Source: Arthrobacter oryzae
GTDB taxonomy: Bacteria; Actinomycetota; Actinomycetes; Actinomycetales; Micrococcaceae
Reading direction: 5' to 3'
Assembly (NCBI RefSeq): GCF_030812315.1
Contig: NZ_JAUSSM010000001.1
Location: 372,001-436,000 of the forward strand
DNA length: 64,000 nt
Part shown: in pieces, positions 1 to 64,000 of the stretch
Position numbering within the stretch: the stretch's first letter is position 1
Layout: each line of letters starts with the position of its first letter
Made by a program: the position numbers and the translations under genes
Notes under the pieces: generated by a model
What the model was told of the DNA's origin: nothing
Databases searched by the model: none
The model's input: the letters and a program-made list of their open reading frames with translations, nothing else

Positions 1-2148
1 ATCGGCACGGCAATGCTGGTCATTACCTCCATCCTTGCCGGCGGTGTCTACCCGTGGGTCATCCAGCAGTTCCAGGTGCGCCCGTCCGAACAGACCCTCG
101 AGAAGCCGTTCATCGAGCGGAACATCAGCATGACCCGTGCTGCCTATGGTCTCGACAAGATCAAGGAGGAGCGGTACAACGCCACCACCACCGCCACCAC
201 GGGCGCACTGGCACCCGATGCACAAACCACTGCCAATATCCGGCTCCTGGACCCGAACCTGATTTCGGACGCCTTCTCCCAGCTGGAGCAGTACCGGCCC
301 TACTACCAGTTCCCGAGCGCGCTCAACGTTGACCGGTACGAAGTTGACGGCAAGGTCCAGGACACCGTGATCGCCGTCCGTGAGCTGAACCCGGACGGGC
401 TCAGCGCCAACCAGCAGTCCTGGCTGAACCGGCACGTGGTCTACACCCACGGCTACGGCGTAGTGGCCGCCAAGGGCAATAAGTTCACCGCCGACGGCAA
501 ACCGGAGTTCCTTCAGGCCGGCATTCCGTCAACGGGAGTCCTCGGCAACGACACGACTTATCAGCCCCGGATCTACTTCGGCGAGAACTCGCCCGAATAC
601 TCGATCGTCGGAGCCCCGGATGGCTCTCCGAACCGTGAACAGGACCGACCCGCCGGCAGGGAAGGCGACGGCGAAACCCAGTACACCTTTAGCGGAAACG
701 GCGGCCCGAACGTCGGCAGCTTCTTCAACAAGGTTCTCTACGCGATCAAGTTCCAGTCCTCCGACCTCCTGCTGTCCGATGGCGTGAACGCCGAGTCGCA
801 GATTCTCTACGACCGCAACCCGCGGGACCGCGTCGAAAAGGTCGCCCCCTACCTCACTGTCGACGGCAACGCCTACCCTGCGGTCGTGGACGGCAGGGTG
901 AAGTGGATCGTGGACGGCTACACCACGAGCCAGTACTACCCGTACTCGCAGCAGGAACAGTTGTCCTCGGCCACCGCCGATTCACAGACGACCGCCGGGC
1001 GCACCGTCGCCCTGCCCAACAGCTCGGTGAACTACATCCGCAACTCCGTGAAGGCAACTGTTGACGCCTACGACGGCTCCGTGACGCTGTACGCCTGGGA
1101 TGACCAGGACCCGGTGCTGAAGGCCTGGCAGAAGGTCTTCCCGACGTCCCTGAAGCCGTACTCGGAGATGTCCGGGGCGCTCATGAGCCACGTCCGCTAC
1201 CCCGAGGACCTGTTCAAGGTCCAGCGCGAATTGCTGGGCCGTTACCACGTCACCCAGGTTGACAACTTCTACACGAACAACGACGCCTGGTCCGTTCCGA
1301 ACGATCCCACGGTGACTGAACCGGTCAAGCAGCCGCCGTTCTACATGTCGCTGCAGATGCCGGACCAGGACAAGCCGGCCTTCCAGCTCACGTCGTCGTT
1401 CATTCCGCAGGTGGTCAACGGCACCGCCCGCAACGTGCTCTACGGATTCCTCGCCGCGGATTCCGACGCCGGCAACGAGAAGGGCGTGAAGGCCGAAAGC
1501 TACGGCCAGCTGAGGCTTCTGCAGATTCCGCCGGAAGCCCAGGTACCCGGCCCGGGCCAGGCCCAGAACAAGTTCAACTCGGATCCCACGGTGTCCCAAG
1601 CGTTGAACCTGCTCCGGCAGGGCGCGTCCGACGTCCTCAACGGCAACCTCCTTACCCTCCCGGTGGGCGGCGGTCTGCTGTACGTGCAGCCCGTCTACTT
1701 GCGGTCCACCGGCGAAACGTCCTACCCCACGCTTCAGCGCGTACTGGTGGCCTTCGGTGACAAGATTGGCTTTGCGCCAACCTTGGATCAGGCGTTGAAC
1801 CAGCTGTTCGGCGGTGACTCCGGCGCTTCGGCGGGTGATTCGGAGAACAACGGGCAGACGCCACCCCCCGCGCCCGGCGGCACGCCTCCTCCCGCCGGCG
1901 GCACGGATGCCAAGGCGGAGCTGAAGGCCGCGCTGGAAGAAGCGAACGCAGCCATTCGGGCCGGCCAGGAAGCCCTCGCCAAGGGTGACTTTGCAGCCTA
2001 CGGAGAGCAGCAGAAGAAACTGAACGCGGCTCTGCAAAAGGCCATCGACGCCGAGGCGAAGCTGGGTACCGAGGGCGCGACACCGACACCGGCTCCCACG
2101 GCTGACCCGTCGGCTGCCGCGACGCCGTCGCCAACTCCGACGAACTGA
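1..2148 (+). CDS. UPF0182 family membrane protein, C-terminal part (5' truncated)
   Basis: The reading frame is already open at base 1 and ends in TGA, leaving 715 residues; the usual family length is about 1000, so the N-terminal multi-helix part lies outside the window. The visible part opens with the end of a hydrophobic helix ([18 protein letters not shown]), continues as a large extracytoplasmic domain with many Tyr/Pro-rich segments, and ends in a low-complexity tail. The tail has a Pro/Gly linker, a short Ala/Glu/Lys-rich helix (about residues 637-685) and a Thr/Pro/Ala end. The family is widespread in actinobacteria and its function is unknown. A hairpin follows at 2186-2229. Confidence 0.88.
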
Positions 2149-2185
2149 CCCAGGCAGCAGGCTAGCGATAGCCTGCAGCCCGGAC

Positions 2186-2229
2186 AGGCCGGCTTCCCCT
2201 TCCGCCAGGACAGGGGAGGCCGGCCTTTG
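2186..2229 (+). terminator. Rho-independent-like terminator after the UPF0182 gene
   Basis: An 8-bp arm AGGCCGGC (2186-2193) pairs with GCCGGCCT (2219-2226), with an inner CCCCT/AGGGG pairing (2196-2200 with 2212-2216) and a short TTT behind. It lies 38 bases after the stop codon. Confidence 0.65.
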
Positions 2230-2387
2230 CCATTGAGGCGGCCACCGGGGCACAGTCGCCCGGGGGCGTGTTTGAGGGGGCGTGTTGCCGGTTTGACCGC
2301 GCGTCCGATTTTCCGGTCCACCCCCTCCGGGCCACGTTCGTTTGAACCATCCGGTCGCCGCGGAGACACAGATCACGTCCCCTCGAT

Positions 2388-2416
2388 TTGGCCTGAAGTT
2401 CACTGGCGGGTAATGT
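2388..2416 (+). promoter_or_regulatory. possible promoter of the first tRNA-fMet
   Basis: TTGGCC (2388-2393) and TAATGT (2411-2416) are 17 bases apart and end 11 bases before the mature tRNA 5' end. This fits a sigma-A type promoter only loosely (TTG of the -35; T, A and final T of the -10). No equally good match was found before the second copy. Confidence 0.3.
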
Positions 2417-2427
2417 TGTTCTTGCGA

Positions 2428-2501
2428 CGCGGGGTGGAGCAGTTCGGTAGCTCGCTGGGCTCATAACCCAGAGGTCACAGGTTCAAATCCTGTCCCCGCA
2501 A
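2428..2501 (+). tRNA. tRNA-fMet (CAT), copy 1, CCA not encoded
   Basis: This is a 74-base cloverleaf with anticodon CAT. It carries the initiator signatures: an unpaired C1 x A72 position (CGCGGGG against CCCCGCA) and three consecutive G:C pairs at the base of the anticodon stem (GGG CTCATAA CCC). It matches the classical bacterial initiator tRNA layout almost position by position. The 3' end reads A then CT, so CCA must be added by nucleotidyltransferase. A perfect long hairpin follows directly. Confidence 0.97.
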
Positions 2502-2510
2502 CTGAAGTAA

Positions 2511-2546
2511 AGGCCCGGAATTCCCAAAAGGAATTCCGGGCCTTTT
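2511..2546 (+). terminator. strong terminator after tRNA-fMet copy 1
   Basis: A perfect 14-bp stem (2511-2524 with 2530-2543) encloses the five-base loop CAAAA and is followed by TTT; two further A:T pairs extend the base. It starts ten bases after the tRNA, so each tRNA copy appears to be its own transcription unit. Confidence 0.9.
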
Positions 2547-2702
2547 GCTTTGTCGCCGGGGGATCGGTTTGGGTCGGGCCATGTGTCCCTTCACGGGTCG
2601 GGCTAACGGGTCCGGTTATGGGCCGAGTTAGCGACCGGGCCGGCGGCCCGAAATGGCAGTGGTCGGGACCGCCGAAAAAGTAGGGTAGTGTTGATCTAGC
2701 GA

Positions 2703-2776
2703 CGCGGGGTGGAGCAGTTCGGTAGCTCGCTGGGCTCATAACCCAGAGGTCACAGGTTCAAATCCTGTCCCCGCAA
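2703..2776 (+). tRNA. tRNA-fMet (CAT), copy 2, CCA encoded
   Basis: It is identical in all 74 bases to the copy 275 bases upstream, with the same C1 x A72 mismatch and GGG/CCC anticodon stem. Identity extends a few bases on either side (2424-2502 equals 2699-2777). Unlike copy 1, the mature 3' CCA is encoded (2777-2779). It has its own terminator hairpin with an unrelated sequence. Confidence 0.97.
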
Positions 2777-2782
2777 CCAATG

Positions 2783-2824
2783 AGAGGCCCTGACCGGGGA
2801 ATGACCGGTCAGGGCCTCTTTCTT
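2783..2824 (+). terminator. strong terminator after tRNA-fMet copy 2
   Basis: A 15-bp perfect stem (2783-2797 with 2805-2819) with a seven-base loop is followed by TTTCTTT, seven bases behind the tRNA. Confidence 0.88.
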
Positions 2825-3120
2825 TATCTGCAGGTGCTCCAACTACTAGCATTTCCTAGTATTCTCATTCCCGGGGGCAACGTCCTACGGTGCCACGTGG
2901 TTTTCGATGATGATCACCGCTTTAGCGAGCCGTCGCCTCCAGGGAACGGATCTTATGTTGCGGGGCATGACCGCGGCCGCACCCGGGTTCGCTCTTCTGC
3001 TGTTCATGATTCAAGCTATTAAGGCGCGCTTAACCAGGCCGTCGCCCTTGCCGGTGCAGCCCGGCCGGGGCGGAACCGCCCACGTCACTGGTCGATCATT
3101 CTCGAGAGGAATGCTGTTCG
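2825..3120. other. gene-free stretch upstream of the cytochrome-like gene
   Basis: No convincing coding frame is seen. It contains a short inverted repeat TACTAG-N6-CTAGTA (2844-2861) in a locally AT-rich patch, and a Shine-Dalgarno-like GAGAGGA near 3104-3110. The repeat could be an operator, but nothing here identifies the regulator. Confidence 0.4.
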
Positions 3121-4059
3121 ATGTCACTACCAACCAAGAAGAAGTCCGGAACTGCGAAGAGCAGGTGGGCCAAACTGTACTGGGCAGTGCCGGCCGTGCT
3201 CGTTGCCCTGGTTCTCGTGGTGCTGCTGGCGAAGTGGGCCACAGGGCTTGCCGGCGTGAAAGACTTCCTGGCGGACTACCCGGGGCATTCAGCGCTTCCG
3301 GAAGGTGCTCCCGCCGGTTTCCCGGCATGGCTGGCCTGGCAGCATTTCCTCAACGGTTTCTTCTTGCTGCTGATCATCCGTTCCGGCTGGCAGGTGCGTA
3401 CGCAGACCCGCCCTGAGGCCTACTGGACCCGGAACAACAAGGGTCTGATCCGCACCAGGAATGCGCCGACGAAGATCAGCCTGGCGCTGTGGTTCCACCT
3501 CGTCCTGGACGCACTGTGGATCCTGAACGGCGTCGTGTTCGCTGTCCTGCTGTTCGCCACCGGCCAGTGGGTGCGGATTGTGCCCACGAGCTGGGACGTC
3601 TTCCCCAACGCGCTCTCGGCTGCCCTGCAGTACGCGTCGCTGAACTGGCCCACGGAGAACGGCTGGGTCAACTACAACGCCCTCCAGCTGCTGACCTACT
3701 TCGTCACCGTGTTCATCGCCGCACCGCTGGCCTTCATCACGGGCCTGCGGATGTCTTCGGCCTGGCCCAAGAACGCCAAGGCGCTGAACAAGGCCTACCC
3801 GATCGAGGCCGCCCGTGCCGTGCACTTCCCGGTGATGATCTACTTTGTTGCGTTCGTCGTCGTCCACGTGTTCCTGGTCCTGGCCACTGGCGCGCTCCGG
3901 AACCTCAACCACATGTACGGCGGCAGCGACGACGTCAGTTGGGTGGGCTTCGGCATCTTTGCCGTGTCGGTCGCAGTGATGGTCGCGGCCTGGTTCCTGG
4001 CCCGGCCGCTCTTCCTGAGCCCCAGTGCCTCCCTGATGGGCAAGGTCAGCAGCCGCTGA
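3121..4059 (+). CDS. cytochrome b/b561-like integral membrane protein
   Basis: The 312-residue protein has about six membrane helices. Histidines lie inside or at the edge of helices in the pattern expected for a di-heme b-type cytochrome (WQHFLNG, LWFHLVLD, AVHFPVM, VVHVFLV). This resembles the cytochrome b561 / Ni-Fe-hydrogenase cytochrome b subunit group, which passes electrons between quinones and a partner oxidoreductase. No partner such as a molybdopterin subunit is next to it, so substrate and direction of electron flow are unknown. Start: ATG with a GAGAGGA ribosome site ten bases before. The downstream photolyase gene is convergent. Confidence 0.75.
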   Translation: MSLPTKKKSGTAKSRWAKLYWAVPAVLVALVLVVLLAKWATGLAGVKDFLADYPGHSALPEGAPAGFPAWLAWQHFLNGFFLLLIIRSGWQVRTQTRPEAYWTRNNKGLIRTRNAPTKISLALWFHLVLDALWILNGVVFAVLLFATGQWVRIVPTSWDVFPNALSAALQYASLNWPTENGWVNYNALQLLTYFVTVFIAAPLAFITGLRMSSAWPKNAKALNKAYPIEAARAVHFPVMIYFVAFVVVHVFLVLATGALRNLNHMYGGSDDVSWVGFGIFAVSVAVMVAAWFLARPLFLSPSASLMGKVSSR

Positions 4060-4107
4060 CCGGCCCGCTGGCAGGCCGACAGATCAGTCCGCGGCTTCGG
4101 ATGCGGC

Positions 4108-5532
4108 TCAGCCGTCCTTGAGCCTCTGGTAGGTCTCCAGGGCCCGCTCGCGCGACTCCGGCAAGCCCACCACGGGCTCCGGATAGCCGGTGGCCCGTTC
4201 CGGCGCCTTCCATGGTTCGTGGATCTCCTTGTCGCCCATGCCGGCGAGTTCGGGGATGAACTCCCGCAGGTACCGGCCTGCTGCATCGAACTTCTTGCTT
4301 TGCGTCACGGGGTTGAAGATCCGGAAGTAGGGGGATGCATCTGCTCCGGATCCGGCCACCCATTGCCAGTTGGCCGGATTGCTGGCTGCATCGGCGTCCA
4401 CCAGGGTGTCCCAGAACCAGGCTTCCCCCAGCCGCCAGTCCGCCAGCAGGTTCTTTACCAGGAACGACGCCGCCGCCATCCGGACACGGTTGTGCATCCA
4501 GCCCGTCCGCCACAACTGACGCATTCCGGCGTCCACCAGCGGATAGCCTGTCCGGCCCTGCTGCCAGGCCTCCAGTTCCGCGTCCGACGGCGTTTGCCAC
4601 TCGAAGCGGTCGAATTCGGGACGGTAGTTGCGGGTGGCCAGCGTTGGGTTCTCATACAGCATCTGCCAGCAGAACTCCCGCCAGCCGAGTTCGGACCGGA
4701 AGATCCCGACGTCGGCCGGGGCCTGGCGGGGGAACCGCTCACGGAGCGCTTGCCAGACGCGGAAGGGGCTGATCTCACCGAAGCGAAGGTGGGGCGACAG
4801 CCGACTGGTGCCCTCGACTCCTGGCCGGTCGCGGCCGATCGCGTACTCCTCGACAGGACCGTCAAGGAAGTCCTGCAGGCGGCTGTGCGCGCCCGCTTCG
4901 CCGGGGGTCCACACTTCCGCCAGTCCTGCGCTCCAGTCGGGGGTGCGGGGGAGTAGCCCCCAGCTGTCCAGGTCATCGCTGTCCGGCAGCGCACGGTGGC
5001 TGTCGCGGGCCGGTGCCGGAAGCTTGTCCGGGGCGTCAGCCGGCAGGCGCGGCTCGCCGTTCTCCAGGCAGGCGCGCCAATAGGGCGTGAATACTTTGTA
5101 CGGTCCGCCCGCTCCGGTGCGGACAGTCCAGGGCTCGAACATCAGGCTGGCCTGGAAACTTGCAGCATCGAGGCCATGGTCTCCGGCCCAGCCCTTGACC
5201 CCTGCGTCGATGGTGCGTTCGGGCCCGCCGTACCTGCGGTTCCACCTCAGGTGCGTGGCTTCGGTTTCGGCTGCCAGCCCCTGGATGATCGCGGCCGCAC
5301 TTCCCCGCCGGAGTACCAGGCGGGAGCCCGCGGCTTCCAGGCTGCCGGCCAAGGACGCCAAGGAATGGTGGAGCCACCACTTCGCGGCGCCGCCAAGTGG
5401 CCGCACGCCATCTGATTCCTCATCCAGAACATAGATGACGGTCATGGCGTGGCCCAGGGCTGCCGCGTCCGCCAGGGCGGGATTGTCATCCAGGCGGAGG
5501 TCGTCACGAAGCCAGACGATGGTGGAAGGCAT
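4108..5532 (-). CDS. phrB: deoxyribodipyrimidine photo-lyase (cryptochrome/photolyase class I)
   Basis: The 474-residue protein repairs UV-induced cyclobutane pyrimidine dimers using blue light and FAD. The N-terminal Rossmann-like antenna domain starts MPSTIVWLRDDLRLDDNPAL. The C-terminal FAD domain carries the family hallmarks: SRLSPHLRFGEISP, WREFCWQMLYENP, GMRQLWRTGWMHNRVRM and WQWVAGSGADASPYFRIFNP. The ATG at 5532 is chosen because it gives the typical family N-terminus; a GTG at 5547 would add five residues. It is convergent with the cytochrome-like gene and divergent from the GDSL hydrolase, apparently monocistronic. Which antenna cofactor it uses cannot be told. Confidence 0.93.
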   Translation of the reverse strand: MPSTIVWLRDDLRLDDNPALADAAALGHAMTVIYVLDEESDGVRPLGGAAKWWLHHSLASLAGSLEAAGSRLVLRRGSAAAIIQGLAAETEATHLRWNRRYGGPERTIDAGVKGWAGDHGLDAASFQASLMFEPWTVRTGAGGPYKVFTPYWRACLENGEPRLPADAPDKLPAPARDSHRALPDSDDLDSWGLLPRTPDWSAGLAEVWTPGEAGAHSRLQDFLDGPVEEYAIGRDRPGVEGTSRLSPHLRFGEISPFRVWQALRERFPRQAPADVGIFRSELGWREFCWQMLYENPTLATRNYRPEFDRFEWQTPSDAELEAWQQGRTGYPLVDAGMRQLWRTGWMHNRVRMAAASFLVKNLLADWRLGEAWFWDTLVDADAASNPANWQWVAGSGADASPYFRIFNPVTQSKKFDAAGRYLREFIPELAGMGDKEIHEPWKAPERATGYPEPVVGLPESRERALETYQRLKDG

Positions 5533-5741
5533 GGTTCCACGGTACACGCCCGGCAGTGCTATTTACTGGCCGGTAACTTAGCCGTAGACTCGCTCCACGC
5601 CGTCCGGTGCGCGATTTCTTCGCCGGACGGTTCCGTTCGGATCAGGCCATTTTCTGTTCACAGCGGCATCCGGCTGGAGGCGGCCGGATGCCGGCAACCT
5701 GTCCGCCGCGATGGTGCCGCGGGCAGGAAAAAGGATGACCA

Positions 5742-6983
5742 ATGAAGCTATTCCTTGCATCGGCCGAACGGACCCGGACCGCGGTCCACATGTGTCCGGC
5801 CCACCGGATGCTCGTCGCCGCCCTGGCTGTCGCCGTCACCGTTTCTGCCCTGACAGTACCTGCTGCGCACGCGGCTCCCCCAGCCGGTGACGGGTGGGTG
5901 GTCAGTGTGGGGGATTCCTATATTTCGGGCGAGGCGGGCCGCTGGGCCGGCAATTCGAGTGACCCGGCCCAGACGGATGCACTGGGTGACGCCGCCTATC
6001 TTGACGCCGGCCGGTCGGAGAGCACTGTCGGCTGCCACCGCTCCAGTTCGGCAGAGATCAGAATCGGGCAGGCCCAGGCACTGAATTTGTCCTGTTCCGG
6101 TGCCAAGACGGCCACTTCCTGGAACTCTTCCGGGCACTTCAAACCGGGGCTGGACTTTTACAGCGACGGTGCGGGCAACGTGGGGCAGGCGTTGGCGCTG
6201 CAGAACTTCGCATCGGCCAACCGCGTAAGTATGGTTGTGGTTTCGATCGGCGGCAACGATCTCGGGTTCGCGGGCATCATCGCCACGTGTGTCTCCAAGT
6301 TCATGACCAGCCCGTGGTGGTCCCCGAGCTACTGCAAGGACTCCGCCACGGTTGCCACGAACTTTTCAGCCGCCAACCGGGCGGCTGTGGCATCACGGAT
6401 CGGGAGCTCACTCGGGAATGTAGCCAAGGCGATGACTGCCGCCGGGTACACGCCTGACGAGTACAGCCTGGTGGTACAGAACTACGTCTCACCCCTGCCG
6501 CGAAGCGCCGATATTACCTACCCCGAAACAGGATTCAGCCGGCAAAGCACCTACGGCTGCGGATTCTGGAACGCAGACCTGGACTGGGCTTCGGGAACCG
6601 CTGTGCCTGCCATCAACTCCACCATTTCGGCCGGCATCTCCGCTTCCGGCGTGGACGGCGTTCAAACCCTGGATGTGGCTTCACTCTTTAGCGGCCATGA
6701 ACTGTGCGCGGACACGACGAAGAAGTTGAACAACACCGCACTGGCGGACTGGCGGAGCGCGGGCGCGGCGGACATCAGCGAGTGGATCAACGAGATCCGG
6801 ACGGCCAGTACCGCCTTCAGCGACTACTACATCCAGGAATCCCTGCATCCGAACTATTGGGGCCAGCTGGCACTCCGGAACTGCCTGCGCCAGATCTACG
6901 ACGACGGCGCCGTCCGTTCCGGGAGCTGCACGGCAGAAGCCGGGCTGACGGCAGCCGGCGAGCCGGCCGTCACTTTGCGATAG
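5742..6983 (+). CDS. secreted SGNH/GDSL-family hydrolase
   Basis: The 413-residue protein has an N-terminal export signal: a long basic n-region, hydrophobic segment LVAALAVAVTVSALTVPA and likely cleavage after AHA near residue 44. The catalytic blocks are clear: block I GDSYISGE (nucleophile Ser59), block III VVSIGGNDLGF, and block V ESLHPNYWGQ with the general-base His. Block I is GDSY rather than GDSL, as in many actinobacterial lipases/esterases of this fold. Substrate (lipid, acylated sugar or other ester) cannot be read. The start ATG follows an AAAAAGGA ribosome site. A bidirectional-looking terminator separates it from pspA. Confidence 0.85.
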   Translation: MKLFLASAERTRTAVHMCPAHRMLVAALAVAVTVSALTVPAAHAAPPAGDGWVVSVGDSYISGEAGRWAGNSSDPAQTDALGDAAYLDAGRSESTVGCHRSSSAEIRIGQAQALNLSCSGAKTATSWNSSGHFKPGLDFYSDGAGNVGQALALQNFASANRVSMVVVSIGGNDLGFAGIIATCVSKFMTSPWWSPSYCKDSATVATNFSAANRAAVASRIGSSLGNVAKAMTAAGYTPDEYSLVVQNYVSPLPRSADITYPETGFSRQSTYGCGFWNADLDWASGTAVPAINSTISAGISASGVDGVQTLDVASLFSGHELCADTTKKLNNTALADWRSAGAADISEWINEIRTASTAFSDYYIQESLHPNYWGQLALRNCLRQIYDDGAVRSGSCTAEAGLTAAGEPAVTLR

Positions 6984-7013
6984 TCCACCGCTGCCGTCAG
7001 TGCGGCAGCAAAA

Positions 7014-7054
7014 AGGCCGGGGCCCAGTTCAGTTCAGCGGGACCCCGGCCTCTT
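7014..7054. terminator. terminator between GDSL hydrolase and pspA (likely bidirectional)
   Basis: AGGCCGGGG (7014-7022) pairs with CCCCGGCCT (7043-7051). CTTT follows on the plus strand, and AAAA at 7011-7014 gives a T-run on the minus strand, so it can serve both convergent genes. Confidence 0.7.
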
Positions 7055-7085
7055 TGTCGTCCGAATTCCGATCCGGAGCAGCAGC

Positions 7086-7877
7086 CTAAAGCTTGTCGAA
7101 ATCAGCTTCTTCAACCGTGGAACCGGCAGCCGAGGAGTTGGCCGACGATCCGATGGCGGGCTTCGCGCCGCCGGACTTCAGGGCAGCGAGCCGAGCTTCG
7201 ATCTCGGTCTGCTCCCCGAGGTCTTCAAGCTGGTTGAACTGTGCGTCCAGGCTGGAAGCGGCGAGCTCCTGCTGGCCGCGAACCTTGGCCTCTTCGCGGC
7301 GGATCTTTTCTTCGAAGCGGCCGACCTCGCTGGTGGGGTCCATGAAGTCGATGCTCTTGAGTGCGTCATGCACCTGGGACTGGGCAGCGGCGGTCTTGGA
7401 GCGCGCCACGAGTTCGTTGCGCTTGCTGGTCAGCTCGTTGAGCTTGCCCTTCATCTGGTCCAGGCCGGTCTTGAGCTTGTCCACAACCTCGCTCTGCGAA
7501 GCGATGCTCGGCTCGGCAGCCTTCGCCTCGTTCTCGGCTGCCATCTGGCGCTGGATCGCCACCTTGGCAAGGTTGTCGAACTTCTGGGCGTCGACTGTGT
7601 CGCCGCTGCTCCGGTACTCGTCAGCCTTGCGGGACGCTGCCAGGGCCTTGTTGCCCCAGTCGTGGGCGTTCTTGACGTCCTCGTTGTAGTCGTCCTGGAG
7701 CATCCGCAGATTACCGATGGTCTGCGCAACGGCGGACTCAGCCTCGGCAATGTTGTTCGTGTAGTCCCGGACCATCTGGTCCAGCATCTTCTGCGGATCT
7801 TCGGCCTGGTCCAGCAAGGAGTTGATGTTCGCCTTTGCCAGCTGCGCCATACGGCCGAAAATGGACTGCTTTACCAT
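7086..7877 (-). CDS. pspA: PspA/IM30 family envelope-stress protein
   Basis: The 263-residue, almost entirely helical protein starts MVKQSIFGRM, followed by the typical LLDQAEDPQKMLDQMVRDY segment and long heptad-like coiled coils rich in Ala, Glu, Lys and Gln. PspA proteins are ESCRT-III-like membrane-binding scaffolds that protect leaky membranes. The start at 7877 is preferred because AAAGG lies about seven bases upstream; an upstream in-frame ATG at 7892 would add five residues. It is the second gene after the TPM-domain gene (113 bases between), and an HtrA-like protease is divergent upstream. No PspB/PspC homologue is visible. Confidence 0.9.
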   Translation of the reverse strand: MVKQSIFGRMAQLAKANINSLLDQAEDPQKMLDQMVRDYTNNIAEAESAVAQTIGNLRMLQDDYNEDVKNAHDWGNKALAASRKADEYRSSGDTVDAQKFDNLAKVAIQRQMAAENEAKAAEPSIASQSEVVDKLKTGLDQMKGKLNELTSKRNELVARSKTAAAQSQVHDALKSIDFMDPTSEVGRFEEKIRREEAKVRGQQELAASSLDAQFNQLEDLGEQTEIEARLAALKSGGAKPAIGSSANSSAAGSTVEEADFDKL

Positions 7878-7990
7878 GGTGATGCCTTTCATCCTGCTCA
7901 GTGGTCGCCACTGAATTCAGTGAACAGTTGATGTACCGCTTCTATCCGGCGGCCAGTCGGAAACCGGCCGCCGCCTAGTCTTGGGATCAG

Positions 7991-10030
7991 CTAGAAATCG
8001 CCGCCGCCTCCGGAGTCGCCGCCCCAGCCACCGCCGTCGCCGCCGCCGCCGAAGTCGCCTCCGCCCCAGCCGCCGCCGTCACTGTGACCGCCGCCCCAGC
8101 CGCCTCCGCCGCCGCCGTTGAGGATGGAGTTGATCAGGATGCCGCCGAGGATGGCGCCGCCGAGGCCGCCACCGCCGCCGCCTCCGAACATGCCGCCGCG
8201 GCCGTAGCCCTGGTCGGCGTAGCCGAAGCTGTCCACGTCCCCTTGGGCGAGTTGCGCGGCCTGGGCCGCGAGGGCGTGGGCCTGCTGGGCGTACGTGAGG
8301 GCCGTGACGGGATCATTGCGGGATATGGACAAGGCATAGTCCAGGTTGCGCTGGGCTTCCGCGAGGCGGGTCCGTGCCTCTGTCCCCACTCCGCCGCGGC
8401 GTGCAGTGATGTAGTCCGAGGTGGCGCTGATCTGCGCCTGAGCAGACATGATGGTCTGCTGCAGCGATGCCTGCGCACGGCGGGCCTGTTCCTGCTGGTC
8501 GCGGATTCCCGTAAGGGCCTGGTCCAGGGACTGATGGGCTGTCTCCACGCGCTCCAAGGTGGCGATCGGATCGATCTTTCCGCCCTGAATCTCCGCCTTG
8601 ACCTGCGACAGGGCTGCCTCCACGCCGGCCACCGGTCCTGCCAGCTCCGGATGGGCGCCGGACTGGATGATGGCTTTGGCCTGCGCCAGGTCCTGGGAGG
8701 TGTCAACCACTGCGGCTTCGAGGCTGTTGCGTGCCTCGTCCAAGCTCCCGGAGACCTTTGTGATGGCATCAATCAGTACCTTGGTCTGGTGCAGGCTTTC
8801 TTCGGCGGCGCGGACGGCCACGGCAGCCAAGCTTCCTTCACCGGACGCCAGCTTGTCCTGCGCCGTTGAGGTGGCGTTCTGCACGAACGCGAGCCGCTCC
8901 TTGGCCTGGCCGATGTTGTCCGACACCTGGATGAGGGCGCTGTCCGCGTACTTGGCCCGCAGTGCGGTGAGGGTCTGTTCCGCAGTCGCGATCCGTGCGT
9001 CAGCTTCCCGGGCGCCGGCGTTCACCGCGGCCAGGGCCTGGGGTGCGTTCTTCTCGAGTTCACGGAGCGAATCGAAGTCAGCCTTTTGCTCCTGGAGGGA
9101 GGCCAAGGCGGCTTCTGAACGGCGGATGATCTCGCCAAGCCAGCTCCGCTGCTGTTCCTCGGTGTCCGGGATGTGGTCGTCAAGCTGCTGCTGCAGTTTG
9201 AACGACTCGGACATGTGGCCCTTGGCTTCCTGCAGAGCCTTGGTGAAGTTCCCGACGGCGGCGTCGCCGTATTGTGCCTGGGCGAAGCCGAGTTCCTGCT
9301 CGCTCGAGTTAATGGCGTTGTCGGCTTCAATAAGCAGCGAACCGCTCTTCTTACGCAGGTCGTCCACGCTCAGCGAAGCCAGCGGGTCGAGCTCTGCGCC
9401 CTGCGGTCCGTAGCTGGCGCTCGAAGCGACGGCGGCCTTCTTCCGGCGGTTCCGGAAGTAGAGATAGGCGCCGACTCCGCCGGCTGCGACTACTCCCGTT
9501 CCAACCAGGACGGCAGTTCCGGCGCCGTTGTCGGAGGAAAGTTTGCCACTGCCGCCACCCGCTGCGTCGCCGATGGCCGTCGCTGCGTTTATTGCCGCTT
9601 GAGCGTAGTTTTTGTTAGTCAGTTCCGGGCCGATAGCGGTGCTCTTGATGTTTTCGAGCTGGGCCGCGGTGATCTTGCTTCCACCTTTATTCAGGATGTA
9701 TTGCTGGGTGTCAGTAGCAACCGCAAGAATCAAAGCGTTCGGTCCAAGACCGGCTTTTTCAGCCACCTCGTCCGTCCAGGCTTCCCGGTCAGTCGGGTTT
9801 TCGAACTTCTTGACGGTGACGACGTGGAGGACCGTGGCGTGATCCGCGCCGAGCTTTTTGATGGCAGCCTCGACGTCGGACTTCTTGCCGCCCAGGACAC
9901 CGGCGGAGTCAACGATCTTGGACGCTGGGTCGAGAGTCACCGGGTCTTCGGCCCAGGCTGACGTGGCGGGGACCGCCATCAACCCGGCAAGGCCGATCAC
10001 GGCGAGGAGACGTTTGAACTTAGACCGCAT
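7991..10030 (-). CDS. TPM-domain (YgcG-type) secreted/membrane protein with glycine-rich tail
   Basis: The 679-residue protein has a signal peptide (MRSKFKRLLAVIGLAGLMAV, cleavage near AWA), then a TPM domain of about 130 residues, a membrane helix (AVLVGTGVVAAGGVGAYLYF) followed by a basic stop, and about 350 residues of predicted coiled coil. The last 70 residues are almost only Gly with Trp, Asp and Phe, like the tails of other YgcG proteins. The ATG at 10030 has AGGG ten bases before it and starts a proper signal peptide; upstream in-frame starts do not. The gene runs into pspA, suggesting joint action at the membrane. TPM proteins are linked to phosphatase activity and photosystem repair in plants, but the bacterial role is unclear. 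Confidence 0.82.
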   Translation of the reverse strand: MRSKFKRLLAVIGLAGLMAVPATSAWAEDPVTLDPASKIVDSAGVLGGKKSDVEAAIKKLGADHATVLHVVTVKKFENPTDREAWTDEVAEKAGLGPNALILAVATDTQQYILNKGGSKITAAQLENIKSTAIGPELTNKNYAQAAINAATAIGDAAGGGSGKLSSDNGAGTAVLVGTGVVAAGGVGAYLYFRNRRKKAAVASSASYGPQGAELDPLASLSVDDLRKKSGSLLIEADNAINSSEQELGFAQAQYGDAAVGNFTKALQEAKGHMSESFKLQQQLDDHIPDTEEQQRSWLGEIIRRSEAALASLQEQKADFDSLRELEKNAPQALAAVNAGAREADARIATAEQTLTALRAKYADSALIQVSDNIGQAKERLAFVQNATSTAQDKLASGEGSLAAVAVRAAEESLHQTKVLIDAITKVSGSLDEARNSLEAAVVDTSQDLAQAKAIIQSGAHPELAGPVAGVEAALSQVKAEIQGGKIDPIATLERVETAHQSLDQALTGIRDQQEQARRAQASLQQTIMSAQAQISATSDYITARRGGVGTEARTRLAEAQRNLDYALSISRNDPVTALTYAQQAHALAAQAAQLAQGDVDSFGYADQGYGRGGMFGGGGGGGLGGAILGGILINSILNGGGGGGWGGGHSDGGGWGGGDFGGGGDGGGWGGDSGGGGDF

Positions 10031-10330
10031 GTGCAACCCTTCAGCACTTCTGCGACTGATTCGGGCCGAGCCAGTCGTCACAGAATGCAGCAGCGCCCCC
10101 ACGCATGTGTAAAGCCGCAGGTCGCTGTGGCAATTCCATTTGATTCTATGGTGCACCTATTTGCCCGTCCACAACGGCGAATATGCCACCAGCGAAAAGC
10201 CCTTCACCCGTGAATCGGGCCCTCGGAAAGAGCAACCCGACCGCGTTCAGGAACCTCCCAGCAAACCTGCGCTTTAGCTTCAGTCAGAGGGTCCATAGTT
10301 AAAGGCAGACAAGGAATGAAAGGAAGTCTA
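10031..10330. promoter_or_regulatory. divergent intergenic region between TPM-domain gene and HtrA-like gene
   Basis: These 300 bases have no convincing coding frame and must hold the promoters of both divergent genes. GGAAGT lies seven bases before the protease start and AGGG before the TPM gene start. I could not identify -35/-10 pairs with confidence. Confidence 0.5.
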
Positions 10331-11986
10331 ATGACTGAGAACCCAGCACAGGGTGCATCGCCTGAGAACAGGGATCCGGAAAAGCCTCGCGAAGGCTGGC
10401 CGGCACAGCCTCCTCATGCGGACACGCAGCCGCTGGATGCGGGGCACCGGGAGCCCCAAACAGCGGCGCAGCCAGCCGCGGACTCAGCCCAGGACAACCC
10501 GACCATCCGGATCGGCCAGACGCAGCCCGAGGCACAGACGCACGCGCAGCCCGAGGCACAGCCGCAGCAGGACGCCGACGGGGCTCCGCGGCCGGTCTAT
10601 CCCCAGCACCAGCCTTTCTACGGCCAGCAAGCCGGACCTTCCGCCGAGCACTCATCCCACCCGGGGTACGGATCCCATCAGGGCAACGGTCCCTACCCGG
10701 GCGGCAGTTCCTACCCCGTTCAGGGCAACCAGCACCAGCAGCGCAGCATGTACGCCTCCGACCCCGCCAGCACGCCCAAGCGCAAAGCGGCCTTCGGCGT
10801 GGGAACCTTGGTGGCCAGCATCCTGGCCGCCGGCCTCGTGGGCGGCGGAGTAGTAGCCGCCAGTGACGCCTTCCTGAATAACGGGTCCACGTCTGCGACC
10901 AGCAGCACGGGCGGCCAGCCCGGCACCGTGATCGTCAACAACAAAGACGACGTCAATGTCATCACCGCAGCCTCGGTGAAGGCGTCACCAAGCGTCGTGA
11001 CCATCAAAGCGACCAGCGGAAGCGAGGGCGGCACGGGGTCGGGAATCATCCTCGACGACGACGGCCACGTCCTGACCAACACGCACGTCGTGACCCTGGA
11101 CGGAAAAACCGCCAACGCCACCATTGAAGTCCGGACCAGCGACGGCCGGGTCCTCACCGCGAAAATCGTCGGCACCGATCCCCTGAGCGACCTGGCCGTC
11201 ATCAAGGTGGACAATCCTTCCGGGCTGACGCCGGCAACACTTGGTGACTCCAGCAAACTCAATGTGGGGGACACCGCCATCGCCATCGGATCACCGCTCG
11301 GCCTGACGGGAACTGTCACCGACGGCATTGTCTCCACGCTGAACCGGACCATCAGCGTGGCATCTTCGGCAGCGCCGAAGGAAGGCGCGGATGACTCACA
11401 AAGCGACGACGAAGGCGGCTTCCAGTTCGCACCGCCGGACGGGGGGCAGAGCCAGAGCACCCCGAACCAGGGATCCATCTCGCTCAACGTTATCCAGACG
11501 GACGCAGCCATTAACCCCGGCAACTCCGGCGGTGCGCTGGTCAACAGCAAGGGCGAGGTCATCGGCGTCAACGTGGCCATTGCTTCGGCCGGCGGCGAAT
11601 CCAGCAGCAGCGGCAACATCGGTGTCGGTTTCAGCGTTCCCATCAACCTCGCCAAGCGGGTGGCCAACGAAATCATTGACACCGGAAAGGCAACGCACGG
11701 CCAGTTCGGAGTCAGCGTCAAGCCGAAGTCATCCACGTCTTCAAGCTCGTCCTTCTCGGTGGGTGCCGAAGTGGCTACCGTCGAGTCCGGCTCCGCGGCC
11801 GCCAAGGCCGGCCTCAAGGTGGGCGACGTCGTCACGAAGTTCAACGACCTTGCCATCAGCGATCCGAACCAGCTGACTGCGGCGGTACGGGAACAGCCGG
11901 CGGGCGCCTCGGTGAAAGTCACGATCCTGCGCGGCGGCAAGGAACAGCAAGTGGATGTGACGCTCGGCGCGGCAGCCGAGCAGTAA
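10331..11986 (+). CDS. HtrA/DegP-like trypsin-type serine protease with PDZ domain
   Basis: The 551-residue protein has an N-terminal cytoplasmic part of about 150 residues rich in Pro, Gln, His and Ala, then one membrane helix (VGTLVASILAAGLVGGGVVA) and an extracytoplasmic S1C protease domain. The catalytic triad is visible: His252 in TNTHVV, Asp287 in SDLAVIKV and Ser399 in NPGNSGGAL. An acidic/Ser/Pro insertion precedes the Ser motif. A C-terminal PDZ domain (GAEVATVESGSAAAKAGLKVGD) follows. The start is the ATG at 10331, where AAAGGAAG is well spaced; an in-frame ATG at 10316 lacks this. Its role is likely degradation of misfolded exported proteins. Confidence 0.9.
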   Translation: MTENPAQGASPENRDPEKPREGWPAQPPHADTQPLDAGHREPQTAAQPAADSAQDNPTIRIGQTQPEAQTHAQPEAQPQQDADGAPRPVYPQHQPFYGQQAGPSAEHSSHPGYGSHQGNGPYPGGSSYPVQGNQHQQRSMYASDPASTPKRKAAFGVGTLVASILAAGLVGGGVVAASDAFLNNGSTSATSSTGGQPGTVIVNNKDDVNVITAASVKASPSVVTIKATSGSEGGTGSGIILDDDGHVLTNTHVVTLDGKTANATIEVRTSDGRVLTAKIVGTDPLSDLAVIKVDNPSGLTPATLGDSSKLNVGDTAIAIGSPLGLTGTVTDGIVSTLNRTISVASSAAPKEGADDSQSDDEGGFQFAPPDGGQSQSTPNQGSISLNVIQTDAAINPGNSGGALVNSKGEVIGVNVAIASAGGESSSSGNIGVGFSVPINLAKRVANEIIDTGKATHGQFGVSVKPKSSTSSSSSFSVGAEVATVESGSAAAKAGLKVGDVVTKFNDLAISDPNQLTAAVREQPAGASVKVTILRGGKEQQVDVTLGAAAEQ

Positions 11987-12034
11987 GCCCCGGACCGGAT
12001 CCGGCAAGGGTATAAGCAAGATTTGACCGCAGGA

Positions 12035-12071
12035 CTGAGGCGGGGGCACCGGCACGGTTCCCCCGCCTCAG
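12035..12071 (+). terminator. stem-loop after the HtrA-like gene
   Basis: CTGAGGCGGGGG (12035-12046) pairs perfectly with CCCCCGCCTCAG (12060-12071) around a 13-base loop, 48 bases after the stop. There is no T-run, so it may act as a factor-assisted terminator or as a 3' end stabiliser. Confidence 0.55.
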
Positions 12072-12236
12072 CTGTGTAACCGCATCCTGCGCGCTTGCCT
12101 GACACAGGCGTTAACGGGACGGCGCGGGCGCCCCGCTATATGGTTAGCTTGGTTCTACCCGCACCCCGGGGGAGATCCGCGGCCATCACCTCACCCGGCT
12201 GGCTATCCACAAGCATGGAAGGCTGCTGTACAGAAA

Positions 12237-13049
12237 GTGGAACAGACATTGAAGATCATCGTTCTGGTCAAGCATGTACCAGACGCGCAATTGGACCGTC
12301 ACCTCAGCGGCGAGGACAACACCACGGACCGCGCCGATAGCATCCTGTCCGAGCTGGACGAATACGCCCTGGAGGCTGCGCTGCAGCTGACAGAGGCCCG
12401 CGGCGGAGCAAAAGCCGGCAACCAGGTCATCGCTCTGAGCATGGGCCCCGCCGGCGCCGTCAATGCCATCAAGAAGTCCCTTCAGATCGGTGCCACCGAA
12501 GGCGTCCACCTTCGCGACGACGCGCTGGCCGGCTCCGATGCGGCTGCGACGTCCCTCGCGCTGGCAGCAGCGGTCCGGCACCTTGGAGCGGACAGCCCGG
12601 TGGACCTGATCCTTACCGGGATGGCGTCCACCGACGGCGAGACCTCCCTTGTGCCTGCGCAGCTGGCAGAGCGGCTGGACCTTCCGCAGGTCACTTTCGC
12701 CTCCGAACTGGAAGTGGACGGCGGTCGCGTCATCGCCCGCCGCGACAGCGACACGCACTACGACACGATCGAGGCAACGCTGCCGGCCGTCGTGTCCGTG
12801 ACCGACCAGATCAACGAGCCGCGCTTCCCGAACTTCAAGGGAATTATCGCGGCCAAGCGCAAGACCATCACCACCCTCACGCTCGCGGAGATCGGCGTCG
12901 ACCCCGCACAGGTGGGCAAGGCCGGTTCCTGGACGGCAGTGCAGACGGCCGCCGCCCGCCCGCCGCGCACCGCCGGCACCATCATCACCGACGAAGGCGA
13001 CGCCGGCATCAAGCTGGTCGAGTTCCTGGCCGCCCAGAAGCTGCTCTAA
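12237..13049 (+). CDS. etfB: electron transfer flavoprotein beta subunit
   Basis: The 270-residue protein has the FixA/EtfB N-terminus (KIIVLVKHVPDAQLDRHL), the central LILTGMASTDGETSLVPAQLAERL and the C-terminal EPRFPNFKGIIAAKRK. The beta subunit binds AMP and, with EtfA, carries electrons from acyl-CoA and other dehydrogenases to the quinone pool. The start is ambiguous: GTG at 12237 or TTG at 12249, which gives the more usual family N-terminus LKIIVLVKH. It is the first gene of an etfB-etfA operon, and a PIG-L deacetylase gene follows 4 bases behind etfA. Confidence 0.93.
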   Translation: MEQTLKIIVLVKHVPDAQLDRHLSGEDNTTDRADSILSELDEYALEAALQLTEARGGAKAGNQVIALSMGPAGAVNAIKKSLQIGATEGVHLRDDALAGSDAAATSLALAAAVRHLGADSPVDLILTGMASTDGETSLVPAQLAERLDLPQVTFASELEVDGGRVIARRDSDTHYDTIEATLPAVVSVTDQINEPRFPNFKGIIAAKRKTITTLTLAEIGVDPAQVGKAGSWTAVQTAAARPPRTAGTIITDEGDAGIKLVEFLAAQKLL

Positions 13050-13062
13050 GAGGATTCCAGAC

Positions 13063-14016
13063 ATGGCAAAAGTACTTGTATTCATTGACAACCCCGGCCA
13101 CGCCCTCAAAAAGAGCAGCCTTGAACTGCTGACGATCGCCCGTTCACTCGGTGACGCGGCCGTCGCCGTCAACGGACCGCTGAACGACGACGTCGCCGGC
13201 GCCTTTGGTGCCAACGGCGCCACCACCGTCTTCCGGCCCTCGTCCGACGACCTGGATGCGTATTTGGTCGGCCCCAAGGCGGCCTACCTGGCCGAGGCCG
13301 TTGCAGCCTCGGGCGCCACTACCGTGCTCCTCGAGAACTCGTTCGACGGCAAGGAGATCGCAGCCCGGCTGGGCATCAAGCTCGGCGCCGGCGTTATCAC
13401 CGACGTCGTGGCCGTGGACCAGGACGGCACCGCCCACAAGTCGGTGCTCGCGGGCTCCTACACCACCACGGCCAAGGCCACCACGGCAGTCTCCGTGCTG
13501 ACCGTGAAGCCGAACAGCGTCACCCCGGAGCCCGCCGCTGCAGCAGCGAACCCGGAAATCCTCACTGTCGACGTTCCCGAGTCGGCCTCGGCCGGCGCTG
13601 CCCGCATTACGGGCCGCAAGGACAAGCCCGCCAGCGGCCGTCCGGACCTGACGGAAGCCAGGATCGTGGTGGCCGGTGGCCGCGGCGTCGACGGCGACTT
13701 CGGCCCCGTGGAGGAACTGGCCGACGCCCTCGGTGCCGCCGTGGGTGCGTCCCGCGCCGCGACCGACGCCGGCTGGATCGGCCACGACGCGCAGGTGGGC
13801 CAGACCGGCAAGACGGTTTCCCCGCAGCTGTACATTTCCGCCGGCATCTCCGGCGCCATCCAGCAGAAGGCCGGCATGCAGACTGCAAAGGTCATTGTGG
13901 CCGTCAACAAGGATGCCGAATCGCCGGTCTTCGAGATCGCCGACTTCGGCATCATCGGTGACCTCTTCCAGGTCCTTCCGCAGGCGACCGAAGAGATCAA
14001 GAAACGCAAAGGCTGA
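13063..14016 (+). CDS. etfA: electron transfer flavoprotein alpha subunit
   Basis: The 317-residue FixB/EtfA protein has an N-terminal alpha/beta domain and the conserved C-terminal FAD domain, with [40 protein letters not shown] and [17 protein letters not shown]. It forms the heterodimer with EtfB and holds the FAD. It begins 13 bases after etfB with AAGAGGA before the ATG, so the two are translated from one message at similar level. Confidence 0.95.
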
Positions 14017-14020
14017 TTAG

Positions 14021-14797
14021 TTGAGCATCAACGCCACGGCGCAGAGCCCGTTCAGCCCGGATCACCACCGGGTTGAGCGGGTCCTTTGTTTTACCGCCCA
14101 CCCGGACGATGTCGACTTCGGCGCCGCCGGAACAATCGCTGCCTGGACCGCGGCAGGAGTTGAGGTCAGCTACTGCATCATGACCGACGGCGACGCCGGC
14201 GGCTTCGACCCGGCGCAGCGAGAAGAGATCGTGGCCATGCGGGCCGAGGAACAACTCCGGGCCGCTGCGCTGGTCGGGGTCACCGATATCCACTATCTCC
14301 ATGAGCGGGACGGCTACCTGGAGCCGACGCACGAGGTGATGAGGGGAGTGGTGAAGCTGATCCGGGAGATCCGGCCCGACGTCGTGCTTTCCATGCATCC
14401 CGAACGAAACTGGAACCGCATCCAGAAGAGCCACCCGGACCACCTTGCCGTCGGCGAGGCCGTCACACGGGCGGTCTATCCGGCCCTGGAAAACCCCTTC
14501 GCCTATCCGGACCTGGCGGAGGCGGGCCTTGAGGCCTACAAACTGCCATGGCTATGGCTGTTTGCCGGGCCCGAGGAGCGTGAAAACCATTTTGTGGATG
14601 TCACCGGCCACGTGGAGGAAAAGCTGGCGGCGATCCATGTGCACGCCAGCCAGCACCCGGACCTGGACGCCATGGACCGCACAGTCCGCGCGCTCATGCT
14701 GGAGACCGGAGCGCGGGCGGGGCTGGCCGACGGGCGCAGTGCCGAGGCGTTTCATGTCGTCACAATCAACGGTTCCGGGACCATCGCCGGGTTCTAA
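14021..14797 (+). CDS. PIG-L (LmbE) family deacetylase
   Basis: The 258-residue Zn-dependent N-deacetylase-like protein has the motif AHPDD (residues 26-30) in [14 protein letters not shown], a second block [20 protein letters not shown] and a C-terminal His region ([10 protein letters not shown]). Family members deacetylate GlcNAc conjugates such as mycothiol precursors or lipid-linked sugars; this one's substrate cannot be told. It starts with TTG four bases behind etfA, so it is translationally linked to the etf operon. The deduced start depends on that TTG; no nearby ATG is better. Confidence 0.85.
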
Positions 14798-14871
14798 GGT
14801 TGCCCGGGTGTAACCCATGTCATATGCTGGCCTCTCTTTAAATCATATTTATTCGGGAAAGGCAGACTTTG

Positions 14872-15405
14872 ATGGCGAAGACTGCACAGCAGCCGGTACT
14901 GGTGATCATGGGCATCTCAGGATCCGGCAAATCAACTGTGGCCGGCCTCGTGGCCGGGAAGCTCGGATGGGACCTGGCGGAGGGCGACGACCTTCACCCG
15001 GCGTCGAACGTCGCAAAAATGCAGGCCGGTGAGCCCCTTACCGATGAGGACAGGTGGCCCTGGCTGGAATCCATCGCCGAATGGATCCGGGCGCACACCC
15101 AGGACGGAACTCCCGGCGTCGTCACCTGTTCCGCTCTGAAAAAGCGCTACCGGGACGTCCTGCGCGGCGAGGGCGTGATGTTTGTCTTCCTGCAGGGAAG
15201 CAAGGACAGGATCTCCGACCGCCTGGCGTCGCGGCACGGGCACTTCATGCCTCCCGCACTGCTCGAATCACAGTTTGACGCGCTGGAAGAACCGACTGCG
15301 GACGAAAACCACATTTCCCTGTGCGTTTCGGCCACGCCGTCGGAAGAGGCCCAGGAAGTCATCGAACGGCTCAACCTGGAAACGGCAGACGCCGCGACCC
15401 TATAG
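14872..15405 (+). CDS. gntK: gluconokinase
   Basis: The 177-residue P-loop kinase phosphorylates D-gluconate to 6-phosphogluconate for the pentose phosphate pathway. The Walker A GISGSGKS (residues 14-21), the substrate segment EGDDLHPASNVAKMQAGEPL, TDEDRWPWL, the VVTCSALKKRYRDVLR segment and SRHGHFMPPALLESQ are all typical of GntK. The ATG at 14872 has GAAAGG ten bases upstream; a TTG lies directly before it. It is monocistronic or at the end of the etf group (74 bases after the PIG-L gene). The reading frame stays open for 56 codons after the TAG stop (see findings). Confidence 0.94.
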   Translation: MAKTAQQPVLVIMGISGSGKSTVAGLVAGKLGWDLAEGDDLHPASNVAKMQAGEPLTDEDRWPWLESIAEWIRAHTQDGTPGVVTCSALKKRYRDVLRGEGVMFVFLQGSKDRISDRLASRHGHFMPPALLESQFDALEEPTADENHISLCVSATPSEEAQEVIERLNLETADAATL

Positions 15406-15652
15406 CTGCACGGTCTCGAACGGCCGCGCCCCGGACCCCTGATTGCGATCAGCGCGGTGAAGGCAGAGTTTGGCACCACGCTGGCGCTGGGCAACGTACA
15501 CCCACTTGTAGGGGCGGTCGACGGCGGCCTGGTCGCCCCGGCGTTGCCGGCCTTCGTCCTCATACAGGTGTCCTAAATGCCGCGGCCTGCCGGTACGCGC
15601 CGCGAAGGCGGGTACCGGCAGGCCCGGTGATGTGATGCCGGCGCCCGGCCGG
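15406..15652. other. intergenic region after gluconokinase
   Basis: No gene is assigned. The plus strand is open in the gntK frame from 15406 to a TAA at 15574-15576. Immediately behind it is a perfect 13-bp inverted repeat (15584-15596 with 15612-15624, 15-base loop) without a T-run, placed so it could end both gntK and the convergent anti-sigma gene. Confidence 0.5.
15584..15624. terminator. 13-bp hairpin between convergent gntK and rskA-like gene
   Basis: GGCCTGCCGGTAC pairs with GTACCGGCAGGCC across a 15-base loop. It is GC-rich and lacks a T-tract on either strand. Its position between two convergent genes suggests a shared transcription end. Confidence 0.5.
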
Positions 15653-16546
15653 CTAGGCTCCGAGAGGGGCTGCGGCCACTGTCGGCAGTGTGGGCGAAGC
15701 GGAGCCGCCCACAGGTTCAACGGTGATACCCAACGCAGCCGCCGAACCAATGCCCTTCACTACAGCGGGCTTGGACAATGCTTCGGCATCCATGAGCCCC
15801 TGTGAAACCGGGGCGGAACCATCCTTCGGGATCAGCCACATCTGGTACACCTTGCCGGCGGGAGGTGCCGGGACTCCGTTCATCTTGACCACCACAGCGT
15901 CCTTGGACGACGAAATGGAGACGGTCGCCGTGCCTCCGCCACTCACCTCAACGGTTGCCTGCCGGACATCCTGCGCCTGGAGGACCTGGTTGAGCGGATC
16001 GTTCTGGTTGGCCACGTAGGCCCCGACGCCCACGCCGCCAAGCGCGATGACGGCGGCAGCGGCCACGCCCACCAGCCAGTTGCGGAGCCCGGGAGCCCGG
16101 CGCCGCTCCTCACGGCGCTGGCGGGCGGCACTGAGGTCATCGGCGACCGGAGTGCTGTCTGTTTCGACGGGATGCCCCGGAGTGGCAGGAGAAGGAACTG
16201 GCGCCGCTCCCGGCTGGGCTGCTTCCGGCTGGGCTGCTTCCGGCTGGGCAGGGAGCTGGGCCACGATCCGGTCGAAAAGACCTGCCGGCGGTTCCTCTTC
16301 CGCTGTGAAGGTGGCGGCCAGAGTTTCCCGTGCTTGGCGGACGCGCTCATAGAATGTGTTCCGTTCCGGCCCCGGCGCGGCCGAGAGGTATTCCTCAATG
16401 GCAGCCCGCTCTGCGGGGCTCACAGCGTCCAGTGCATACAGCTCGGCCAGCTCTACTGCCCGGCCGGAGGCCAGGTCCGTGGCGATATCGTGGGCAAACA
16501 TCCCGGAGGAACGGCTGCTGCTGTTCGGTTGGTTCATGTCGGTCAT
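15653..16546 (-). CDS. rskA: anti-sigma-K factor (RskA-like) membrane protein
   Basis: The 297-residue protein has a cytoplasmic anti-sigma domain starting around residue 28 (ASGRAVELAELYALDAVSPA), the zinc-free ASD typical of RskA. A linker with a 5-residue repeat (QPEAA QPEAA QPGAA) follows, then one membrane helix (LVGVAAAAVIALGGVGVGAYV). The extracytoplasmic RskA domain has GVPAPPAGKVYQMWLIPKDG and SQGLMDA. It starts one base after the sigma gene stop, a translationally coupled sigma/anti-sigma pair. Release of SigK would need stepwise proteolysis of this protein. An alternative ATG lies at 16537. Confidence 0.88.
   Translation of the reverse strand: MTDMNQPNSSSRSSGMFAHDIATDLASGRAVELAELYALDAVSPAERAAIEEYLSAAPGPERNTFYERVRQARETLAATFTAEEEPPAGLFDRIVAQLPAQPEAAQPEAAQPGAAPVPSPATPGHPVETDSTPVADDLSAARQRREERRRAPGLRNWLVGVAAAAVIALGGVGVGAYVANQNDPLNQVLQAQDVRQATVEVSGGGTATVSISSSKDAVVVKMNGVPAPPAGKVYQMWLIPKDGSAPVSQGLMDAEALSKPAVVKGIGSAAALGITVEPVGGSASPTLPTVAAAPLGA
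16211..16250 (-). repeat. 15-bp tandem repeat inside the anti-sigma gene
   Basis: Two identical 15-base units (16211-16225, 16226-16240) and a partial third encode the QPEAA repeat in the cytoplasmic linker. Such repeats can change copy number by slippage without breaking the frame. Confidence 0.7.
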
Positions 16547-16547
16547 C

Positions 16548-17153
16548 TCAACTCACCCCCAGACAGGTCTTCAAGCGGATCAGTCCATCACGGATGCGGG
16601 ACTTGATGGTGGGCACGGCAGCGTCCAGTTTCTCCGCGACTTCGCGGTACGTCAGCCCGCCATAGTACGCCAGCCGGACGGATTGCTGCTGCGTCTCGGT
16701 GAGGGTGTCCAGGCACCTGACGACGGCCTCGGCTTCCAGCCTGCTTCCGACCTCGTCGGAGACGGAGTCATGGTCAATTTCCTGGCTGCTCGCGCCGTAT
16801 TTCGCCTCGCGGTCGTTTGATGACTGCGAGGAACGGACCTTGTCCACTGCCCGCCGATGCGAAATAGTCATGAGCCATGCCAGCGGGCTGCCGGCCTCCG
16901 GATTGAACTTCGCAGCGTTCTGCCAGACCTGGAGAAAGACTTCCTGCGTGGCGTCCTCGCTGAGCTCGGGGTCTATCAGGACGCGCCGCGCCATGCCGAA
17001 GACCCGCCGGGACGTCAGTTCGTAGAACTCCGCGAAGGCACCCTGGTCCCCGGTGGCGATTTGTGCCAGCAGGTCACCGAGCCGGCGGTTCACGTCGGTA
17101 GCGGTGCCAGGGGAAGCGGTAGCCTCTGGGTTTGCGGCGTTGGGGGTTTCCAT
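16548..17153 (-). CDS. sigK: ECF sigma factor, SigK type
   Basis: The 201-residue group-IV sigma factor has region 2 with YELTSRRVFGMARRVLIDPE and AEDATQEVFLQVWQNA-like sequence (seen as SEDATQEVFLQVWQ), and region 4 with LTETQQQSVRLAYYGGLTYREVAEKLDAAVPTIKSRIRDGL (helix-turn-helix). It is paired with the RskA-like anti-sigma one base downstream, as for SigK in mycobacteria. The start METPNAANPEA at 17153 is favoured by GAGAG just upstream, although the frame is open further up. The regulon cannot be deduced. Confidence 0.88.
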   Translation of the reverse strand: METPNAANPEATASPGTATDVNRRLGDLLAQIATGDQGAFAEFYELTSRRVFGMARRVLIDPELSEDATQEVFLQVWQNAAKFNPEAGSPLAWLMTISHRRAVDKVRSSQSSNDREAKYGASSQEIDHDSVSDEVGSRLEAEAVVRCLDTLTETQQQSVRLAYYGGLTYREVAEKLDAAVPTIKSRIRDGLIRLKTCLGVS

Positions 17154-17398
17154 CACTCTCAAGCATAAGTCGGTCTTGGACGTCCCGCTGGCATCGGCAC
17201 CGGATGCGGGCGCGCTGTGCGGGGCGACTTCCTTCGAAGGGGACCTGCGGACCTGCAACGTAGCCACCTGCCGCACCTCGCGATCCTGTAGGGCCCGGAT
17301 TGGCCTTTACAGGTAGTTCGGAGTGCGTGGGCGGATGGATGGGCGGGAGTTCCACCGACGGCGGCCCCCGGGTCAAGGGGTAACCCGGGAAGAGGACC

Positions 17399-17866
17399 CT
17401 AAAGTTTGGCGCCGGCAAAGCCGTTCTGGCGCCAGGCTTCAAAGACCGCGATGGAGGCCGCGTTGGCAAGATTCAACGACCTGAGGGACGGCAGCATTGG
17501 TAGCCGCACCCGGGACGTGACATGCGGGTCATGCTTGAGGTCCTCGGGAAGTCCGACGGACTCCTGGCCGAAGAGGAGAACGTCGCCGGGAAGGTAACTG
17601 ATGTCCGCGTAGGACGTTTCGCCGTCGGACGTGAAGGCATAGACGCGCTCGGGCTGCAACGCTTCCCAGGCAGCCTCGATGCTCCTATGCACCGTCACCA
17701 CCGCGAGGTCGTGGTAGTCCAGTCCGGCCCGGCGGAGCTTGGCATCGGAAAAGTCAAAGCCCAGTGGCTCCACCAGGTGCAGTTCGGCGCCCGTGATGGC
17801 AGCGAGCCGGATGGCGTTGCCCGTATTGCCCGGGATTTCAGGGGTGTGGAAGAGGATGCGGAACAC
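17399..17866 (-). CDS. trmL: tRNA (cytidine/uridine-34-2'-O)-methyltransferase TrmL
   Basis: The 155-residue SPOUT-fold enzyme makes the 2'-O-methylation at the wobble base of tRNA-Leu isoacceptors using SAM. The short form lacking extra domains matches TrmL. It has HTPEIPGNTGNAIRLAAITG, LVEPLGFDFSDAKLRRAGLDYHDL, LLFGQESVGLPEDL and the knot-forming PMLPSLRSLNLANAASIAVFEAWRQ. The start is the ATG at 17866. It is flanked upstream by a J-domain gene on the same strand (48 bases). Confidence 0.93.
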   Translation of the reverse strand: MFRILFHTPEIPGNTGNAIRLAAITGAELHLVEPLGFDFSDAKLRRAGLDYHDLAVVTVHRSIEAAWEALQPERVYAFTSDGETSYADISYLPGDVLLFGQESVGLPEDLKHDPHVTSRVRLPMLPSLRSLNLANAASIAVFEAWRQNGFAGAKL

Positions 17867-17914
17867 CGTCCCATCCTAGCCAAGGCGGGCGCCCTCCTGC
17901 GCGCAGCCGAAGCG

Positions 17915-18862
17915 TTAGTGCATACCGCGGAGCAGCCGTGCCAGGGCCGGGACGTTGACTGTATTGGGCGCCGGCCCTGAACTCAGGAACTCCTTGAGCC
18001 CGCGGACCAGCCCGGCTCCGTTGACCACCTGGACCGTTTCATGCCCGCGGGGTGAGCGCCGGTGGTGGTCGATCACCGGTTCATGGAGATTGCCATCAGG
18101 GCTATGGATCACGGTCCAGCCCGTCACGTTGAGCTCCGGGAAGATGTCCTGCATGCGCCGCACGATATGGGCAAGCTGCGGCGGCGCAATGGCACGGCCT
18201 CCGTGCGTCAGCGTGCTTCCGTTCCAGGCGTAGGCACCCTTCGGCAACAGCATGGATCCAATCAGCGCCAGCCGGTAGCCGGACAGCAGCGCGTGGTCGA
18301 TGTCGCTGTTGTCTGCGGGTGACTGCAGCCCGTTGATCAGCCGGGCCGCGGGAATGGCGGGGAGGACCTGCCGGCTGATCAGCTGGACTGTCCGCATCTC
18401 CCGCTGGATGCGGGCTTCCGCCCCGAAGATTCCGCGTTTCCGCGGCATTCCATGGACCTGCCGGCTGGCCAGTTCCTCCGGAATCAGCGGGACGCTGCCG
18501 GATTCAGGGTGCTCGAACGGCGGAACGTACACCGGCGGATCGCCCGCCGTGTTGCGAGGGGTGTTGGGCCGATGGACAGTCGCCGAAGCACGGCTCCCGG
18601 CGGCCGGTGCGTCGAAATGCGCGCCGTCGGCGGTTGCCGCTTCCGCTGACCCGTGGGCATACGAGCGGTCATAGGCGGCTCGTCGTTTCGGATCGATCAG
18701 GGTCTCATAGGCCAGCGTTACCTGCCGGAAGACGGCGGCGTCCCCGCCGTGGTCGGGATGCGCCCGCCGGGCAGCCTTGCGGTAGGCCACCTTGATCTCT
18801 TTGTCGGTCGCCGTCACAGGAAGCCGAAGGACTTGGTAATGGGAGCTGCTGCCCTGGGTCAA
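17915..18862 (-). CDS. J-domain (DnaJ-like) protein
   Basis: The 315-residue protein has an N-terminal J domain containing the HPD tripeptide (residues 35-37, ARRAHPDHGG) needed to stimulate Hsp70, then a low-complexity linker. The C-terminal region of about 150 residues is unknown and contains a histidine/arginine-rich patch. There is no zinc-finger domain, so it is not classical DnaJ. The TTG at 18862 is preferred because AAAAGGA lies seven bases upstream. A GTG at 18895 would add 11 residues but has no ribosome site. Confidence 0.78.
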   Translation of the reverse strand: MTQGSSSHYQVLRLPVTATDKEIKVAYRKAARRAHPDHGGDAAVFRQVTLAYETLIDPKRRAAYDRSYAHGSAEAATADGAHFDAPAAGSRASATVHRPNTPRNTAGDPPVYVPPFEHPESGSVPLIPEELASRQVHGMPRKRGIFGAEARIQREMRTVQLISRQVLPAIPAARLINGLQSPADNSDIDHALLSGYRLALIGSMLLPKGAYAWNGSTLTHGGRAIAPPQLAHIVRRMQDIFPELNVTGWTVIHSPDGNLHEPVIDHHRRSPRGHETVQVVNGAGLVRGLKEFLSSGPAPNTVNVPALARLLRGMH

Positions 18863-19078
18863 GCACTGATCCTTTTCTTGTTGATTCCAGTCCACTCAGG
18901 CAGTCCGGTCCGCCCAGTTTAACCGTCTGAACACTCAACGTTCGTGCCGGTGGCCTTGGTTCCCGCCCTTCCTGTGCGGGCGGAAACACTTGATGTCACC
19001 GTGGACGGCTGCAGCGTCTAGACTCTTGCGGAGGACCGGCCGGGGCAGCGCCGCCGGCAGACGGTATGTGGGGGCGAT

Positions 19079-19798
19079 GTGACAGCGATGGGCAGGCGAC
19101 TCGCTGCGAACCGGACACAAGCTATTTACGGGGTGGGGCGGCGGATGGCCCTGCCCCTCACCTTGGCGGTGATACTTGCCGGCGCGGCCGGGTGCAGCGT
19201 GGGCGTTCCGGATCCGGCCGCTCCGCGCGATGTCCAGACCACCCCCGCGCTTGCAACCCCGACGATTACCCCGGGCCACGATGCGGCGGCGGTGGCGGCC
19301 AGGGACCTTCCTTTCACGGCCGGTGATTCGCTGGCCGCAGGGGTCGCAGTGGGCCTCTCGGACGGGCTCCGTGAGGCACCGGGATGGAAGCCGGTCAAGG
19401 AGAACGTGGCGGGGGAGAACCGCTACCTCAAAGCCGACGGTTGCTTGGTATCGGCCCGCGTCCGTGTGAACCAAACGCCACTTGCCGTGTCCGGAGATGA
19501 CAGGGCCTCCACGGTCGAACTGTTCGAATATCTGGATCCCACGATCCTCCCCAACCGCCTGACAACCGACACCCTCCGCTGGGGCGGTGAACCGGAAAAG
19601 CCGGGGCCCAAAGTCGAGGTCCTGGTCTTTGAGAGCGGCTCCGCGCCGGGGGCAAAGCCCACCGCAGTGCTGGCGAGGCTTTTTGGTAAAGCGGGTTCGT
19701 CCGTTTACATTTCGCTCTCGTGCCCGGACCGGGCCGCGCTCGCCGCGGCCCGGGCGGATGTGGCGGAACGCCTGGTTGTAGTTCCGCCGTCGAACTGA
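19079..19798 (+). CDS. predicted actinobacterial lipoprotein of unknown function
   Basis: The 239-residue protein has a basic N-terminus, a hydrophobic stretch (MALPLTLAVILAGAAGC) and a possible lipobox Cys39 (AAGC, a weak match because the -3 position is Ala). A Thr/Pro/Ala linker and a compact domain of about 150 residues follow, with two further cysteines (GCLVSA and LSCPDR) that might form a disulfide. I do not recognise the family. The start is uncertain: GTG at 19079 (G-run four bases before), ATG at 19088 or ATG at 19145. It is convergent with doxX, ten bases apart. Confidence 0.62.
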   Translation: MTAMGRRLAANRTQAIYGVGRRMALPLTLAVILAGAAGCSVGVPDPAAPRDVQTTPALATPTITPGHDAAAVAARDLPFTAGDSLAAGVAVGLSDGLREAPGWKPVKENVAGENRYLKADGCLVSARVRVNQTPLAVSGDDRASTVELFEYLDPTILPNRLTTDTLRWGGEPEKPGPKVEVLVFESGSAPGAKPTAVLARLFGKAGSSVYISLSCPDRAALAAARADVAERLVVVPPSN

Positions 19799-19808
19799 AC
19801 CGGCCCAG

Positions 19809-20231
19809 CTATCTTTGCCTGCGGGAATTCAGCGGTGACAGCCGGTTGAGGGCCAACGCGCCCACGAGCAGGCCAAAATCGCGAAGTGCGATGTCGAAGA
19901 AGCTGCCCAGCAGCAGCAGGTTGATGATGATGCCCAGCAGCCACACGGCCACCAGCATCGATCCGAAACGCGGCCGGACTGCGACCGCGATTCCGGCGAT
20001 GATTTCCACCGCGCCCACGATGTACATGATGGTCTGGGCCGGGAGTGGAACCACTGAAGTTGCCACCGGGGCCAGATAGACGGTCCAGTCGGCAAGGAGA
20101 TTGGTGAACTTGTCGAGGCCAAAAACAATCGGGGCGACCGTGAAGACCGTGCGCAGCAGCAGGAAGGCCTGCCGGCCCGGGTCGGCAGCCAGCGTGCTGC
20201 CGGACGAACTCAACACCGAGGAGGATTTCAT
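19809..20231 (-). CDS. DoxX family membrane protein
   Basis: The 140-residue protein has four membrane helices (LLLRTVFTVAPIVFGLDKFTN, AQTIMYIVGAVEIIAGIAVAV, MLVAVWLLGIIINLLLLGSF, IALRDFGLLVGALALNRL). FGLDKF in the first helix region and VGAVEIIAGI are the usual DoxX signatures. Relatives in mycobacteria form a membrane complex with superoxide dismutase and a thiosulfate sulfurtransferase for thiol-redox defence; no such partners are next door. A near-perfect AGAAGGAG ribosome site precedes the ATG. It is divergent from a SufR-like regulator that probably controls it. Confidence 0.88.
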   Translation of the reverse strand: MKSSSVLSSSGSTLAADPGRQAFLLLRTVFTVAPIVFGLDKFTNLLADWTVYLAPVATSVVPLPAQTIMYIVGAVEIIAGIAVAVRPRFGSMLVAVWLLGIIINLLLLGSFFDIALRDFGLLVGALALNRLSPLNSRRQR

Positions 20232-20320
20232 GACGGGCTCCTTCTAAAAGTAGGTATCATAATTTTAGAGAGCTTTGGGGTATAAAGCAATGAATCTTGT
20301 TTTTAGAGTTAGGGTGTTCC
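20232..20320. promoter_or_regulatory. AT-rich operator/promoter region between doxX and SufR-like regulator
   Basis: The stretch is strikingly AT-rich against its surroundings. It holds two direct copies of TTTTAGAG (20263-20270 and 20301-20308, 38 bases apart) and an inverted TTCTAAAA (20242-20249) that mirrors the first. The spacing suggests binding sites for a dimeric regulator covering both start regions. The divergent regulator at 20321 is the obvious candidate. Confidence 0.55.
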
Positions 20321-20983
20321 ATGCGCAGACTTCCCTGGGCCCGCCGGATCGCAGCCGTGGCATCCCTGGGCGATGAGAACCGCCGGAACCTTTTCGGATT
20401 CGTCGCTTCATCGCCCCGCCCGGTGGGGCGCGACGATGCTGCCGGCGCGCTCGGAATCCCGCGAAGCACGGCGTCGTTCCACCTGGACAGGATGGTCCAG
20501 GACGGCGTGCTCACCGTTGAGTTCCGCAAGCTCGGCGGCAAGGCCGGGCCCGGCTCAGGCCGGCCGGCGAAAATGTACGGGATGGCCCAGCCAGAGGTGG
20601 GCGCTTCCGTGCCGGACCGCAACTACGACCTGGCCGGCGAACTGATGGCAACGGCCATCGAACAGTCCAGTGCCGCCGGGGAGCCGGTCCGGGACGCACT
20701 GCTGGCCACTTCCTACGCGAAGGGCCTGGCAATGGCGGAGGGGAGTGGAAGCCTCGAGGAGTTCCTCTCGGCGGAAGGCTACGTGCCGGAGCCCGACGGC
20801 GCCGGAGGCTACGCCCTCCGGAACTGCCCGTTCCACCGGCTCGCGGACAGCCATTCGGAAGTGGTCTGCGCAATGAACGGCGCCTTCCTGAGCGGCGCTG
20901 CTGCCGGTTGCGGTCTGGCGGAAGGCCGCATAGCGGGCAACAACGTTCCTGGCGAGTGCTGCGCCAGGGTTACGCCGCCCTGA
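20321..20983 (+). CDS. winged-helix regulator with C-terminal cysteine cluster (SufR-like)
   Basis: The 220-residue protein has an N-terminal winged-helix domain (SLGDENRRNLFGFVASSPRP; recognition part GIPRSTASFHLDRM) with a wing containing GPGSGRPAKMYGM. The C-terminal half ends in a cysteine cluster: Cys169 (RNCPFH), Cys183, Cys197, Cys213 and Cys214, with spacings of 13, 13 and 15 residues. SufR-type Fe-S repressors carry a closely similar arrangement, so a redox-sensitive Fe-S cluster is inferred. The ATG at 20321 has AGGG at proper distance; a TTG at 20297 would overlap the proposed operator. The last 14 bases overlap the convergent transporter gene. Confidence 0.8.
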   Translation: MRRLPWARRIAAVASLGDENRRNLFGFVASSPRPVGRDDAAGALGIPRSTASFHLDRMVQDGVLTVEFRKLGGKAGPGSGRPAKMYGMAQPEVGASVPDRNYDLAGELMATAIEQSSAAGEPVRDALLATSYAKGLAMAEGSGSLEEFLSAEGYVPEPDGAGGYALRNCPFHRLADSHSEVVCAMNGAFLSGAAAGCGLAEGRIAGNNVPGECCARVTPP

Positions 20984-21848
20984 CCTCCAGCGGCTGCTTG
21001 GGCCGGCTGGCCATCAGGACGCCCGCTATGACTAGCAGCCCGCCGATGACCTGGGGCACGCTGACCGGGATCCCCATGATGACGGTGATGGCCGCCGTGA
21101 AGACGACCATAAGGTTCAGGTAGTTTCCCGCCGTCGCCGGGGCCGTTGTCTTGAGTGCGAGGTTCCAGAAAAGGTACGCCCCCAAGGACGGGAAGACGGC
21201 GATGTACGCGAGCGACCATCGTTCGGCCGCCGTCGCGGGGAATTCAGTTCCCGCCACGAGGGCGAACGGACAGAGGATGGCAGTGGCCAGCACCACCTGC
21301 ACCGCCGTGGCGGCAATGGCGGGGAGCCCAAGCCTGCGGGCAATGATGGTGTAGAAGCCCCACACCACAATCGAACCGATCATGAGCAGCTCGCCGGCAT
21401 TGAAGGTAATGCTGAAAGCTCGGTGCAGCTCGCCCCGGGTCAGGACCAGGACGACGCCGGCAAGGCCGAGGGCGATGCCCAGCCAGCCGTACGGGCCGGG
21501 TTTTTCCCCGAGAAAGAAGATCGCCATGACCACGATGAGCGCCGGATTGGCGGCAGTGATCAGGGAAGCGTTCAGCGCCGAGGTGTGTTGGAGGGCAGTG
21601 TAGAGGAGCAGGGTGTAGCCACTCATGCCCAGCAAGCTCAGGAGCAGGAGCACGCGCCAACGGCCCAGCACGGCACGCCAGTCCGGACGTTCCACGAAGT
21701 GGGCCAGCAACACGAGCGGCAGCGCGGCCAGTGCCCATCTCCAGAAGGTGAGTTCCAGCGGCGTCATGGTGGCCACAGCCGCCTGCCCCACCACAAAGTT
21801 GCCGGACCAGAACAGGGTGGCCAGCACCAGGTAAATCGAGGCCTTCAC
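20970..21848 (-). CDS. EamA/DMT superfamily transporter
   Basis: The 292-residue protein has about ten membrane helices in two EamA repeats (YLVLATLFWSGNFVVGQAAV; LLMIGSIVVWGFYTIIARRLG). The LELTFWRWALAALPLVLLA segment and the AYLFWNLALKTTAPATAGN segment are typical drug/metabolite exporters of the RhaT/YdcZ-like type. The substrate is not deducible. The start is GTG at 21848 with only a weak ribosome site. Its 3' end overlaps the convergent regulator by 14 bases. Confidence 0.88.
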   Translation of the reverse strand: MKASIYLVLATLFWSGNFVVGQAAVATMTPLELTFWRWALAALPLVLLAHFVERPDWRAVLGRWRVLLLLSLLGMSGYTLLLYTALQHTSALNASLITAANPALIVVMAIFFLGEKPGPYGWLGIALGLAGVVLVLTRGELHRAFSITFNAGELLMIGSIVVWGFYTIIARRLGLPAIAATAVQVVLATAILCPFALVAGTEFPATAAERWSLAYIAVFPSLGAYLFWNLALKTTAPATAGNYLNLMVVFTAAITVIMGIPVSVPQVIGGLLVIAGVLMASRPKQPLEVRAA

Positions 21849-21905
21849 CGCTCGAATCTACACCGGCGCCGGAGCCTCCCGCGTTGCCGCGGCTAGAATT
21901 GGCTT

Positions 21906-23135
21906 GTGTCCGTTTACCTCGATCATGCCGCCACCACGCCCATCGCCGCTGAGGCTCTGGCAGCACTCACCCGCGAGCTTGCCAGGACCGGAAACCCTTC
22001 ATCGCTGCACGGATCAGGACGCCGTGCCCGCCGATCGGTAGAAGACGCCCGCGAGGCAATTGCCGCCGCCGCGGGCGCCCACCCATCAGAGGTCATCTTC
22101 ACGTCAGGCGGCACGGAGGCGGACAACCTGGCCGTGAAGGGACTTTACTGGGCCCGCCGCGCCGAAAATCCGGGACGCACGCGCATCCTCTGCTCCGCCG
22201 TCGAACATCACGCTGTCCTGGACACCGTTGAATGGCTGGAACGGCACGAGCAGGCAGAAGTTTCCTGGCTGCCCGTAGATTCCAACGGCGTCGTGGACCT
22301 TGGGGTGCTGAGGTCTGAGCTCCGCCGGGACCCGGAGTCCATCGCGCTCGTGTCGGTGATGTGGGCCAACAATGAGGTGGGTACCATCCAGCCGGTGCGG
22401 GAGGTGGTTGAGGCGGCCCATTCCGTCGGCGTGCCCGTGCATTCCGACGCCGTCCAGGCCTTTGGGTCGGTTCCCGTGGATTTCCGGGCGAGCGGACTGG
22501 ACGCCATGTCCGTCTCCGGCCACAAGATCGGCGGCCCGGTAGGAGTGGGTGCCCTGCTGCTCGGCCGCTCCGTAAAGCTGACACCGGTGCAGCACGGGGG
22601 AGGGCAGGAACGCGATGTCAGGTCCGGGACCCTGGACACGGCATCGATCGCCGCCTTCGCCGCCGCGGCGGAAGCCGTGACGAAGGACCTCCCCGGGGAG
22701 TCGGCACGGATCGCGGGGCTGAGGGACAGGCTGATTGCCGGCGTGCTGGACTGCGTCCCGCACGCGGTCCTGCGCGGCGCGCCCGGGGATGGACGCCTGC
22801 CCGGCAACGCACACTTCACATTTCCGGGCTGCGAGGGCGATTCCCTGCTGTTCCTGCTGGACCTTGCCGGCGTTGAATCATCCACGGGTTCCGCCTGCAC
22901 GGCCGGCGTTCCGCGGCCCTCCCATGTCCTGCTGGCCATGGGGCTGGACGAGGAGACCGCCCGGGGTGCACAGCGCTTCTCCCTGGGCCACTCCTCCACG
23001 GAAGCCGACGTCGAGGCCCTCCTGGCAGCGCTTCCGGGCGCCTATGAGCGTGCCCGCCAGGCAGGGATGGCCGGCCACGAATCGACCATACAGACAGCCG
23101 CCACCGTGGCCCGTCAGTCGTCCGCCAGGAGCTGA
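21906..23135 (+). CDS. cysteine desulfurase (IscS/NifS family)
   Basis: The 409-residue PLP enzyme takes sulfur from cysteine as a persulfide. It has YLDHAATTP at the start, [19 protein letters not shown] (His102), the PLP lysine Lys207 in [10 protein letters not shown] and the active-site loop Cys331 in [18 protein letters not shown]. In this genomic context (MnmA 1.4 kb downstream on the same strand) the most likely job is providing sulfur for tRNA 2-thiouridine, while SUF would handle Fe-S clusters. The start is GTG at 21906. The last 22 bases overlap the convergent FAD reductase gene. Confidence 0.92.
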
Positions 23136-24364
23136 TCCAGCGCGACGGCAGGGTCTGCCAGGCGGCTGGCCCTGATGGCGGTCCGGCTTGAGATCAGTGC
23201 CTTGATGGCTTTCTGCGTGCGGGGAACATTGACGTTCATGCCTGCGACCACCTTGCCCTCGTGCTGCCAGAATGCGATGAACTCCCTGCTGGCCAACGAG
23301 CCGCGGATGACCGGCTCGGCGCCCGCCGCCAGGGTGGGAAATCCCGAGTACTCCATGCTGACGTCGTACTGGTCGGTGTAGAAATAGGGGATGGTGTCCA
23401 GCGCGGCGTCCTGGCCAAGCATCGACTTTGCTGCGACTTTGCCGCCGTTCAGCGCATTTGACCAGTGCTCGCTGCGGTGGTGCTGGCCGGTAAAGGGGTG
23501 CAGGGGGTTTGCCACGTCCCCGGCCGCAAAGATGTCCGGTCCGCTGGTCTGCAGCGCAGCGTCGGTCAGTATTCCATTGTGCAGGGCCAGGCCGGCCTGT
23601 TCCGCGAGGGCGGTTTCGGGGGCCACGCCCACGGCAATGACTACCACGTCGGCCGGCAGCGCCTCACCCGATCCGGTCACCACTGCGGTGACGCGGCCGG
23701 ACTCGCCCAGCATGCCGGCGGCAGTCGCGCCCAGCCGGAACTGCACCCCGTTGGCTTCATGGAGCGAGCGGAAGAACGATCCCAGTTCGGGTCCGATGGC
23801 GGCTGCCAGCGGAATGTCCTCGAGGCCGAGCAGTGTCACGCGGTTGCCGTAGCTGCTGGCCGCGGCGGCAAGTTCCATCCCGATCCAGCCGGAGCCGATC
23901 ATCACGACGTCCCGTCCGCCCGGCGACAACCGTTCCCGGAGGCGGCGGCTGTCATCCAGCGTCCTGAACGTGGTGACCCCATCCAATGTGCTCCCTGACA
24001 ATGGAATGTGCCGGGGGAGGGCGCCGGTGGCCAGCAGGAGGGCGCCGTAGTCCAGAGAATCGCCGCTGCTGAGCCGTACCGTGTGCGGGCCAGGATCGAT
24101 GCCGGCGACCTGCACGCCCAGGCGGAGGTCGACGTTGTTCTCTTCGTACCAGGACTCGGGCGCAACGGGGACGGCTTCCTCACCGGCTTTGCCGAGCAGG
24201 TACTCCTTGGACAGCGGCGGCCGTAGGTAGGGGTGATGCAGCTCCGCGCCAATGAGGGTAATCCGGCCGGAAAATCCCTCGCCGCGCAGGGTGCGGGCAG
24301 CGGTGGCGCCAGCCAGGCCCGCTCCGGCGATCACGATGCTTTCGATGGTTCGTTCGACAGGCAT
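23114..24364 (-). CDS. FAD/NAD(P)-dependent oxidoreductase, ferredoxin-reductase type
   Basis: The 416-residue protein has two Rossmann motifs, [14 protein letters not shown] (FAD) and [17 protein letters not shown] (NAD(P)H), then the FAD-anchoring [17 protein letters not shown]-terminal Reductase_C domain contains [17 protein letters not shown]. This layout matches rhodocoxin/putidaredoxin/BphA4-type ferredoxin reductases, which feed cytochrome P450s or dioxygenases; no such partner is in the window. The ATG at 24364 has GAGGGG seven bases before; an upstream ATG at 24457 would give an N-terminus lacking family similarity. It overlaps the desulfurase 3' end by 22 bases. Confidence 0.9.
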
Positions 24365-24588
24365 GGTGCCCCTCGATTCCTTGGAAGCCGGCGCATCCGG
24401 CCGGGGCTTTCTAAAAACAGTAATCCTGACCATAGAAGCCGGGGGCTCGGCCGTCAAGGGTCCCGCACACCGGATTACAATCGCCCCTTTACCGAGGCAG
24501 TAGAATAGACGGGCATGCAGTGTGTCCGGCCGTGGCCTGGGACGCCCTGCAGCCCCACAATCAAACCCTTCCCCTAAAGAAAGCCAGC

Positions 24589-25728
24589 ATGCGAGTTCTT
24601 GCAGCCATGAGCGGCGGAGTCGATTCCGCCGTTGCCGCCGCCCGCGCCGTCGAGGCGGGACACGACGTCGTCGGTGTCCACCTGGCGCTCTCCAGGATGC
24701 CCGGGACGCTCCGGACCGGCAGCCGCGGGTGCTGCACCATCGAGGACTCCCGTGATGCCTGGCGCGCCTGCGACGTCTTGGGCATTCCCTACTACGTGTG
24801 GGACTTCTCGGAGCGGTTCAAGGAGGATGTGGTCCAGGACTTCATCGACGAATACGCTGCCGGACGGACGCCGAATCCCTGTATGCGCTGCAACGAACGC
24901 ATCAAATTTGCGGCGCTGTTGGAGAAGGCCATCGCCCTGGGCTTCGACGCCGTCTGCACCGGCCACTATGCCAAGGTCATCACCGACGCCGACGGAAATC
25001 CTGAACTTCACCGCGCGGCCGACTGGGCCAAGGACCAGAGCTATGTGCTCGGTGTCCTCACCCACGAGCAGCTCAAGCACTCCATGTTCCCGCTGGCGGA
25101 CACGCCATCCAAGGCGGAAGTCCGGGCGGAAGCCGAGCGCCGCGGGCTGTCCGTGGCCAACAAGCCGGACAGCCACGACATCTGCTTCATTCCGGACGGA
25201 GACACCGCCGGCTGGCTGGCGGAAAAAATCGACATGACCACGGGCGACATCGTGGACGAGTCCGGGGCGAAGGTGGGCGAGCACCCCGGCGCGAACGCGT
25301 TCACTGTTGGCCAGCGCCGCGGCCTCAAGCTGGGCACCCCCGCAGCCGACGGCAAGCCGCGGTTCGTGCTGGAGATCCGGCCCAAGGAAAACAAAGTGGT
25401 GGTGGGGCCGGAGGCGCTCCTGGCCATCGACGAAATCCGCGGCATCAAAGTTTCCTGGGCCGGCCTGCCGATTGCGGAAATCGCCACCGGCGAAGAGTTC
25501 GACTGCCACGCCCAGGTCCGTGCCCACGGTGACCCCGTCCCTGCTACGGCCCACACGGAGCTGCTGACGGACGACGACGGCGCGGAGCGGACGAACCTTG
25601 TGGTCACGCTCACCACGCCGCTGCGCGGTGTTGCTCCCGGGCAGACCGTGGTGCTTTACCAGGGAAGCCGGGTCCTGGGGCAGGCCACCATCGACGCAGC
25701 GCGTTCGCTGCAGCGCGCGGCCCTCTAG
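24589..25728 (+). CDS. mnmA: tRNA-specific 2-thiouridylase MnmA
   Basis: The 379-residue ATP-dependent enzyme thiolates uridine 34 of Lys, Glu and Gln tRNAs. The PP-loop is seen as [13 protein letters not shown] (residues 5-17). The catalytic cysteines are Cys98 or Cys101 ([14 protein letters not shown]) and Cys199 ([12 protein letters not shown]). [13 protein letters not shown] and the C-terminal beta-barrel are present. The ATG at 24589 begins the normal family sequence; the frame is open for 23 more codons upstream without homology. A weak 6-bp hairpin follows at 25753-25767. It pairs functionally with the upstream cysteine desulfurase. Confidence 0.96.
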
Positions 25729-25875
25729 CAAGGCGGCACTTTCCTGAACCTCCGGCGCGTGGCGCCGTGGTCAATTATGCCCGTGACCGCAATAATTGAG
25801 GCTTGGGGAACCAGACTTGATGCAGACCGCCCCTTCACCAGGTGAGGCTGCACAGTTGAGGAAAGCGGGTCCGCC

Positions 25876-27516
25876 ATGGTCTCTGCAGCGCTCGGAATCG
25901 GGCATGGCCTCGAAATGGTCGCGCTTACTGCGCTCGCTGAGGGCCCCTTTACGCGCAAATCAGGAAAACCGCTCACCACCAGCATCCGGGTTCCCGTGGA
26001 ACGAGTCGTCAACGGCCCGGCCGGTGCACGTCTGGCGCTCCGGGTCAGGGCTCCGGGGGCTGACGGGCCACGGCCTATTTCCCTGTCCGTAGACCGCAAC
26101 GAATGGTGCATCGACGACCAACCCGCACCTTCCGGGCTCGAAGAGCTGCTGGCCGACAGCCGGTTCCTGGCACAGCATGTTTATGCGGTGGCGACGGCCA
26201 CTCTGCAGGCCTTTGAAGTCACCTTGGGACGTCGAATGGGTTGGGCCTCGGGGCACCGGCTGGTCATCAGCGTCTATGACAAAATCCCCTACACATCCAC
26301 GGGCTATGACCGCGAGCGCGGTCTGATCCGTTTTGGGCACAGAACCGACAACCGTTCTCAGCGTTCCGTCCCGCTGGCGCTCTATCACGACCTTGTGGCC
26401 CATGAGGTGACACACGCGGTCCTGGACGGTTACCGGCGGCAGTGGACGGACAACGATGCCTTACTCGACGGCTATGCCCTGCACGAGTGCATAGCGGATG
26501 TCGTGGCCATGCTGAGCGTTTTTTCATCTCCCGAGCGTGTGGAACAACAGTTGTCAGTTGCCGTTCCGGGCGCAGAGGGAAAGCGGGCTGGCGTGCCCGC
26601 CCGAAACATGGAAAAGGAAGTTCTGACGTCAGGGCTGTTCGGGCTGGCTGACGGACTGTTCTCCCGGAGTGCCGCCCGGCGCCCGCTCGATATCGATGTG
26701 CCGTTCGAGTGGCAGCTGGATCCTGAACCTCATCGCCGGGGTGAGATCGCCGTGAAGGGGGTGCTGGACGCCGTTGTCAGGCTTTGGCTGCAGCGGCTGG
26801 AAAGGCCGGGCGGCCGTTCAAGCCGATATCAGGTGGCCGAAGCCGGAGCGCATCTTGGGCATCAGATGCTAGGCATGGTACTGCGGGGGCTCGCCTACAT
26901 GCCGCCGGTGGACCCGAACTGGGAGGACCTGCTGCGCGGCATCCTCGCAGCTGATGCCGTGCTGGTACCGACGGACATGATGGGATACCGGCAAGCCGTG
27001 CGGGACGCCTTCTGGGACATAGACCTTTCCACGGAACCCGATGAACTTCTGGACGGGCTGAAGCATCTTCGCGATCTTCGCTATCCGGTCCGGTTATCTG
27101 CCCTGGCCGCCGATCCCGAGGAGATCAACCGGTTCATGTGGGAGAATCCGCGGTTGATCGAGGCGGCTGGTATCGACCAGAACACGAGCATCGTTGTGAA
27201 CAGGGTGCGCCCCAGTACACGTGTGGGGCCGGATGGTTTCGTGGTGTCCGAAATTGGCGCTTCCTACGTGCAGTCCGTCACGATGTCAAAATCCGAAGCC
27301 AGGAACAAGCTTGGGCTCCGGGTCGAGACCGACTATTACACTGTCCGTGGCGGCGGACTGCTGCGTTTTGATGAGGGCGGACGGCTGTGTTTCGCCGCGC
27401 TCAAGCCGGTCATGGACGCGGAGTGGCAGCAGGAAAAGCTGGAAATCATCAAAAGGGAAGCCGGGATTAAGATGCCGGCGGCAACTTTCCACCCGGAGGA
27501 TGACCGCCGGGAGTGA
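25876..27516 (+). CDS. gluzincin (M4-like) metalloprotease-domain protein
   Basis: The 546-residue protein has an HEVTH zinc motif (residues 176-180, LVAHEVTHAVLDGY). About 24 residues later comes HECIADVVAML, whose Glu204 and Asp208 correspond to the third zinc ligand and the following Asp of thermolysin-type (M4) peptidases. A helical region up to about residue 380 resembles the M4 C-terminal lobe (ILAADAVLVPTDMMGYRQAV). The last 170 residues match nothing I know. There is no signal peptide or membrane helix, so the protein is predicted cytoplasmic, which is unusual for M4 enzymes. The ATG has GAGGAAAG about ten bases before. It is convergent with a metacaspase gene seven bases away. Confidence 0.8.
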   Translation: MVSAALGIGHGLEMVALTALAEGPFTRKSGKPLTTSIRVPVERVVNGPAGARLALRVRAPGADGPRPISLSVDRNEWCIDDQPAPSGLEELLADSRFLAQHVYAVATATLQAFEVTLGRRMGWASGHRLVISVYDKIPYTSTGYDRERGLIRFGHRTDNRSQRSVPLALYHDLVAHEVTHAVLDGYRRQWTDNDALLDGYALHECIADVVAMLSVFSSPERVEQQLSVAVPGAEGKRAGVPARNMEKEVLTSGLFGLADGLFSRSAARRPLDIDVPFEWQLDPEPHRRGEIAVKGVLDAVVRLWLQRLERPGGRSSRYQVAEAGAHLGHQMLGMVLRGLAYMPPVDPNWEDLLRGILAADAVLVPTDMMGYRQAVRDAFWDIDLSTEPDELLDGLKHLRDLRYPVRLSALAADPEEINRFMWENPRLIEAAGIDQNTSIVVNRVRPSTRVGPDGFVVSEIGASYVQSVTMSKSEARNKLGLRVETDYYTVRGGGLLRFDEGGRLCFAALKPVMDAEWQQEKLEIIKREAGIKMPAATFHPEDDRRE

Positions 27517-27523
27517 GCCTCCG

Positions 27524-28351
27524 TCAGCTTCCCCAGGAAGCCTTCCGCGCCGCCGTCGTGCCCTCCAGTTGCGCAACCTGGTCGAACCCGCCAGCCCTGA
27601 GGCCCTTGCTGACGAGCTTCAGGATATCCGCCCGGCCAAGGGTGCCGTCGCCCCTGATGGCCTTGATGAAGTTGTAGGTGAACGCGCCGTTGTAGCGGCC
27701 CTCCAGGAACGCATCGGCTGCCGTCTGGTCAGCGCGGCAGGCCGCCAGGAGGACCGGCTTGACGCCCCTGCCGGCCTTCACCAGGTCCCGAAGCGCCCGG
27801 GTGTCGCTGAACTCGGTCGCCGCTACCCCGCGCGCTGTCGGTGCAGGCAGGAAACGGGGCCGCCGGCCGGGCAGGAGGTCCAGTGACTTCAGGCCCGTGC
27901 CACTGTGGCAGGTGTCCAGCACCACGTCCATCAGTACGCCGTCCGGCAGCCGCGCAAAAAGGGTGAACAGCTCGTCGTCCGAAATGACTGTGGCCGGGTC
28001 CCAGGTGTCGCCGGAGTTGTTGATGTTGTAGCAGGCGAAGGCTTCGTCCAAACGGTCTGCTTCATCGTCGCTGGCGTCCGGTATCTGTGTTCCGTGGCTG
28101 GAGAACGTGAAGACGATGTGCTGGAGCTCGCCCGACGCTGCGCGGTCCAGCAACGAATTCAGCTGCGCCACGACCTGCTCCTTCGTGGCCTGCGCGTCCA
28201 GCAGGATCGAGATGTCGGCCTCGGCGAATCCGTAGTCCGCCTGGAGCAGCCCGGCAAGGTCGCGGGCGTCGTTGACGCAGCCCTGCAGCCAGCTGGATTT
28301 TGGCAGGTGTTCAAATTCGTTGATTCCCACACAGAGGGCAGCTTTGCTCAT
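27524..28351 (-). CDS. metacaspase-like caspase-family cysteine protease
   Basis: The 275-residue protein has the C14/p20 fold: ALCVGINEFEHL, the helix GCVNDARDLAGLL, strand IVFTFSSHGTQ with catalytic His86, and MDVVLDTCHSGTG with catalytic Cys148. The acidic run DDEADRLDEAF between them is the metacaspase feature linked to preference for Arg/Lys in P1 rather than Asp. A short C-terminal region follows (KPVLLAACRADQTAADAFLEG). No pro-domain, transmembrane segment or signal is present, so it is a single-domain cytoplasmic orthocaspase/metacaspase. AAGGAAA precedes the ATG. The tight convergent arrangement with the metalloprotease is the notable context. Confidence 0.93.
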   Translation of the reverse strand: MSKAALCVGINEFEHLPKSSWLQGCVNDARDLAGLLQADYGFAEADISILLDAQATKEQVVAQLNSLLDRAASGELQHIVFTFSSHGTQIPDASDDEADRLDEAFACYNINNSGDTWDPATVISDDELFTLFARLPDGVLMDVVLDTCHSGTGLKSLDLLPGRRPRFLPAPTARGVAATEFSDTRALRDLVKAGRGVKPVLLAACRADQTAADAFLEGRYNGAFTYNFIKAIRGDGTLGRADILKLVSKGLRAGGFDQVAQLEGTTAARKASWGS

Positions 28352-28666
28352 GACGTGTTTCCTTCAGCCAGGTATTGCAAGGATTCCGGTGACGCGGTCA
28401 ACGCAATCCCACTCTATTCCCGGGGCGGAGGCTCTTCAATGGCAGCCGGCAATCGTTCGGCCGGAGGCCGATCCGGCACGAACGCAGAAGAAAACGATAG
28501 TTTTGCCCCAATCAGGTAAATTTTGTGTCTCAACTCACAGGATGAAACGATTCATTGGCCTGCTGTCTGATTGAATCATGTGATCAGGACAACACTCCGC
28601 CCACCGAGTCCAACTCATCCAGTTGCCGGGCGGAAGGTGTGTACTCATCGAACAGAAAGTCCACAG
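28352..28666. promoter_or_regulatory. divergent intergenic region between metacaspase and peptide ABC transporter
   Basis: The 315 bases contain no convincing gene. They must hold promoters for the metacaspase (minus) and the ABC operon (plus). A perfect 11-base palindrome TGATTGAATCA lies at 28568-28578, directly followed by TGTGATCA, in the otherwise AT-richer part upstream of the substrate-binding protein. It could be an operator. Confidence 0.45.
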
Positions 28667-30301
28667 ATGGCTATGAACAAAAAAGCCCTGCACAGCGCCA
28701 TCGCGCTTGCGGGTGTTTCCGCGTTTGCACTGACAGCCTGCACAGGCCCGTCCGGCGGCGGCGGAACTACCACCGGCGGCGCCGGAGGCGGAACCATTAC
28801 CTACGGCACCACGGACAAGGTCGTCACCCTCGACCCCGCGGGCTCCTATGATGCCGGCTCCTTCATGGTGATGAACCAGATCTACCCTTTCCTCCTGAAC
28901 GCCAAGCCCGGCACGGCAGACGCTACGCCTGACATCGCAGAGTCCGCGGAATTCACGAGCCCCACGGAGTACACCGTCAAGCTCAAGTCGGACCTCAAAT
29001 TTGCCAATGGCCACGCCCTCACCTCCTCCGACGTGAAGTTCTCCATTGACCGCGTTGTCAGCATCGCGGATCCGAATGGTCCGGCCTCCCTCCTTGGCAA
29101 CCTTGAATCCGTGGCCGCCAAGGACGACACCACGGTGGTTTTCACCCTCAAGGCCGGCAACGACCAGGTTTTCCCGGGCGTCCTCGCAGCCAACTCCGGA
29201 CCGATTGTCGATGAAGAGGTCTTCCCGGCGGACAAGCTGATGACTGACGACGAGATCGTCAAGGGCAAACCGTTCGCCGGCCCGTACACCATCGAGAGCT
29301 ACAAGAAGAACGAACTGGTCAGCCTCAAGGCCAACCCGGACTACAAGGGCCTCCTCGGCAAGCCCGCGAATGACGGCGCCACCATCAAGTACTACGCCGA
29401 CTCGAACAACCTCAAGTTGGACGTCCAGCAGGGCAACATCGACGTCGCCGGCCGCAGCCTCACCGCAACAGACGCCGCCGACCTTGAGAAGGACGCCAAG
29501 GTCAAGGTCCACAAGGGCCCCGGCGGGGAGCTTCGCTACATCGTGTTCAACTTCGACACCATGCCTTTCGGTGCCAAGGCTGCCGACGCTGATCCCGCGA
29601 AGGCCCTGGCCGTCCGCCAGGCCATGGCCAACGTCGTGGACCGTGACGCCATCGCAACCCAGGTCTACAAGGGCACATACCTGCCGGCGTACTCCGTTGT
29701 GCCCGACGGATTCGTCGGCGCAATCCAGCCGCTGAAGGAAATGTACGGCGACGGCAACGGCAAGCCCAGCCTCGACAAGGCCAAGAAGGCCTTCGCCGAC
29801 GCAGGAGTCACCGCACCGGTGAACATCAAGCTGCAGTACAACCCGGACCACTACGGCAAGTCCTCGGGTGACGAGTACGCCATGATCAAGGAGCAGCTCG
29901 AAAAGTCCGGCCTGTTCAAGGTCGACCTGCAGTCCACCGAGTGGGTCACCTATTCCAAGGACCGCACGGCCGACGCCTACCCGGTGTACCAGCTGGGCTG
30001 GTTCCCCGACTACTCGGACGCGGACAACTACCTGACCCCGTTCTTTGTTCCGGGCAACTTCCTCAAGAACCACTACGAGAACGCATCCGTCACCGAGCTG
30101 ATCAAGGAACAGCTCACCACGGTTGACAAGGCAGAACGCGAAAAGGTTCTCGGCGAGGCCCAGACAGCCGTCGCGAAAGACCTCTCCACGCTGCCGCTGC
30201 TGCAGGGCGCCCAGCTGATGGTCGCCGGAAAGGATGTCAAGGGCGTCGACCAGACCCTCGACGCATCCTTCAAGACCAGGCTTGGCGTAATTTCCAAGTA
30301 G
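28667..30301 (+). CDS. peptide/nickel-type ABC transporter substrate-binding lipoprotein
   Basis: The 544-residue family-5 solute-binding protein (OppA/DppA class) has signal sequence MAMNKKALHSAIALAGVSAF and lipobox LTAC with Cys25. A Gly/Thr-rich tether and the SBP_bac_5 fold follow, with SSDVKFSIDRVVSIADPNGP and AVRQAMANVVDRDAIATQVYKG. It captures peptides or a similar ligand outside the membrane. The ATG at 28667 (or 28673) is chosen as the start of the signal peptide; an in-frame ATG at 28571 lacks one. It is the first gene of a four-gene operon, with a hairpin behind it. Confidence 0.92.
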   Translation: MAMNKKALHSAIALAGVSAFALTACTGPSGGGGTTTGGAGGGTITYGTTDKVVTLDPAGSYDAGSFMVMNQIYPFLLNAKPGTADATPDIAESAEFTSPTEYTVKLKSDLKFANGHALTSSDVKFSIDRVVSIADPNGPASLLGNLESVAAKDDTTVVFTLKAGNDQVFPGVLAANSGPIVDEEVFPADKLMTDDEIVKGKPFAGPYTIESYKKNELVSLKANPDYKGLLGKPANDGATIKYYADSNNLKLDVQQGNIDVAGRSLTATDAADLEKDAKVKVHKGPGGELRYIVFNFDTMPFGAKAADADPAKALAVRQAMANVVDRDAIATQVYKGTYLPAYSVVPDGFVGAIQPLKEMYGDGNGKPSLDKAKKAFADAGVTAPVNIKLQYNPDHYGKSSGDEYAMIKEQLEKSGLFKVDLQSTEWVTYSKDRTADAYPVYQLGWFPDYSDADNYLTPFFVPGNFLKNHYENASVTELIKEQLTTVDKAEREKVLGEAQTAVAKDLSTLPLLQGAQLMVAGKDVKGVDQTLDASFKTRLGVISK

Positions 30302-30336
30302 GTCCAGTTCTCCATCCGGTCCTGACCGGCCGAGGA

Positions 30337-30366
30337 GGCGGGGCGCCTGCACGGCGTCCCGCCTTT
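30337..30366 (+). terminator. intercistronic hairpin between substrate-binding protein and permease genes
   Basis: An 11-bp stem (30337-30347 with 30353-30363, one G:T pair) with a five-base loop is followed by TTTC. It sits 35 bases after the stop. A partial terminator or mRNA-protecting hairpin here would raise binding protein over permease, a common arrangement in ABC operons. Confidence 0.6.
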
Positions 30367-30432
30367 CGTGCTGAAGCAGGGCAACAGATTCCGGGGCTCA
30401 CGAGGCCGCCGGAAGCACACATTTAGGTACCA

Positions 30433-31524
30433 ATGACAACATTGATTGAGGCGCCGCCAACCGACGCCGACGGCCTGCTGCCGTCAAAGAAGAAGTCGTC
30501 CGGCGGGGGACTGGGCCAATACATCCTGATCAGGTTCCTGCTGATCTTCCCTACAATTTTCATCCTGGTGACGCTGGTGTTCTTCCTGATGCGCATCACC
30601 GGCGACCCCATCACGGCGGCCATGGGCGGCAGGCTGCCTCCTGAGCAGCTCGCGGAGCGGATTGCCGCGGCAGGGTATGACCGGCCAATCCTCGTGCAGT
30701 ACTTCGAGTACCTCGGACATCTCCTTACCGGAAATTTCGGCACCACCCTTTCGGACAACCGCCAGGTCACGGAAATGCTGACCACGTACGGGTCGGCCAC
30801 CCTGGAACTGACCATCAACGCGTTGCTGGTCGCCCTGCTGGTAGGCATTCCGCTGGGCATGATCGCCGCGTACCGGAGGGACCACGCGCCCGACGCCGTG
30901 CTGCGCGTCTTCGCCATCGTCTGCTACGGAACGCCGGTGTTCTTCGCCGGCATGCTCCTGAAGCTCACGTTTGCCGTCTGGCTCGGGTGGCTGCCCGTGG
31001 CAGGCCGCGCAAAGACATCCAGCGAGCTGGAGCTTACCTCCCTGCAGTCGCCAACAGGCATCTACTGGCTGGACGCCATCCGCAGCGGCAACATGGCGGC
31101 ACTGGGCGACGTCATGGCACACGCGGTCCTGCCGGCCGTTGCCCTTGGACTGCTGACCGCAGGCATCTTCCTCCGCCTGGTCCGCACCAACGTGATCGGA
31201 ACCCTGGGGAGGGACTACGTCGAGGCCGGCCGCTCCCGAGGCGTCAGCGAATTCCGGCTGGTGACAAAGCACGCCTACAAACCTGCCCTGATCCCCATCA
31301 TCACGGTGATGGGCCTGCAGATTGCAGTGATGCTCGGTGGGGCCGTGCTGACGGAAACCACCTTCGAATGGAAGGGGCTGGGATTCCAGCTGGCGACGTA
31401 TCTCACGGCACGAGACTTCGTCGCAGTCCAAGGCATCGTGGTCCTTCTTGCCGTGATTGTGGCCGTGACCAACTTCATCGTGGACATTGTCGCCGCGCTG
31501 ATCGACCCCCGCGTGAGGTACTGA
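30433..31524 (+). CDS. peptide ABC transporter permease, DppB/OppB type
   Basis: The 363-residue protein has a first helix LIRFLLIFPTIFILVTLVFFLM and the DppB N-terminal loop (GDPITAAMGGRLPPEQLAERI, GYDRPILVQYFEYLGHLLTG). Five further helices follow, with the EAA loop DYVEAGRSRGVSEFRLVTKHA that contacts the ATPase. The N-terminal 28 residues are a charged cytosolic extension. One base separates its stop from the next permease. Confidence 0.93.
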   Translation: MTTLIEAPPTDADGLLPSKKKSSGGGLGQYILIRFLLIFPTIFILVTLVFFLMRITGDPITAAMGGRLPPEQLAERIAAAGYDRPILVQYFEYLGHLLTGNFGTTLSDNRQVTEMLTTYGSATLELTINALLVALLVGIPLGMIAAYRRDHAPDAVLRVFAIVCYGTPVFFAGMLLKLTFAVWLGWLPVAGRAKTSSELELTSLQSPTGIYWLDAIRSGNMAALGDVMAHAVLPAVALGLLTAGIFLRLVRTNVIGTLGRDYVEAGRSRGVSEFRLVTKHAYKPALIPIITVMGLQIAVMLGGAVLTETTFEWKGLGFQLATYLTARDFVAVQGIVVLLAVIVAVTNFIVDIVAALIDPRVRY

Positions 31525-31525
31525 C

Positions 31526-32551
31526 ATGACCACCCCAACAACTGTTGAACCCACGGCGGATCCCCGCGCCTCGCTCATCCGCCGGTTGCCGGTCATCTCG
31601 CACTTCAACAAGAGCGTTGGCCTGCAGCGCGGAATGCTCGTGGCAGGCCTGATCCTGACCGGCGCCTTCCTGCTGACGGCGATTTTCGCCCCGCTACTGG
31701 CCCCCTACGGGTACTCCCAGCTCTCCGACGCCGACGGTAACTTCCCTGCCCAGCAGGCACCTGGCGGCAAGCACCTGCTGGGGACCACAGTAGGCGGCTA
31801 CGACGTGCTGTCCAGGGTTATCTGGGGATCGCAGACGGCCATCATGGTCATCGTTGTGGCCGTCCTGATGTCGATCTTCATCGGCGTCATCCTGGGACTG
31901 GTCAGCGGTTACATCGGCGGCTGGCTGGACCGGATCCTCGTCGTCATCGCGGACGCCATCTACGCCTTTCCCTCCCTGCTCGTCGCGATTGTCATGGCCA
32001 TCGTCATCAGCGGCGGGCAGTCAAGCCTGCTGGGTGGCATCATGGCCGCCGCAATCTCAATCACGGTGGTCTTCATCCCGCAGTACTTCCGGGTGATCAG
32101 GGCCGAGACCATCCGCCTGAAAGCCGAACCTTTCGTGGAATCGGCCAAGGTGGTCGGGGCGTCCAACATCCGCATCATGAGCCGGCACATCTACAAGAAC
32201 GCCACGCGCACCCTGCCGCTGATCTTTACGCTCAACGCCTCCGAAGCAATCCTCACCCTTGCGGGCCTGGGCTTCCTGGGCTTTGGCATCGAACCAAGCT
32301 CTGCCGCCGAGTGGGGCTTTGACCTGAAGCAGGCCCTTGCCGACACCACCTCCGGCATCTGGTGGACGGGCGTGTTCCCTGGCCTGGCCACGGTGCTGAC
32401 CGTCGTCGGCCTCACGCTCATGGGGGAAAGCATCAACGACCTCAACGATCCGCGGCTGCGCGGACGCAAGAAGGCCGCTTCCGGCAAGGGCGGGCCTGCT
32501 TCTACCGCAGGCACGCAGGCTGCGCTCCAAGCAGAAGTGAGAGGCTCATGA
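31526..32551 (+). CDS. peptide ABC transporter permease, DppC/OppC type
   Basis: The 341-residue protein has the OppC N-terminal segment before and including the first helix (AGLILTGAFLLTAIFAPLLAPYGY) and the HLLGTTVGGYDVLSRVIWGS motif of DppC. Five further helices and the EAA loop PFVESAKVVGASNIRIMSRH follow. It overlaps the ATPase gene by the four bases ATGA, which implies translational coupling. Confidence 0.93.
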   Translation: MTTPTTVEPTADPRASLIRRLPVISHFNKSVGLQRGMLVAGLILTGAFLLTAIFAPLLAPYGYSQLSDADGNFPAQQAPGGKHLLGTTVGGYDVLSRVIWGSQTAIMVIVVAVLMSIFIGVILGLVSGYIGGWLDRILVVIADAIYAFPSLLVAIVMAIVISGGQSSLLGGIMAAAISITVVFIPQYFRVIRAETIRLKAEPFVESAKVVGASNIRIMSRHIYKNATRTLPLIFTLNASEAILTLAGLGFLGFGIEPSSAAEWGFDLKQALADTTSGIWWTGVFPGLATVLTVVGLTLMGESINDLNDPRLRGRKKAASGKGGPASTAGTQAALQAEVRGS

Positions 32552-34242
32552 CCATCAACATCGACAAGCGCGGCACCGGTCCGGTCTTGGACATTGACCA
32601 CCTGAAGGTCACTTTCGCCACCGACGCCGGGGACGTCTATGCGGTCAAGGACGTCAGCCTCGAGGTCAACCAGGGCGAAGTGGTGGCGATCGTCGGCGAG
32701 TCAGGATCCGGCAAGACCGTCACGGCGAAGACCATCCTCGGCCTCCTTCCGGAGACCGCGATCAGCTCCGGTGCGGTGCTGATCAACGGCAACAACGTCA
32801 TCAGCGTCAGCGCCTCCAAGTTGAGGCAGATCCGCGGCCGGGACGTGGCGATGGTGTTCCAGGAGCCCTCCACGGCGTTGAACCCCGTCTTCACCGTGGG
32901 GTGGCAGATAGCCGAAGGCATCCGCGCGCATGCGGGCGGTGAGGGCAAACGCGTCTCGGCCAAGGAAGCCAAGGCCCGGGCCATCGAGGCCCTCCGAAAA
33001 GTGGGCATCCCGGACCCTGAAGACCGCGTGGACTATTATCCCCACCAGTTCTCCGGCGGCCAGAAACAGCGTGTTGTCATCGCCGCGGCGCTCGCACTCA
33101 ATCCGGGGCTGATCGTGGCCGACGAACCCACGACAGCCCTGGACGTCACCGTCCAGGCGGAGATCCTCCAGTTGCTACGGGACCTGCGGGACAAATACGG
33201 CACCTCGATCGTCCTGATCACCCACAACATGGGTGTGGTGGCCGACCTTGCCGACCGGGTGGTGGTGATGTACCAGGGCGACGTCGTCGAAGAGGCGCCG
33301 GCCAAGGTCCTGTTTGCGGAGCCGAAGCAGGGATATACCCGCAAGCTGCTGGCCGCCGTGCCGCACCTGGGCCGGAACTCGGCGTCCCAGGGCATGACCA
33401 CGCGGGCACACCAGGACCGGAAGGTCCTGGTGGAGGCCAAGGGCCTGACCATTGAATACCCGGGCAGGCTCGGCAGCCCAAGCTTCAAGGCGGTGGACGG
33501 CGTCAGCTTCACGCTGTCCGAGGGCGAGGTGTTCGGCCTGGTGGGCGAATCCGGGTCCGGCAAGACCACCATAGGTCGTGCGATCGCGGGCCTGAACCGC
33601 ACCACCGGCGGCAGCCTCAAGGTGCTGGGCTACGAGATGCTGAACCTCAAGGAGCGGACGTTCAAACCCCTCCGCAAGGAGATCGGCTTCGTGTTCCAGG
33701 ACCCGGCGGCCTCGTTCAACCCGCAGCTGACCATCGGTGACTGTGTTGCCGAGCCGCTGGTCATCCACAGCAATCCGACGCCTGCCCAGGCGCGGAAGCG
33801 CGTGGGCGAGCTGCTCGAGTCTGTGCAGCTGCCGGCGTCGTACGCTGACCGCTTCCCGCACGAACTCTCCGGCGGGCAGCGGCAACGCGCATCACTGGCC
33901 CGGGCCCTGATCCTGAACCCCAAACTGCTGATTGCCGACGAGCCCACCTCGGCCCTGGACGTGTCCGTGCAGGCCGTGGTGCTGGAACTGTTCAAGGACA
34001 TCCAGCAGGAGTTCGGGTTCGCCGCCCTGTTCATCAGCCACGACCTTGCCGTAGTGGACATCCTGTCCCATTGGGTTGGTGTGCTCTACAAGGGCAAGCT
34101 CGTGGAGCAGGGACTTGGCACCCAGGTCATGGGCGACCCGCAGCATGACTACACGCGGCGGCTTATCGCCTCGTTGCCCGTGCCCGATCCGGACGAGCAG
34201 GCGAGGCGCCGGGAAGCGAACCGCTCGCTGCTCGCCGGCTAG
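32548..34242 (+). CDS. peptide ABC transporter double ATPase (DppD-DppF fusion)
   Basis: The 564-residue protein has two nucleotide-binding domains. Domain 1 (about residues 10-265) has Walker A GESGSGKT, signature FSGGQKQR and Walker B LIVADEPTTALD. Domain 2 (about 290-550) has Walker A GESGSGKT, LSGGQRQR and LLIADEPTSALD. Each ends with the oligopeptide-transporter extension (EEAPAKVLFAEPKQGYTRKL; GDPQHDYTRRLI). The fusion gives both ATPases in one chain, common in actinobacterial peptide transporters. A terminator follows at 34263. Confidence 0.94.
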   Translation: MTINIDKRGTGPVLDIDHLKVTFATDAGDVYAVKDVSLEVNQGEVVAIVGESGSGKTVTAKTILGLLPETAISSGAVLINGNNVISVSASKLRQIRGRDVAMVFQEPSTALNPVFTVGWQIAEGIRAHAGGEGKRVSAKEAKARAIEALRKVGIPDPEDRVDYYPHQFSGGQKQRVVIAAALALNPGLIVADEPTTALDVTVQAEILQLLRDLRDKYGTSIVLITHNMGVVADLADRVVVMYQGDVVEEAPAKVLFAEPKQGYTRKLLAAVPHLGRNSASQGMTTRAHQDRKVLVEAKGLTIEYPGRLGSPSFKAVDGVSFTLSEGEVFGLVGESGSGKTTIGRAIAGLNRTTGGSLKVLGYEMLNLKERTFKPLRKEIGFVFQDPAASFNPQLTIGDCVAEPLVIHSNPTPAQARKRVGELLESVQLPASYADRFPHELSGGQRQRASLARALILNPKLLIADEPTSALDVSVQAVVLELFKDIQQEFGFAALFISHDLAVVDILSHWVGVLYKGKLVEQGLGTQVMGDPQHDYTRRLIASLPVPDPDEQARRREANRSLLAG

Positions 34243-34262
34243 TTCCATTTCAGGCTGGACAT

Positions 34263-34294
34263 GCCCGCCGTCCACTGTGGGCGGCGGGCTTTTC
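34263..34294 (+). terminator. terminator of the peptide ABC operon
   Basis: GCCCGCCG (34263-34270) pairs with CGGCGGGC (34282-34289), followed by TTTT, 21 bases after the stop. Confidence 0.8.
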
Positions 34295-34366
34295 CCTGCC
34301 TCCGGCAACGTTTCGCGGACGCTTAACAGCCACAGGGATTTAGCACGGTGCCCATAGACTGGAGCC

Positions 34367-34810
34367 ATGACCGAGCAGAACCAAGATCTTCCAGACACCG
34401 AATCCTACGACCCCTCAGCCAGCTCCCTGGCCGGACAGGTGGACCAATCGGTGATGGCGGAACTGCTGTCCATCCGGTCCAGCATCGACAACATCGACGC
34501 CACCCTGGTCTTCCTCCTGGCCGAGCGGTTCAAGGCCACCCAGAAGGTCGGCTTCCTGAAGGCAGCGCACAAGCTGCCCGCGGGCGACCCCGGCCGCGAG
34601 ACCGCCCAGATCGCACGGCTGCGCCGCCTTGCCGAGGAAGCGCACCTGGACCCCGCCTTTGCGGAAAAGTTCCTGAACTTCATCATCGGCGAGGTCATCA
34701 GGCACCATGAAGCCATCGCCGAAGACCACCTGGCGTCGGAGAATAACGGAGCCGCTGCCAGCCAGCCGCGGCTTTCGCCGGCCGCCCCGTCCACCGCCGT
34801 CGACGCCTAG
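34367..34810 (+). CDS. chorismate mutase (AroQ class)
   Basis: The 147-residue all-helical protein contains LLSIRSSIDNIDATLVFLLAERF, an AroQ start helix with the conserved Arg, then KATQKVGFLKA and HHEAIAEDH. It rearranges chorismate to prephenate for Phe/Tyr. The sequence resembles the actinobacterial monofunctional chorismate mutase, which elsewhere needs DAHP synthase as partner; that gene is not in the window. An Ala/Pro/Ser tail follows. The next gene begins two bases after the stop. Confidence 0.85.
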   Translation: MTEQNQDLPDTESYDPSASSLAGQVDQSVMAELLSIRSSIDNIDATLVFLLAERFKATQKVGFLKAAHKLPAGDPGRETAQIARLRRLAEEAHLDPAFAEKFLNFIIGEVIRHHEAIAEDHLASENNGAAASQPRLSPAAPSTAVDA

Positions 34811-34812
34811 GC

Positions 34813-35838
34813 ATGCCGGAATCGCAGGTAACAGCCACCGCCTTGGGGCCGTGGCCGGGAGAAGACCCGCTGGAGGCCGCACGGATAGTCCGAGGTGAGC
34901 TCGGCAGCCCGCACCTGCCGTTCCTTGTGGAGCTCCCGGACCGCGGCGTCGGTTCGGATGCGCTCGGCAGGACGGCTTCACTGCTGGTTGACCTTTCCGT
35001 CGACGTCCAGCCCTATGGATGGCGGATCGTGGACCGCCCCGGGCGGGACCTGATGAAGGCAAAGTCTGCTCTCTCCACGGACGTCAATGTCCTCGCCGAT
35101 GTCGCCGGGACGGAAGAGAGTCCGGCGCAGGACTTCAAGGTCCAACTGCGCGGACCGCTCAGCCTGGCCGCGGGCCTGCACCTCCACAACGGTGAACGGG
35201 CCTTGATCGACTACGGCGCCCGACGGGACATCGCTGAGTCGCTGGCAGCCGGTATTGGTGATTTCCTGGGCCGGGTCCGTACGGCTGTTCCCGGGGCGCG
35301 GCTGGTTGTCCAGATAGATGAGCCTGATATCGCGGCTGTCCTCGCCGGTACGATTCCAACGTCCAGTGGCTACCGGACCTTGCGGTCTGTGCCGGGCCAG
35401 GAAGTAACAGAATCGTGGCGGCTGGTGACCGACGCGATCAGGGCCGCCGGCGCTGTGGAAACGGTGATTGCGGTTGCCGAAGTTGAGGCGCCGTTCGAGC
35501 GCATTCTCTCCTCAGGGGCGGACGGGATAGCTGTCCCGTTGAAGGCGCTCACATCCCGCCAATGGGAACAGCTCGCGGGTGCGGTCGAGGCGGGGAAGAG
35601 CCTTTGGGCCGGTGTGCTCCCGGTGAACGACGCGTCGGCGGCGCTGCCGCGTGTCCAGGAAGCCGTGGAGAACGTGTGGCGGCCGTGGCGTCAGCTGGGT
35701 CTCCCCGCCTCGTCACTCAGCTCCATCCGCGTGACGCCCTCCGGGGGTCTGGCCGGGTACACGCCGTCGTCCGCAACTGCCGTCCTGACCCGGCTGACGC
35801 AGGTGGCGGACGGGCTCAACCAGCTGGCGCTCGGCTAG
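34813..35838 (+). CDS. MetE-like (UROD/MetE fold) protein lacking zinc-ligand cysteines
   Basis: The 341-residue protein resembles the C-terminal half of cobalamin-independent methionine synthase (start PWPGEDPLEAARIVRGELG; AKSALSTDVNVLAD; LVVQIDEPDIAAVLAGTIP; GGLAGYTPSSA). It contains no cysteine at all, although MetE needs two Cys plus His and Glu to hold catalytic zinc. It is therefore unlikely to be a methionine synthase. Its start is two bases from the chorismate mutase stop, so the two are co-translated. The stop codon TAG shares CTAG with the convergent DUF4166 gene. Confidence 0.78.
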   Translation: MPESQVTATALGPWPGEDPLEAARIVRGELGSPHLPFLVELPDRGVGSDALGRTASLLVDLSVDVQPYGWRIVDRPGRDLMKAKSALSTDVNVLADVAGTEESPAQDFKVQLRGPLSLAAGLHLHNGERALIDYGARRDIAESLAAGIGDFLGRVRTAVPGARLVVQIDEPDIAAVLAGTIPTSSGYRTLRSVPGQEVTESWRLVTDAIRAAGAVETVIAVAEVEAPFERILSSGADGIAVPLKALTSRQWEQLAGAVEAGKSLWAGVLPVNDASAALPRVQEAVENVWRPWRQLGLPASSLSSIRVTPSGGLAGYTPSSATAVLTRLTQVADGLNQLALG

Positions 35839-36542
35839 ACGCGGCTCTCCCACCTGTCCGGCCGGGCGTAGCCCGGCAGGTGGCCCGGCGCCGTGGCGGC
35901 GCCGGGGTACGAGCGGAGCCGGTAGTCGAAGCTCCCGGCATAGACGAGGACGAGGCCCAGCTGCGGCTGGATGACCTTGACTTGGATCCGGTGCTTTCCG
36001 TGCCTGCCCTCCGACGGTTCCCACCACTGCTCCGCGTAGGCTTTGGCGTCCACGGCGGCCGGCAGCGGGATCCGCAGCGGGCCCAGGAAGAGCCGGGATC
36101 CTTCGGAGACACCCCTGAGCCGCCCGTCGGCGGTCACGCTGAGATCCAGGTCGGTGACAAGCCGCCGGTAGCGGCCCACGTAATCGACCAGTCCCGGGGT
36201 GCTTCGGGAATCGTCGAAGCTGGTGGTGTCATGGAACAGCCGCGTGCGTCCGGGGAAATGGATCTCACGCCTGGCGGTGAGGCTCGACCGGCCGAACGGG
36301 TCGAGGTGGGCGTGGTTTTCGATCCGGAACGGAACCCGCTCACCGTACTCCGGGAAGAACGCCTCCTCCCCGCTGGTGAGACGCAGCAACGGCCGCAGCC
36401 ACTGCTGCCGGCATCCGACGACGTCGAACACCCCCTCGCCGACGCCGTAGCGTCCGGACCCGGGAGCAAGGGAAAAGTACTCCTGCAGCTCGGGCTGTAG
36501 CCGGGCGAAATCGCTGCCCAGGGCACGTTCATAGATAGGCAT
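35835..36542 (-). CDS. DUF4166-like protein
   Basis: The 235-residue protein starts MPIYERALGSDFARLQPELQ and has the typical elements for this family: YGVGEGVFDVVGCRQQWLRP, FHDTTSFDD, LVDYVGRYRRLVTDL, and an AEQWWEPSEGRHGKHRIQVKV segment. No enzymatic motif is recognised. The ATG has GGAGG 11 bases before. It lies 49 bases after the DUF58 gene on the same strand and may be the last gene of that operon. Confidence 0.72.
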   Translation of the reverse strand: MPIYERALGSDFARLQPELQEYFSLAPGSGRYGVGEGVFDVVGCRQQWLRPLLRLTSGEEAFFPEYGERVPFRIENHAHLDPFGRSSLTARREIHFPGRTRLFHDTTSFDDSRSTPGLVDYVGRYRRLVTDLDLSVTADGRLRGVSEGSRLFLGPLRIPLPAAVDAKAYAEQWWEPSEGRHGKHRIQVKVIQPQLGLVLVYAGSFDYRLRSYPGAATAPGHLPGYARPDRWESRV

Positions 36543-36591
36543 GGTCAAGCTGGCCTCCTGCTTTTTCGACAGAACAGTTTCGTCAGATAAG

Positions 36592-37884
36592 TCACAGCCG
36601 CCCCGCCGCCTTGAGCCGGATGTACGCGTCCGCGAGGGCCGGCGGCAGTTGGTGCGGCTCGGCGTCCACCACTTCGACGCCCATCTGGCGGAGCTGGATG
36701 GCCACGGCCTCGCGTTCGAGCAGGGCGCGTTCGGCGGCCGCCGCGCGGAACACCTGTGCCGCCGTCGCGCGTTCCTTCTGCATGGTTCCCAGCATGGGGT
36801 CCCGCACCGAGGCAACCACCACAAGGTGCTGCTGCGCCAGTTGTGCCGCCATCGGGAGCAGCCCTTCCTCGGGTGCGCCGCCGTCCAGCGGGGTCAGCAG
36901 CACCACGAGGGAGCGGTGCGCGGAGATCTGCCGGATCTGGCCCGGGACCTGGCTCCAGTCCAGCTCGATGAGTTCCGGTTCCAGCGGCGCCATGGCCTGC
37001 ACAAGCTGTCCGAGCAGGTTGCCCTTTGACGCAGAGCCCGCCCGGCCCCGGGTCCGCCGGTCGAACGCGAAGAAGTCCACCCGGTCACCGCCACGTTCCG
37101 CCAGGACGGCCAGCAGCAAGGCCGCCTCGATTCCGGTGTCAAGGCGCGGTTCGTCGTCGATCCTGGCAGCAGCCGTCCGGGAGGTATCCAGCATGATCAC
37201 CACGCGCCGGTCCCGTTCGGGCCGCCAGGTACGGACGACGACGGCGGACCGCCGCGCCGTGGCGCGCCAGTCTATGGAACGCACGTCGTCACCGCGGACG
37301 TAGTCGCGGAGCGAATCGAACTCGGTGCCGGCGCCCCTGATCTGCACCGCGGCCTTTCCATCGAGCTCGCGCAGCTTGCGGAGCTTGGACGGAAGGTGGC
37401 GCCGTGAATGAAACGGCGGGAGCACCCGGACGGCGCCGGGACAGGGGAGTGTCCGCTGCCGCGCGGCCAGCCGCAGCGGCCCGAAGGCGCGCAGCGTCAC
37501 ATGCGGAGCCTTGAGGTCGCCCCGCCGGGCAGGCTGAAGCAGGACCGTCATGCGCCGCCGCTCGCCAGCCGGAACGTCCAGCCGCTGGCGTGGATTCTGC
37601 GCCCCCGCCGACGGCTGCCACGCATCCCGGACCACGGCACGGAGCCGGCGCGTACCGGTGTTCCCGATGGTCAGGACGGATTCGGCGCTTCCGCTGAGGG
37701 TGACATTGCCCGGCAACGTGCGGTCCAGCTTGACCTTCCTAAGCGTCGCGGCCACGGAGAGGTCCAGGAGCAAGGCTGCGCAGAGGAGCAGGCAGACCAG
37801 CAGAACGGTGCCCCAGTCGGGAAACAGCATCACCGGCACCAACCCCGTCAGTGCCAGAAGTACGAACCGTCCGGAAATGGCCAT
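36592..37884 (-). CDS. DUF58 domain protein
   Basis: The 430-residue protein has two N-terminal membrane helices (FVLLALTGLVPVMLF, LLVCLLLCAALLLDLSVAA), a beta-rich middle region and the DUF58 core (GAGTEFDSLRDYVRGDDVRSIDWRATAR). A VWA-like region follows (RRVVIMLDTSRTAAARIDDEPRLDTGIEAAL). DUF58 proteins almost always partner with a MoxR ATPase; its start overlaps the MoxR stop by one base (TGATG). A role in folding or remodelling envelope proteins is the usual guess. Confidence 0.9.
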   Translation of the reverse strand: MAISGRFVLLALTGLVPVMLFPDWGTVLLVCLLLCAALLLDLSVAATLRKVKLDRTLPGNVTLSGSAESVLTIGNTGTRRLRAVVRDAWQPSAGAQNPRQRLDVPAGERRRMTVLLQPARRGDLKAPHVTLRAFGPLRLAARQRTLPCPGAVRVLPPFHSRRHLPSKLRKLRELDGKAAVQIRGAGTEFDSLRDYVRGDDVRSIDWRATARRSAVVVRTWRPERDRRVVIMLDTSRTAAARIDDEPRLDTGIEAALLLAVLAERGGDRVDFFAFDRRTRGRAGSASKGNLLGQLVQAMAPLEPELIELDWSQVPGQIRQISAHRSLVVLLTPLDGGAPEEGLLPMAAQLAQQHLVVVASVRDPMLGTMQKERATAAQVFRAAAAERALLEREAVAIQLRQMGVEVVDAEPHQLPPALADAYIRLKAAGRL

Positions 37885-38912
37885 CAGCGCGGAACGGGCA
37901 CGGACGCCAGGATGCTGGCGAGGACGCCGTCAACGTGCACGCCGTCCATCTGTGCTTCCGGCTGCAGGGCTACACGGTGCCGCAGGCAGGGGAGGGCCAG
38001 TGCCTTGACGTCGTCCGGGGTCACGAAATGCCGCCCCGACAGCCACGCCCACGCGCGGGAGGCACTCAGCAGGGCGGTGGCACCGCGGGGGGACACACCC
38101 AGCTGGAAGGACGGTGCCGCGCGGGTGGCCCTTGCAATGTCCACGATGTAGGCCGCGACTTCCGGCGCCACCTCCACCGCAGCCACTGCCTGGCGGGCCT
38201 GCTCCAGCTCCGCCGCACCTGCCACCGCGCGGACGCCGGCCGCGGCCAGGTTCCTGGAGTCAAAACCGGCCGCATGCCTGCGGATGACCTCAATTTCGTC
38301 AGCCCGGCCCGGCAGCGGCATGGCGAGCTTGAGGAGGAAACGGTCCAGTTGGGCTTCCGGCAGGGGATAGGTGCCCTCGTACTCCACGGGGTTCTGGGTG
38401 GCGGCGACGATGAACGGCACGGGAAGCGGCCGTGAGATGCCGTCCGCCGATACCTGGCGTTCCTCCATGGCTTCCAGCAGGGCAGCCTGCGTCTTCGGCG
38501 GCGTCCTGTTGATTTCATCTGCCAGCAGGATGTTGGTGAACACAGGGCCTTCCCGGAAGCTGAATTCGGAGGACCGGGAGTCGAAGACCAGCGACCCGGT
38601 GATGTCGCCGGGCATCAGGTCCGGGGTGAACTGAACCCGCTTGGTGTCCAGGCTCAAGGCCGCGGACAGCGTGCGGACCAGCAAGGTCTTGGCCACGCCG
38701 GGAACCCCTTCGAGCAGCACATGCCCGCGGCACAGCAGGGCGATCAGCAGCCCCGTGACGGTGGAGTCCTGGCCGACCACAGCCTTGGCCACCTCGTGCC
38801 GCACATCGAGCAGGGCCTGGCGGACGGGATCAATGCCTGTCGTGGCCTCCGCCGTTGCAAGGGCAGGGCCACCCGGGCCGCCCTGGATGAATCCGTTGGT
38901 CTGCTCACTCAT
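37884..38912 (-). CDS. MoxR-family AAA+ ATPase
   Basis: The 342-residue AAA+ protein has Walker A GVPGVAKTLLVRTL, Walker B and sensor segment VFTNILLADEINRTPPKTQAALLEAMEERQV, sensor 1 (FIVAATQNPVEYEGTYPLPEAQLDRF) and the arginine-finger helix DRFLLKLAMPLPG. It acts as a chaperone-like ATPase together with the DUF58 protein whose gene follows. It overlaps the upstream gene by ATGA and the downstream one by one base. Confidence 0.95.
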   Translation of the reverse strand: MSEQTNGFIQGGPGGPALATAEATTGIDPVRQALLDVRHEVAKAVVGQDSTVTGLLIALLCRGHVLLEGVPGVAKTLLVRTLSAALSLDTKRVQFTPDLMPGDITGSLVFDSRSSEFSFREGPVFTNILLADEINRTPPKTQAALLEAMEERQVSADGISRPLPVPFIVAATQNPVEYEGTYPLPEAQLDRFLLKLAMPLPGRADEIEVIRRHAAGFDSRNLAAAGVRAVAGAAELEQARQAVAAVEVAPEVAAYIVDIARATRAAPSFQLGVSPRGATALLSASRAWAWLSGRHFVTPDDVKALALPCLRHRVALQPEAQMDGVHVDGVLASILASVPVPR

Positions 38913-40138
38913 CGGGCGGTTACCTCTTTCTCTAGTGTGTCCAGCTGCTGGGCCCAGTGGACCAGCTCGCTTTCAGTCCGGGGACGGGCATCCAGCACGC
39001 CGGAAGTCTGTTCAGTCGTCCGCCCAAGGTGCCGGGCAGCGGCGTCGACGATGGCCGTGGACTCAGCGTCCGGTCCCAGCCGGAGGATCCGCGCGAGGCG
39101 GACCAGCGTGCCCGCCCTGAGGTTTTCGGCCGCCCGGTCCACTGCGTGGGCGTCGTGATAGAGCCGGGCGCGGCCCTCAGCAGTCTCAACAGCCTTGACT
39201 ACGACAGGCAGCGGCTCGAAGACCAGGGGTCCCAGCCGCCGCCCCCGCCAGACCATGGCCAGCACCGCCACCAGGGCGAGCCACGGACCGAGGAAGGCCA
39301 CCCACGGCGGGGCTAGTTCATCCAGGGTCTTCGGCGCGTCTGCCGTGGTGACGTCCGCGATGCCGGGAAGGTACCAGACGAGCTGCTCCGAGGCCCCGAG
39401 GGTCCGGAGTGCAAGGGCCGCGTTGCCATGCTCATCAAGCCGGGCGTTGCTAAGTAGCTGCGTACTGCCCAGCACCACCAGCCTGCCGTCGCCGCTGCTG
39501 GCATACAGCCCGCCAAGGCCTTCCGAGGGCTCGTAGCAAGGGCGGCCGGCCTGGTAGAGGTACGCGGACTCCGCGGTGACCGCTCCGGCGACAGCGGGAT
39601 CCTCCAGCCCACAGCCGGGTTCCAATGTGGACACCCCTTCCGGCACAACACCAGCGGGGCGTATGTCGCCTCCGAGGGCCGTCAGCGCGCTCAGCCGGGG
39701 AGTCACTACAACCAGCCTGTCCGTGGCCCGCTGCAACTCCTGAAGCTGCCCGCGGTCCAGGTAGCCGTTTCGGTCGAAAAGGAGCAAGGTGGTGGTCCTG
39801 TCCCCGGACGCACTGTGCCCGTCCGCACGTTCCAGGGCCGACATCGTTGCCGCGAAGTTGTCCGTCTGGCGGACATCCACGCCCTGGTTTCCGAGTATTA
39901 CGGAGACGGCCTTTGCCCCGTCCGGTGCCGCGTTTCGGGTGGACAGGGGAGCGTCGTCGCGGCCGGGCGAAAGCTGGGCAATAATCGTCAGAGCCACACC
40001 CAGCGCGAAGACCAAGCCGATGAGGGTCCACGTCCGATGCCGGCGGATCCAAGCCGTGACGGCTGGGCCCGCGATGCGAACTCCGGCGGCGGGCCGCTCC
40101 GATGCCGGCTGGCTCGTCGACTCAAGAACGGGGGTCAT
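38909..40138 (-). CDS. DUF4350 domain membrane protein
   Basis: The 409-residue protein has helix 1 near residue 35 (TWTLIGLVFALGVALTIIAQL) and an extracytoplasmic DUF4350 domain with GAKAVSVILGNQGVDVRQTD and TTLLLFDRNGYLDRGQLQEL. A second helix (FLGPWLALVAVLAMVWRGRRL) is followed by a cytosolic tail with Arg-rich and coiled sequence. It stands between DUF4129 and MoxR genes with four-base ATGA overlaps on both sides, which suggests strict co-production. Confidence 0.88.
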   Translation of the reverse strand: MTPVLESTSQPASERPAAGVRIAGPAVTAWIRRHRTWTLIGLVFALGVALTIIAQLSPGRDDAPLSTRNAAPDGAKAVSVILGNQGVDVRQTDNFAATMSALERADGHSASGDRTTTLLLFDRNGYLDRGQLQELQRATDRLVVVTPRLSALTALGGDIRPAGVVPEGVSTLEPGCGLEDPAVAGAVTAESAYLYQAGRPCYEPSEGLGGLYASSGDGRLVVLGSTQLLSNARLDEHGNAALALRTLGASEQLVWYLPGIADVTTADAPKTLDELAPPWVAFLGPWLALVAVLAMVWRGRRLGPLVFEPLPVVVKAVETAEGRARLYHDAHAVDRAAENLRAGTLVRLARILRLGPDAESTAIVDAAARHLGRTTEQTSGVLDARPRTESELVHWAQQLDTLEKEVTAR

Positions 40139-40857
40139 AGCGGCAGCGCCAGGCGGTCCGCGGCAGGCTGGCCAAAGTCGGGCTTTGCTGACTCCAGGAG
40201 CTGATCCAGTTCCGCCATGTCGGCGTGGTCTCCGGCTGTGGCCTCTTCGCTGCCGTATCGGACGGCGTCGAATTTATCCGCGGCCCGCCGCAGCTGCGCG
40301 GCACAGCTTCCGAAGGCACCCGCCAACTGGCCGGCCACCTCGTCCGCCGTCCGGCCAGGCAGCGGGTCGATTACCGCGCGCTCTTCGGCGCACCGGACGA
40401 TCGCCCTGAACTGTTCGACGACGGCGGTGGGCCAGTCGGAACGTGCTGCCGCGGCTGCCGCAAGCCGCCGGTATTCCGCCGGGCTGATGGAAGGATCGGC
40501 GTCGACGACGTCTCCGGCCGGACGACGGCGTGCGTTCAGCCGGGGACGCGCAAGGAGGATGGCCACTGCGATGAGGATGACAATGGTTACTCCGATTGCC
40601 GGCACGGCGACGCCGCTGTCAATTGCAGGGTCGCCGGTATTGAGCGATCGCAGCCAGTCGATGAACTGCCGCCAGAGCTCGGTCAACCAGTCCGGTTGCG
40701 CGTCGCGATACTCGGGTTTGCTGAGTTCCTCGGCGGCCCACCTGCTGGCCTCCTGCCTGTCGGGCTCCACGGGAGGCTCAACCGGCGTCCGGCCGGCGGT
40801 CCAATACGGAACCGTATCCACTGCTGACGCCGTTTCGAAAAAGGTATGCCGGCTCAT
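40135..40857 (-). CDS. DUF4129 domain membrane protein
   Basis: The 240-residue protein has one central helix (VAVPAIGVTIVILIAVAILLA) and a C-terminal cytosolic DUF4129 domain with VVEQFRAIVRCAEERAVIDPLPGRTADEVAGQL. The N-terminal outside part is short and Trp-containing. The family occurs with transglutaminase-like or MoxR/DUF58 genes. It is the second gene of the operon, overlapping both neighbours by ATGA. Confidence 0.88.
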   Translation of the reverse strand: MSRHTFFETASAVDTVPYWTAGRTPVEPPVEPDRQEASRWAAEELSKPEYRDAQPDWLTELWRQFIDWLRSLNTGDPAIDSGVAVPAIGVTIVILIAVAILLARPRLNARRRPAGDVVDADPSISPAEYRRLAAAAAARSDWPTAVVEQFRAIVRCAEERAVIDPLPGRTADEVAGQLAGAFGSCAAQLRRAADKFDAVRYGSEEATAGDHADMAELDQLLESAKPDFGQPAADRLALPL

Positions 40858-42305
40858 CCGGCGCCCGGGGGCGGTCGATAGCCCGGTGGCGGGCCGTAGC
40901 CCTGTGGCGGACCGTAGCCCGGTGGCGGGCCGGAGGGGGTCTGCGGCCAGCCGCCGGGGGCAGGGCTGCCTGCGTTCCCCTCCGGGGCGATGCCGCGTCC
41001 GGGGACGCCGTTGGCCTCCGTGCCCGATTCGAGCAGCCGGAGAAGGGCGAGGTCGAGGCCTTCCTTCCGCATGCGAAGGTCCATGTAGAGCAGGCCCATC
41101 ACGGAGGTTTGGAAGGCGTATGCCACTGCCCCTATCAGGGCCGAGACGATGAGCGAGGCGATTCCGACGCCTACCGCGAGGGCACGTTGCCCGTCGTCGC
41201 CGCTATGGGGCGCAACGACGGAGGAGAATCCGCCGGAAACGAGGGTGATGGGGACAAGGACGATCTGGCTGATGATGCCGATGAGGAGGGAAACGACCAG
41301 CGTGATGCCGAAGATCCGCCACCAGTTGTGACGCGTCAGCTGCCAGGACCTCCGGAGGCCGTCAAGTACGCCGAGTCCCTCGACAACAATCGCAGCTGGC
41401 GTCACGAGGAAACGGATGGAGAGAAACAACAGGGTCACCATGGTCCCGAGGAAAAGGGGGACGATAATCAGCGCAGACATTCCGCCCATGGAATCGGCCA
41501 GGAGCCAGGTTCCGCCCACCAGAACGGCGACGACGGCGACGCTGGCCAGGAACAGGAGCACACCAAGCCCAAGCAACGAGCCGATTCTGGACCGCGACAG
41601 CGACCACATCTCCTTGAAACCCGTGCGCCAATTGAGGACGGACCGGGCCACGGGCACAACCATTACACCCTGGAGCACAAGCGAGATGAAGACGGACACC
41701 AGTCCGAGGATCACGCCACCGGCCATGACGCCGAGACCCAGGCCGACCATTTCCGCAGGGCTCAGGCTTTCCAGCCACAGTCCAACGGATTCGCCCCCCG
41801 CTCCGGCTTGCGCCGTTATGACCGCACCGACAATGGTTCCCAGGGTCTGTGCCAGTAATCCCGCACCCAGCATTGCGGCGGCGTTCCGCCTGATGGTCTG
41901 AAACGAGCCGTCCAGGATTTCGCCGAACATCAGCGGCCGGAGCGGAACTATCCCGGGCTTTGGCGGGGCGACGTACCCCGACTGAACGTAACCTGGCTGC
42001 GTGTAACCCGGCTGAACGTAACCCGGCTGAACAAAACCCGGCTGATTGGAGGAAGGCGGTGGCCCCGCGTAAGGGGAGCCCCACTGCGGCTGACCACCGT
42101 GGCCAGGCTGCTGTGTGTTCCATTGCGGCGGCGCCCCCCATTGTGGCTGATTTCCGTTGCCGGTAGCCTCCGGTGAGTTCCACTGCGCTTGGCTTCCTTG
42201 GTGCGGCGGCGGTGCGTTCCACTGCTGCGGCCCGCCCCAGCGCGGTGGTTCCACCGGCTGCGGCTGTCCCTCCCGGGGTCGCGCGTTCGGATCCTGCTCT
42301 GACAA
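40854..42305 (-). CDS. multi-TM protein with Pro/Gln-rich N-terminus (possible GPDPase membrane domain)
   Basis: The 483-residue protein has about 130 residues of low-complexity Pro/Gln/Trp/Tyr sequence, including a QPGYV-type repeat, before six or so membrane helices (IVGAVITAQAG, LGLGVMAGGVILGLVSVFISL, LGVLLFLASVAVVAVLVGGTW and others). A second Pro/Gly/Tyr-rich tail follows. It resembles the actinobacterial glycerophosphoryl diester phosphodiesterase membrane-domain proteins. Start: TTG at 42305 with GGGGAGG directly before it; a frame-equivalent TTG at 42320 lies upstream of that ribosome site. It is the first gene of the five-gene minus-strand operon, divergent from mtrA. Confidence 0.8.
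   Translation of the reverse strand: MSEQDPNARPREGQPQPVEPPRWGGPQQWNAPPPHQGSQAQWNSPEATGNGNQPQWGAPPQWNTQQPGHGGQPQWGSPYAGPPPSSNQPGFVQPGYVQPGYTQPGYVQSGYVAPPKPGIVPLRPLMFGEILDGSFQTIRRNAAAMLGAGLLAQTLGTIVGAVITAQAGAGGESVGLWLESLSPAEMVGLGLGVMAGGVILGLVSVFISLVLQGVMVVPVARSVLNWRTGFKEMWSLSRSRIGSLLGLGVLLFLASVAVVAVLVGGTWLLADSMGGMSALIIVPLFLGTMVTLLFLSIRFLVTPAAIVVEGLGVLDGLRRSWQLTRHNWWRIFGITLVVSLLIGIISQIVLVPITLVSGGFSSVVAPHSGDDGQRALAVGVGIASLIVSALIGAVAYAFQTSVMGLLYMDLRMRKEGLDLALLRLLESGTEANGVPGRGIAPEGNAGSPAPGGWPQTPSGPPPGYGPPQGYGPPPGYRPPPGAG
41972..42044 (-). repeat. 15-bp tandem repeat coding for QPGYV-like units
   Basis: About five imperfect copies of a 15-base unit (core AACCCGGCTGAACGT and variants on the plus strand) encode (V/T/F)QPGY repeats in the N-terminal region of the membrane protein. 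Copy number could vary in frame between strains. Confidence 0.7.
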
Positions 42306-42563
42306 CTTGTTCCTCCCCAAAAGATGCTGTCCGCGAGCCGCCCGGCCGAGACTCCGGCCCGGTGCTCCGGGCAGGCAGTGTCGTGCACCGTCCGGCCCGC
42401 TCCCAGCCTATAGTTTTGCCCGCATGCCTCATAGCCTCCGGCTGATTCTTCGCGGTGTCGCGCCGGTTCGGGCGGCGCGCCTCACCCCTCCCGGCGGGTG
42501 ACCGCGCCATGCCGTGTCGGCGCTCAACGGGACAAAGCCCATTCAATAGGCGAATATATAACT
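42306..42563. promoter_or_regulatory. divergent promoter region between MoxR-cluster operon and mtrA
   Basis: The 258 bases hold no convincing gene and divide the five-gene minus operon from mtrAB-lpqB. The mtrA start is preceded only by AGGCGA about 11 bases away, then an AT-rich TATATAACT directly before the ATG. I could not assign -35/-10 boxes with confidence. Confidence 0.5.
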
Positions 42564-43238
42564 ATGAAGGCACGCATTCTGGTAGTGGACGATGACGAGG
42601 CGCTGGCCGAGATGATCGGAATTGTCTTGCGCAATGACGGCTTCGAGCCGGTCTTTTGCGCAGACGGTGGACAGGCGCTGGAAGTTTTTCGTTCCTCAAA
42701 GCCGGATCTTGTGCTGTTGGACCTGATGCTCCCGGGGGTTGACGGCATTGAAGTATGCCGGCAGATCCGAGCTGAGTCGGATTCGCCGATCGTCATGCTG
42801 ACCGCGAAGTCGGATACCTCGGATGTGGTCCGCGGCCTGGAATCCGGTGCGGACGACTACGTACCCAAGCCGTTCAAGCCAGCTGAACTGGTTGCGCGGG
42901 TGAGGGCACGGCTCCGCCCGGGCGACCAGAAGGCCCCGGAAACACTGCGCATTGCCGACATCACCATTGACGTGGCCGGGCACCTGGTGAGCCGCAACGA
43001 CGAACGCATTTCGCTGACACCGTTGGAGTTCGACCTGCTCGTCGCCCTTGCCCGCAAACCGTGGCAGGTCTTTACCCGCGAGCTGCTGCTGGAGCAGGTC
43101 TGGGGATACCGGCACGCGGCAGACACACGGCTCGTGAACGTCCATGTCCAGCGGCTGAGGTCAAAGATCGAGCGCGACCCCGAAGCCCCCGAAGTTGTCT
43201 TGACGGTCCGTGGTGTCGGCTACAAAGCAGGTTCCTGA
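42564..43238 (+). CDS. mtrA: response regulator MtrA
   Basis: The 224-residue OmpR/PhoB-type regulator has an acidic triad (DDDE at residues 9-12), phosphoacceptor Asp53 in LVLLDLMLPGVDG, SPIVMLTAKSDTSD and Lys in YVPKPFKP. It ends in a winged-helix domain (SLTPLEFDLLVALARKPWQ; LVNVHVQRLRSKIE). In actinobacteria MtrA controls cell-wall hydrolases, osmoprotection and division. The ATG at 42564 starts the normal family sequence; the frame is open 22 codons upstream. The next gene, mtrB, begins inside its last 29 bases. Confidence 0.95.
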   Translation: MKARILVVDDDEALAEMIGIVLRNDGFEPVFCADGGQALEVFRSSKPDLVLLDLMLPGVDGIEVCRQIRAESDSPIVMLTAKSDTSDVVRGLESGADDYVPKPFKPAELVARVRARLRPGDQKAPETLRIADITIDVAGHLVSRNDERISLTPLEFDLLVALARKPWQVFTRELLLEQVWGYRHAADTRLVNVHVQRLRSKIERDPEAPEVVLTVRGVGYKAGS

Positions 43239-45174
43239 ACCGTCCAGCGGCGAAGCCGGCAGCGGGCCGGAAGTACCTCGCCCGCCAAAAACGGAACACG
43301 CCCACGTCCACGGCGCTCCGGAGCATACTGACGCAATTGCCGGTGTGATCTCCGGCTTGCCGTTCCGGACCCGCATCTGGCTGCGCCGCGCCAGGATCGT
43401 AGGACTCCGGGTCTCACGGCTCGTCCGGACCGGGCTGATCCGGCTCCTGCCCGGTGTCCGGTTCCTGTTGCGCGCGTTGCACCGGCGCTGGCGCAGGTCC
43501 CTGCAGTTCCGGACAGTCCTCACCACGCTGCTGCTCTCGATTGGTTCGTTCGCCGTGGTGGGTGCCTACCTGTCGAACCAGATCGCCAATAATCTGTTCC
43601 AGGAACGTTTGGCCCAGGCGGAATCGGAGACGCTGTACAACGTTAAGCAGGTCCAGGACACGTTTGACGGCGCCCAAGTCACTGATCAATCGAGCGTCAT
43701 TACCCTCGTCTACGACACTTTGAACGCCGTTGAGGGACGCGGAAACGTGATCCAGCGTCGATATGTCTTTGAAGCGATGCCGGAACAGACCAAACCCCGC
43801 AACCGCTGGGTGGAATCGCGGGCATCGGACCAGCTCACCGTCAGCGTCATCCCTCCCGAGTTGCGGAAGGCCGTTCAGGAGTCCGGTAAAGACCAGTTCT
43901 GGGCATCTACAGAGTTCCCGGTGGGTACCGAGGACCGGCCCGGCATTGCGGTGGGCAACAAGGTCACCTTTAACGGCACCGTGTACGAGTTGTACCTCAT
44001 CTATGACCTGAACACCGCGCAGAAAACGCTCAACGAAATCCAGAACGTCCTGCTGGCGGGCGGCGCCGTGCTGGTGCTGATCATTGGGGCGATTGCCTGG
44101 TATGTGACGCGGAACGTGGTCAGCCCGGTCAGCCATGCAGCCGTAGTCTCCGAGAAGCTGGCGGCCGGCCAGCTCCAGGAGCGGATGGTGGTCAAGGGCG
44201 AGGACGAGGTGGCGAGGCTCGGCGCATCGTTCAACCACATGGCCGCCAGCCTGCAGGAACAGATCACACAGCTGGCCACGCTGTCGCAAATGCAGCAGCG
44301 CTTCGTCTCCGATGTGTCCCATGAGCTTCGCACGCCTCTCACCACTGTGCGGATGGCCGCGGAAGTACTGTACGACGCACGCCATGAATTCGACCCCATC
44401 AACAAGCGCTCCGCCGAGCTCCTGTACAACCAGGTGGAGCGCTTCCAGTCCCTGTTGGCCGACCTCCTGGAGATCTCCCGCTTCGATGCGGGCGTGGCCG
44501 TGCTCGACGCCGAACCGACCGATATCCTGCAGCTCGTCGCCAATGTCGTCGATGACGCGGGGCCTGTGGCAGTCGAATACGGTTCGGAGGTCACCATCAA
44601 TTCCCGGGAAAAGAGCATCGTGGTGGAGATGGACGACCGGCGGATCGAGCGGATCCTTCGCAACCTGGTGCTCAACGCCCTGGAACACAGCGAAGGCAAA
44701 CCGGTCAACATCTCCGTCGCCGCGAACGATACCGCCGTGGCCGTTGCAGTCCGCGACCACGGTATCGGCATGACCCAGTCCGAGGCCGCGAGGGTCTTTG
44801 ACCGCTTCTGGCGGGCGGACCCCGCACGGGCGCGCACCACCGGCGGCAGCGGTTTGGGCCTTTCCATAGCCGCGGAAGACACGAAACTCCACAACGGATG
44901 GCTTCAGGCCTGGGGCAGTAAGGGAACGGGATCAAACTTCAGGCTGACGCTACCGCTGAAGCAGGGCGACGCCATCGTCAAGTCGCCGCTCCAGCTCGAA
45001 CCTGCCGACGTCGCACTGCCTGGCAGCACAGGGCAGGGCACCATGCTGCTGTTTGGAACCGTCATGCCGCCGGATTCCGAAGACACCGGTCCGGCTGCGG
45101 AGCCGGAGCCTGATAGGCCACCGGCGGCCTCGTCGGCCGTGAAACCGGACACCGGCGCGGAGGACGCGAAATGA
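43210..45174 (+). CDS. mtrB: sensor histidine kinase MtrB
   Basis: The 654-residue protein has an Arg-rich cytoplasmic N-terminus, first helix [21 protein letters not shown], an extracellular sensor loop of about 170 residues and a second helix ([20 protein letters not shown]). A HAMP domain, the H-box [18 protein letters not shown], the N-box [13 protein letters not shown] and G-boxes ([16 protein letters not shown]) follow. Its Ser/Pro/Glu-rich tail is longer than usual. It phosphorylates MtrA. Start: GTG overlapping mtrA by 29 bases. Its end overlaps lpqB by ATGA. Confidence 0.95.
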
Positions 45175-46892
45175 ACGGCACAAACCGAAGGCCAGGCACC
45201 GCGGCCGCCGCGCTTTTGGCCGTCCTGCTCCTGCTGCTGACCTCCTGCGCCCAGATTCCGCGCTCCGGACCCGTCGGGAAAAGCACGGATGAGAGCGCGG
45301 GCAAGCCCAACAACGCTCCCGTCTTCTTTCCGGTGGCGCCACGTGAAGGCGCCGGGCCCGAATCCATCATCGATGACTTCTATCTCGCAGGCAGCGGCTA
45401 CGAAGACGACTATGCCGTGGCACGCGAGTACCTGACCCAGGCAGCTTCCGTCTCCTGGAAACCGGACCAGCGGACATTGGTTTTCCGGTCAACCAGGGTG
45501 GTCCGGACCGGCGTCGAAAACGTCTACAACTACGAACTCGATGTGGCGTACTCCGTCGATGCGGACGGCATCGCCACACAGTTTCCCGAAGGTACCAAGG
45601 AAACTGTCCAGGTCACCCTGACGCAGGTGGACGGCGAGTGGCGGATCTCCGGAATCCCGGACGGGACCGCCATTCCCGAACAGACGTTCAAGGTGATTTA
45701 CGGCGCCTACCCCATCTACTTCTATGATCCGAGCTTCACCTACGCGGTGCCGGACGTGAGATGGTTTATCAAGAAGAAAACCGTCAAGGCCATGACCAGC
45801 GCACTGCTCAGTGGACCCGCCCCATACCTCAAGGGAGCCGTAGTCAGCGCCTTCCCCTCCGGGATGAAGCTGGCGCGCGAGTCCGTTCCGGTTGTTTCCG
45901 GCGCAGCCCAGGTGGACCTTACGGCCAAGGAGTTGGTGGAGGCTTCCAGCGAAGACAGGCTGCGGATGCAGACCCAGCTTGCCCTCACCTTCCGCGGTCA
46001 GCCGGACGTCGTCAACGTGGAGCTCAGGGCGAACCAGGACCTGGTCCGCGTCGAGGACAATGGGTCCGTGCTGCCTCCCGTCCGTGATAAAAACGTTCCT
46101 GCCCGGCAGATTGCCGTGAACGACGGCCAGCTGGTCCGCTATGAGAACAACAGGATTTCTCCGCTTCCGGACATCCAGTCCGTGGGGGCCCTCGGTCCTG
46201 ATTCCCCGGCCGAATCGCCGGTGTCGCAGTCCGTGGCCTTCCTCAACAGCACCAGGACAACGCTGTACTCGATCGTGCCGGGACAGCCAGCCAGGGCGCT
46301 GACTACGCGTGCCACCCTCACCCACCCGTCGTTTGGCCAGGAGGACTGGGTCTGGACCGCCGGACCCGGGGCCAACGGCGCCACCGAAGTCCTTGCGTAC
46401 CGCCCAACCGGAATCGCCGAAGGTGCCGCGATGCCCACCGTGACACTGGCACCCGCCTGGCTTGCCGGCCGCACGGTCAAGGAGTTCCGAATATCCCGTG
46501 AGGGGGTACGCGCACTGGTGATTTCGGAGCAGAACGGGAAAACCCGCGTGCAGGTGACGGGAATTGTCCGCAATGCAGACGGCACGCCCCGGGACCTCAC
46601 GGCGCCGACGACCCTCCTGACAGACCGCCAACCGGACCAGGGTGTCTGGGTGAGCGACACCACCGTCGCGGTCATGAAAGGATCGGCCACCGATAACGTC
46701 ACACCGGAACTGCTCTCCCTGACGGCCTCTCAGCCCCAGCAGCTGGCCCCCTGGCCCGGCCTCACTGCGATCAGCGCAGGGAACGGACCGGAGGAAATTT
46801 TCGGGCAGTCCGCCGACGGTATATTCCAGCGCCTCGGAAACGGCTGGTCGCCACAGCTGAAGGGACCAGTGGACCCGTCGTTCCCGGGCTGA
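45171..46892 (+). CDS. lpqB: lipoprotein LpqB (MtrAB accessory)
   Basis: The 573-residue lipoprotein has lipobox LLTSC with Cys26, an LpqB N-terminal domain, a GerMN domain ([20 protein letters not shown]) and a C-terminal beta-propeller-like region. In mycobacteria LpqB binds the extracellular part of MtrB and affects MtrA phosphorylation. The four-base overlap with mtrB shows coupled translation, completing the standard mtrA-mtrB-lpqB operon. Confidence 0.95.
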
Positions 46893-46974
46893 CGCCGCGG
46901 TGTTCCCTGGCACGCAGCAGGGCGGGCCAGGCCCAAAGCCCGGTGTTCACGCAGGCGTCACCTTTAGGACGGGG

Positions 46975-47010
46975 GCCTTCATCCACATAGGTGCCTTCAT
47001 CCACATAGGC
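46975..47010 (+). repeat. 18-bp direct tandem repeat between lpqB and comF
   Basis: GCCTTCATCCACATAGGT (46975-46992) and GCCTTCATCCACATAGGC (46993-47010) differ only in the last base. They lie in a 160-base non-coding gap upstream of the comF-like gene. Confidence 0.85.
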
Positions 47011-47059
47011 GCCACGGGCGCTACCGGCCGGGTGTCCCGTCAGGCAGCCTTAGCATGTG

Positions 47060-48007
47060 ATGCGAAGCCCCGATCCCGATCTGGCGCCGCCTGCAGCCAC
47101 GCCGGCAAAGCACCGCAGCGATTACTCACAATGGTTTCTGAGGGCCGCGGACCGGGCAGCAACTGCGGGCCGCGAGCTCCTGGCGCTGGCCGCCCCGGTC
47201 GAATGTGTCTGTTGTGGAACGGAGGATTTCTCGCTTTGCGGCCCTTGCGAACGGGCGGTGCGGACCCTCACGAGGGCCCCATTCCGGGCTGAAGGGCAGG
47301 CTCCTGCCCTCATGGACGTCAACGGTTCGGTCATCCTTCCGGTCGTGGCTGCCGGGGTATATCGCGAGGAACTCGCCCAGGCCGTGCTGTCGTTCAAGAA
47401 ACACGGCCAGGGCCAGCTCGAATCGGTGTTGTCCAAAGCACTTGGAAGGGCCATCCAGGGGGCCGCCGGGACAATGCAGGGATTCTGCCTGATACCGGTT
47501 CCCACCACAACCAGCGCGTTCAGGAAACGCGGTTTCAGTCCGGTCCATCTCATGCTGCGGAACCTGGCCCGCAACGGCGGCCTTGGTGCCGGCACCCTTG
47601 CCTGCGCGCTCCGCAAGGGGAGGGCAGCCGCTCCCCGGCAATGGGCTGCCGGTGATCTCCGGGAACGAATCCGTGCAGTGATGCCGACTCCTGCGATGGC
47701 CGGAGGGCAAAAGGGGCTGGGGCGAGGGGCACGCGTCAAGCGCGTACGGGGCTCGATGCGGGCGGGAGCACTCTTCGCACCGGCCATCCGGGGGCGCTCC
47801 TGCATCATTGTGGATGATGTCCTCACCACGGGCGCCACGCTTGCGGAAGCTGCCCGGGCCGTCCATCAGGCGGGAGGGGTCGTCGTTGGTGCCGTTGTGT
47901 TGGCAGCGACACGCCCGCCCGACGCGCCGATCCAGCTGGCGCCCGCGGCGCCACAGCGCGGAGGGACGCCTGACTCGGAAAAAAATAAACGAAGAAAAGG
48001 TGAATAA
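47060..48007 (+). CDS. ComF-family phosphoribosyltransferase-like protein
   Basis: The 315-residue protein has an N-terminal zinc-ribbon-like CVCCGTEDFSLCGPC and a C-terminal PRTase fold with the PRPP-binding motif CIIVDDVLTTGATLAEA. LIPVPTTTSAFRKRGFSPVHLM contains the ComF RGF motif. In competent bacteria ComF helps take up DNA; in most actinobacteria its role is not settled. The region around residue 205-235 is an unusual Gly/Arg-rich insertion. The ATG at 47060 is used; a GTG at 47057 directly precedes it. The C-terminus is basic. Confidence 0.85.
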   Translation: MRSPDPDLAPPAATPAKHRSDYSQWFLRAADRAATAGRELLALAAPVECVCCGTEDFSLCGPCERAVRTLTRAPFRAEGQAPALMDVNGSVILPVVAAGVYREELAQAVLSFKKHGQGQLESVLSKALGRAIQGAAGTMQGFCLIPVPTTTSAFRKRGFSPVHLMLRNLARNGGLGAGTLACALRKGRAAAPRQWAAGDLRERIRAVMPTPAMAGGQKGLGRGARVKRVRGSMRAGALFAPAIRGRSCIIVDDVLTTGATLAEAARAVHQAGGVVVGAVVLAATRPPDAPIQLAPAAPQRGGTPDSEKNKRRKGE

Positions 48008-48150
48008 CGGGTAGCGATGAACTAACGTCGGTTGTGGGTACCAAGATCAGTTGTACCTGTCGATAGCGGCTCGGAAAGGGGCTCGACTGTCAGTCAGATC
48101 GGCCCCGGGAAGTGCCGCCGTCGTGTCACCGAAGTCATTTGGAGGGCACC
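48008..48150 (+). promoter_or_regulatory. leader and promoter region of hpf
   Basis: The 143-base gap between comF and hpf ends in a strong TTGGAGGGCACC ribosome site. Hpf genes are usually stress- and stationary-phase induced, but no specific promoter could be assigned. Confidence 0.4.
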
Positions 48151-48876
48151 ATGGAGTTCATGATCAGCGGACGGAATTTGACGGTTTCGGACCGCTTCCG
48201 CGAATACGCCGACGAGAAGATCTCAAAGATCGCATCGCTGGGAGACAAGGTCCAAAGGGTGGACGCGAAGGTGTCCAAGGAGACCAAGGCACGCCAGACC
48301 GCAGACTTGCTTACGGTTGAGCTGACTGTCCTGGGCCGCGGCCCCGTAATCCGCGCGGAAGCAAGCGCCGCCGACAAGTTCGCCGCGTTCGATCTCGCTT
48401 ACAACAAGCTTCTTGAGCGCCTGCGCCGCGCCAAGGACCGCAAGAAGGTCCACCACGGGCGGCACACCCCGAAAGCCGTCCGCGAGGCGACGGCCAGCCT
48501 CGAACCGGCGAGTACCACCGAGCCCCTGTATGTCGAGGCCAGCAACCACCAGGAGCCACAGCCGGCCCCCGTGGAAAAGTCGCCGTACGATGTCGACAAC
48601 GACATCCCTGCGGGCGATTCTCCGGTCCTGATCCGCCGCAAGGTATTCCCGGCGGCATCCCTCACGCTCGACGACGCCGTCGACAACATGGAACTTGTGG
48701 GTCACTCCTTCTACCTGTTTGTGGACAAGGAGACCAAAGCGCCGTCCGTGGTGTACCGGCGCGACGGATGGACCTACGGCGTCATTAGCCTGGACCAGAC
48801 CTGCGAACCAGGCGAAGCACCCCTGGAAGAGAAGATCCTCGCCTACCGCTCGGAGGATGAGCCTGCACGCGCCTAA
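48151..48876 (+). CDS. hpf: ribosome hibernation promoting factor, long form
   Basis: The 241-residue protein has an N-terminal S30AE domain (MEFMISGRNLTVSDRFREYA; ADKFAAFDLAYNKLLERLRRAKDRKK), a linker, and the C-terminal dimerisation domain (LIRRKVFPAASLTLDDAVDNMELVGHSFYLFVDKET). Long Hpf pairs two 70S ribosomes into inactive 100S dimers in stationary phase or low oxygen. The ATG at 48151 with GGAGGG ahead is clear; upstream in-frame codons have no homology. Confidence 0.95.
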   Translation: MEFMISGRNLTVSDRFREYADEKISKIASLGDKVQRVDAKVSKETKARQTADLLTVELTVLGRGPVIRAEASAADKFAAFDLAYNKLLERLRRAKDRKKVHHGRHTPKAVREATASLEPASTTEPLYVEASNHQEPQPAPVEKSPYDVDNDIPAGDSPVLIRRKVFPAASLTLDDAVDNMELVGHSFYLFVDKETKAPSVVYRRDGWTYGVISLDQTCEPGEAPLEEKILAYRSEDEPARA

Positions 48877-48925
48877 GCAGAGAAGTCGCCTAAGCTGGTG
48901 GTGACCAGCCAAGGGAAGGACTGAC

Positions 48926-50173
48926 ATGAGCGCATCGCTGAGCCTCAACCAGGCACGGCGGATCGCTTTGGCAGCCCAGGGATTGGACAAAGGACGGCCC
49001 GCCGGACCCGTGACTGCACGGGCGGTGGGCCGTACCTTTGACCGGCTGCACCTGGTCCAGATTGATTCCGTCAACGTCCTTGCACGCAGTCACTATCTGC
49101 CGTTCTTTTCGCGGCTCGGAAACTACGACCGCGCCATCCTTCACCGGATGGCCTCGAGGCACCCGCGCCGGATGATGGAGTACTGGGCACACGAGGCCAG
49201 CTTCATCCGGCCGGACCACTTCCCGGACCTGCTGCTCTGGCAGAGCAGGAAATGGGTCGGTGCCTCAGCCATGGACCCGGAACTGCGTACGGGCGTGGCC
49301 GCGAAAGTCCTCGAGGAGCTGGCAAATAGCAAACCGCTGACCGCCGCCGAACTCACGGTCCGGATCGGACATGTTGAGGACCGGCGGACGGACAACTGGG
49401 GCTGGAACTGGAACGCGGTCAAACGCGTCCTGGAACACCTTTTCGAGGAAGGGCTCGTCTCGGCTTCCTCGCGGACCGAGCAGTTCGAACGCCGCTACAC
49501 GCCCACCGGCAAGGTCTTTTCCCCGCTCGACGGCGGGGGAGACTCCGGCGCCGATCCTGCGGCCGCAATGGACCGCCTCATCGCCGCCGCGGCGAGGGCT
49601 CACGGCATCGGAACCGTGCGCTGCTTCGCCGACTACTTCCGTACCCCCCTGCGTGCAGCCGCCATTTCCGTGCAGCACCTGGTGGACCTCGGCACGCTGG
49701 AACCTGTCTCCGTCCGGGGCTGGGACAGGCCGGTCTACCGGCATGTCGACGCCAAGCTGCCCCGCGCGGCAACCGGGCGCGCCCTTCTGAGCCCGTTTGA
49801 CTCACTCGTATTTGAGCGGCGGCGGCTGGAAGAGCTCTTCGGCTTCCACTACAGAATTGAGATCTACACACCGGAGGCCAAACGGCGTTTCGGTTACTAT
49901 GTCCTTCCGTTCCTGCTGAGGGATGGCATCGTGGCCCGCGTCGACCTCAAGGCCGACAGGGCCGCCGGCCACCTCCTGGCGAGGGCAGCGCACGCCGAAC
50001 CGAACGCGCCGGCGGACACCGCCGTCGAACTGGCCGCAGAACTCCAGCTCATGGCCGAATGGCTCGAGCTTGACCGCGTGGTCGTTACTCCGGCGGGCGA
50101 CCTGGCGCCGGCGCTTGCCGAGGCAGTCGCTGCGAGCGGAACGCGTGTATCCGCTCTTAGGGAACAGGCGTAA
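48926..50173 (+). CDS. AlkX/YcaQ-family DNA glycosylase (winged-helix)
   Basis: The 415-residue protein of the HTH_42/YcaQ family has three winged-helix units. Near the N-terminus HLVQIDSVNVLARSHYLPFF holds the QID motif (residues 45-47), the Q-x-D pattern of the AlkX branch; the AlkZ branch has Q-x-Q. Family members unhook DNA interstrand crosslinks and remove bulky alkylated bases. WNWNAVKRVLEHLFEEGLV and LLSPFDSLVFERRRLEELFGF are other typical blocks. The ATG has GGAAGGA at good distance. Its location next to secA is conserved in my memory of Micrococcaceae but not tested. Confidence 0.85.
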   Translation: MSASLSLNQARRIALAAQGLDKGRPAGPVTARAVGRTFDRLHLVQIDSVNVLARSHYLPFFSRLGNYDRAILHRMASRHPRRMMEYWAHEASFIRPDHFPDLLLWQSRKWVGASAMDPELRTGVAAKVLEELANSKPLTAAELTVRIGHVEDRRTDNWGWNWNAVKRVLEHLFEEGLVSASSRTEQFERRYTPTGKVFSPLDGGGDSGADPAAAMDRLIAAAARAHGIGTVRCFADYFRTPLRAAAISVQHLVDLGTLEPVSVRGWDRPVYRHVDAKLPRAATGRALLSPFDSLVFERRRLEELFGFHYRIEIYTPEAKRRFGYYVLPFLLRDGIVARVDLKADRAAGHLLARAAHAEPNAPADTAVELAAELQLMAEWLELDRVVVTPAGDLAPALAEAVAASGTRVSALREQA

Positions 50174-50243
50174 CGTGCCGTTCGTCTCTCCCGTAGACTG
50201 AACACGCCAGAATTCGGCAGCTTGAGACTGGGAGCAACTTCAC

Positions 50244-52985
50244 GTGGCATCACTTATCGAAAAACTTCTCCGTACGGGTGACAAAAAAACCCTGAGGCAA
50301 TTGAGGAATTATGCCGATTCCATCAATGCCCTGGAGAGCTCCCTCAAGACCTTCACGGACGCCGAACTGCGTGAAGAAACCGACCGGCTCCGGGAACGCC
50401 ACCAGGACGGCGAGAAGTTGGATGATCTCCTGCCGGAGGCCTTCGCAGCCGTCCGCGAAGCCTCGTCACGAACTCTGGGAATGCGCCACTTCGACGTTCA
50501 GATGATGGGTGGCGCCGCCCTGCACCTGGGCAACATCGCCGAAATGAAAACCGGTGAAGGTAAGACCCTGGTGGCCACCGCTCCGGCCTACCTCAATGCC
50601 CTCGCCGGCAAGGGCGTCCACGTCATCACCGTGAACGACTACCTCGCCGAATACCAGTCCGACCTCATGGGACGGGTCTACCGCTTCCTCGGCCTGAGCA
50701 GCGGCTGCATCCTGTCCAACCAGGACCCCGCCGTGCGCCGCGAGCAGTACGCTTCGGACATCACCTACGGCACCAACAACGAATTCGGCTTTGACTACCT
50801 GCGCGACAACATGGCGTGGGACAAGTCAGAACTGGTCCAGCGTGGCCACCACTTCGCGATCGTTGACGAAGTGGACTCCATCCTCATCGATGAGGCCCGT
50901 ACGCCACTAATCATTTCCGGTCCTGCCCAGGGTGACACGAACCGCTGGTACAGCGAGTTCGCCAAGGTGGTCCTGCGGCTCCAAGCCGACACGGACTACG
51001 AGGTCGACGAGAAGAAGCGCACCGTGGGCGTGCTCGAAGCGGGTATTGAAAAGGTCGAGGACTACCTCGGCATCCACAACCTCTACGAGTCCGCCAACAC
51101 GCCGCTGATCGGTTTCCTGAACAACGCCATCAAGGCCAAGGAGCTCTTCAAGCGGGACAAGGATTACGTCATTCTCGACGGCGAGGTCCTGATCGTCGAT
51201 GAGCACACCGGCCGCATTCTGGCCGGCCGCCGTTACAACGAGGGCATGCACCAGGCGATCGAGGCCAAAGAAGCCGTCGAAATCAAGGCGGAGAACCAGA
51301 CCCTGGCAACCGTCACACTGCAGAACTACTTCCGCATGTACGAAAAGCTTTCGGGGATGACCGGCACCGCCGAGACCGAAGCCGCGGAGTTTATGGGCAC
51401 CTACAAGCTCGGCGTGGTGGCCATCCCCACCAACCGGGACATGCAGCGCATCGACCAGTCGGACCTCGTCTATAAGAATGAGGCGGTCAAGTTCGACGCC
51501 GTCGTCAAGGACATCGCCGAGCGCCACGAAAAGGGCCAGCCTGTGCTGGTGGGCACCACCAGCGTCGAAAAGAGCGAATATCTCTCCCGGCTGCTGGCCA
51601 AGGAGGGCATCCGGCACGAGGTCCTGAACGCAAAGAACCACGCCCGTGAAGCCGCGATCGTCGCGCAGGCAGGCCGTAAGGGCGCCGTGACCGTCGCGAC
51701 GAACATGGCCGGTCGCGGTACTGACATCATGCTGGGCGGAAACGCCGAATTCACCGCAGTCGCCGAGCTGGCCGCCAGGGGCCTGGACCCGGAAGAAAAC
51801 TCGGAAGAGTACGAGGCCGCCTGGCCCGCAGCACTCGAAGCGGCCAAACAGGCAGTCAAGGACGAGCACGAGGAGGTGCTGGACCTCGGCGGACTCTACG
51901 TCCTGGGCACCGAACGCCACGAGTCCCGCCGCATCGACAACCAGCTCCGCGGCCGTTCCGGCCGCCAGGGCGACCCGGGCGAGTCCCGGTTCTACCTGTC
52001 CCTGACGGATGACCTGATGCGCCTCTTCAATTCCGGCGCGGCCGAGCGGCTCATGAACAGTTCGGTCCCGGACGATGTTGCACTGGAATCCAAGCTGGTG
52101 TCGCGTGCCATTGCATCTGCACAGGGCCAGGTGGAAGGCCGCAACGCGGAACAGCGCAAGAACGTCCTGAAGTATGACGACGTCCTCAACCGCCAGCGCG
52201 AAGCCATCTACGGAGACCGGCGCCGCATCCTCGAGGGCGATGACCTGCACGAGAAGGTGCAGTTCTTCCTCGAGGACACCATCACGGCCCTCATCGACGA
52301 AGCAACCGCCGAAGGCACCGGGGACGACTGGGACTTCAACCAGCTCTGGACAAACCTCAAGACTCTGTACCCCGTCAGCATCACCTCGCATGACGTCATT
52401 GACGAGGCCGGCGGCAAGTCCCGCATCACCGTGGACTTCCTGAAGGAAGAGATCCTTTCCGATGCACGCCTCGTCTACCAAGCCAGGGAAGAGGCCATCG
52501 GATCGGAGAGCATGCGTGAACTGGAACGCCGCGTAGTGCTGTCGGTGATCGGACGGAAGTGGCAGGAACATCTCTACGAGATGGACTACCTCAAGGAAGG
52601 CATCGGTCTCCGGGCCATGGCCCAGCGCGATCCGCTCGTTGAATACCAACGCGAGGGATTCATCATGTTCCAGGCCATGATGGAGGCCATCAGGGAAGAA
52701 AGCGTAGGTTTCCTGTTCAACCTGGAGGTCGAGGTGACTCCCGCGGAGGACGTCGTTGTCGCCGACGGCGCCGGGGAACACACGGAGCACCACGAGCCGC
52801 AGATCCGCGCAGCCGGCCTGGAAGCCCCGGAAAAGCCCGCCCAGCTGCAGTACACCGCGCCGGGCGAGGACGGCGCCAGCCAGACGCGCATCGAGGGCAG
52901 GTCATCGGGCCGTTCGGGAAATCCGGCGAAGGCTGCAGCCCAGGACGGCACCCGGAAACAGGGCCCGAAAAAGAAGAAGCGCTAG
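50244..52985 (+). CDS. secA: preprotein translocase ATPase SecA
   Basis: The 913-residue motor drives Sec-dependent export. It has Walker A MKTGEGKT (residues 101-108), the Walker B-region sequence [19 protein letters not shown], the MTGTAETEA helicase motif, the [10 protein letters not shown] motif and the [12 protein letters not shown] motif. The conserved [11 protein letters not shown] and [22 protein letters not shown]-like segments are present. The C-terminus is a low-complexity basic tail ending KKKKR without the zinc-binding Cys motif, as in many actinobacterial SecA1. Start: GTG with GGGAG ahead. Two hairpins follow. Confidence 0.97.
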
Positions 52986-52990
52986 GCACT

Positions 52991-53018
52991 GATGACTGCC
53001 GAAACGGCAGTCATCTTA
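52991..53018 (+). terminator. terminator hairpin after secA
   Basis: GATGACTGCC (52991-53000) pairs with GGCAGTCATC (53006-53015) around the loop GAAAC, five bases behind the stop codon; TT follows. Confidence 0.7.
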
Positions 53019-53023
53019 GTCAG

Positions 53024-53059
53024 GGATGAGGGCCGGAACACATGTTCCGGCCCTCATCC
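53024..53059. terminator. second long palindromic hairpin between secA and Rv3235-family gene
   Basis: A 17-base perfect inverted repeat (53024-53040 with 53043-53059) is almost without loop, in the gap between two convergent genes. It probably ends transcription from either side; no T-run is present. Confidence 0.6.
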
Positions 53060-53118
53060 GTATCCGCTCGGGATAGCTTGGATTGTCGGAGGGCAGCTCA
53101 CGTCGGCTCAAGGATGGG

Positions 53119-53670
53119 TTAGCCGATTTCCAGCGCCGTGACGCGCCACACCTGGTTGCTGCGCTCAAGTCTCACCGCCACCGCGCGGACCCTTAATTCA
53201 TCCACCACCACGGCGCTTGCCTCGTAGACTCCCTCTGCGACTTCGCAGGCGCGGACCGACCGGACAGCGGGATTACGGTGCAGGCGGCCTGCCGTAGGTG
53301 AGGACCCGGACGCGAGCCGGCGGGTGAGTGCAGCCCGGTGCTGCAGTGAGGCCAGGCAGCGTTGGTCCAGGCGCCGCGAGAGCTGGTGGATCGGACGCGT
53401 TCCCGCCAATACTTCAATGGCGGCCTGCACTGTGCCGCGGGTGATCGCGCAAACTTCCCTGCTTTCACCCGCTGCCTTGAGGGTCCGCACGTTGCCGGCC
53501 GGCCGACCAGGGCTGGCCGCCCCCGACGCCGGAGGAGCGCCAACAGGAAGCGGAGCTGCGTCCGGCGTGCTGACCGGTTCAGGGACCGCCGCCAGCCGCC
53601 GGACCGGCGGGCCACCCGGGGCAGATCGTTCCGTCGAAGGAGTGGCGGGGACCAAATGCAATGCGCTCAT
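53119..53670 (-). CDS. Rv3235-family protein
   Basis: The 183-residue protein has a Pro/Ala-rich N-terminal half and a conserved C-terminal domain with AIEVLAGTRPIHQLSRRLDQRCLA and a beta-rich end VRSVRACEVAEGVYEASAVV. The family is conserved in actinobacteria near secA and has no known function. The ATG at 53670 has GAGGAAAC before it; the frame is open further upstream without homology. It is the second gene after the LysM gene (53 bases). Confidence 0.78.
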   Translation of the reverse strand: MSALHLVPATPSTERSAPGGPPVRRLAAVPEPVSTPDAAPLPVGAPPASGAASPGRPAGNVRTLKAAGESREVCAITRGTVQAAIEVLAGTRPIHQLSRRLDQRCLASLQHRAALTRRLASGSSPTAGRLHRNPAVRSVRACEVAEGVYEASAVVVDELRVRAVAVRLERSNQVWRVTALEIG

Positions 53671-53723
53671 GACGTTTCCTCTGATTGATGTCGGATATCT
53701 GAAGAGTGTGCGAAACCGGCGGA

Positions 53724-54581
53724 TTATGAGCCGGACGGAGGCCTGAGAACCTGGCCCGGCAGAAGGACATCGGGGTTGTCTCCCACGACGGCCCTGTTGG
53801 CCTGATACCAACGTGGCCATTCCATAGCGACGTCGACGTCAGAAGCGTGGGAGCCGCCCAGCCCCCTGGCTGCGATGCTCCACAGCGAGTCCCCGGCCAC
53901 TACCGTGACGTGGCCGGCTTCCGTAACTGATTGCTGCCGGGCGGACCTCACGGGTTGAGCCGCTAGCGGGCCTGGATCTACGACAGGGGCGCTTGGCCGC
54001 CACCGTGGATCCACGCCGTCACCGGCCGCCGAGGTTGCCGGCAATGCGGAATCCGAAGCTGCCTCCGTCCCCGCCCCTCCAATCGCTGCAGGGACGGATG
54101 CAGCTGGCTCTGACGGACTCGCGCCGTCTCCACCGGCCGCATGTTCCGTTGGTGTCCACATCGCCGAAGTTGCCGTCGTGGGGTTAGGGCCCCAGCCAGG
54201 ATCCCCGGGATCCGCAGCGCCATGGGCAATCGGCGCGCCCAGCAGCTGCACACCGACTGCGGCGAGGGCGAGGCGGCGCATGAACGCGGGGCTGAACTTG
54301 CCGGTGGCTTCCGCTGCCCGGCCGTTTCCGGTGCGCTCGAGGACGGCAGAGGCAAGGGCGATCAGCATCGAAAGGATCCACCAGGCCACGGTGATGAGTC
54401 CCACCGTGTTGACGGAAATTCCCAGCAGGTCTTCGAAGGCCAGTGACTGGCCCCTCGCCGAGGACCGTTGCCAGCGCTCCACAAGAGTGGCGCCCGTCGC
54501 CGCCAGGACAGAACCCAGGAGAAGTATCGCCGCCGCCAGTGCGGCGTCCGGACCGAGCGGCCTGCGCTGCGAACGTTCCAT
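53724..54581 (-). CDS. membrane protein with C-terminal LysM domain
   Basis: The 285-residue protein has two N-terminal helices (ALAAAILLLGSVLAATGATL; TVGLITVAWWILSMLIALASAV), then a hydrophobic segment (LALAAVGVQLLGAPIAHGA). A long Ala/Pro/Gly/Thr linker and a LysM domain at the end follow (TVVAGDSLWSIAARGLGGSH..., VLLPGQVLRPP). LysM binds peptidoglycan, so the protein probably connects membrane and wall. Start: ATG at 54581 has GGGGA ahead; in-frame ATGs at 54599 and 54593 are alternatives. It is divergent from the next gene across a phased-repeat region. Confidence 0.78.
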   Translation of the reverse strand: MERSQRRPLGPDAALAAAILLLGSVLAATGATLVERWQRSSARGQSLAFEDLLGISVNTVGLITVAWWILSMLIALASAVLERTGNGRAAEATGKFSPAFMRRLALAAVGVQLLGAPIAHGAADPGDPGWGPNPTTATSAMWTPTEHAAGGDGASPSEPAASVPAAIGGAGTEAASDSALPATSAAGDGVDPRWRPSAPVVDPGPLAAQPVRSARQQSVTEAGHVTVVAGDSLWSIAARGLGGSHASDVDVAMEWPRWYQANRAVVGDNPDVLLPGQVLRPPSGS

Positions 54582-54737
54582 CAGGTTCCCCATTCCCATT
54601 TGATGCTGTTTGATATCGTTTGATGTAGTTGAGCCTAGTTTGAACCCATTTTCCGACTTTTGTCCAGTGATTTGTTTTTAGGTCCGCTGATAAGTCTGCG
54701 GATTGACCCCTGCCCGGAGCGGGCCTAGATTTGCGGC
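54582..54737. promoter_or_regulatory. divergent region with 10-bp-phased TTTGAT elements
   Basis: Three TTTGAT elements start at 54599, 54609 and 54619, exactly 10 bases apart. Related TTGAGC (54629) and TTTGAA (54639) continue the same phase. The stretch is strongly AT-rich against the surrounding DNA. Same-face phasing on the helix suggests a cooperatively binding direct-repeat regulator or curved DNA. The repeats overlap the upstream start candidates of the LysM gene. Confidence 0.7.
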
Positions 54738-55310
54738 ATGCGTTGGGATGCCCTTTTTGATGACATGGAGGCGCAGCTGGCGTCGGTTGAGCGGCTGGAG
54801 CTCGAGGCGGAAATCGCTGAGCGGTCGCGGGCTGACGTCGCAGGGGTGGAACTGGCAGACAGGTTGCGCGGATCCCGGGGCCTCAGGGTCGGAGTCCACC
54901 TGGCGTCCGGCTCATTTTTCGACGGAACTCTGAGCCACGTGGGCGCCGAGACCCTGGTACTTAGCGATCCGTATCAGCAGGTGCTGATTCCGTATGCAGC
55001 GGTCTCCCGTTATCAGGGACTGGGGAGGCTCGCAATGGTGGAGCCGTCATCTGTCAGGCGGAAGCTGGGCCTGGCCAGCGCACTGCGCGGTTTGGCGCGC
55101 GACAGGGCCGACCTCTCAGTGTGCCTAGTCGGCGGTGCGGATGGCGCGGCAGAACTGAGCGGCGTCATTGACCGCGTGGGGCGGGACTATTTCGATCTGG
55201 CCGTGACACGGCCCGGGGAGGCCCGCCGCGCCGTCAACGTCAGCCAAGTCGCCACGGTGCCATTTTCCTCATTGGGTGCTCTGAGGTCCTTGCGCCGCGG
55301 CGAACTCTGA
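54738..55310 (+). CDS. conserved actinobacterial protein of unknown function
   Basis: The 190-residue protein begins MRWDALFDDMEAQLASVERLELEAEIAERSRAD, an amphipathic helix of the first 35 residues, followed by two beta-rich halves. The first (VGVHLASGSFFDGTLSHVGAETLVL) looks like a small barrel, and the second (LSGVIDRVGRDYFDLAVT) resembles it, so an internal repeat of an Sm-like or SH3-like barrel is possible. No catalytic motif is seen. It sits between a LysM gene and an excisionase-like HTH gene. Confidence 0.7.
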   Translation: MRWDALFDDMEAQLASVERLELEAEIAERSRADVAGVELADRLRGSRGLRVGVHLASGSFFDGTLSHVGAETLVLSDPYQQVLIPYAAVSRYQGLGRLAMVEPSSVRRKLGLASALRGLARDRADLSVCLVGGADGAAELSGVIDRVGRDYFDLAVTRPGEARRAVNVSQVATVPFSSLGALRSLRRGEL

Positions 55311-55391
55311 ATGCACGCCCCTTCACGGAGGGCAGGTCTTGCAGGAGGACAGGCCGAATGGACGGCAGCTCAACCGCGGACATGTATGGCC

Positions 55392-55607
55392 TCAGACGGA
55401 TTTGGACTTCGCTTCCTGAATCATGCGCTCAGCCTCCGCATAACGCTCTTCGATGTACTGCTCCAGCATCTTTTCTTCCACGCGCCACTGCCCGCGGCCG
55501 CCCACTTGGATGGCCTTGAGCTCGCCGCTCCGGACCAGTGCATAGGCTGCGGGGGAATTGATCTGCAGCTGTTCGGCTACGTCTGCGAGGGTTAGGAATC
55601 GGGGCAT
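55392..55607 (-). CDS. excisionase/BldC-like helix-turn-helix protein
   Basis: The 71-residue protein is an almost complete HTH_17/MerR-like winged helix: FLTLADVAEQLQINSPAAYALVRSGELKAIQVGGRGQWRVEEKML, with a charged helical tail. Proteins of this size and type (BldC, AlpA, excisionase-type) bind DNA; BldC does so head-to-tail on direct repeats. It is not linked to any integrase, so it is probably a housekeeping regulator. The start ATG has no strong ribosome site. A phased repeat array lies 0.8 kb away. Confidence 0.85.
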   Translation of the reverse strand: MPRFLTLADVAEQLQINSPAAYALVRSGELKAIQVGGRGQWRVEEKMLEQYIEERYAEAERMIQEAKSKSV

Positions 55608-55763
55608 GGTTCTATTTTGCCACCGGTGAGGTCAAGTGGTGCGGTTATCCACAGTTTGGCGTTGTTTGGTCCTGTGACTTTCGATCCGGCTGTTTTGCCG
55701 TAAGAATGAGGGAGTCCGGCGCATGAACCGGTCCGGTCAGCACCGATGGGGGGAGCAGTACGG

Positions 55764-56408
55764 ATGAGTGCAAGCACAACGGCCGCGGGGGTCCGGCTCA
55801 AGAAGCCGTCATGGAAGGATCCCCGGCTCCTGCTCGGTTTCCTGCTGGTTCTGGCTTCCGTGGCAGGTGTTGTGTCCTTGATAGGTGCTGCCGACCAAAC
55901 CACCGAGGTGTACGCGGCGAAAGGGCCGATTGCCGTTGGGGAGAAGCTGACCGCTGAGAGTGTCAACCGGGTGAAGGTCAGGCTCGGTGACGTGGAATCG
56001 CACTACGTCACGGCTGAAGCGGGACTCCCCGAGGGCATGGTTGCTGTGCAGCGCATTGGCCCGGATGAGCTAGTGCCACGGGGAAGCCTCGGAAGGCCCG
56101 ATGCGCTCAACCGCAAGCCGGTAGCAATCACCATCGACGAAGCCCTGCCGGAACAGGCCGCCGCCGGTTCGCGTGTGGATGCCTGGGTGGCCCTCCCTGA
56201 TGCCCGCAACGGATTCAGTGAGCCGAAGCTGCTGCTTCCGGGCGCCGAAATCGCTGAAGTCACGCCGGGATCAACCACGCTTGGATCTTCCCGGTCAACA
56301 GTGGTGCTGGTGCTCGTCACGGATGAACAGATGCCCAAGCTGCTCGGCGCCCAGGCAAACAAGGCCAAGATCTCCGTCGTCTGGAACCCCGGCGGCGGCA
56401 CGCCGTGA
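55764..56408 (+). CDS. SAF-domain membrane protein (CpaB/RcpC-like)
   Basis: The 214-residue protein has one helix (LLLGFLLVLASVAGVVSLIG) and a SAF domain (AAKGPIAVGEKLTAESVNRVKVRL; GMVAVQRIGPDELVPRGSLG). A further domain follows, seen in the Flp-pilus proteins CpaB/RcpC (VDAWVALPDARNG). Outside tad loci such proteins occur as a pair with a CpaE-like ATPase, as here (GTGA overlap). The ATG at 55764 has GGGGGAG before it. No pilin, ATPase TadA or other Tad genes are in the window. Confidence 0.78.
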   Translation: MSASTTAAGVRLKKPSWKDPRLLLGFLLVLASVAGVVSLIGAADQTTEVYAAKGPIAVGEKLTAESVNRVKVRLGDVESHYVTAEAGLPEGMVAVQRIGPDELVPRGSLGRPDALNRKPVAITIDEALPEQAAAGSRVDAWVALPDARNGFSEPKLLLPGAEIAEVTPGSTTLGSSRSTVVLVLVTDEQMPKLLGAQANKAKISVVWNPGGGTP

Positions 56409-57715
56409 GCATCCCGGTAGTCACGGTCGGACAGTCGCGGGAAGACCTGGTCGGCGGCCTGGAACGGCTGCACGGACCGGTGACTGTCGTCAGGAGATGC
56501 TCGGAACTGGCGGAGTTGCTGGCCGCCTGCCAGAGTGGCCTTGCCCGGGCCGCCGTCGTCGCAGAAGGTAGCGACGAACTGACTGCTTCCCTGGTGGACC
56601 GGCTCGCCGCGGTCGGCGTCGTGATCGTTGCCCTGACGGACAGCGCATCGGAAACCGCGAGGCTGACGGCGATCGGTGTTACGGCAGCGCCGGCAGGAGT
56701 AGATTCGGCGGCGCTGGCCGGGAGGATTTCCGGCGCGGTGGACCAATGGTCCCGTCCCAAGCCACTTCAGACGGGGGACGGCGGCTTCGCGGACACCGGG
56801 GCGGCCCTCCGGACTCAGCTGGGTGCGGAAGACGACGTTCCGGCAGAGCCGTCCGGTGCCGGACAACTCATTGCCGTCTGGGGTCCGGCCGGGTCTCCCG
56901 GACGGACACTCGTAGCGGCGAACATGGCGGGTGAGTTGGCTGCAGCGGGCAATTCAGTCTTCCTGATCGACGCCGACAGCTATGGGGCGAGCGTCGCAGG
57001 GCTGTTGGGACTTCTGGATGAGGCCGCGGGGCTGGCGCAGGCCTGCAGGCTGGCCGACCTGGGTCAGCTGGATGCCGGGGCGCTGCAAAAAGTTGCCACA
57101 CCCGTCGCCCTCAAATCAGGGACGCTCCGGGTCCTGACGGGGATCACGCGCGCGGACCGCTGGACGGAGTTGCGCGCGTCCGCCCTTGGTGCCGTGTTTG
57201 AGAAAGCCCGGGAGATCGCGGACTACGTCGTCGTGGATACCGGATTCTGCCTCGAGGCAGACGAGGAACTCAGTTTTGACACCATGGCTCCGCGCAGGAA
57301 CGCCGCCACCCTCCGGAGCCTGGAACTGGCAGACACCGTTTATGCAATCGGGTCGGCTGACTCCATCGGGGTGCCGCGACTGGTCCGGGGCCTTTCGGAG
57401 CTTGAGGTTGCGGTGCCGCAGGCCGCTCCACGAGTCATCCTGAACAAGGTGCGTGCCTCGGCCGCAGGACGGTCCCCGGAACGCCAGCTCAGGGACGCCT
57501 GGGAAAGGTACGGACCGGCAGCGCCCATCGCCGCCTTCCTGCCTTCAGACAGCGCAGCAAGCGATTCGGCGTTGTTGTCGGGGTGCCTCCTGCTTGAGGC
57601 TGCACCCCACTCGGGACTGCGACTCGCAATCGCAGATTTGGTTTGTGCACCCGCCCAGCGAAATCGCAGATCCTCTGTCTTATCTTCCACAGCGAAGCGT
57701 CGACTAAAGGGCTAG
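56405..57715 (+). CDS. CpaE-like P-loop ATPase (MinD/ParA group)
   Basis: The 436-residue protein has an N-terminal receiver-like domain of about 110 residues and a MinD/ParA-like ATPase from residue 155. The P-loop reads WGPAGSPGRT (residues 159-168), so the usual Lys of the Walker A is Arg; this form is, to my memory, common in the actinobacterial branch. Other blocks are VFLIDADSYGASVAGLLGL and YVVVDTGFCLEADEEL. It may localise or regulate a membrane complex with the upstream SAF protein. Start: GTG overlapping the upstream gene by four bases. Confidence 0.82.
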   Translation: MSIPVVTVGQSREDLVGGLERLHGPVTVVRRCSELAELLAACQSGLARAAVVAEGSDELTASLVDRLAAVGVVIVALTDSASETARLTAIGVTAAPAGVDSAALAGRISGAVDQWSRPKPLQTGDGGFADTGAALRTQLGAEDDVPAEPSGAGQLIAVWGPAGSPGRTLVAANMAGELAAAGNSVFLIDADSYGASVAGLLGLLDEAAGLAQACRLADLGQLDAGALQKVATPVALKSGTLRVLTGITRADRWTELRASALGAVFEKAREIADYVVVDTGFCLEADEELSFDTMAPRRNAATLRSLELADTVYAIGSADSIGVPRLVRGLSELEVAVPQAAPRVILNKVRASAAGRSPERQLRDAWERYGPAAPIAAFLPSDSAASDSALLSGCLLLEAAPHSGLRLAIADLVCAPAQRNRRSSVLSSTAKRRLKG

Positions 57716-57772
57716 GCTCGCCATAAGGGCTGCAAAGAAGCAGCTATGAACTTGTGATGGAGGCGTTTGTCG

Positions 57773-60700
57773 ATGTCGTCTGGGTCCAGCGTGGAGGATC
57801 AGTCCGTTTTACTCGGAGCCCGTGAGGGGTACTTCGGAGACTATTACGAGCACCTTGCGGAGGAGGACTCCCGGGCCTATTCGCCTGACCTCCTGGCCGC
57901 CCGCGCTGAGACCCACCGCGAAGTGGCCGCGGTCCGCGTTCCGGGAACGGCCAACATCAGAATCGTGGACGAAACCGACCGGAGCGTCGTGTATATCGTC
58001 ACGGACGATATGCCCTTCCTGGTGGATTCAGTCAACGCCGAGCTCGTTCGTCAGAACTCTGCAATCCACCTTGTCCTCCACCCGCTGTTTGTCGTGACAC
58101 GCAACCGGGAAACCGCGCAACTGACCAAAGTGGACCGGGTCCCGTCCAGCATTGGCATTTCCAGCGGCGACACCGCCGCAATGCCGAGCCTGTCCCATTT
58201 GATTGCCCAGGGCGACAACGCCTCCCACATGGAGTCCTGGATCGCGGTCGAGATCGACCTTGCCAGCGAGGAAATGCATGGACAGCTGATCGAAGGCATT
58301 GAACGTGTGCTTGGGGACGTGCGGGCGGCTGTCGAGGACTGGCCGAAGATGCGTAATAAGGCGTTGCAGATCGCCAAGGACCTGGACAACGTGGCCAATC
58401 CTTCGCAGATCGAGGAGCTACGCCAGGCCCAGGACCTCCTTCGGTGGCTCGACGAGGGCAACTTCACCTTCCTTGGCTACCGCGAATACGACCTGGTGAA
58501 TGAATCCGGGGAGGACGTCCTGGAACTCCGGGAGGAAAGCGGCCTCGGCCTCCTGCGCAGCGGTGCGGATGGACACCACGTCCAGCACCTCACCGTTGCC
58601 GGCCGCAAGAAGGCACGTGAAAAGCGCGCCTTGGTCATTACCAAAGCCAACTCCCGCTCCACAGTGCACCGGCCGGCCTACCTCGACTACATCGGCGTCA
58701 AGAGCTTCGATGCCGCCGGAAACGTCAACGGCGAGCAGCGCTTCATCGGCCTGTTCGCCACCAGCGCCTATGCCGGATCCGTCCGCAACATTCCGATCGT
58801 CCGCGAGAAGGTCGAAGCCGTCCTGCGCAAAGCCGGATTCCCGCCGCACTCCCACTCCGGAAAGGACCTGCTGGGTATTCTCGAAACATACCCTCGGGAT
58901 GAGCTGTTCCAGATCGAGGTTTCCGACCTTGCTGCGACGGCGACCGGGATCCAGCGGCTGCAGGAACGGCGTCGCACCCGGCTGTTCCTGAGGCCTGATA
59001 TCTACGGCCGGTTCCTGTCCGCACTGGTCTACCTTCCGCGTGACCGCTACACCACAAACGTCCGCCTCCGCATCGAACAGGAACTGCGCGAGACCTTCCA
59101 CGCCGTGTCTATCGACTACGAAGCCAGGATGACGGAATCCGCGCTGGCCAGGCTGTTCTTCCGGATCCGGCTGCCCAAGGATGCCGACGTCAGCGACGTC
59201 AACGTCGAAGAGCTGGAGAAGCGGCTTGTCCGGGCAGCGCGGTCGTGGAGCGAGGGCATCACGGAGGTCCTGCGGGCGAATGCCGCCGACGAAGAGAGCA
59301 AGTCGTTGGCTTCGGCGTGGGCGGAGGCGTTTCCGGCCAGTTACCGCGTCGACTACGAGGTCGAAGATGCCCTGGCAGATATTGCCCGTTTCGAGAAATA
59401 CGGGGCAGCCGCCGAGCGGGCAGAGGGGGCCAAGCAGGAACGGCCGGGAGTGCACGTCTACCTGCCGGAGGGGGCGGGAGCCACGCTCGAAGAGGACGCG
59501 CGCGTCAAGCTGTACATGCTTGAGCCCAAGAGCCTCAGCCAAATCCTCCCGTACTTCCACAACCTCGGTCTTGAAGTCCTCGATGAACGGCCCTTCGAAA
59601 TCGAAACCGCGGACAAACGGGACTATTTCCTCTACGACCTGGGGCTGAAATATCCTGCGGGCGTGGCCCCTCTCGCGACGGGCCAGCTACTGGCGGAAGC
59701 GTTTGGCGCCGCCGTTTCCGGTGCAGTGGAGTCTGACGCTTTTGACCGGCTTGTCCTGCGCGAGGGCATGCACTGGAGCCAGATCGTGGTCCTGCGCGCC
59801 TATGCCAAATACATGCGCCAGATGGGCAACACGAATTCGTTTGGATTCATTGCCGACACCCTGCTGGGCAATCCCGACGTGACACGTGCACTCAGTGCCC
59901 TGTTCGCGGCCCGCTTTGACCCCTCCCTCGGGGACGACGTCCGGGCGGAGCAGCAGGCAGCAGTCCGTGCGGAGCTGGCAGCCGCCATCGAACAGGTTGC
60001 CACTCTGGACGCGGACCGAGTACTCCGGACCTTTGCGAACCTCATTGAGGCCACGTTGCGGACCAACTTCTACCAGCAGAAGCCATACCTCAGTTTCAAA
60101 CTGAATCCGGCAGCCATAAACGGCCTTCCGTTCCCGCGTCCCATGTTTGAAATCTGGGTCTACTCGCCCCGGGTGGAGGGCGTGCACCTGCGCTTCGGCA
60201 AGGTGGCCCGAGGCGGGCTGCGCTGGTCGGACCGCCGCGAGGACTTCCGGACCGAAATCCTGGGCCTTGTTAAGGCACAGACAGTGAAGAACGCCGTCAT
60301 TGTGCCCACCGGCGCCAAGGGCGGATTCTTCGCCAAGCGGCTCCCCGACCCTGCCGCCGACCGGGCAGCCTGGATGGCGGAAGGCGTGGAAAGCTACAAG
60401 ACCTTCATCCGCGGCCTGCTGGACCTCACGGATAACCTGATCACAACTCCCGACGGGGAAGCTGTGGTTCCGCCGGCCGACGTCGTTCGTCATGACGACA
60501 ATGACTCCTACCTGGTCGTTGCGGCAGACAAGGGAACGGCGACGTTCTCGGACATTGCCAACGGGCTGTCGGACGAATACGGCTTCTGGCTGGGGGATGC
60601 CTTCGCTTCAGGCGGCTCGGTGGGCTACGACCACAAGGCGATGGGTATCACTGCCCGCGGCGCCTGGGAATCGGTCAAGCGACACTTCAGCGAGCTGGAC

Positions 60701-62626
60701 CTCGATACGCAATCGGAGCCGTTCACAGTGGTCGGCGTCGGCGACATGTCCGGCGACGTCTTTGGCAACGGCATGCTCCTTTCCAAGCACATCCGGCTGC
60801 TCGCGGCGTTTGACCACCGCCACATCTTCCTGGATCCGAACCCCGACGAGGCCGTGTCCTACGCAGAGCGTGAACGGCTCTTCAAACTGCCCCGCTCCTC
60901 CTGGGACGACTACGACAAATCCCTCATCAGCGAAGGCGGCGGCGTCTTCGTGCGGCAGGCAAAGTCCATTCCTGTTTCCGACCAGGTTCGGGCTGCCTTG
61001 GGACTGCCGGACGGCACCTCCGAGTTGAGCCCGCCGGAGCTCCTGCGCGCGATTCTGCTGGCGCCTGCGGACCTGCTCTACAACGGCGGCATCGGAACCT
61101 ACGTCAAGGCAAGTACCGAAACGCACGCGGAGGTAGGGGACAAGGCGAACGACGCAATCCGCGTCGACGGCCGCGACCTTCGCGTCAAGGTGGTCGGTGA
61201 AGGCGGAAACCTCGGCATGACCCAGCGCGGACGTATCGAAGCCGCTCTTCAAGGAGTCATCCTGAACACGGACGCCATCGACAACTCGGCCGGCGTCGAC
61301 TGCTCGGACCACGAAGTCAACATCAAGATCTTTGTTGACCGGATGGTCGCGGCCGGCAAGCTCGAGTCCGCCGAGCGGGCGGACTTCCTGGCATCCATGA
61401 CGGACGAAGTCGGACGCCTCGTGCTGGAAGACAACATTGACCAGAACATCCTTCTGCTCAACGACCGCATCCGTGTTGCCGAGTGGAGCCCCAGTTACGA
61501 GAGGCTCATGGACTGGCTGGAGAAATCCGCAGACCTCAAGCGGGAACTGGAAGCCTTGCCAACAACCGCAACGCTCCGGGAACGCCTTGAACAGGGCCAG
61601 GGGCTTACCTCGCCGGAGCTCTCCGTGCTGGCGGCCTACGCGAAGATCGAACTCGCGACGGCACTGCGCGAGAGCGATCTCGCCGACGACCCGTGGTTCA
61701 AACAAACCCTCCGGTCCTACTTCCCCAAGCAGCTCCGGGAGAAGTTCGACGCCGAGCTTGACACGCATCCGCTGCGGCGCGAGATCATCGCAACCGTCGT
61801 GGCCAACGACATGATCAACCTAGGCGGCATCACGTTTGCGTTCCGCACCATCGAAGAGACCTCAGCCAACGAAGCCGCGGTTGCCAAGGCCTTCGTCGCC
61901 CTTCGCGAAATCTATGAGCTTGACGTCATGGTGGGCGAGCTCAACGAACTGCCTGCGTCCTTCCCGACGGAGCACTGGAGCACCGTCCACCTGGACATCC
62001 GGCGGCTCCTGGACCGTGCTGTCCGGTGGGTGCTCAGCCAAGGCAGCGGCTCCCGGCCGATCTCCGAGATCGTGGGCGAATTCAAACCGCTGATGGATCC
62101 GATGCGCGCCCGTCTCCTTGACTACCTGCGCGGAGAGGACCGCGACCGCGTTGCCTCATGGCTCGAAAAGGCCCGCAGCTGGGAACTTCCGGAGGATCTC
62201 GCCCACCGCTGGGCCGAACTGTTCGAAAGCTTCGTGCTGCTGGACATCGCCAAGATCGCCCACGCCAACGCGGAGCCGGTGGAAGACATCGCGCACGTCT
62301 ACTACACGATATTCGACCGCTTCCATGCGGATTCCCTCCTGGAGCGGATTACAAAGCTTCCGAGGCGGGACCGCTGGCAGGCGCTGGCCCGCGCCGCCCT
62401 CCGAGACGACCTCTACTCGACCATTTCGGACATCACGATGTCGGTCCTTGAATCGACGCCGTCCGGAACACCCGCGGAGGACCGTGTCCTGGGCTGGGAA
62501 GGCTTGAACGCAGAGCAGCTCGGCCGTGCCAGGAGCATGTTTGACGAGGTGAACTCGCTCGAAGCGGACGATATGGCGTCACTGTCGGTAGCATTGAGGC
62601 TCTTGAGGTCAATCGTCCGACGCTAG
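57773..62626 (+). CDS. NAD-specific glutamate dehydrogenase, large (180 kDa) class
   Basis: The 1617-residue enzyme converts glutamate to 2-oxoglutarate plus ammonium. The N-terminal ~650 residues are the regulatory region of the class (VYIVTDDMPFLVDSVNAELV; RWLDEGNFTFLGYREYDL). The catalytic part around residues 800-1200 has KVARGGLRWSDRREDFRTEI, VPTGAKGGFFAKRL and GVGDMSGDVFGNGML. A long C-terminal helical region follows. Large GDHs of this type work catabolically and are known from Streptomyces and Mycobacterium, where GarA controls them. The ATG at 57773 has GGAGG nine bases ahead; a TTG at 57767 does not. Confidence 0.95.
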   Translation: MSSGSSVEDQSVLLGAREGYFGDYYEHLAEEDSRAYSPDLLAARAETHREVAAVRVPGTANIRIVDETDRSVVYIVTDDMPFLVDSVNAELVRQNSAIHLVLHPLFVVTRNRETAQLTKVDRVPSSIGISSGDTAAMPSLSHLIAQGDNASHMESWIAVEIDLASEEMHGQLIEGIERVLGDVRAAVEDWPKMRNKALQIAKDLDNVANPSQIEELRQAQDLLRWLDEGNFTFLGYREYDLVNESGEDVLELREESGLGLLRSGADGHHVQHLTVAGRKKAREKRALVITKANSRSTVHRPAYLDYIGVKSFDAAGNVNGEQRFIGLFATSAYAGSVRNIPIVREKVEAVLRKAGFPPHSHSGKDLLGILETYPRDELFQIEVSDLAATATGIQRLQERRRTRLFLRPDIYGRFLSALVYLPRDRYTTNVRLRIEQELRETFHAVSIDYEARMTESALARLFFRIRLPKDADVSDVNVEELEKRLVRAARSWSEGITEVLRANAADEESKSLASAWAEAFPASYRVDYEVEDALADIARFEKYGAAAERAEGAKQERPGVHVYLPEGAGATLEEDARVKLYMLEPKSLSQILPYFHNLGLEVLDERPFEIETADKRDYFLYDLGLKYPAGVAPLATGQLLAEAFGAAVSGAVESDAFDRLVLREGMHWSQIVVLRAYAKYMRQMGNTNSFGFIADTLLGNPDVTRALSALFAARFDPSLGDDVRAEQQAAVRAELAAAIEQVATLDADRVLRTFANLIEATLRTNFYQQKPYLSFKLNPAAINGLPFPRPMFEIWVYSPRVEGVHLRFGKVARGGLRWSDRREDFRTEILGLVKAQTVKNAVIVPTGAKGGFFAKRLPDPAADRAAWMAEGVESYKTFIRGLLDLTDNLITTPDGEAVVPPADVVRHDDNDSYLVVAADKGTATFSDIANGLSDEYGFWLGDAFASGGSVGYDHKAMGITARGAWESVKRHFSELDLDTQSEPFTVVGVGDMSGDVFGNGMLLSKHIRLLAAFDHRHIFLDPNPDEAVSYAERERLFKLPRSSWDDYDKSLISEGGGVFVRQAKSIPVSDQVRAALGLPDGTSELSPPELLRAILLAPADLLYNGGIGTYVKASTETHAEVGDKANDAIRVDGRDLRVKVVGEGGNLGMTQRGRIEAALQGVILNTDAIDNSAGVDCSDHEVNIKIFVDRMVAAGKLESAERADFLASMTDEVGRLVLEDNIDQNILLLNDRIRVAEWSPSYERLMDWLEKSADLKRELEALPTTATLRERLEQGQGLTSPELSVLAAYAKIELATALRESDLADDPWFKQTLRSYFPKQLREKFDAELDTHPLRREIIATVVANDMINLGGITFAFRTIEETSANEAAVAKAFVALREIYELDVMVGELNELPASFPTEHWSTVHLDIRRLLDRAVRWVLSQGSGSRPISEIVGEFKPLMDPMRARLLDYLRGEDRDRVASWLEKARSWELPEDLAHRWAELFESFVLLDIAKIAHANAEPVEDIAHVYYTIFDRFHADSLLERITKLPRRDRWQALARAALRDDLYSTISDITMSVLESTPSGTPAEDRVLGWEGLNAEQLGRARSMFDEVNSLEADDMASLSVALRLLRSIVRR

Positions 62627-62659
62627 GGACCCGTCCCAAGCGTCGAATCTGGAGGTGTA

Positions 62660-64000
62660 GTGGCAATCTTTACGGACCCCATCAGGGAACACGCTGATTT
62701 TGGGCCGGGGGATGCCGAATGGCTGCACCTCCTGGTGGGCGACTGGCAAATGGTCGCCGACCTTGCCTTCGCTGACCTTGCTTTGTGGTTTCCGCATCCT
62801 GAGTTCGGGTACGTGGCGCTGGCCCACGTCCGCCCCTCCACCACGCATACGGTGTTCCATGCCGACTTCGTGGGGGAGGGGATCAGGTCGGACCTGCAGC
62901 CGCTCGTGGATAAGGCCTGGGCCAGCCGGACCATTGAGCGGTCCAGCGAAACCAACTGGAGCAGCGACATGGCGCTCCGGGTTGAAGCTGTCCCCATGGT
63001 CAGGAATGGCCGGACGCTGGCCGTTGTGACAACCCACATGGATCTGTCCAGTTCACGGATGCCTTCCAGACTCGAGCTGACCTACCGCCAATGCGCCTAC
63101 GACCTGCTCCGGATGGGAACACTGGGCCTGTGGCCCGACTTTGCATCGCCCACCGGATCCCGCCGCGGAGCTCCGCGTGTGGGTGACGGCCTCATCCGGC
63201 TCGATGCCGACGGAATCGTGCAGTACGCCAGTCCCAATGGTGTGTCCGCATTCCGGCGCCTCGGGGACGGTGAATCCCTCGAAGGCAGGTCGCTCGCCGA
63301 AGTAACAGCGGGACTGCTGCGGGACCGCCGCATGGTGGACGAAACGCTGCCGCTCGTGGTGACCGGCCGGATGCCGTGGCGCAGCGAAATCGAATCCCGC
63401 GGAGTGAGCCTGTCCCTTCGGGCGATCCCGCTGCGCGACGAACAGCAGAGGTTCGGGGCCCTGGTGCTGTGCCGCGACGTCTCCGAGCTCCGGCGGCGCG
63501 AAATGGAACTCGTGACCAAGGACGCCACGATTCGGGAGATCCATCACCGGGTGAAGAACAACCTGCAGACTGTTGCTGCCCTGTTGAGGATGCAGTCGCG
63601 CCGGATGGTCAGCGATGAAGCCAAGCAGGGTCTCGAGCAGGCCATGCGGCGAGTCGCCACCATTGCCCTTGTCCACGAGACCCTGTCCCAGGGGCTGACG
63701 CAAAGCGTCGACTTCGATGAACTCATCGGCCGCCAGTTCCGGCTGTCTGCCGAAGTCGCCTCGCCGTCCCAGCAGGTCAAGACGGCACGGTCCGGATTGT
63801 TCGGGGAGTTGCCCAGCGATTTCGCTACCCCGCTTGCCCTGGTGATCAACGAACTTGTGACGAACGCCGTCGAACACGGTCTGGAGGGGCGGACCGGAAC
63901 TGTCTGGCTTCTGGCCGACCGTTCGGAGGGCGACGACGGGGACGAGCTCCTGACCGTGACCGTGGCTGATGATGGTGTCGGGTTGCCGGAGACACCCCAT
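62660..64000 (+). CDS. pdtaS: PdtaS-like sensor histidine kinase (3' truncated by window)
   Basis: The reading frame runs from GTG at 62660 (GGAGG five bases before) to the end of the window without a stop, 447 codons. The N-terminal ~140 residues are GAF-like, and about residues 170-275 form a PAS domain (DGLIRLDADGIVQYASPNGV; PLRDEQQRFGALVLCRDVSE). The dimerisation/H-box is IREIHHRVKNNLQTVAALLRMQSRR with His295/296, and the N-box is LVINELVTNAVEHGL. This HisKA_2 H-box and the GAF-PAS layout fit PdtaS (Rv3220c), whose partner PdtaR is an RNA-binding antiterminator. The G-box end is missing. Confidence 0.9.
   Translation, partial: MAIFTDPIREHADFGPGDAEWLHLLVGDWQMVADLAFADLALWFPHPEFGYVALAHVRPSTTHTVFHADFVGEGIRSDLQPLVDKAWASRTIERSSETNWSSDMALRVEAVPMVRNGRTLAVVTTHMDLSSSRMPSRLELTYRQCAYDLLRMGTLGLWPDFASPTGSRRGAPRVGDGLIRLDADGIVQYASPNGVSAFRRLGDGESLEGRSLAEVTAGLLRDRRMVDETLPLVVTGRMPWRSEIESRGVSLSLRAIPLRDEQQRFGALVLCRDVSELRRREMELVTKDATIREIHHRVKNNLQTVAALLRMQSRRMVSDEAKQGLEQAMRRVATIALVHETLSQGLTQSVDFDELIGRQFRLSAEVASPSQQVKTARSGLFGELPSDFATPLALVINELVTNAVEHGLEGRTGTVWLLADRSEGDDGDELLTVTVADDGVGLPETPH

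Follow-up and report, generated by a model that had tools for sequence, protein, structure and literature searches.

The window analysed here, a stretch of 64,000 nucleotides from Arthrobacter oryzae, carries the genes of a predicted gluzincin metalloprotease (MP) and a C14 metacaspase (MC) as convergent, tail-to-tail neighbours (Table 1), and there is very little doubt that these two genes are genetically coupled. Both products appear to be intracellular proteases, and the active site of each is intact. On the comparative evidence from sequence the pair is probably the caspase variant of an MP-centred demolition module, for regulated killing or defence. An earlier reading of this DNA from its letters (the sequence-only reading) had placed the two genes end to end and seven bases apart, and this spacing between the stop codons is correct.

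Because MP and MC are convergent they do not form one operon, and separate promoters are implied. A simple operon is thereby ruled out for the window, a co-directional form being seen in relatives only with a hydrolase-caspase fusion. No motif common to the upstream regions of MP and MC was seen by eye in alignments of six strains, and neither this nor the convergent layout gives evidence of co-expression. Promoter-like matches in the region numbered 1 against 0.6 expected and terminator-like matches 5 against 2.8 expected, and there was no Rfam match to a structured RNA across positions 24000-30500. The gene on the left flank is taken here to be mnmA, and that on the right is presumably oppA. 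A Pfam scan of ten neighbours found the pair flanked by housekeeping and transport genes, with no defence island and no MoxR-vWA or VMAP domain among the ten; the neighbours in relatives were scanned for these domains in part.

Table 1. Positions of the MP and MC genes, their main features and their flanks within the window
Feature	Position	Strand	Basis or remark
MP gene: gluzincin (thermolysin/fungalysin-fold, predicted) metalloprotease, no propeptide, 546 aa	25876..27516	+	Stop included
MP HEVTH zinc-binding motif, residues 176-180	26401..26415	+	H176, E177 and H180 identical in 45/45
MP E204 (third zinc ligand by analogy with thermolysin) to D208	26485..26499	+	Both identical in 45/45
MP C-terminal beta-rich domain, approximately residues 435-530	27178..27465	+	Past the main thermolysin/fungalysin match; high model confidence
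7-bp gap separating the convergent stop codons of MP and MC	27517..27523	.	ORF coordinates
MC gene: C14 metacaspase, 275 aa	27524..28351	-	Stop included
MC catalytic His86 codon	28094..28096	-	Identical in 62/62
MC catalytic Cys148 codon	27908..27910	-	Identical in 62/62
MC Arg163-Arg164-x-Arg166 cluster after the catalytic Cys	27854..27865	-	R163 61/62, R164 60/62, R166 62/62
Conserved block 5' of MP	25787..25818	+	Six strains; overlaps the sole sigma-70-like match of the region, at 25768-25796, not above chance
Left flank of empty site: tRNA thiouridylase-type gene	24607..25728	+	Pfam tRNA_Me_trans domains
Right flank of empty site: family-5 solute-binding protein gene	28673..30301	+	

The ATG at which MP starts (25876) is kept in 6/6 strains, and homologous proteins begin nearby; a simple gene caller had set the start at 26236, downstream of this conserved codon. 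The zinc protease signature HEVTH...E...D that had been read from the sequence is borne out by the alignment, HEVTH, E204 and D208 being identical in 45/45 aligned homologues and H286 in 44/45, and by a predicted fold of the thermolysin/fungalysin type. Against the Pfam Peptidase_M4 model MP scored 14.2 bits, which lies under the 22.4-bit cut-off and so does not reach the M4 gathering score, and phmmer searches of the PDB returned marginal thermolysin matches only (best E 0.3). An AlphaFold2 model built on 45 sequences (pLDDT 85.5, pTM 0.90) matched mature M36 fungalysin at Z 27.2 over 312 residues with an rmsd of 3.7, M36 structures overall scoring Z of ~27 and thermolysin (M4) Z of ~21. The match spans residue 11-15 to approximately residue 387, after which the beta-rich C-terminal domain follows. 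As the fold match begins at residue 11-15, there is no room for a propeptide. The modelled fold, with HExxH and a downstream Glu ligand, is that of a gluzincin of the thermolysin/fungalysin type. No signal-like N-terminus was seen across 15 aligned homologues, a judgement made by eye alone. MP is under purifying selection, with dN/dS of 0.044-0.070 against five close strains.

MC exceeds the cut-off of the Pfam caspase-domain model Peptidase_C14 (PF00656) comfortably, at 70.8 bits against 21.4, and 10 of its 11 solved-structure matches by phmmer in the PDB are named metacaspases, the eleventh being the uncharacterized GSU0716. The description of MC as a C14 metacaspase with a His86/Cys148 dyad and an acidic P1 loop fits the alignment: both catalytic residues are identical in 62/62 aligned caspase domains, as are D92, E97 and D102, with D96 identical in 61/62. 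These four acidic residues are assumed to line the P1 pocket. Metacaspases of known function cleave after Arg or Lys, and the conserved Arg163-Arg164-x-Arg166 cluster of MC is a possible autoprocessing site, as judged from its sequence; it could equally be structural. Purifying selection on MC is also evident (dN/dS 0.066-0.084 against five close strains). Assignment to catalogued systems was considered and rejected. MC scored 29.6 bits against NCBIfam NF047832 (EACC1-associated caspase), for which the cut-off is 140, and its sole match in PADLOC-DB 2.0.0 was to a model named caspase, at 57.6 bits, while neither the MP of the window nor any of three distant MPs matched a model of that database.

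Within a family sample of 197 genomes, strong matches (E below 1e-80) to MP and to MC were found in the same 16 genomes, with the two genes adjacent in 16/16. Weak matches were left out of these counts, comprising 5 of 21 genomes for MP (E 1.2e-20 to 9.5e-4) and 1 of 17 for MC (E 1.2e-12); one of the weak-MP genomes, G187, holds a distant-type MP beside an MBL gene. A genus sample of 111 genomes gave the same outcome at an E limit of 1e-30, with both genes carried by the same 17 genomes and neither by the other 94. The pair is adjacent in 16 of these 17, and in the remaining genome (G610) MP and MC lie approximately 400 kb apart. It is across these two samples, family and genus, that the occurrence of MC without MP was assessed. 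The naive probability of identical MP and MC sets is of the order of 1e-20, a value far too small given the relatedness of the genomes, and the variety of arrangements described below is a better argument for coupling than such naive odds. In a phylum sample of 396 genomes, four had a match to MP at E up to 1e-6, one of them the genome of the window; in two of the other three (L211, L212) MP has neither a caspase nor an MBL neighbour within 14 kb.

The site that the pair occupies in the window could also be followed in genomes of the genus that do not have it. Twenty such genomes were examined (13 and 7). The genes flanking the pair, 2944 bp apart in the window, are 178-380 bp apart in 18/20 of them; in the other two they are 709 bp apart and 1860 bp apart, the latter with a transposase-type gene. 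One genome of this set, G621, has a 19-bit MP match elsewhere, which was discounted. Since the flanks stand close together in nearly all of these genomes without the pair, MP and MC have been gained or lost at the window site as a unit.

A contig scan with an alignment of MP found 94 relatives, from which 79 distinct loci were retained; of these, 49 are close (at least 46% identity) and 30 distant. The close loci belong to Arthrobacter, Paenarthrobacter, Paeniglutamicibacter, Sinomonas, Cryobacterium and one further Micrococcaceae bacterium, and thus span two families of Micrococcales, with Cryobacterium in the Microbacteriaceae, and Sinomonas and Paenarthrobacter in the Micrococcaceae. Conservation of the neighbourhood beyond close relatives had been named beforehand as a test, and it was found, across both families and in several arrangements. 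A local caspase is present at 47/49 close loci. In the most common arrangement (26/49) a standalone MC is convergent with MP, at two of these loci approximately 0.8 and 2.0 kb away. A second arrangement (14/49), referred to here as the three-gene loci, combines MP with two caspase genes, a hydrolase-caspase fusion that is divergent and an MC that is convergent. In the third (7/49) a hydrolase-MC fusion lies directly upstream of MP on the same strand. The two close loci without a local caspase, L099 and L100, are in genomes with MC elsewhere. Chance juxtaposition of MP and MC is ruled out by the identical genome sets, the empty sites and the caspase at 47/49 close loci. Tree distances of MP and MC over 48 loci correlate with r 0.81, a value reached in 0/1000 permutations; such a correlation is expected of genes that travel together, and shared descent alone would suffice to produce it.

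A further component, present at 21/49 close loci, is the alpha/beta-hydrolase-like domain of these caspase fusions, so that MP and MC are not a closed two-gene module. The proposal of a new two-protease module stands as regards the strong genetic coupling of the two genes and fails as regards a system complete in itself. In five fusions, no Pfam model scored above its cut-off against the N-terminal domain. It contains HGG and GHSAG motifs, the latter invariant together with a late His in 8/8, and its model matched esterases and lipases at Z of ~10-12, near the level expected of common arrangements. On this modelled fold, the GxSxG motif and the later His, the domain belongs to the alpha/beta-hydrolase superfamily, and, the match level being near that of common arrangements, it is called lipase-like here and not a lipase. 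The model of the caspase half was too poor for use. The hydrolase of the fusion has no match in the window's genome, and three genomes of one genus (g7) with the convergent pair carry the hydrolase-caspase fusion elsewhere in the genome.

Where flanks were compared among genomes of the genus, MP was at a single site, beside the mnmA-like gene, as might be expected if MP and MC were functionally unrelated and had hitchhiked into a common insertion site. Such hitchhiking is very improbable given the three arrangements in several genomic contexts, the three genomes (those of L099 and L100, and G610) that hold MP without an adjacent MC yet keep MC elsewhere, and a hydrolase-caspase that adjoins MP in a cyanobacterium.

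Distant MPs, at approximately 25-35% identity, were found in Bacteroidota, Pseudomonadota, Myxococcota, other Actinomycetota and more, and are mostly annotated as hypothetical proteins. Their neighbours differ from those of the close loci. Among the 30 distant loci an MBL-fold neighbour is present at 28, a patatin at 15 and a caspase at none, and the MBL-fold neighbour is present at 0/49 close loci. The two distant loci without an MBL gene are L114, a real miss, and L135, at a contig end. The caspase and MBL partners of MP are thus almost mutually exclusive.

MP was also followed on plasmids. Of the 32 plasmid records that matched MP, 14 were read, a selection made by hand for taxonomic breadth. 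An MBL neighbour is present in 13/14, the annotated genes of the stretch include a patatin, a DUF2235 (Tle1-like) or a PLD gene in 10/14, and one plasmid MP is fused to a subtilase. Two of the 14 stretches include a caspase. On a Planctomycetota plasmid it lies upstream of MP beyond an HTH gene, with an MBL gene following MP, and on a cyanobacterial (Kovacikia) plasmid it is part of an Amidase_2-hydrolase-caspase fusion directly upstream of MP. In a FastTree tree (branch support unstated) the cyanobacterial MP clusters with MPs of the MBL type, so that the pairing with a caspase may have more than one origin. Defence genes (CBASS cyclase, SAVED, DarT, restriction endonuclease) occur in 4/14 plasmid stretches, all four with a distant MBL-type MP and from Rhizobiaceae. 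When compared within the same plasmids, defence genes were near MP on 3/6 plasmids against 0/6 controls, in a small and mostly rhizobial sample in which two case stretches were shorter than their controls and the plasmid gene tables were incomplete. Taken across relatives, the partners swapped around MP are an MBL-fold protein, a patatin, a Tle1-like or PLD phospholipase, a subtilase, an amidase and the hydrolase-caspase.

Several of these partners, namely the Tle1-like (DUF2235) phospholipases, patatins, PLD enzymes and amidases, belong to enzyme types of which delivered effectors are also known, which raises the alternative that MP and MC are cargo of antagonism, lytic effectors that a secretion system, contractile or of another kind, exports or injects into other cells. 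The window's genome does contain a phage-sheath-family match above cut-off. A match of that strength was found in just 2/12 MP genomes (3/12 at E up to 0.001), by which cargo of a contractile system is rejected, and the catalytic fold of MP begins at its N-terminus, with no signal-like N-terminus by eye; the antagonism alternative as a whole is improbable. Carriage as phage cargo was likewise rejected, as it was represented by one short, unverified phage record with a 31% match, and a scan of viral contigs found no relative.

The partner types in relatives all degrade something. Most simply read, the set is a demolition module that stays inactive until a trigger comes. The view that MP and MC are coupled parts of one such intracellular module, a regulated demolition device, is somewhat favoured by the comparison of loci. 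The partners would attack membrane lipid, cell wall and protein, and the MBL-fold partner would perhaps cleave nucleic acid or another phosphoester. A trigger, perhaps infection or damage, would activate MC, possibly via autoprocessing at the conserved Arg cluster. Caspase and MP would then digest cell proteins, and the lipase-like domain, where present, would attack the membrane too. In the window's genome, with no hydrolase match, the two proteases would themselves be the executors, leading to self-killing or growth arrest.

With respect to the internal order of these events, parallel execution on a common trigger is the possibility that we tentatively place first. An order with MC upstream of MP is doubtful, and one with MP upstream of MC more doubtful again. 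Proteolytic activation between the two enzymes, which the sequence-only reading had raised, stays hypothetical, and a direct activating cut of MP by MC is possible but unsupported. A conserved activation site in MP for cutting by a metacaspase is disfavoured, as the low-confidence flexible loop and tail of MP hold no conserved Arg or Lys among the aligned homologues.

A wider interpretation, advanced with less assurance than the demolition module itself, would make the unexported MP the constant core of a multi-phylum self-demolition system around which polymer-attacking partners are swapped. In Micrococcales the MBL protein would have been replaced by an obligate metacaspase, and the window would hold a minimal two-protease death switch.

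The part played by the pair need not be lethal. MP and MC may process or turn over specific proteins, in stress, dormancy or development, with no involvement in killing or phage defence. Such a pathway of intracellular proteolysis fits the chromosomal site amid housekeeping and transport genes, the low dN/dS, as for a normal enzyme, and the genes that accompany the close loci, a flotillin gene at 14/14 three-gene loci and a BTAD-type regulator gene at 19/49 close loci. The patchy presence of the pair (17/111 genus genomes), the membrane- and wall-degrading enzyme types among the partners in relatives, and the defence genes beside some distant homologues argue against it, and it is judged rather unlikely. 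The sequence-only reading had suggested a part in regulated killing or defence. This is compatible with the types of partner exchanged around MP (phospholipases, subtilase, amidase, MBL) and with the defence genes that neighbour some of the distant homologues; the surroundings of the window pair itself, housekeeping and transport genes, do not lend it support.

Little is known of what metacaspases do in bacteria, and a strict two-way coupling to one protease family supplies a concrete partner, one that can be tested in the soil bacteria Arthrobacter, Paenarthrobacter and Sinomonas. Should the two proteins prove to kill or protect cells, the caspase-type conflict systems of bacteria would gain a metalloprotease branch. 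There would then also be a way into the widespread module of protease, MBL-fold protein and phospholipase that on some plasmids lies beside CBASS and restriction genes.

No description of an MP-MC module was found in the open-access literature, and an earlier description elsewhere is possible. The nearest precedent is the MoxR-vWA (VMAP) ternary systems, where, as set out in parts of Kaur et al. (2020, PMC7159879), caspase domains are always accompanied by an alpha/beta-hydrolase gene. The link between caspase and alpha/beta-hydrolase and the predicted role in conflict are common to both, whereas in the MP relatives the hydrolase-like domain and the caspase are fused and a gluzincin is the constant partner. 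The EACC1-caspase systems, in parts of the same paper and in NF047832, are likewise two-gene and caspase-containing, but the partner of MC is a metalloprotease and not a single-helix EACC1 protein. For related systems, caspase-driven activation is proposed in part of a 2021 sequel (PMC8195603). Sections of Asplund-Samuelsson et al. (2012, PMC3501461) report metacaspase-Amidase_2 fusions, to which the Amidase_2-caspase fusion of Kovacikia corresponds, and metacaspase operons of which some include proteolysis genes and in which Lactamase B is among the common neighbours. Neither a gluzincin partner nor a hydrolase-caspase fusion is described in those sections, and the corresponding main text has 0 occurrences of 'Arthrobacter'. 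Portions of all three papers make no mention of a gluzincin partner of the MP kind.

Among proteases, MP resembles the M4 (thermolysin) and M36 (fungalysin) peptidases in its predicted catalytic fold and in its zinc-site residues. It differs from them in having no propeptide, in its extra C-terminal beta domain and in a score under the Pfam M4 cut-off, and its family adjoins a caspase or MBL gene in 75/79 loci. The module fits most readily among the protease-based conflict or cell-death modules of bacteria, as a novel variant.

The metacaspase lies distant from the metalloprotease in three genomes, in each of which the metalloprotease is still found at its usual site (loci L099, L100 and L199). 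These remote metacaspases form a separate branch of the metacaspase tree, and two neighbouring gene clusters are common to all three of their loci, the members in L198 matching an amidase and a peptidyl-arginine deiminase. Within the Arthrobacter loci that combine a divergent hydrolase-caspase fusion, the metalloprotease and a convergent metacaspase (L055, L056 and L075-L077), the metacaspase is adjoined by a conserved protein of 368-369 aa, for which a RelA/SpoT domain match was obtained in L055.

Hydrolase-caspase fusions remote from the metalloprotease are adjoined by a CHAT-domain (caspase-like) protein in two genomes of genus g7, one genus of the family sample (L207 and L208). Relatives of the hydrolase domain that have no fused caspase are present in family genomes at L203, L204, L205 and L209, three being 358-385 aa in size and that of L209 a 727-aa protein, and the genomes holding them contain no match to either the metalloprotease or the metacaspase.

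Genome G187, which belongs to the same genus as the window, contains a distant-type metalloprotease with an MBL-fold neighbour (L210), and both versions of the metalloprotease therefore occur within one genus. A divergent metalloprotease was also found in two genomes of the same order and a different family (L211 and L212). Its neighbours in L211 are tyrosinase, copper-chaperone-family and CutC genes, with the same neighbour clusters present in L212, and no caspase or MBL gene was found in 14 kb at either locus.

Remote metacaspase loci, plasmid loci and the phage-sheath match
Feature	Locus or contig	Coordinates
Remote metacaspase	L198	
Remote metacaspase	L200	
Remote metacaspase	L201	
Phage-sheath-family match	G000 (window's genome), contig C22	29936-30421
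Metalloprotease beside Amidase_2-hydrolase-caspase fusion, cyanobacterial plasmid	L213	2427-7657
Metalloprotease fused to S8 subtilase, Rhizobium plasmid	L217	2901-6611

The phage-sheath-family match (65.7 bits) possibly represents a contractile injection system or a prophage. On the cyanobacterial plasmid, the metalloprotease frame is broken into two ORFs. Upstream of the subtilase fusion on the Rhizobium plasmid is a gene for a cell-wall hydrolase, and downstream of it is one of MBL type.
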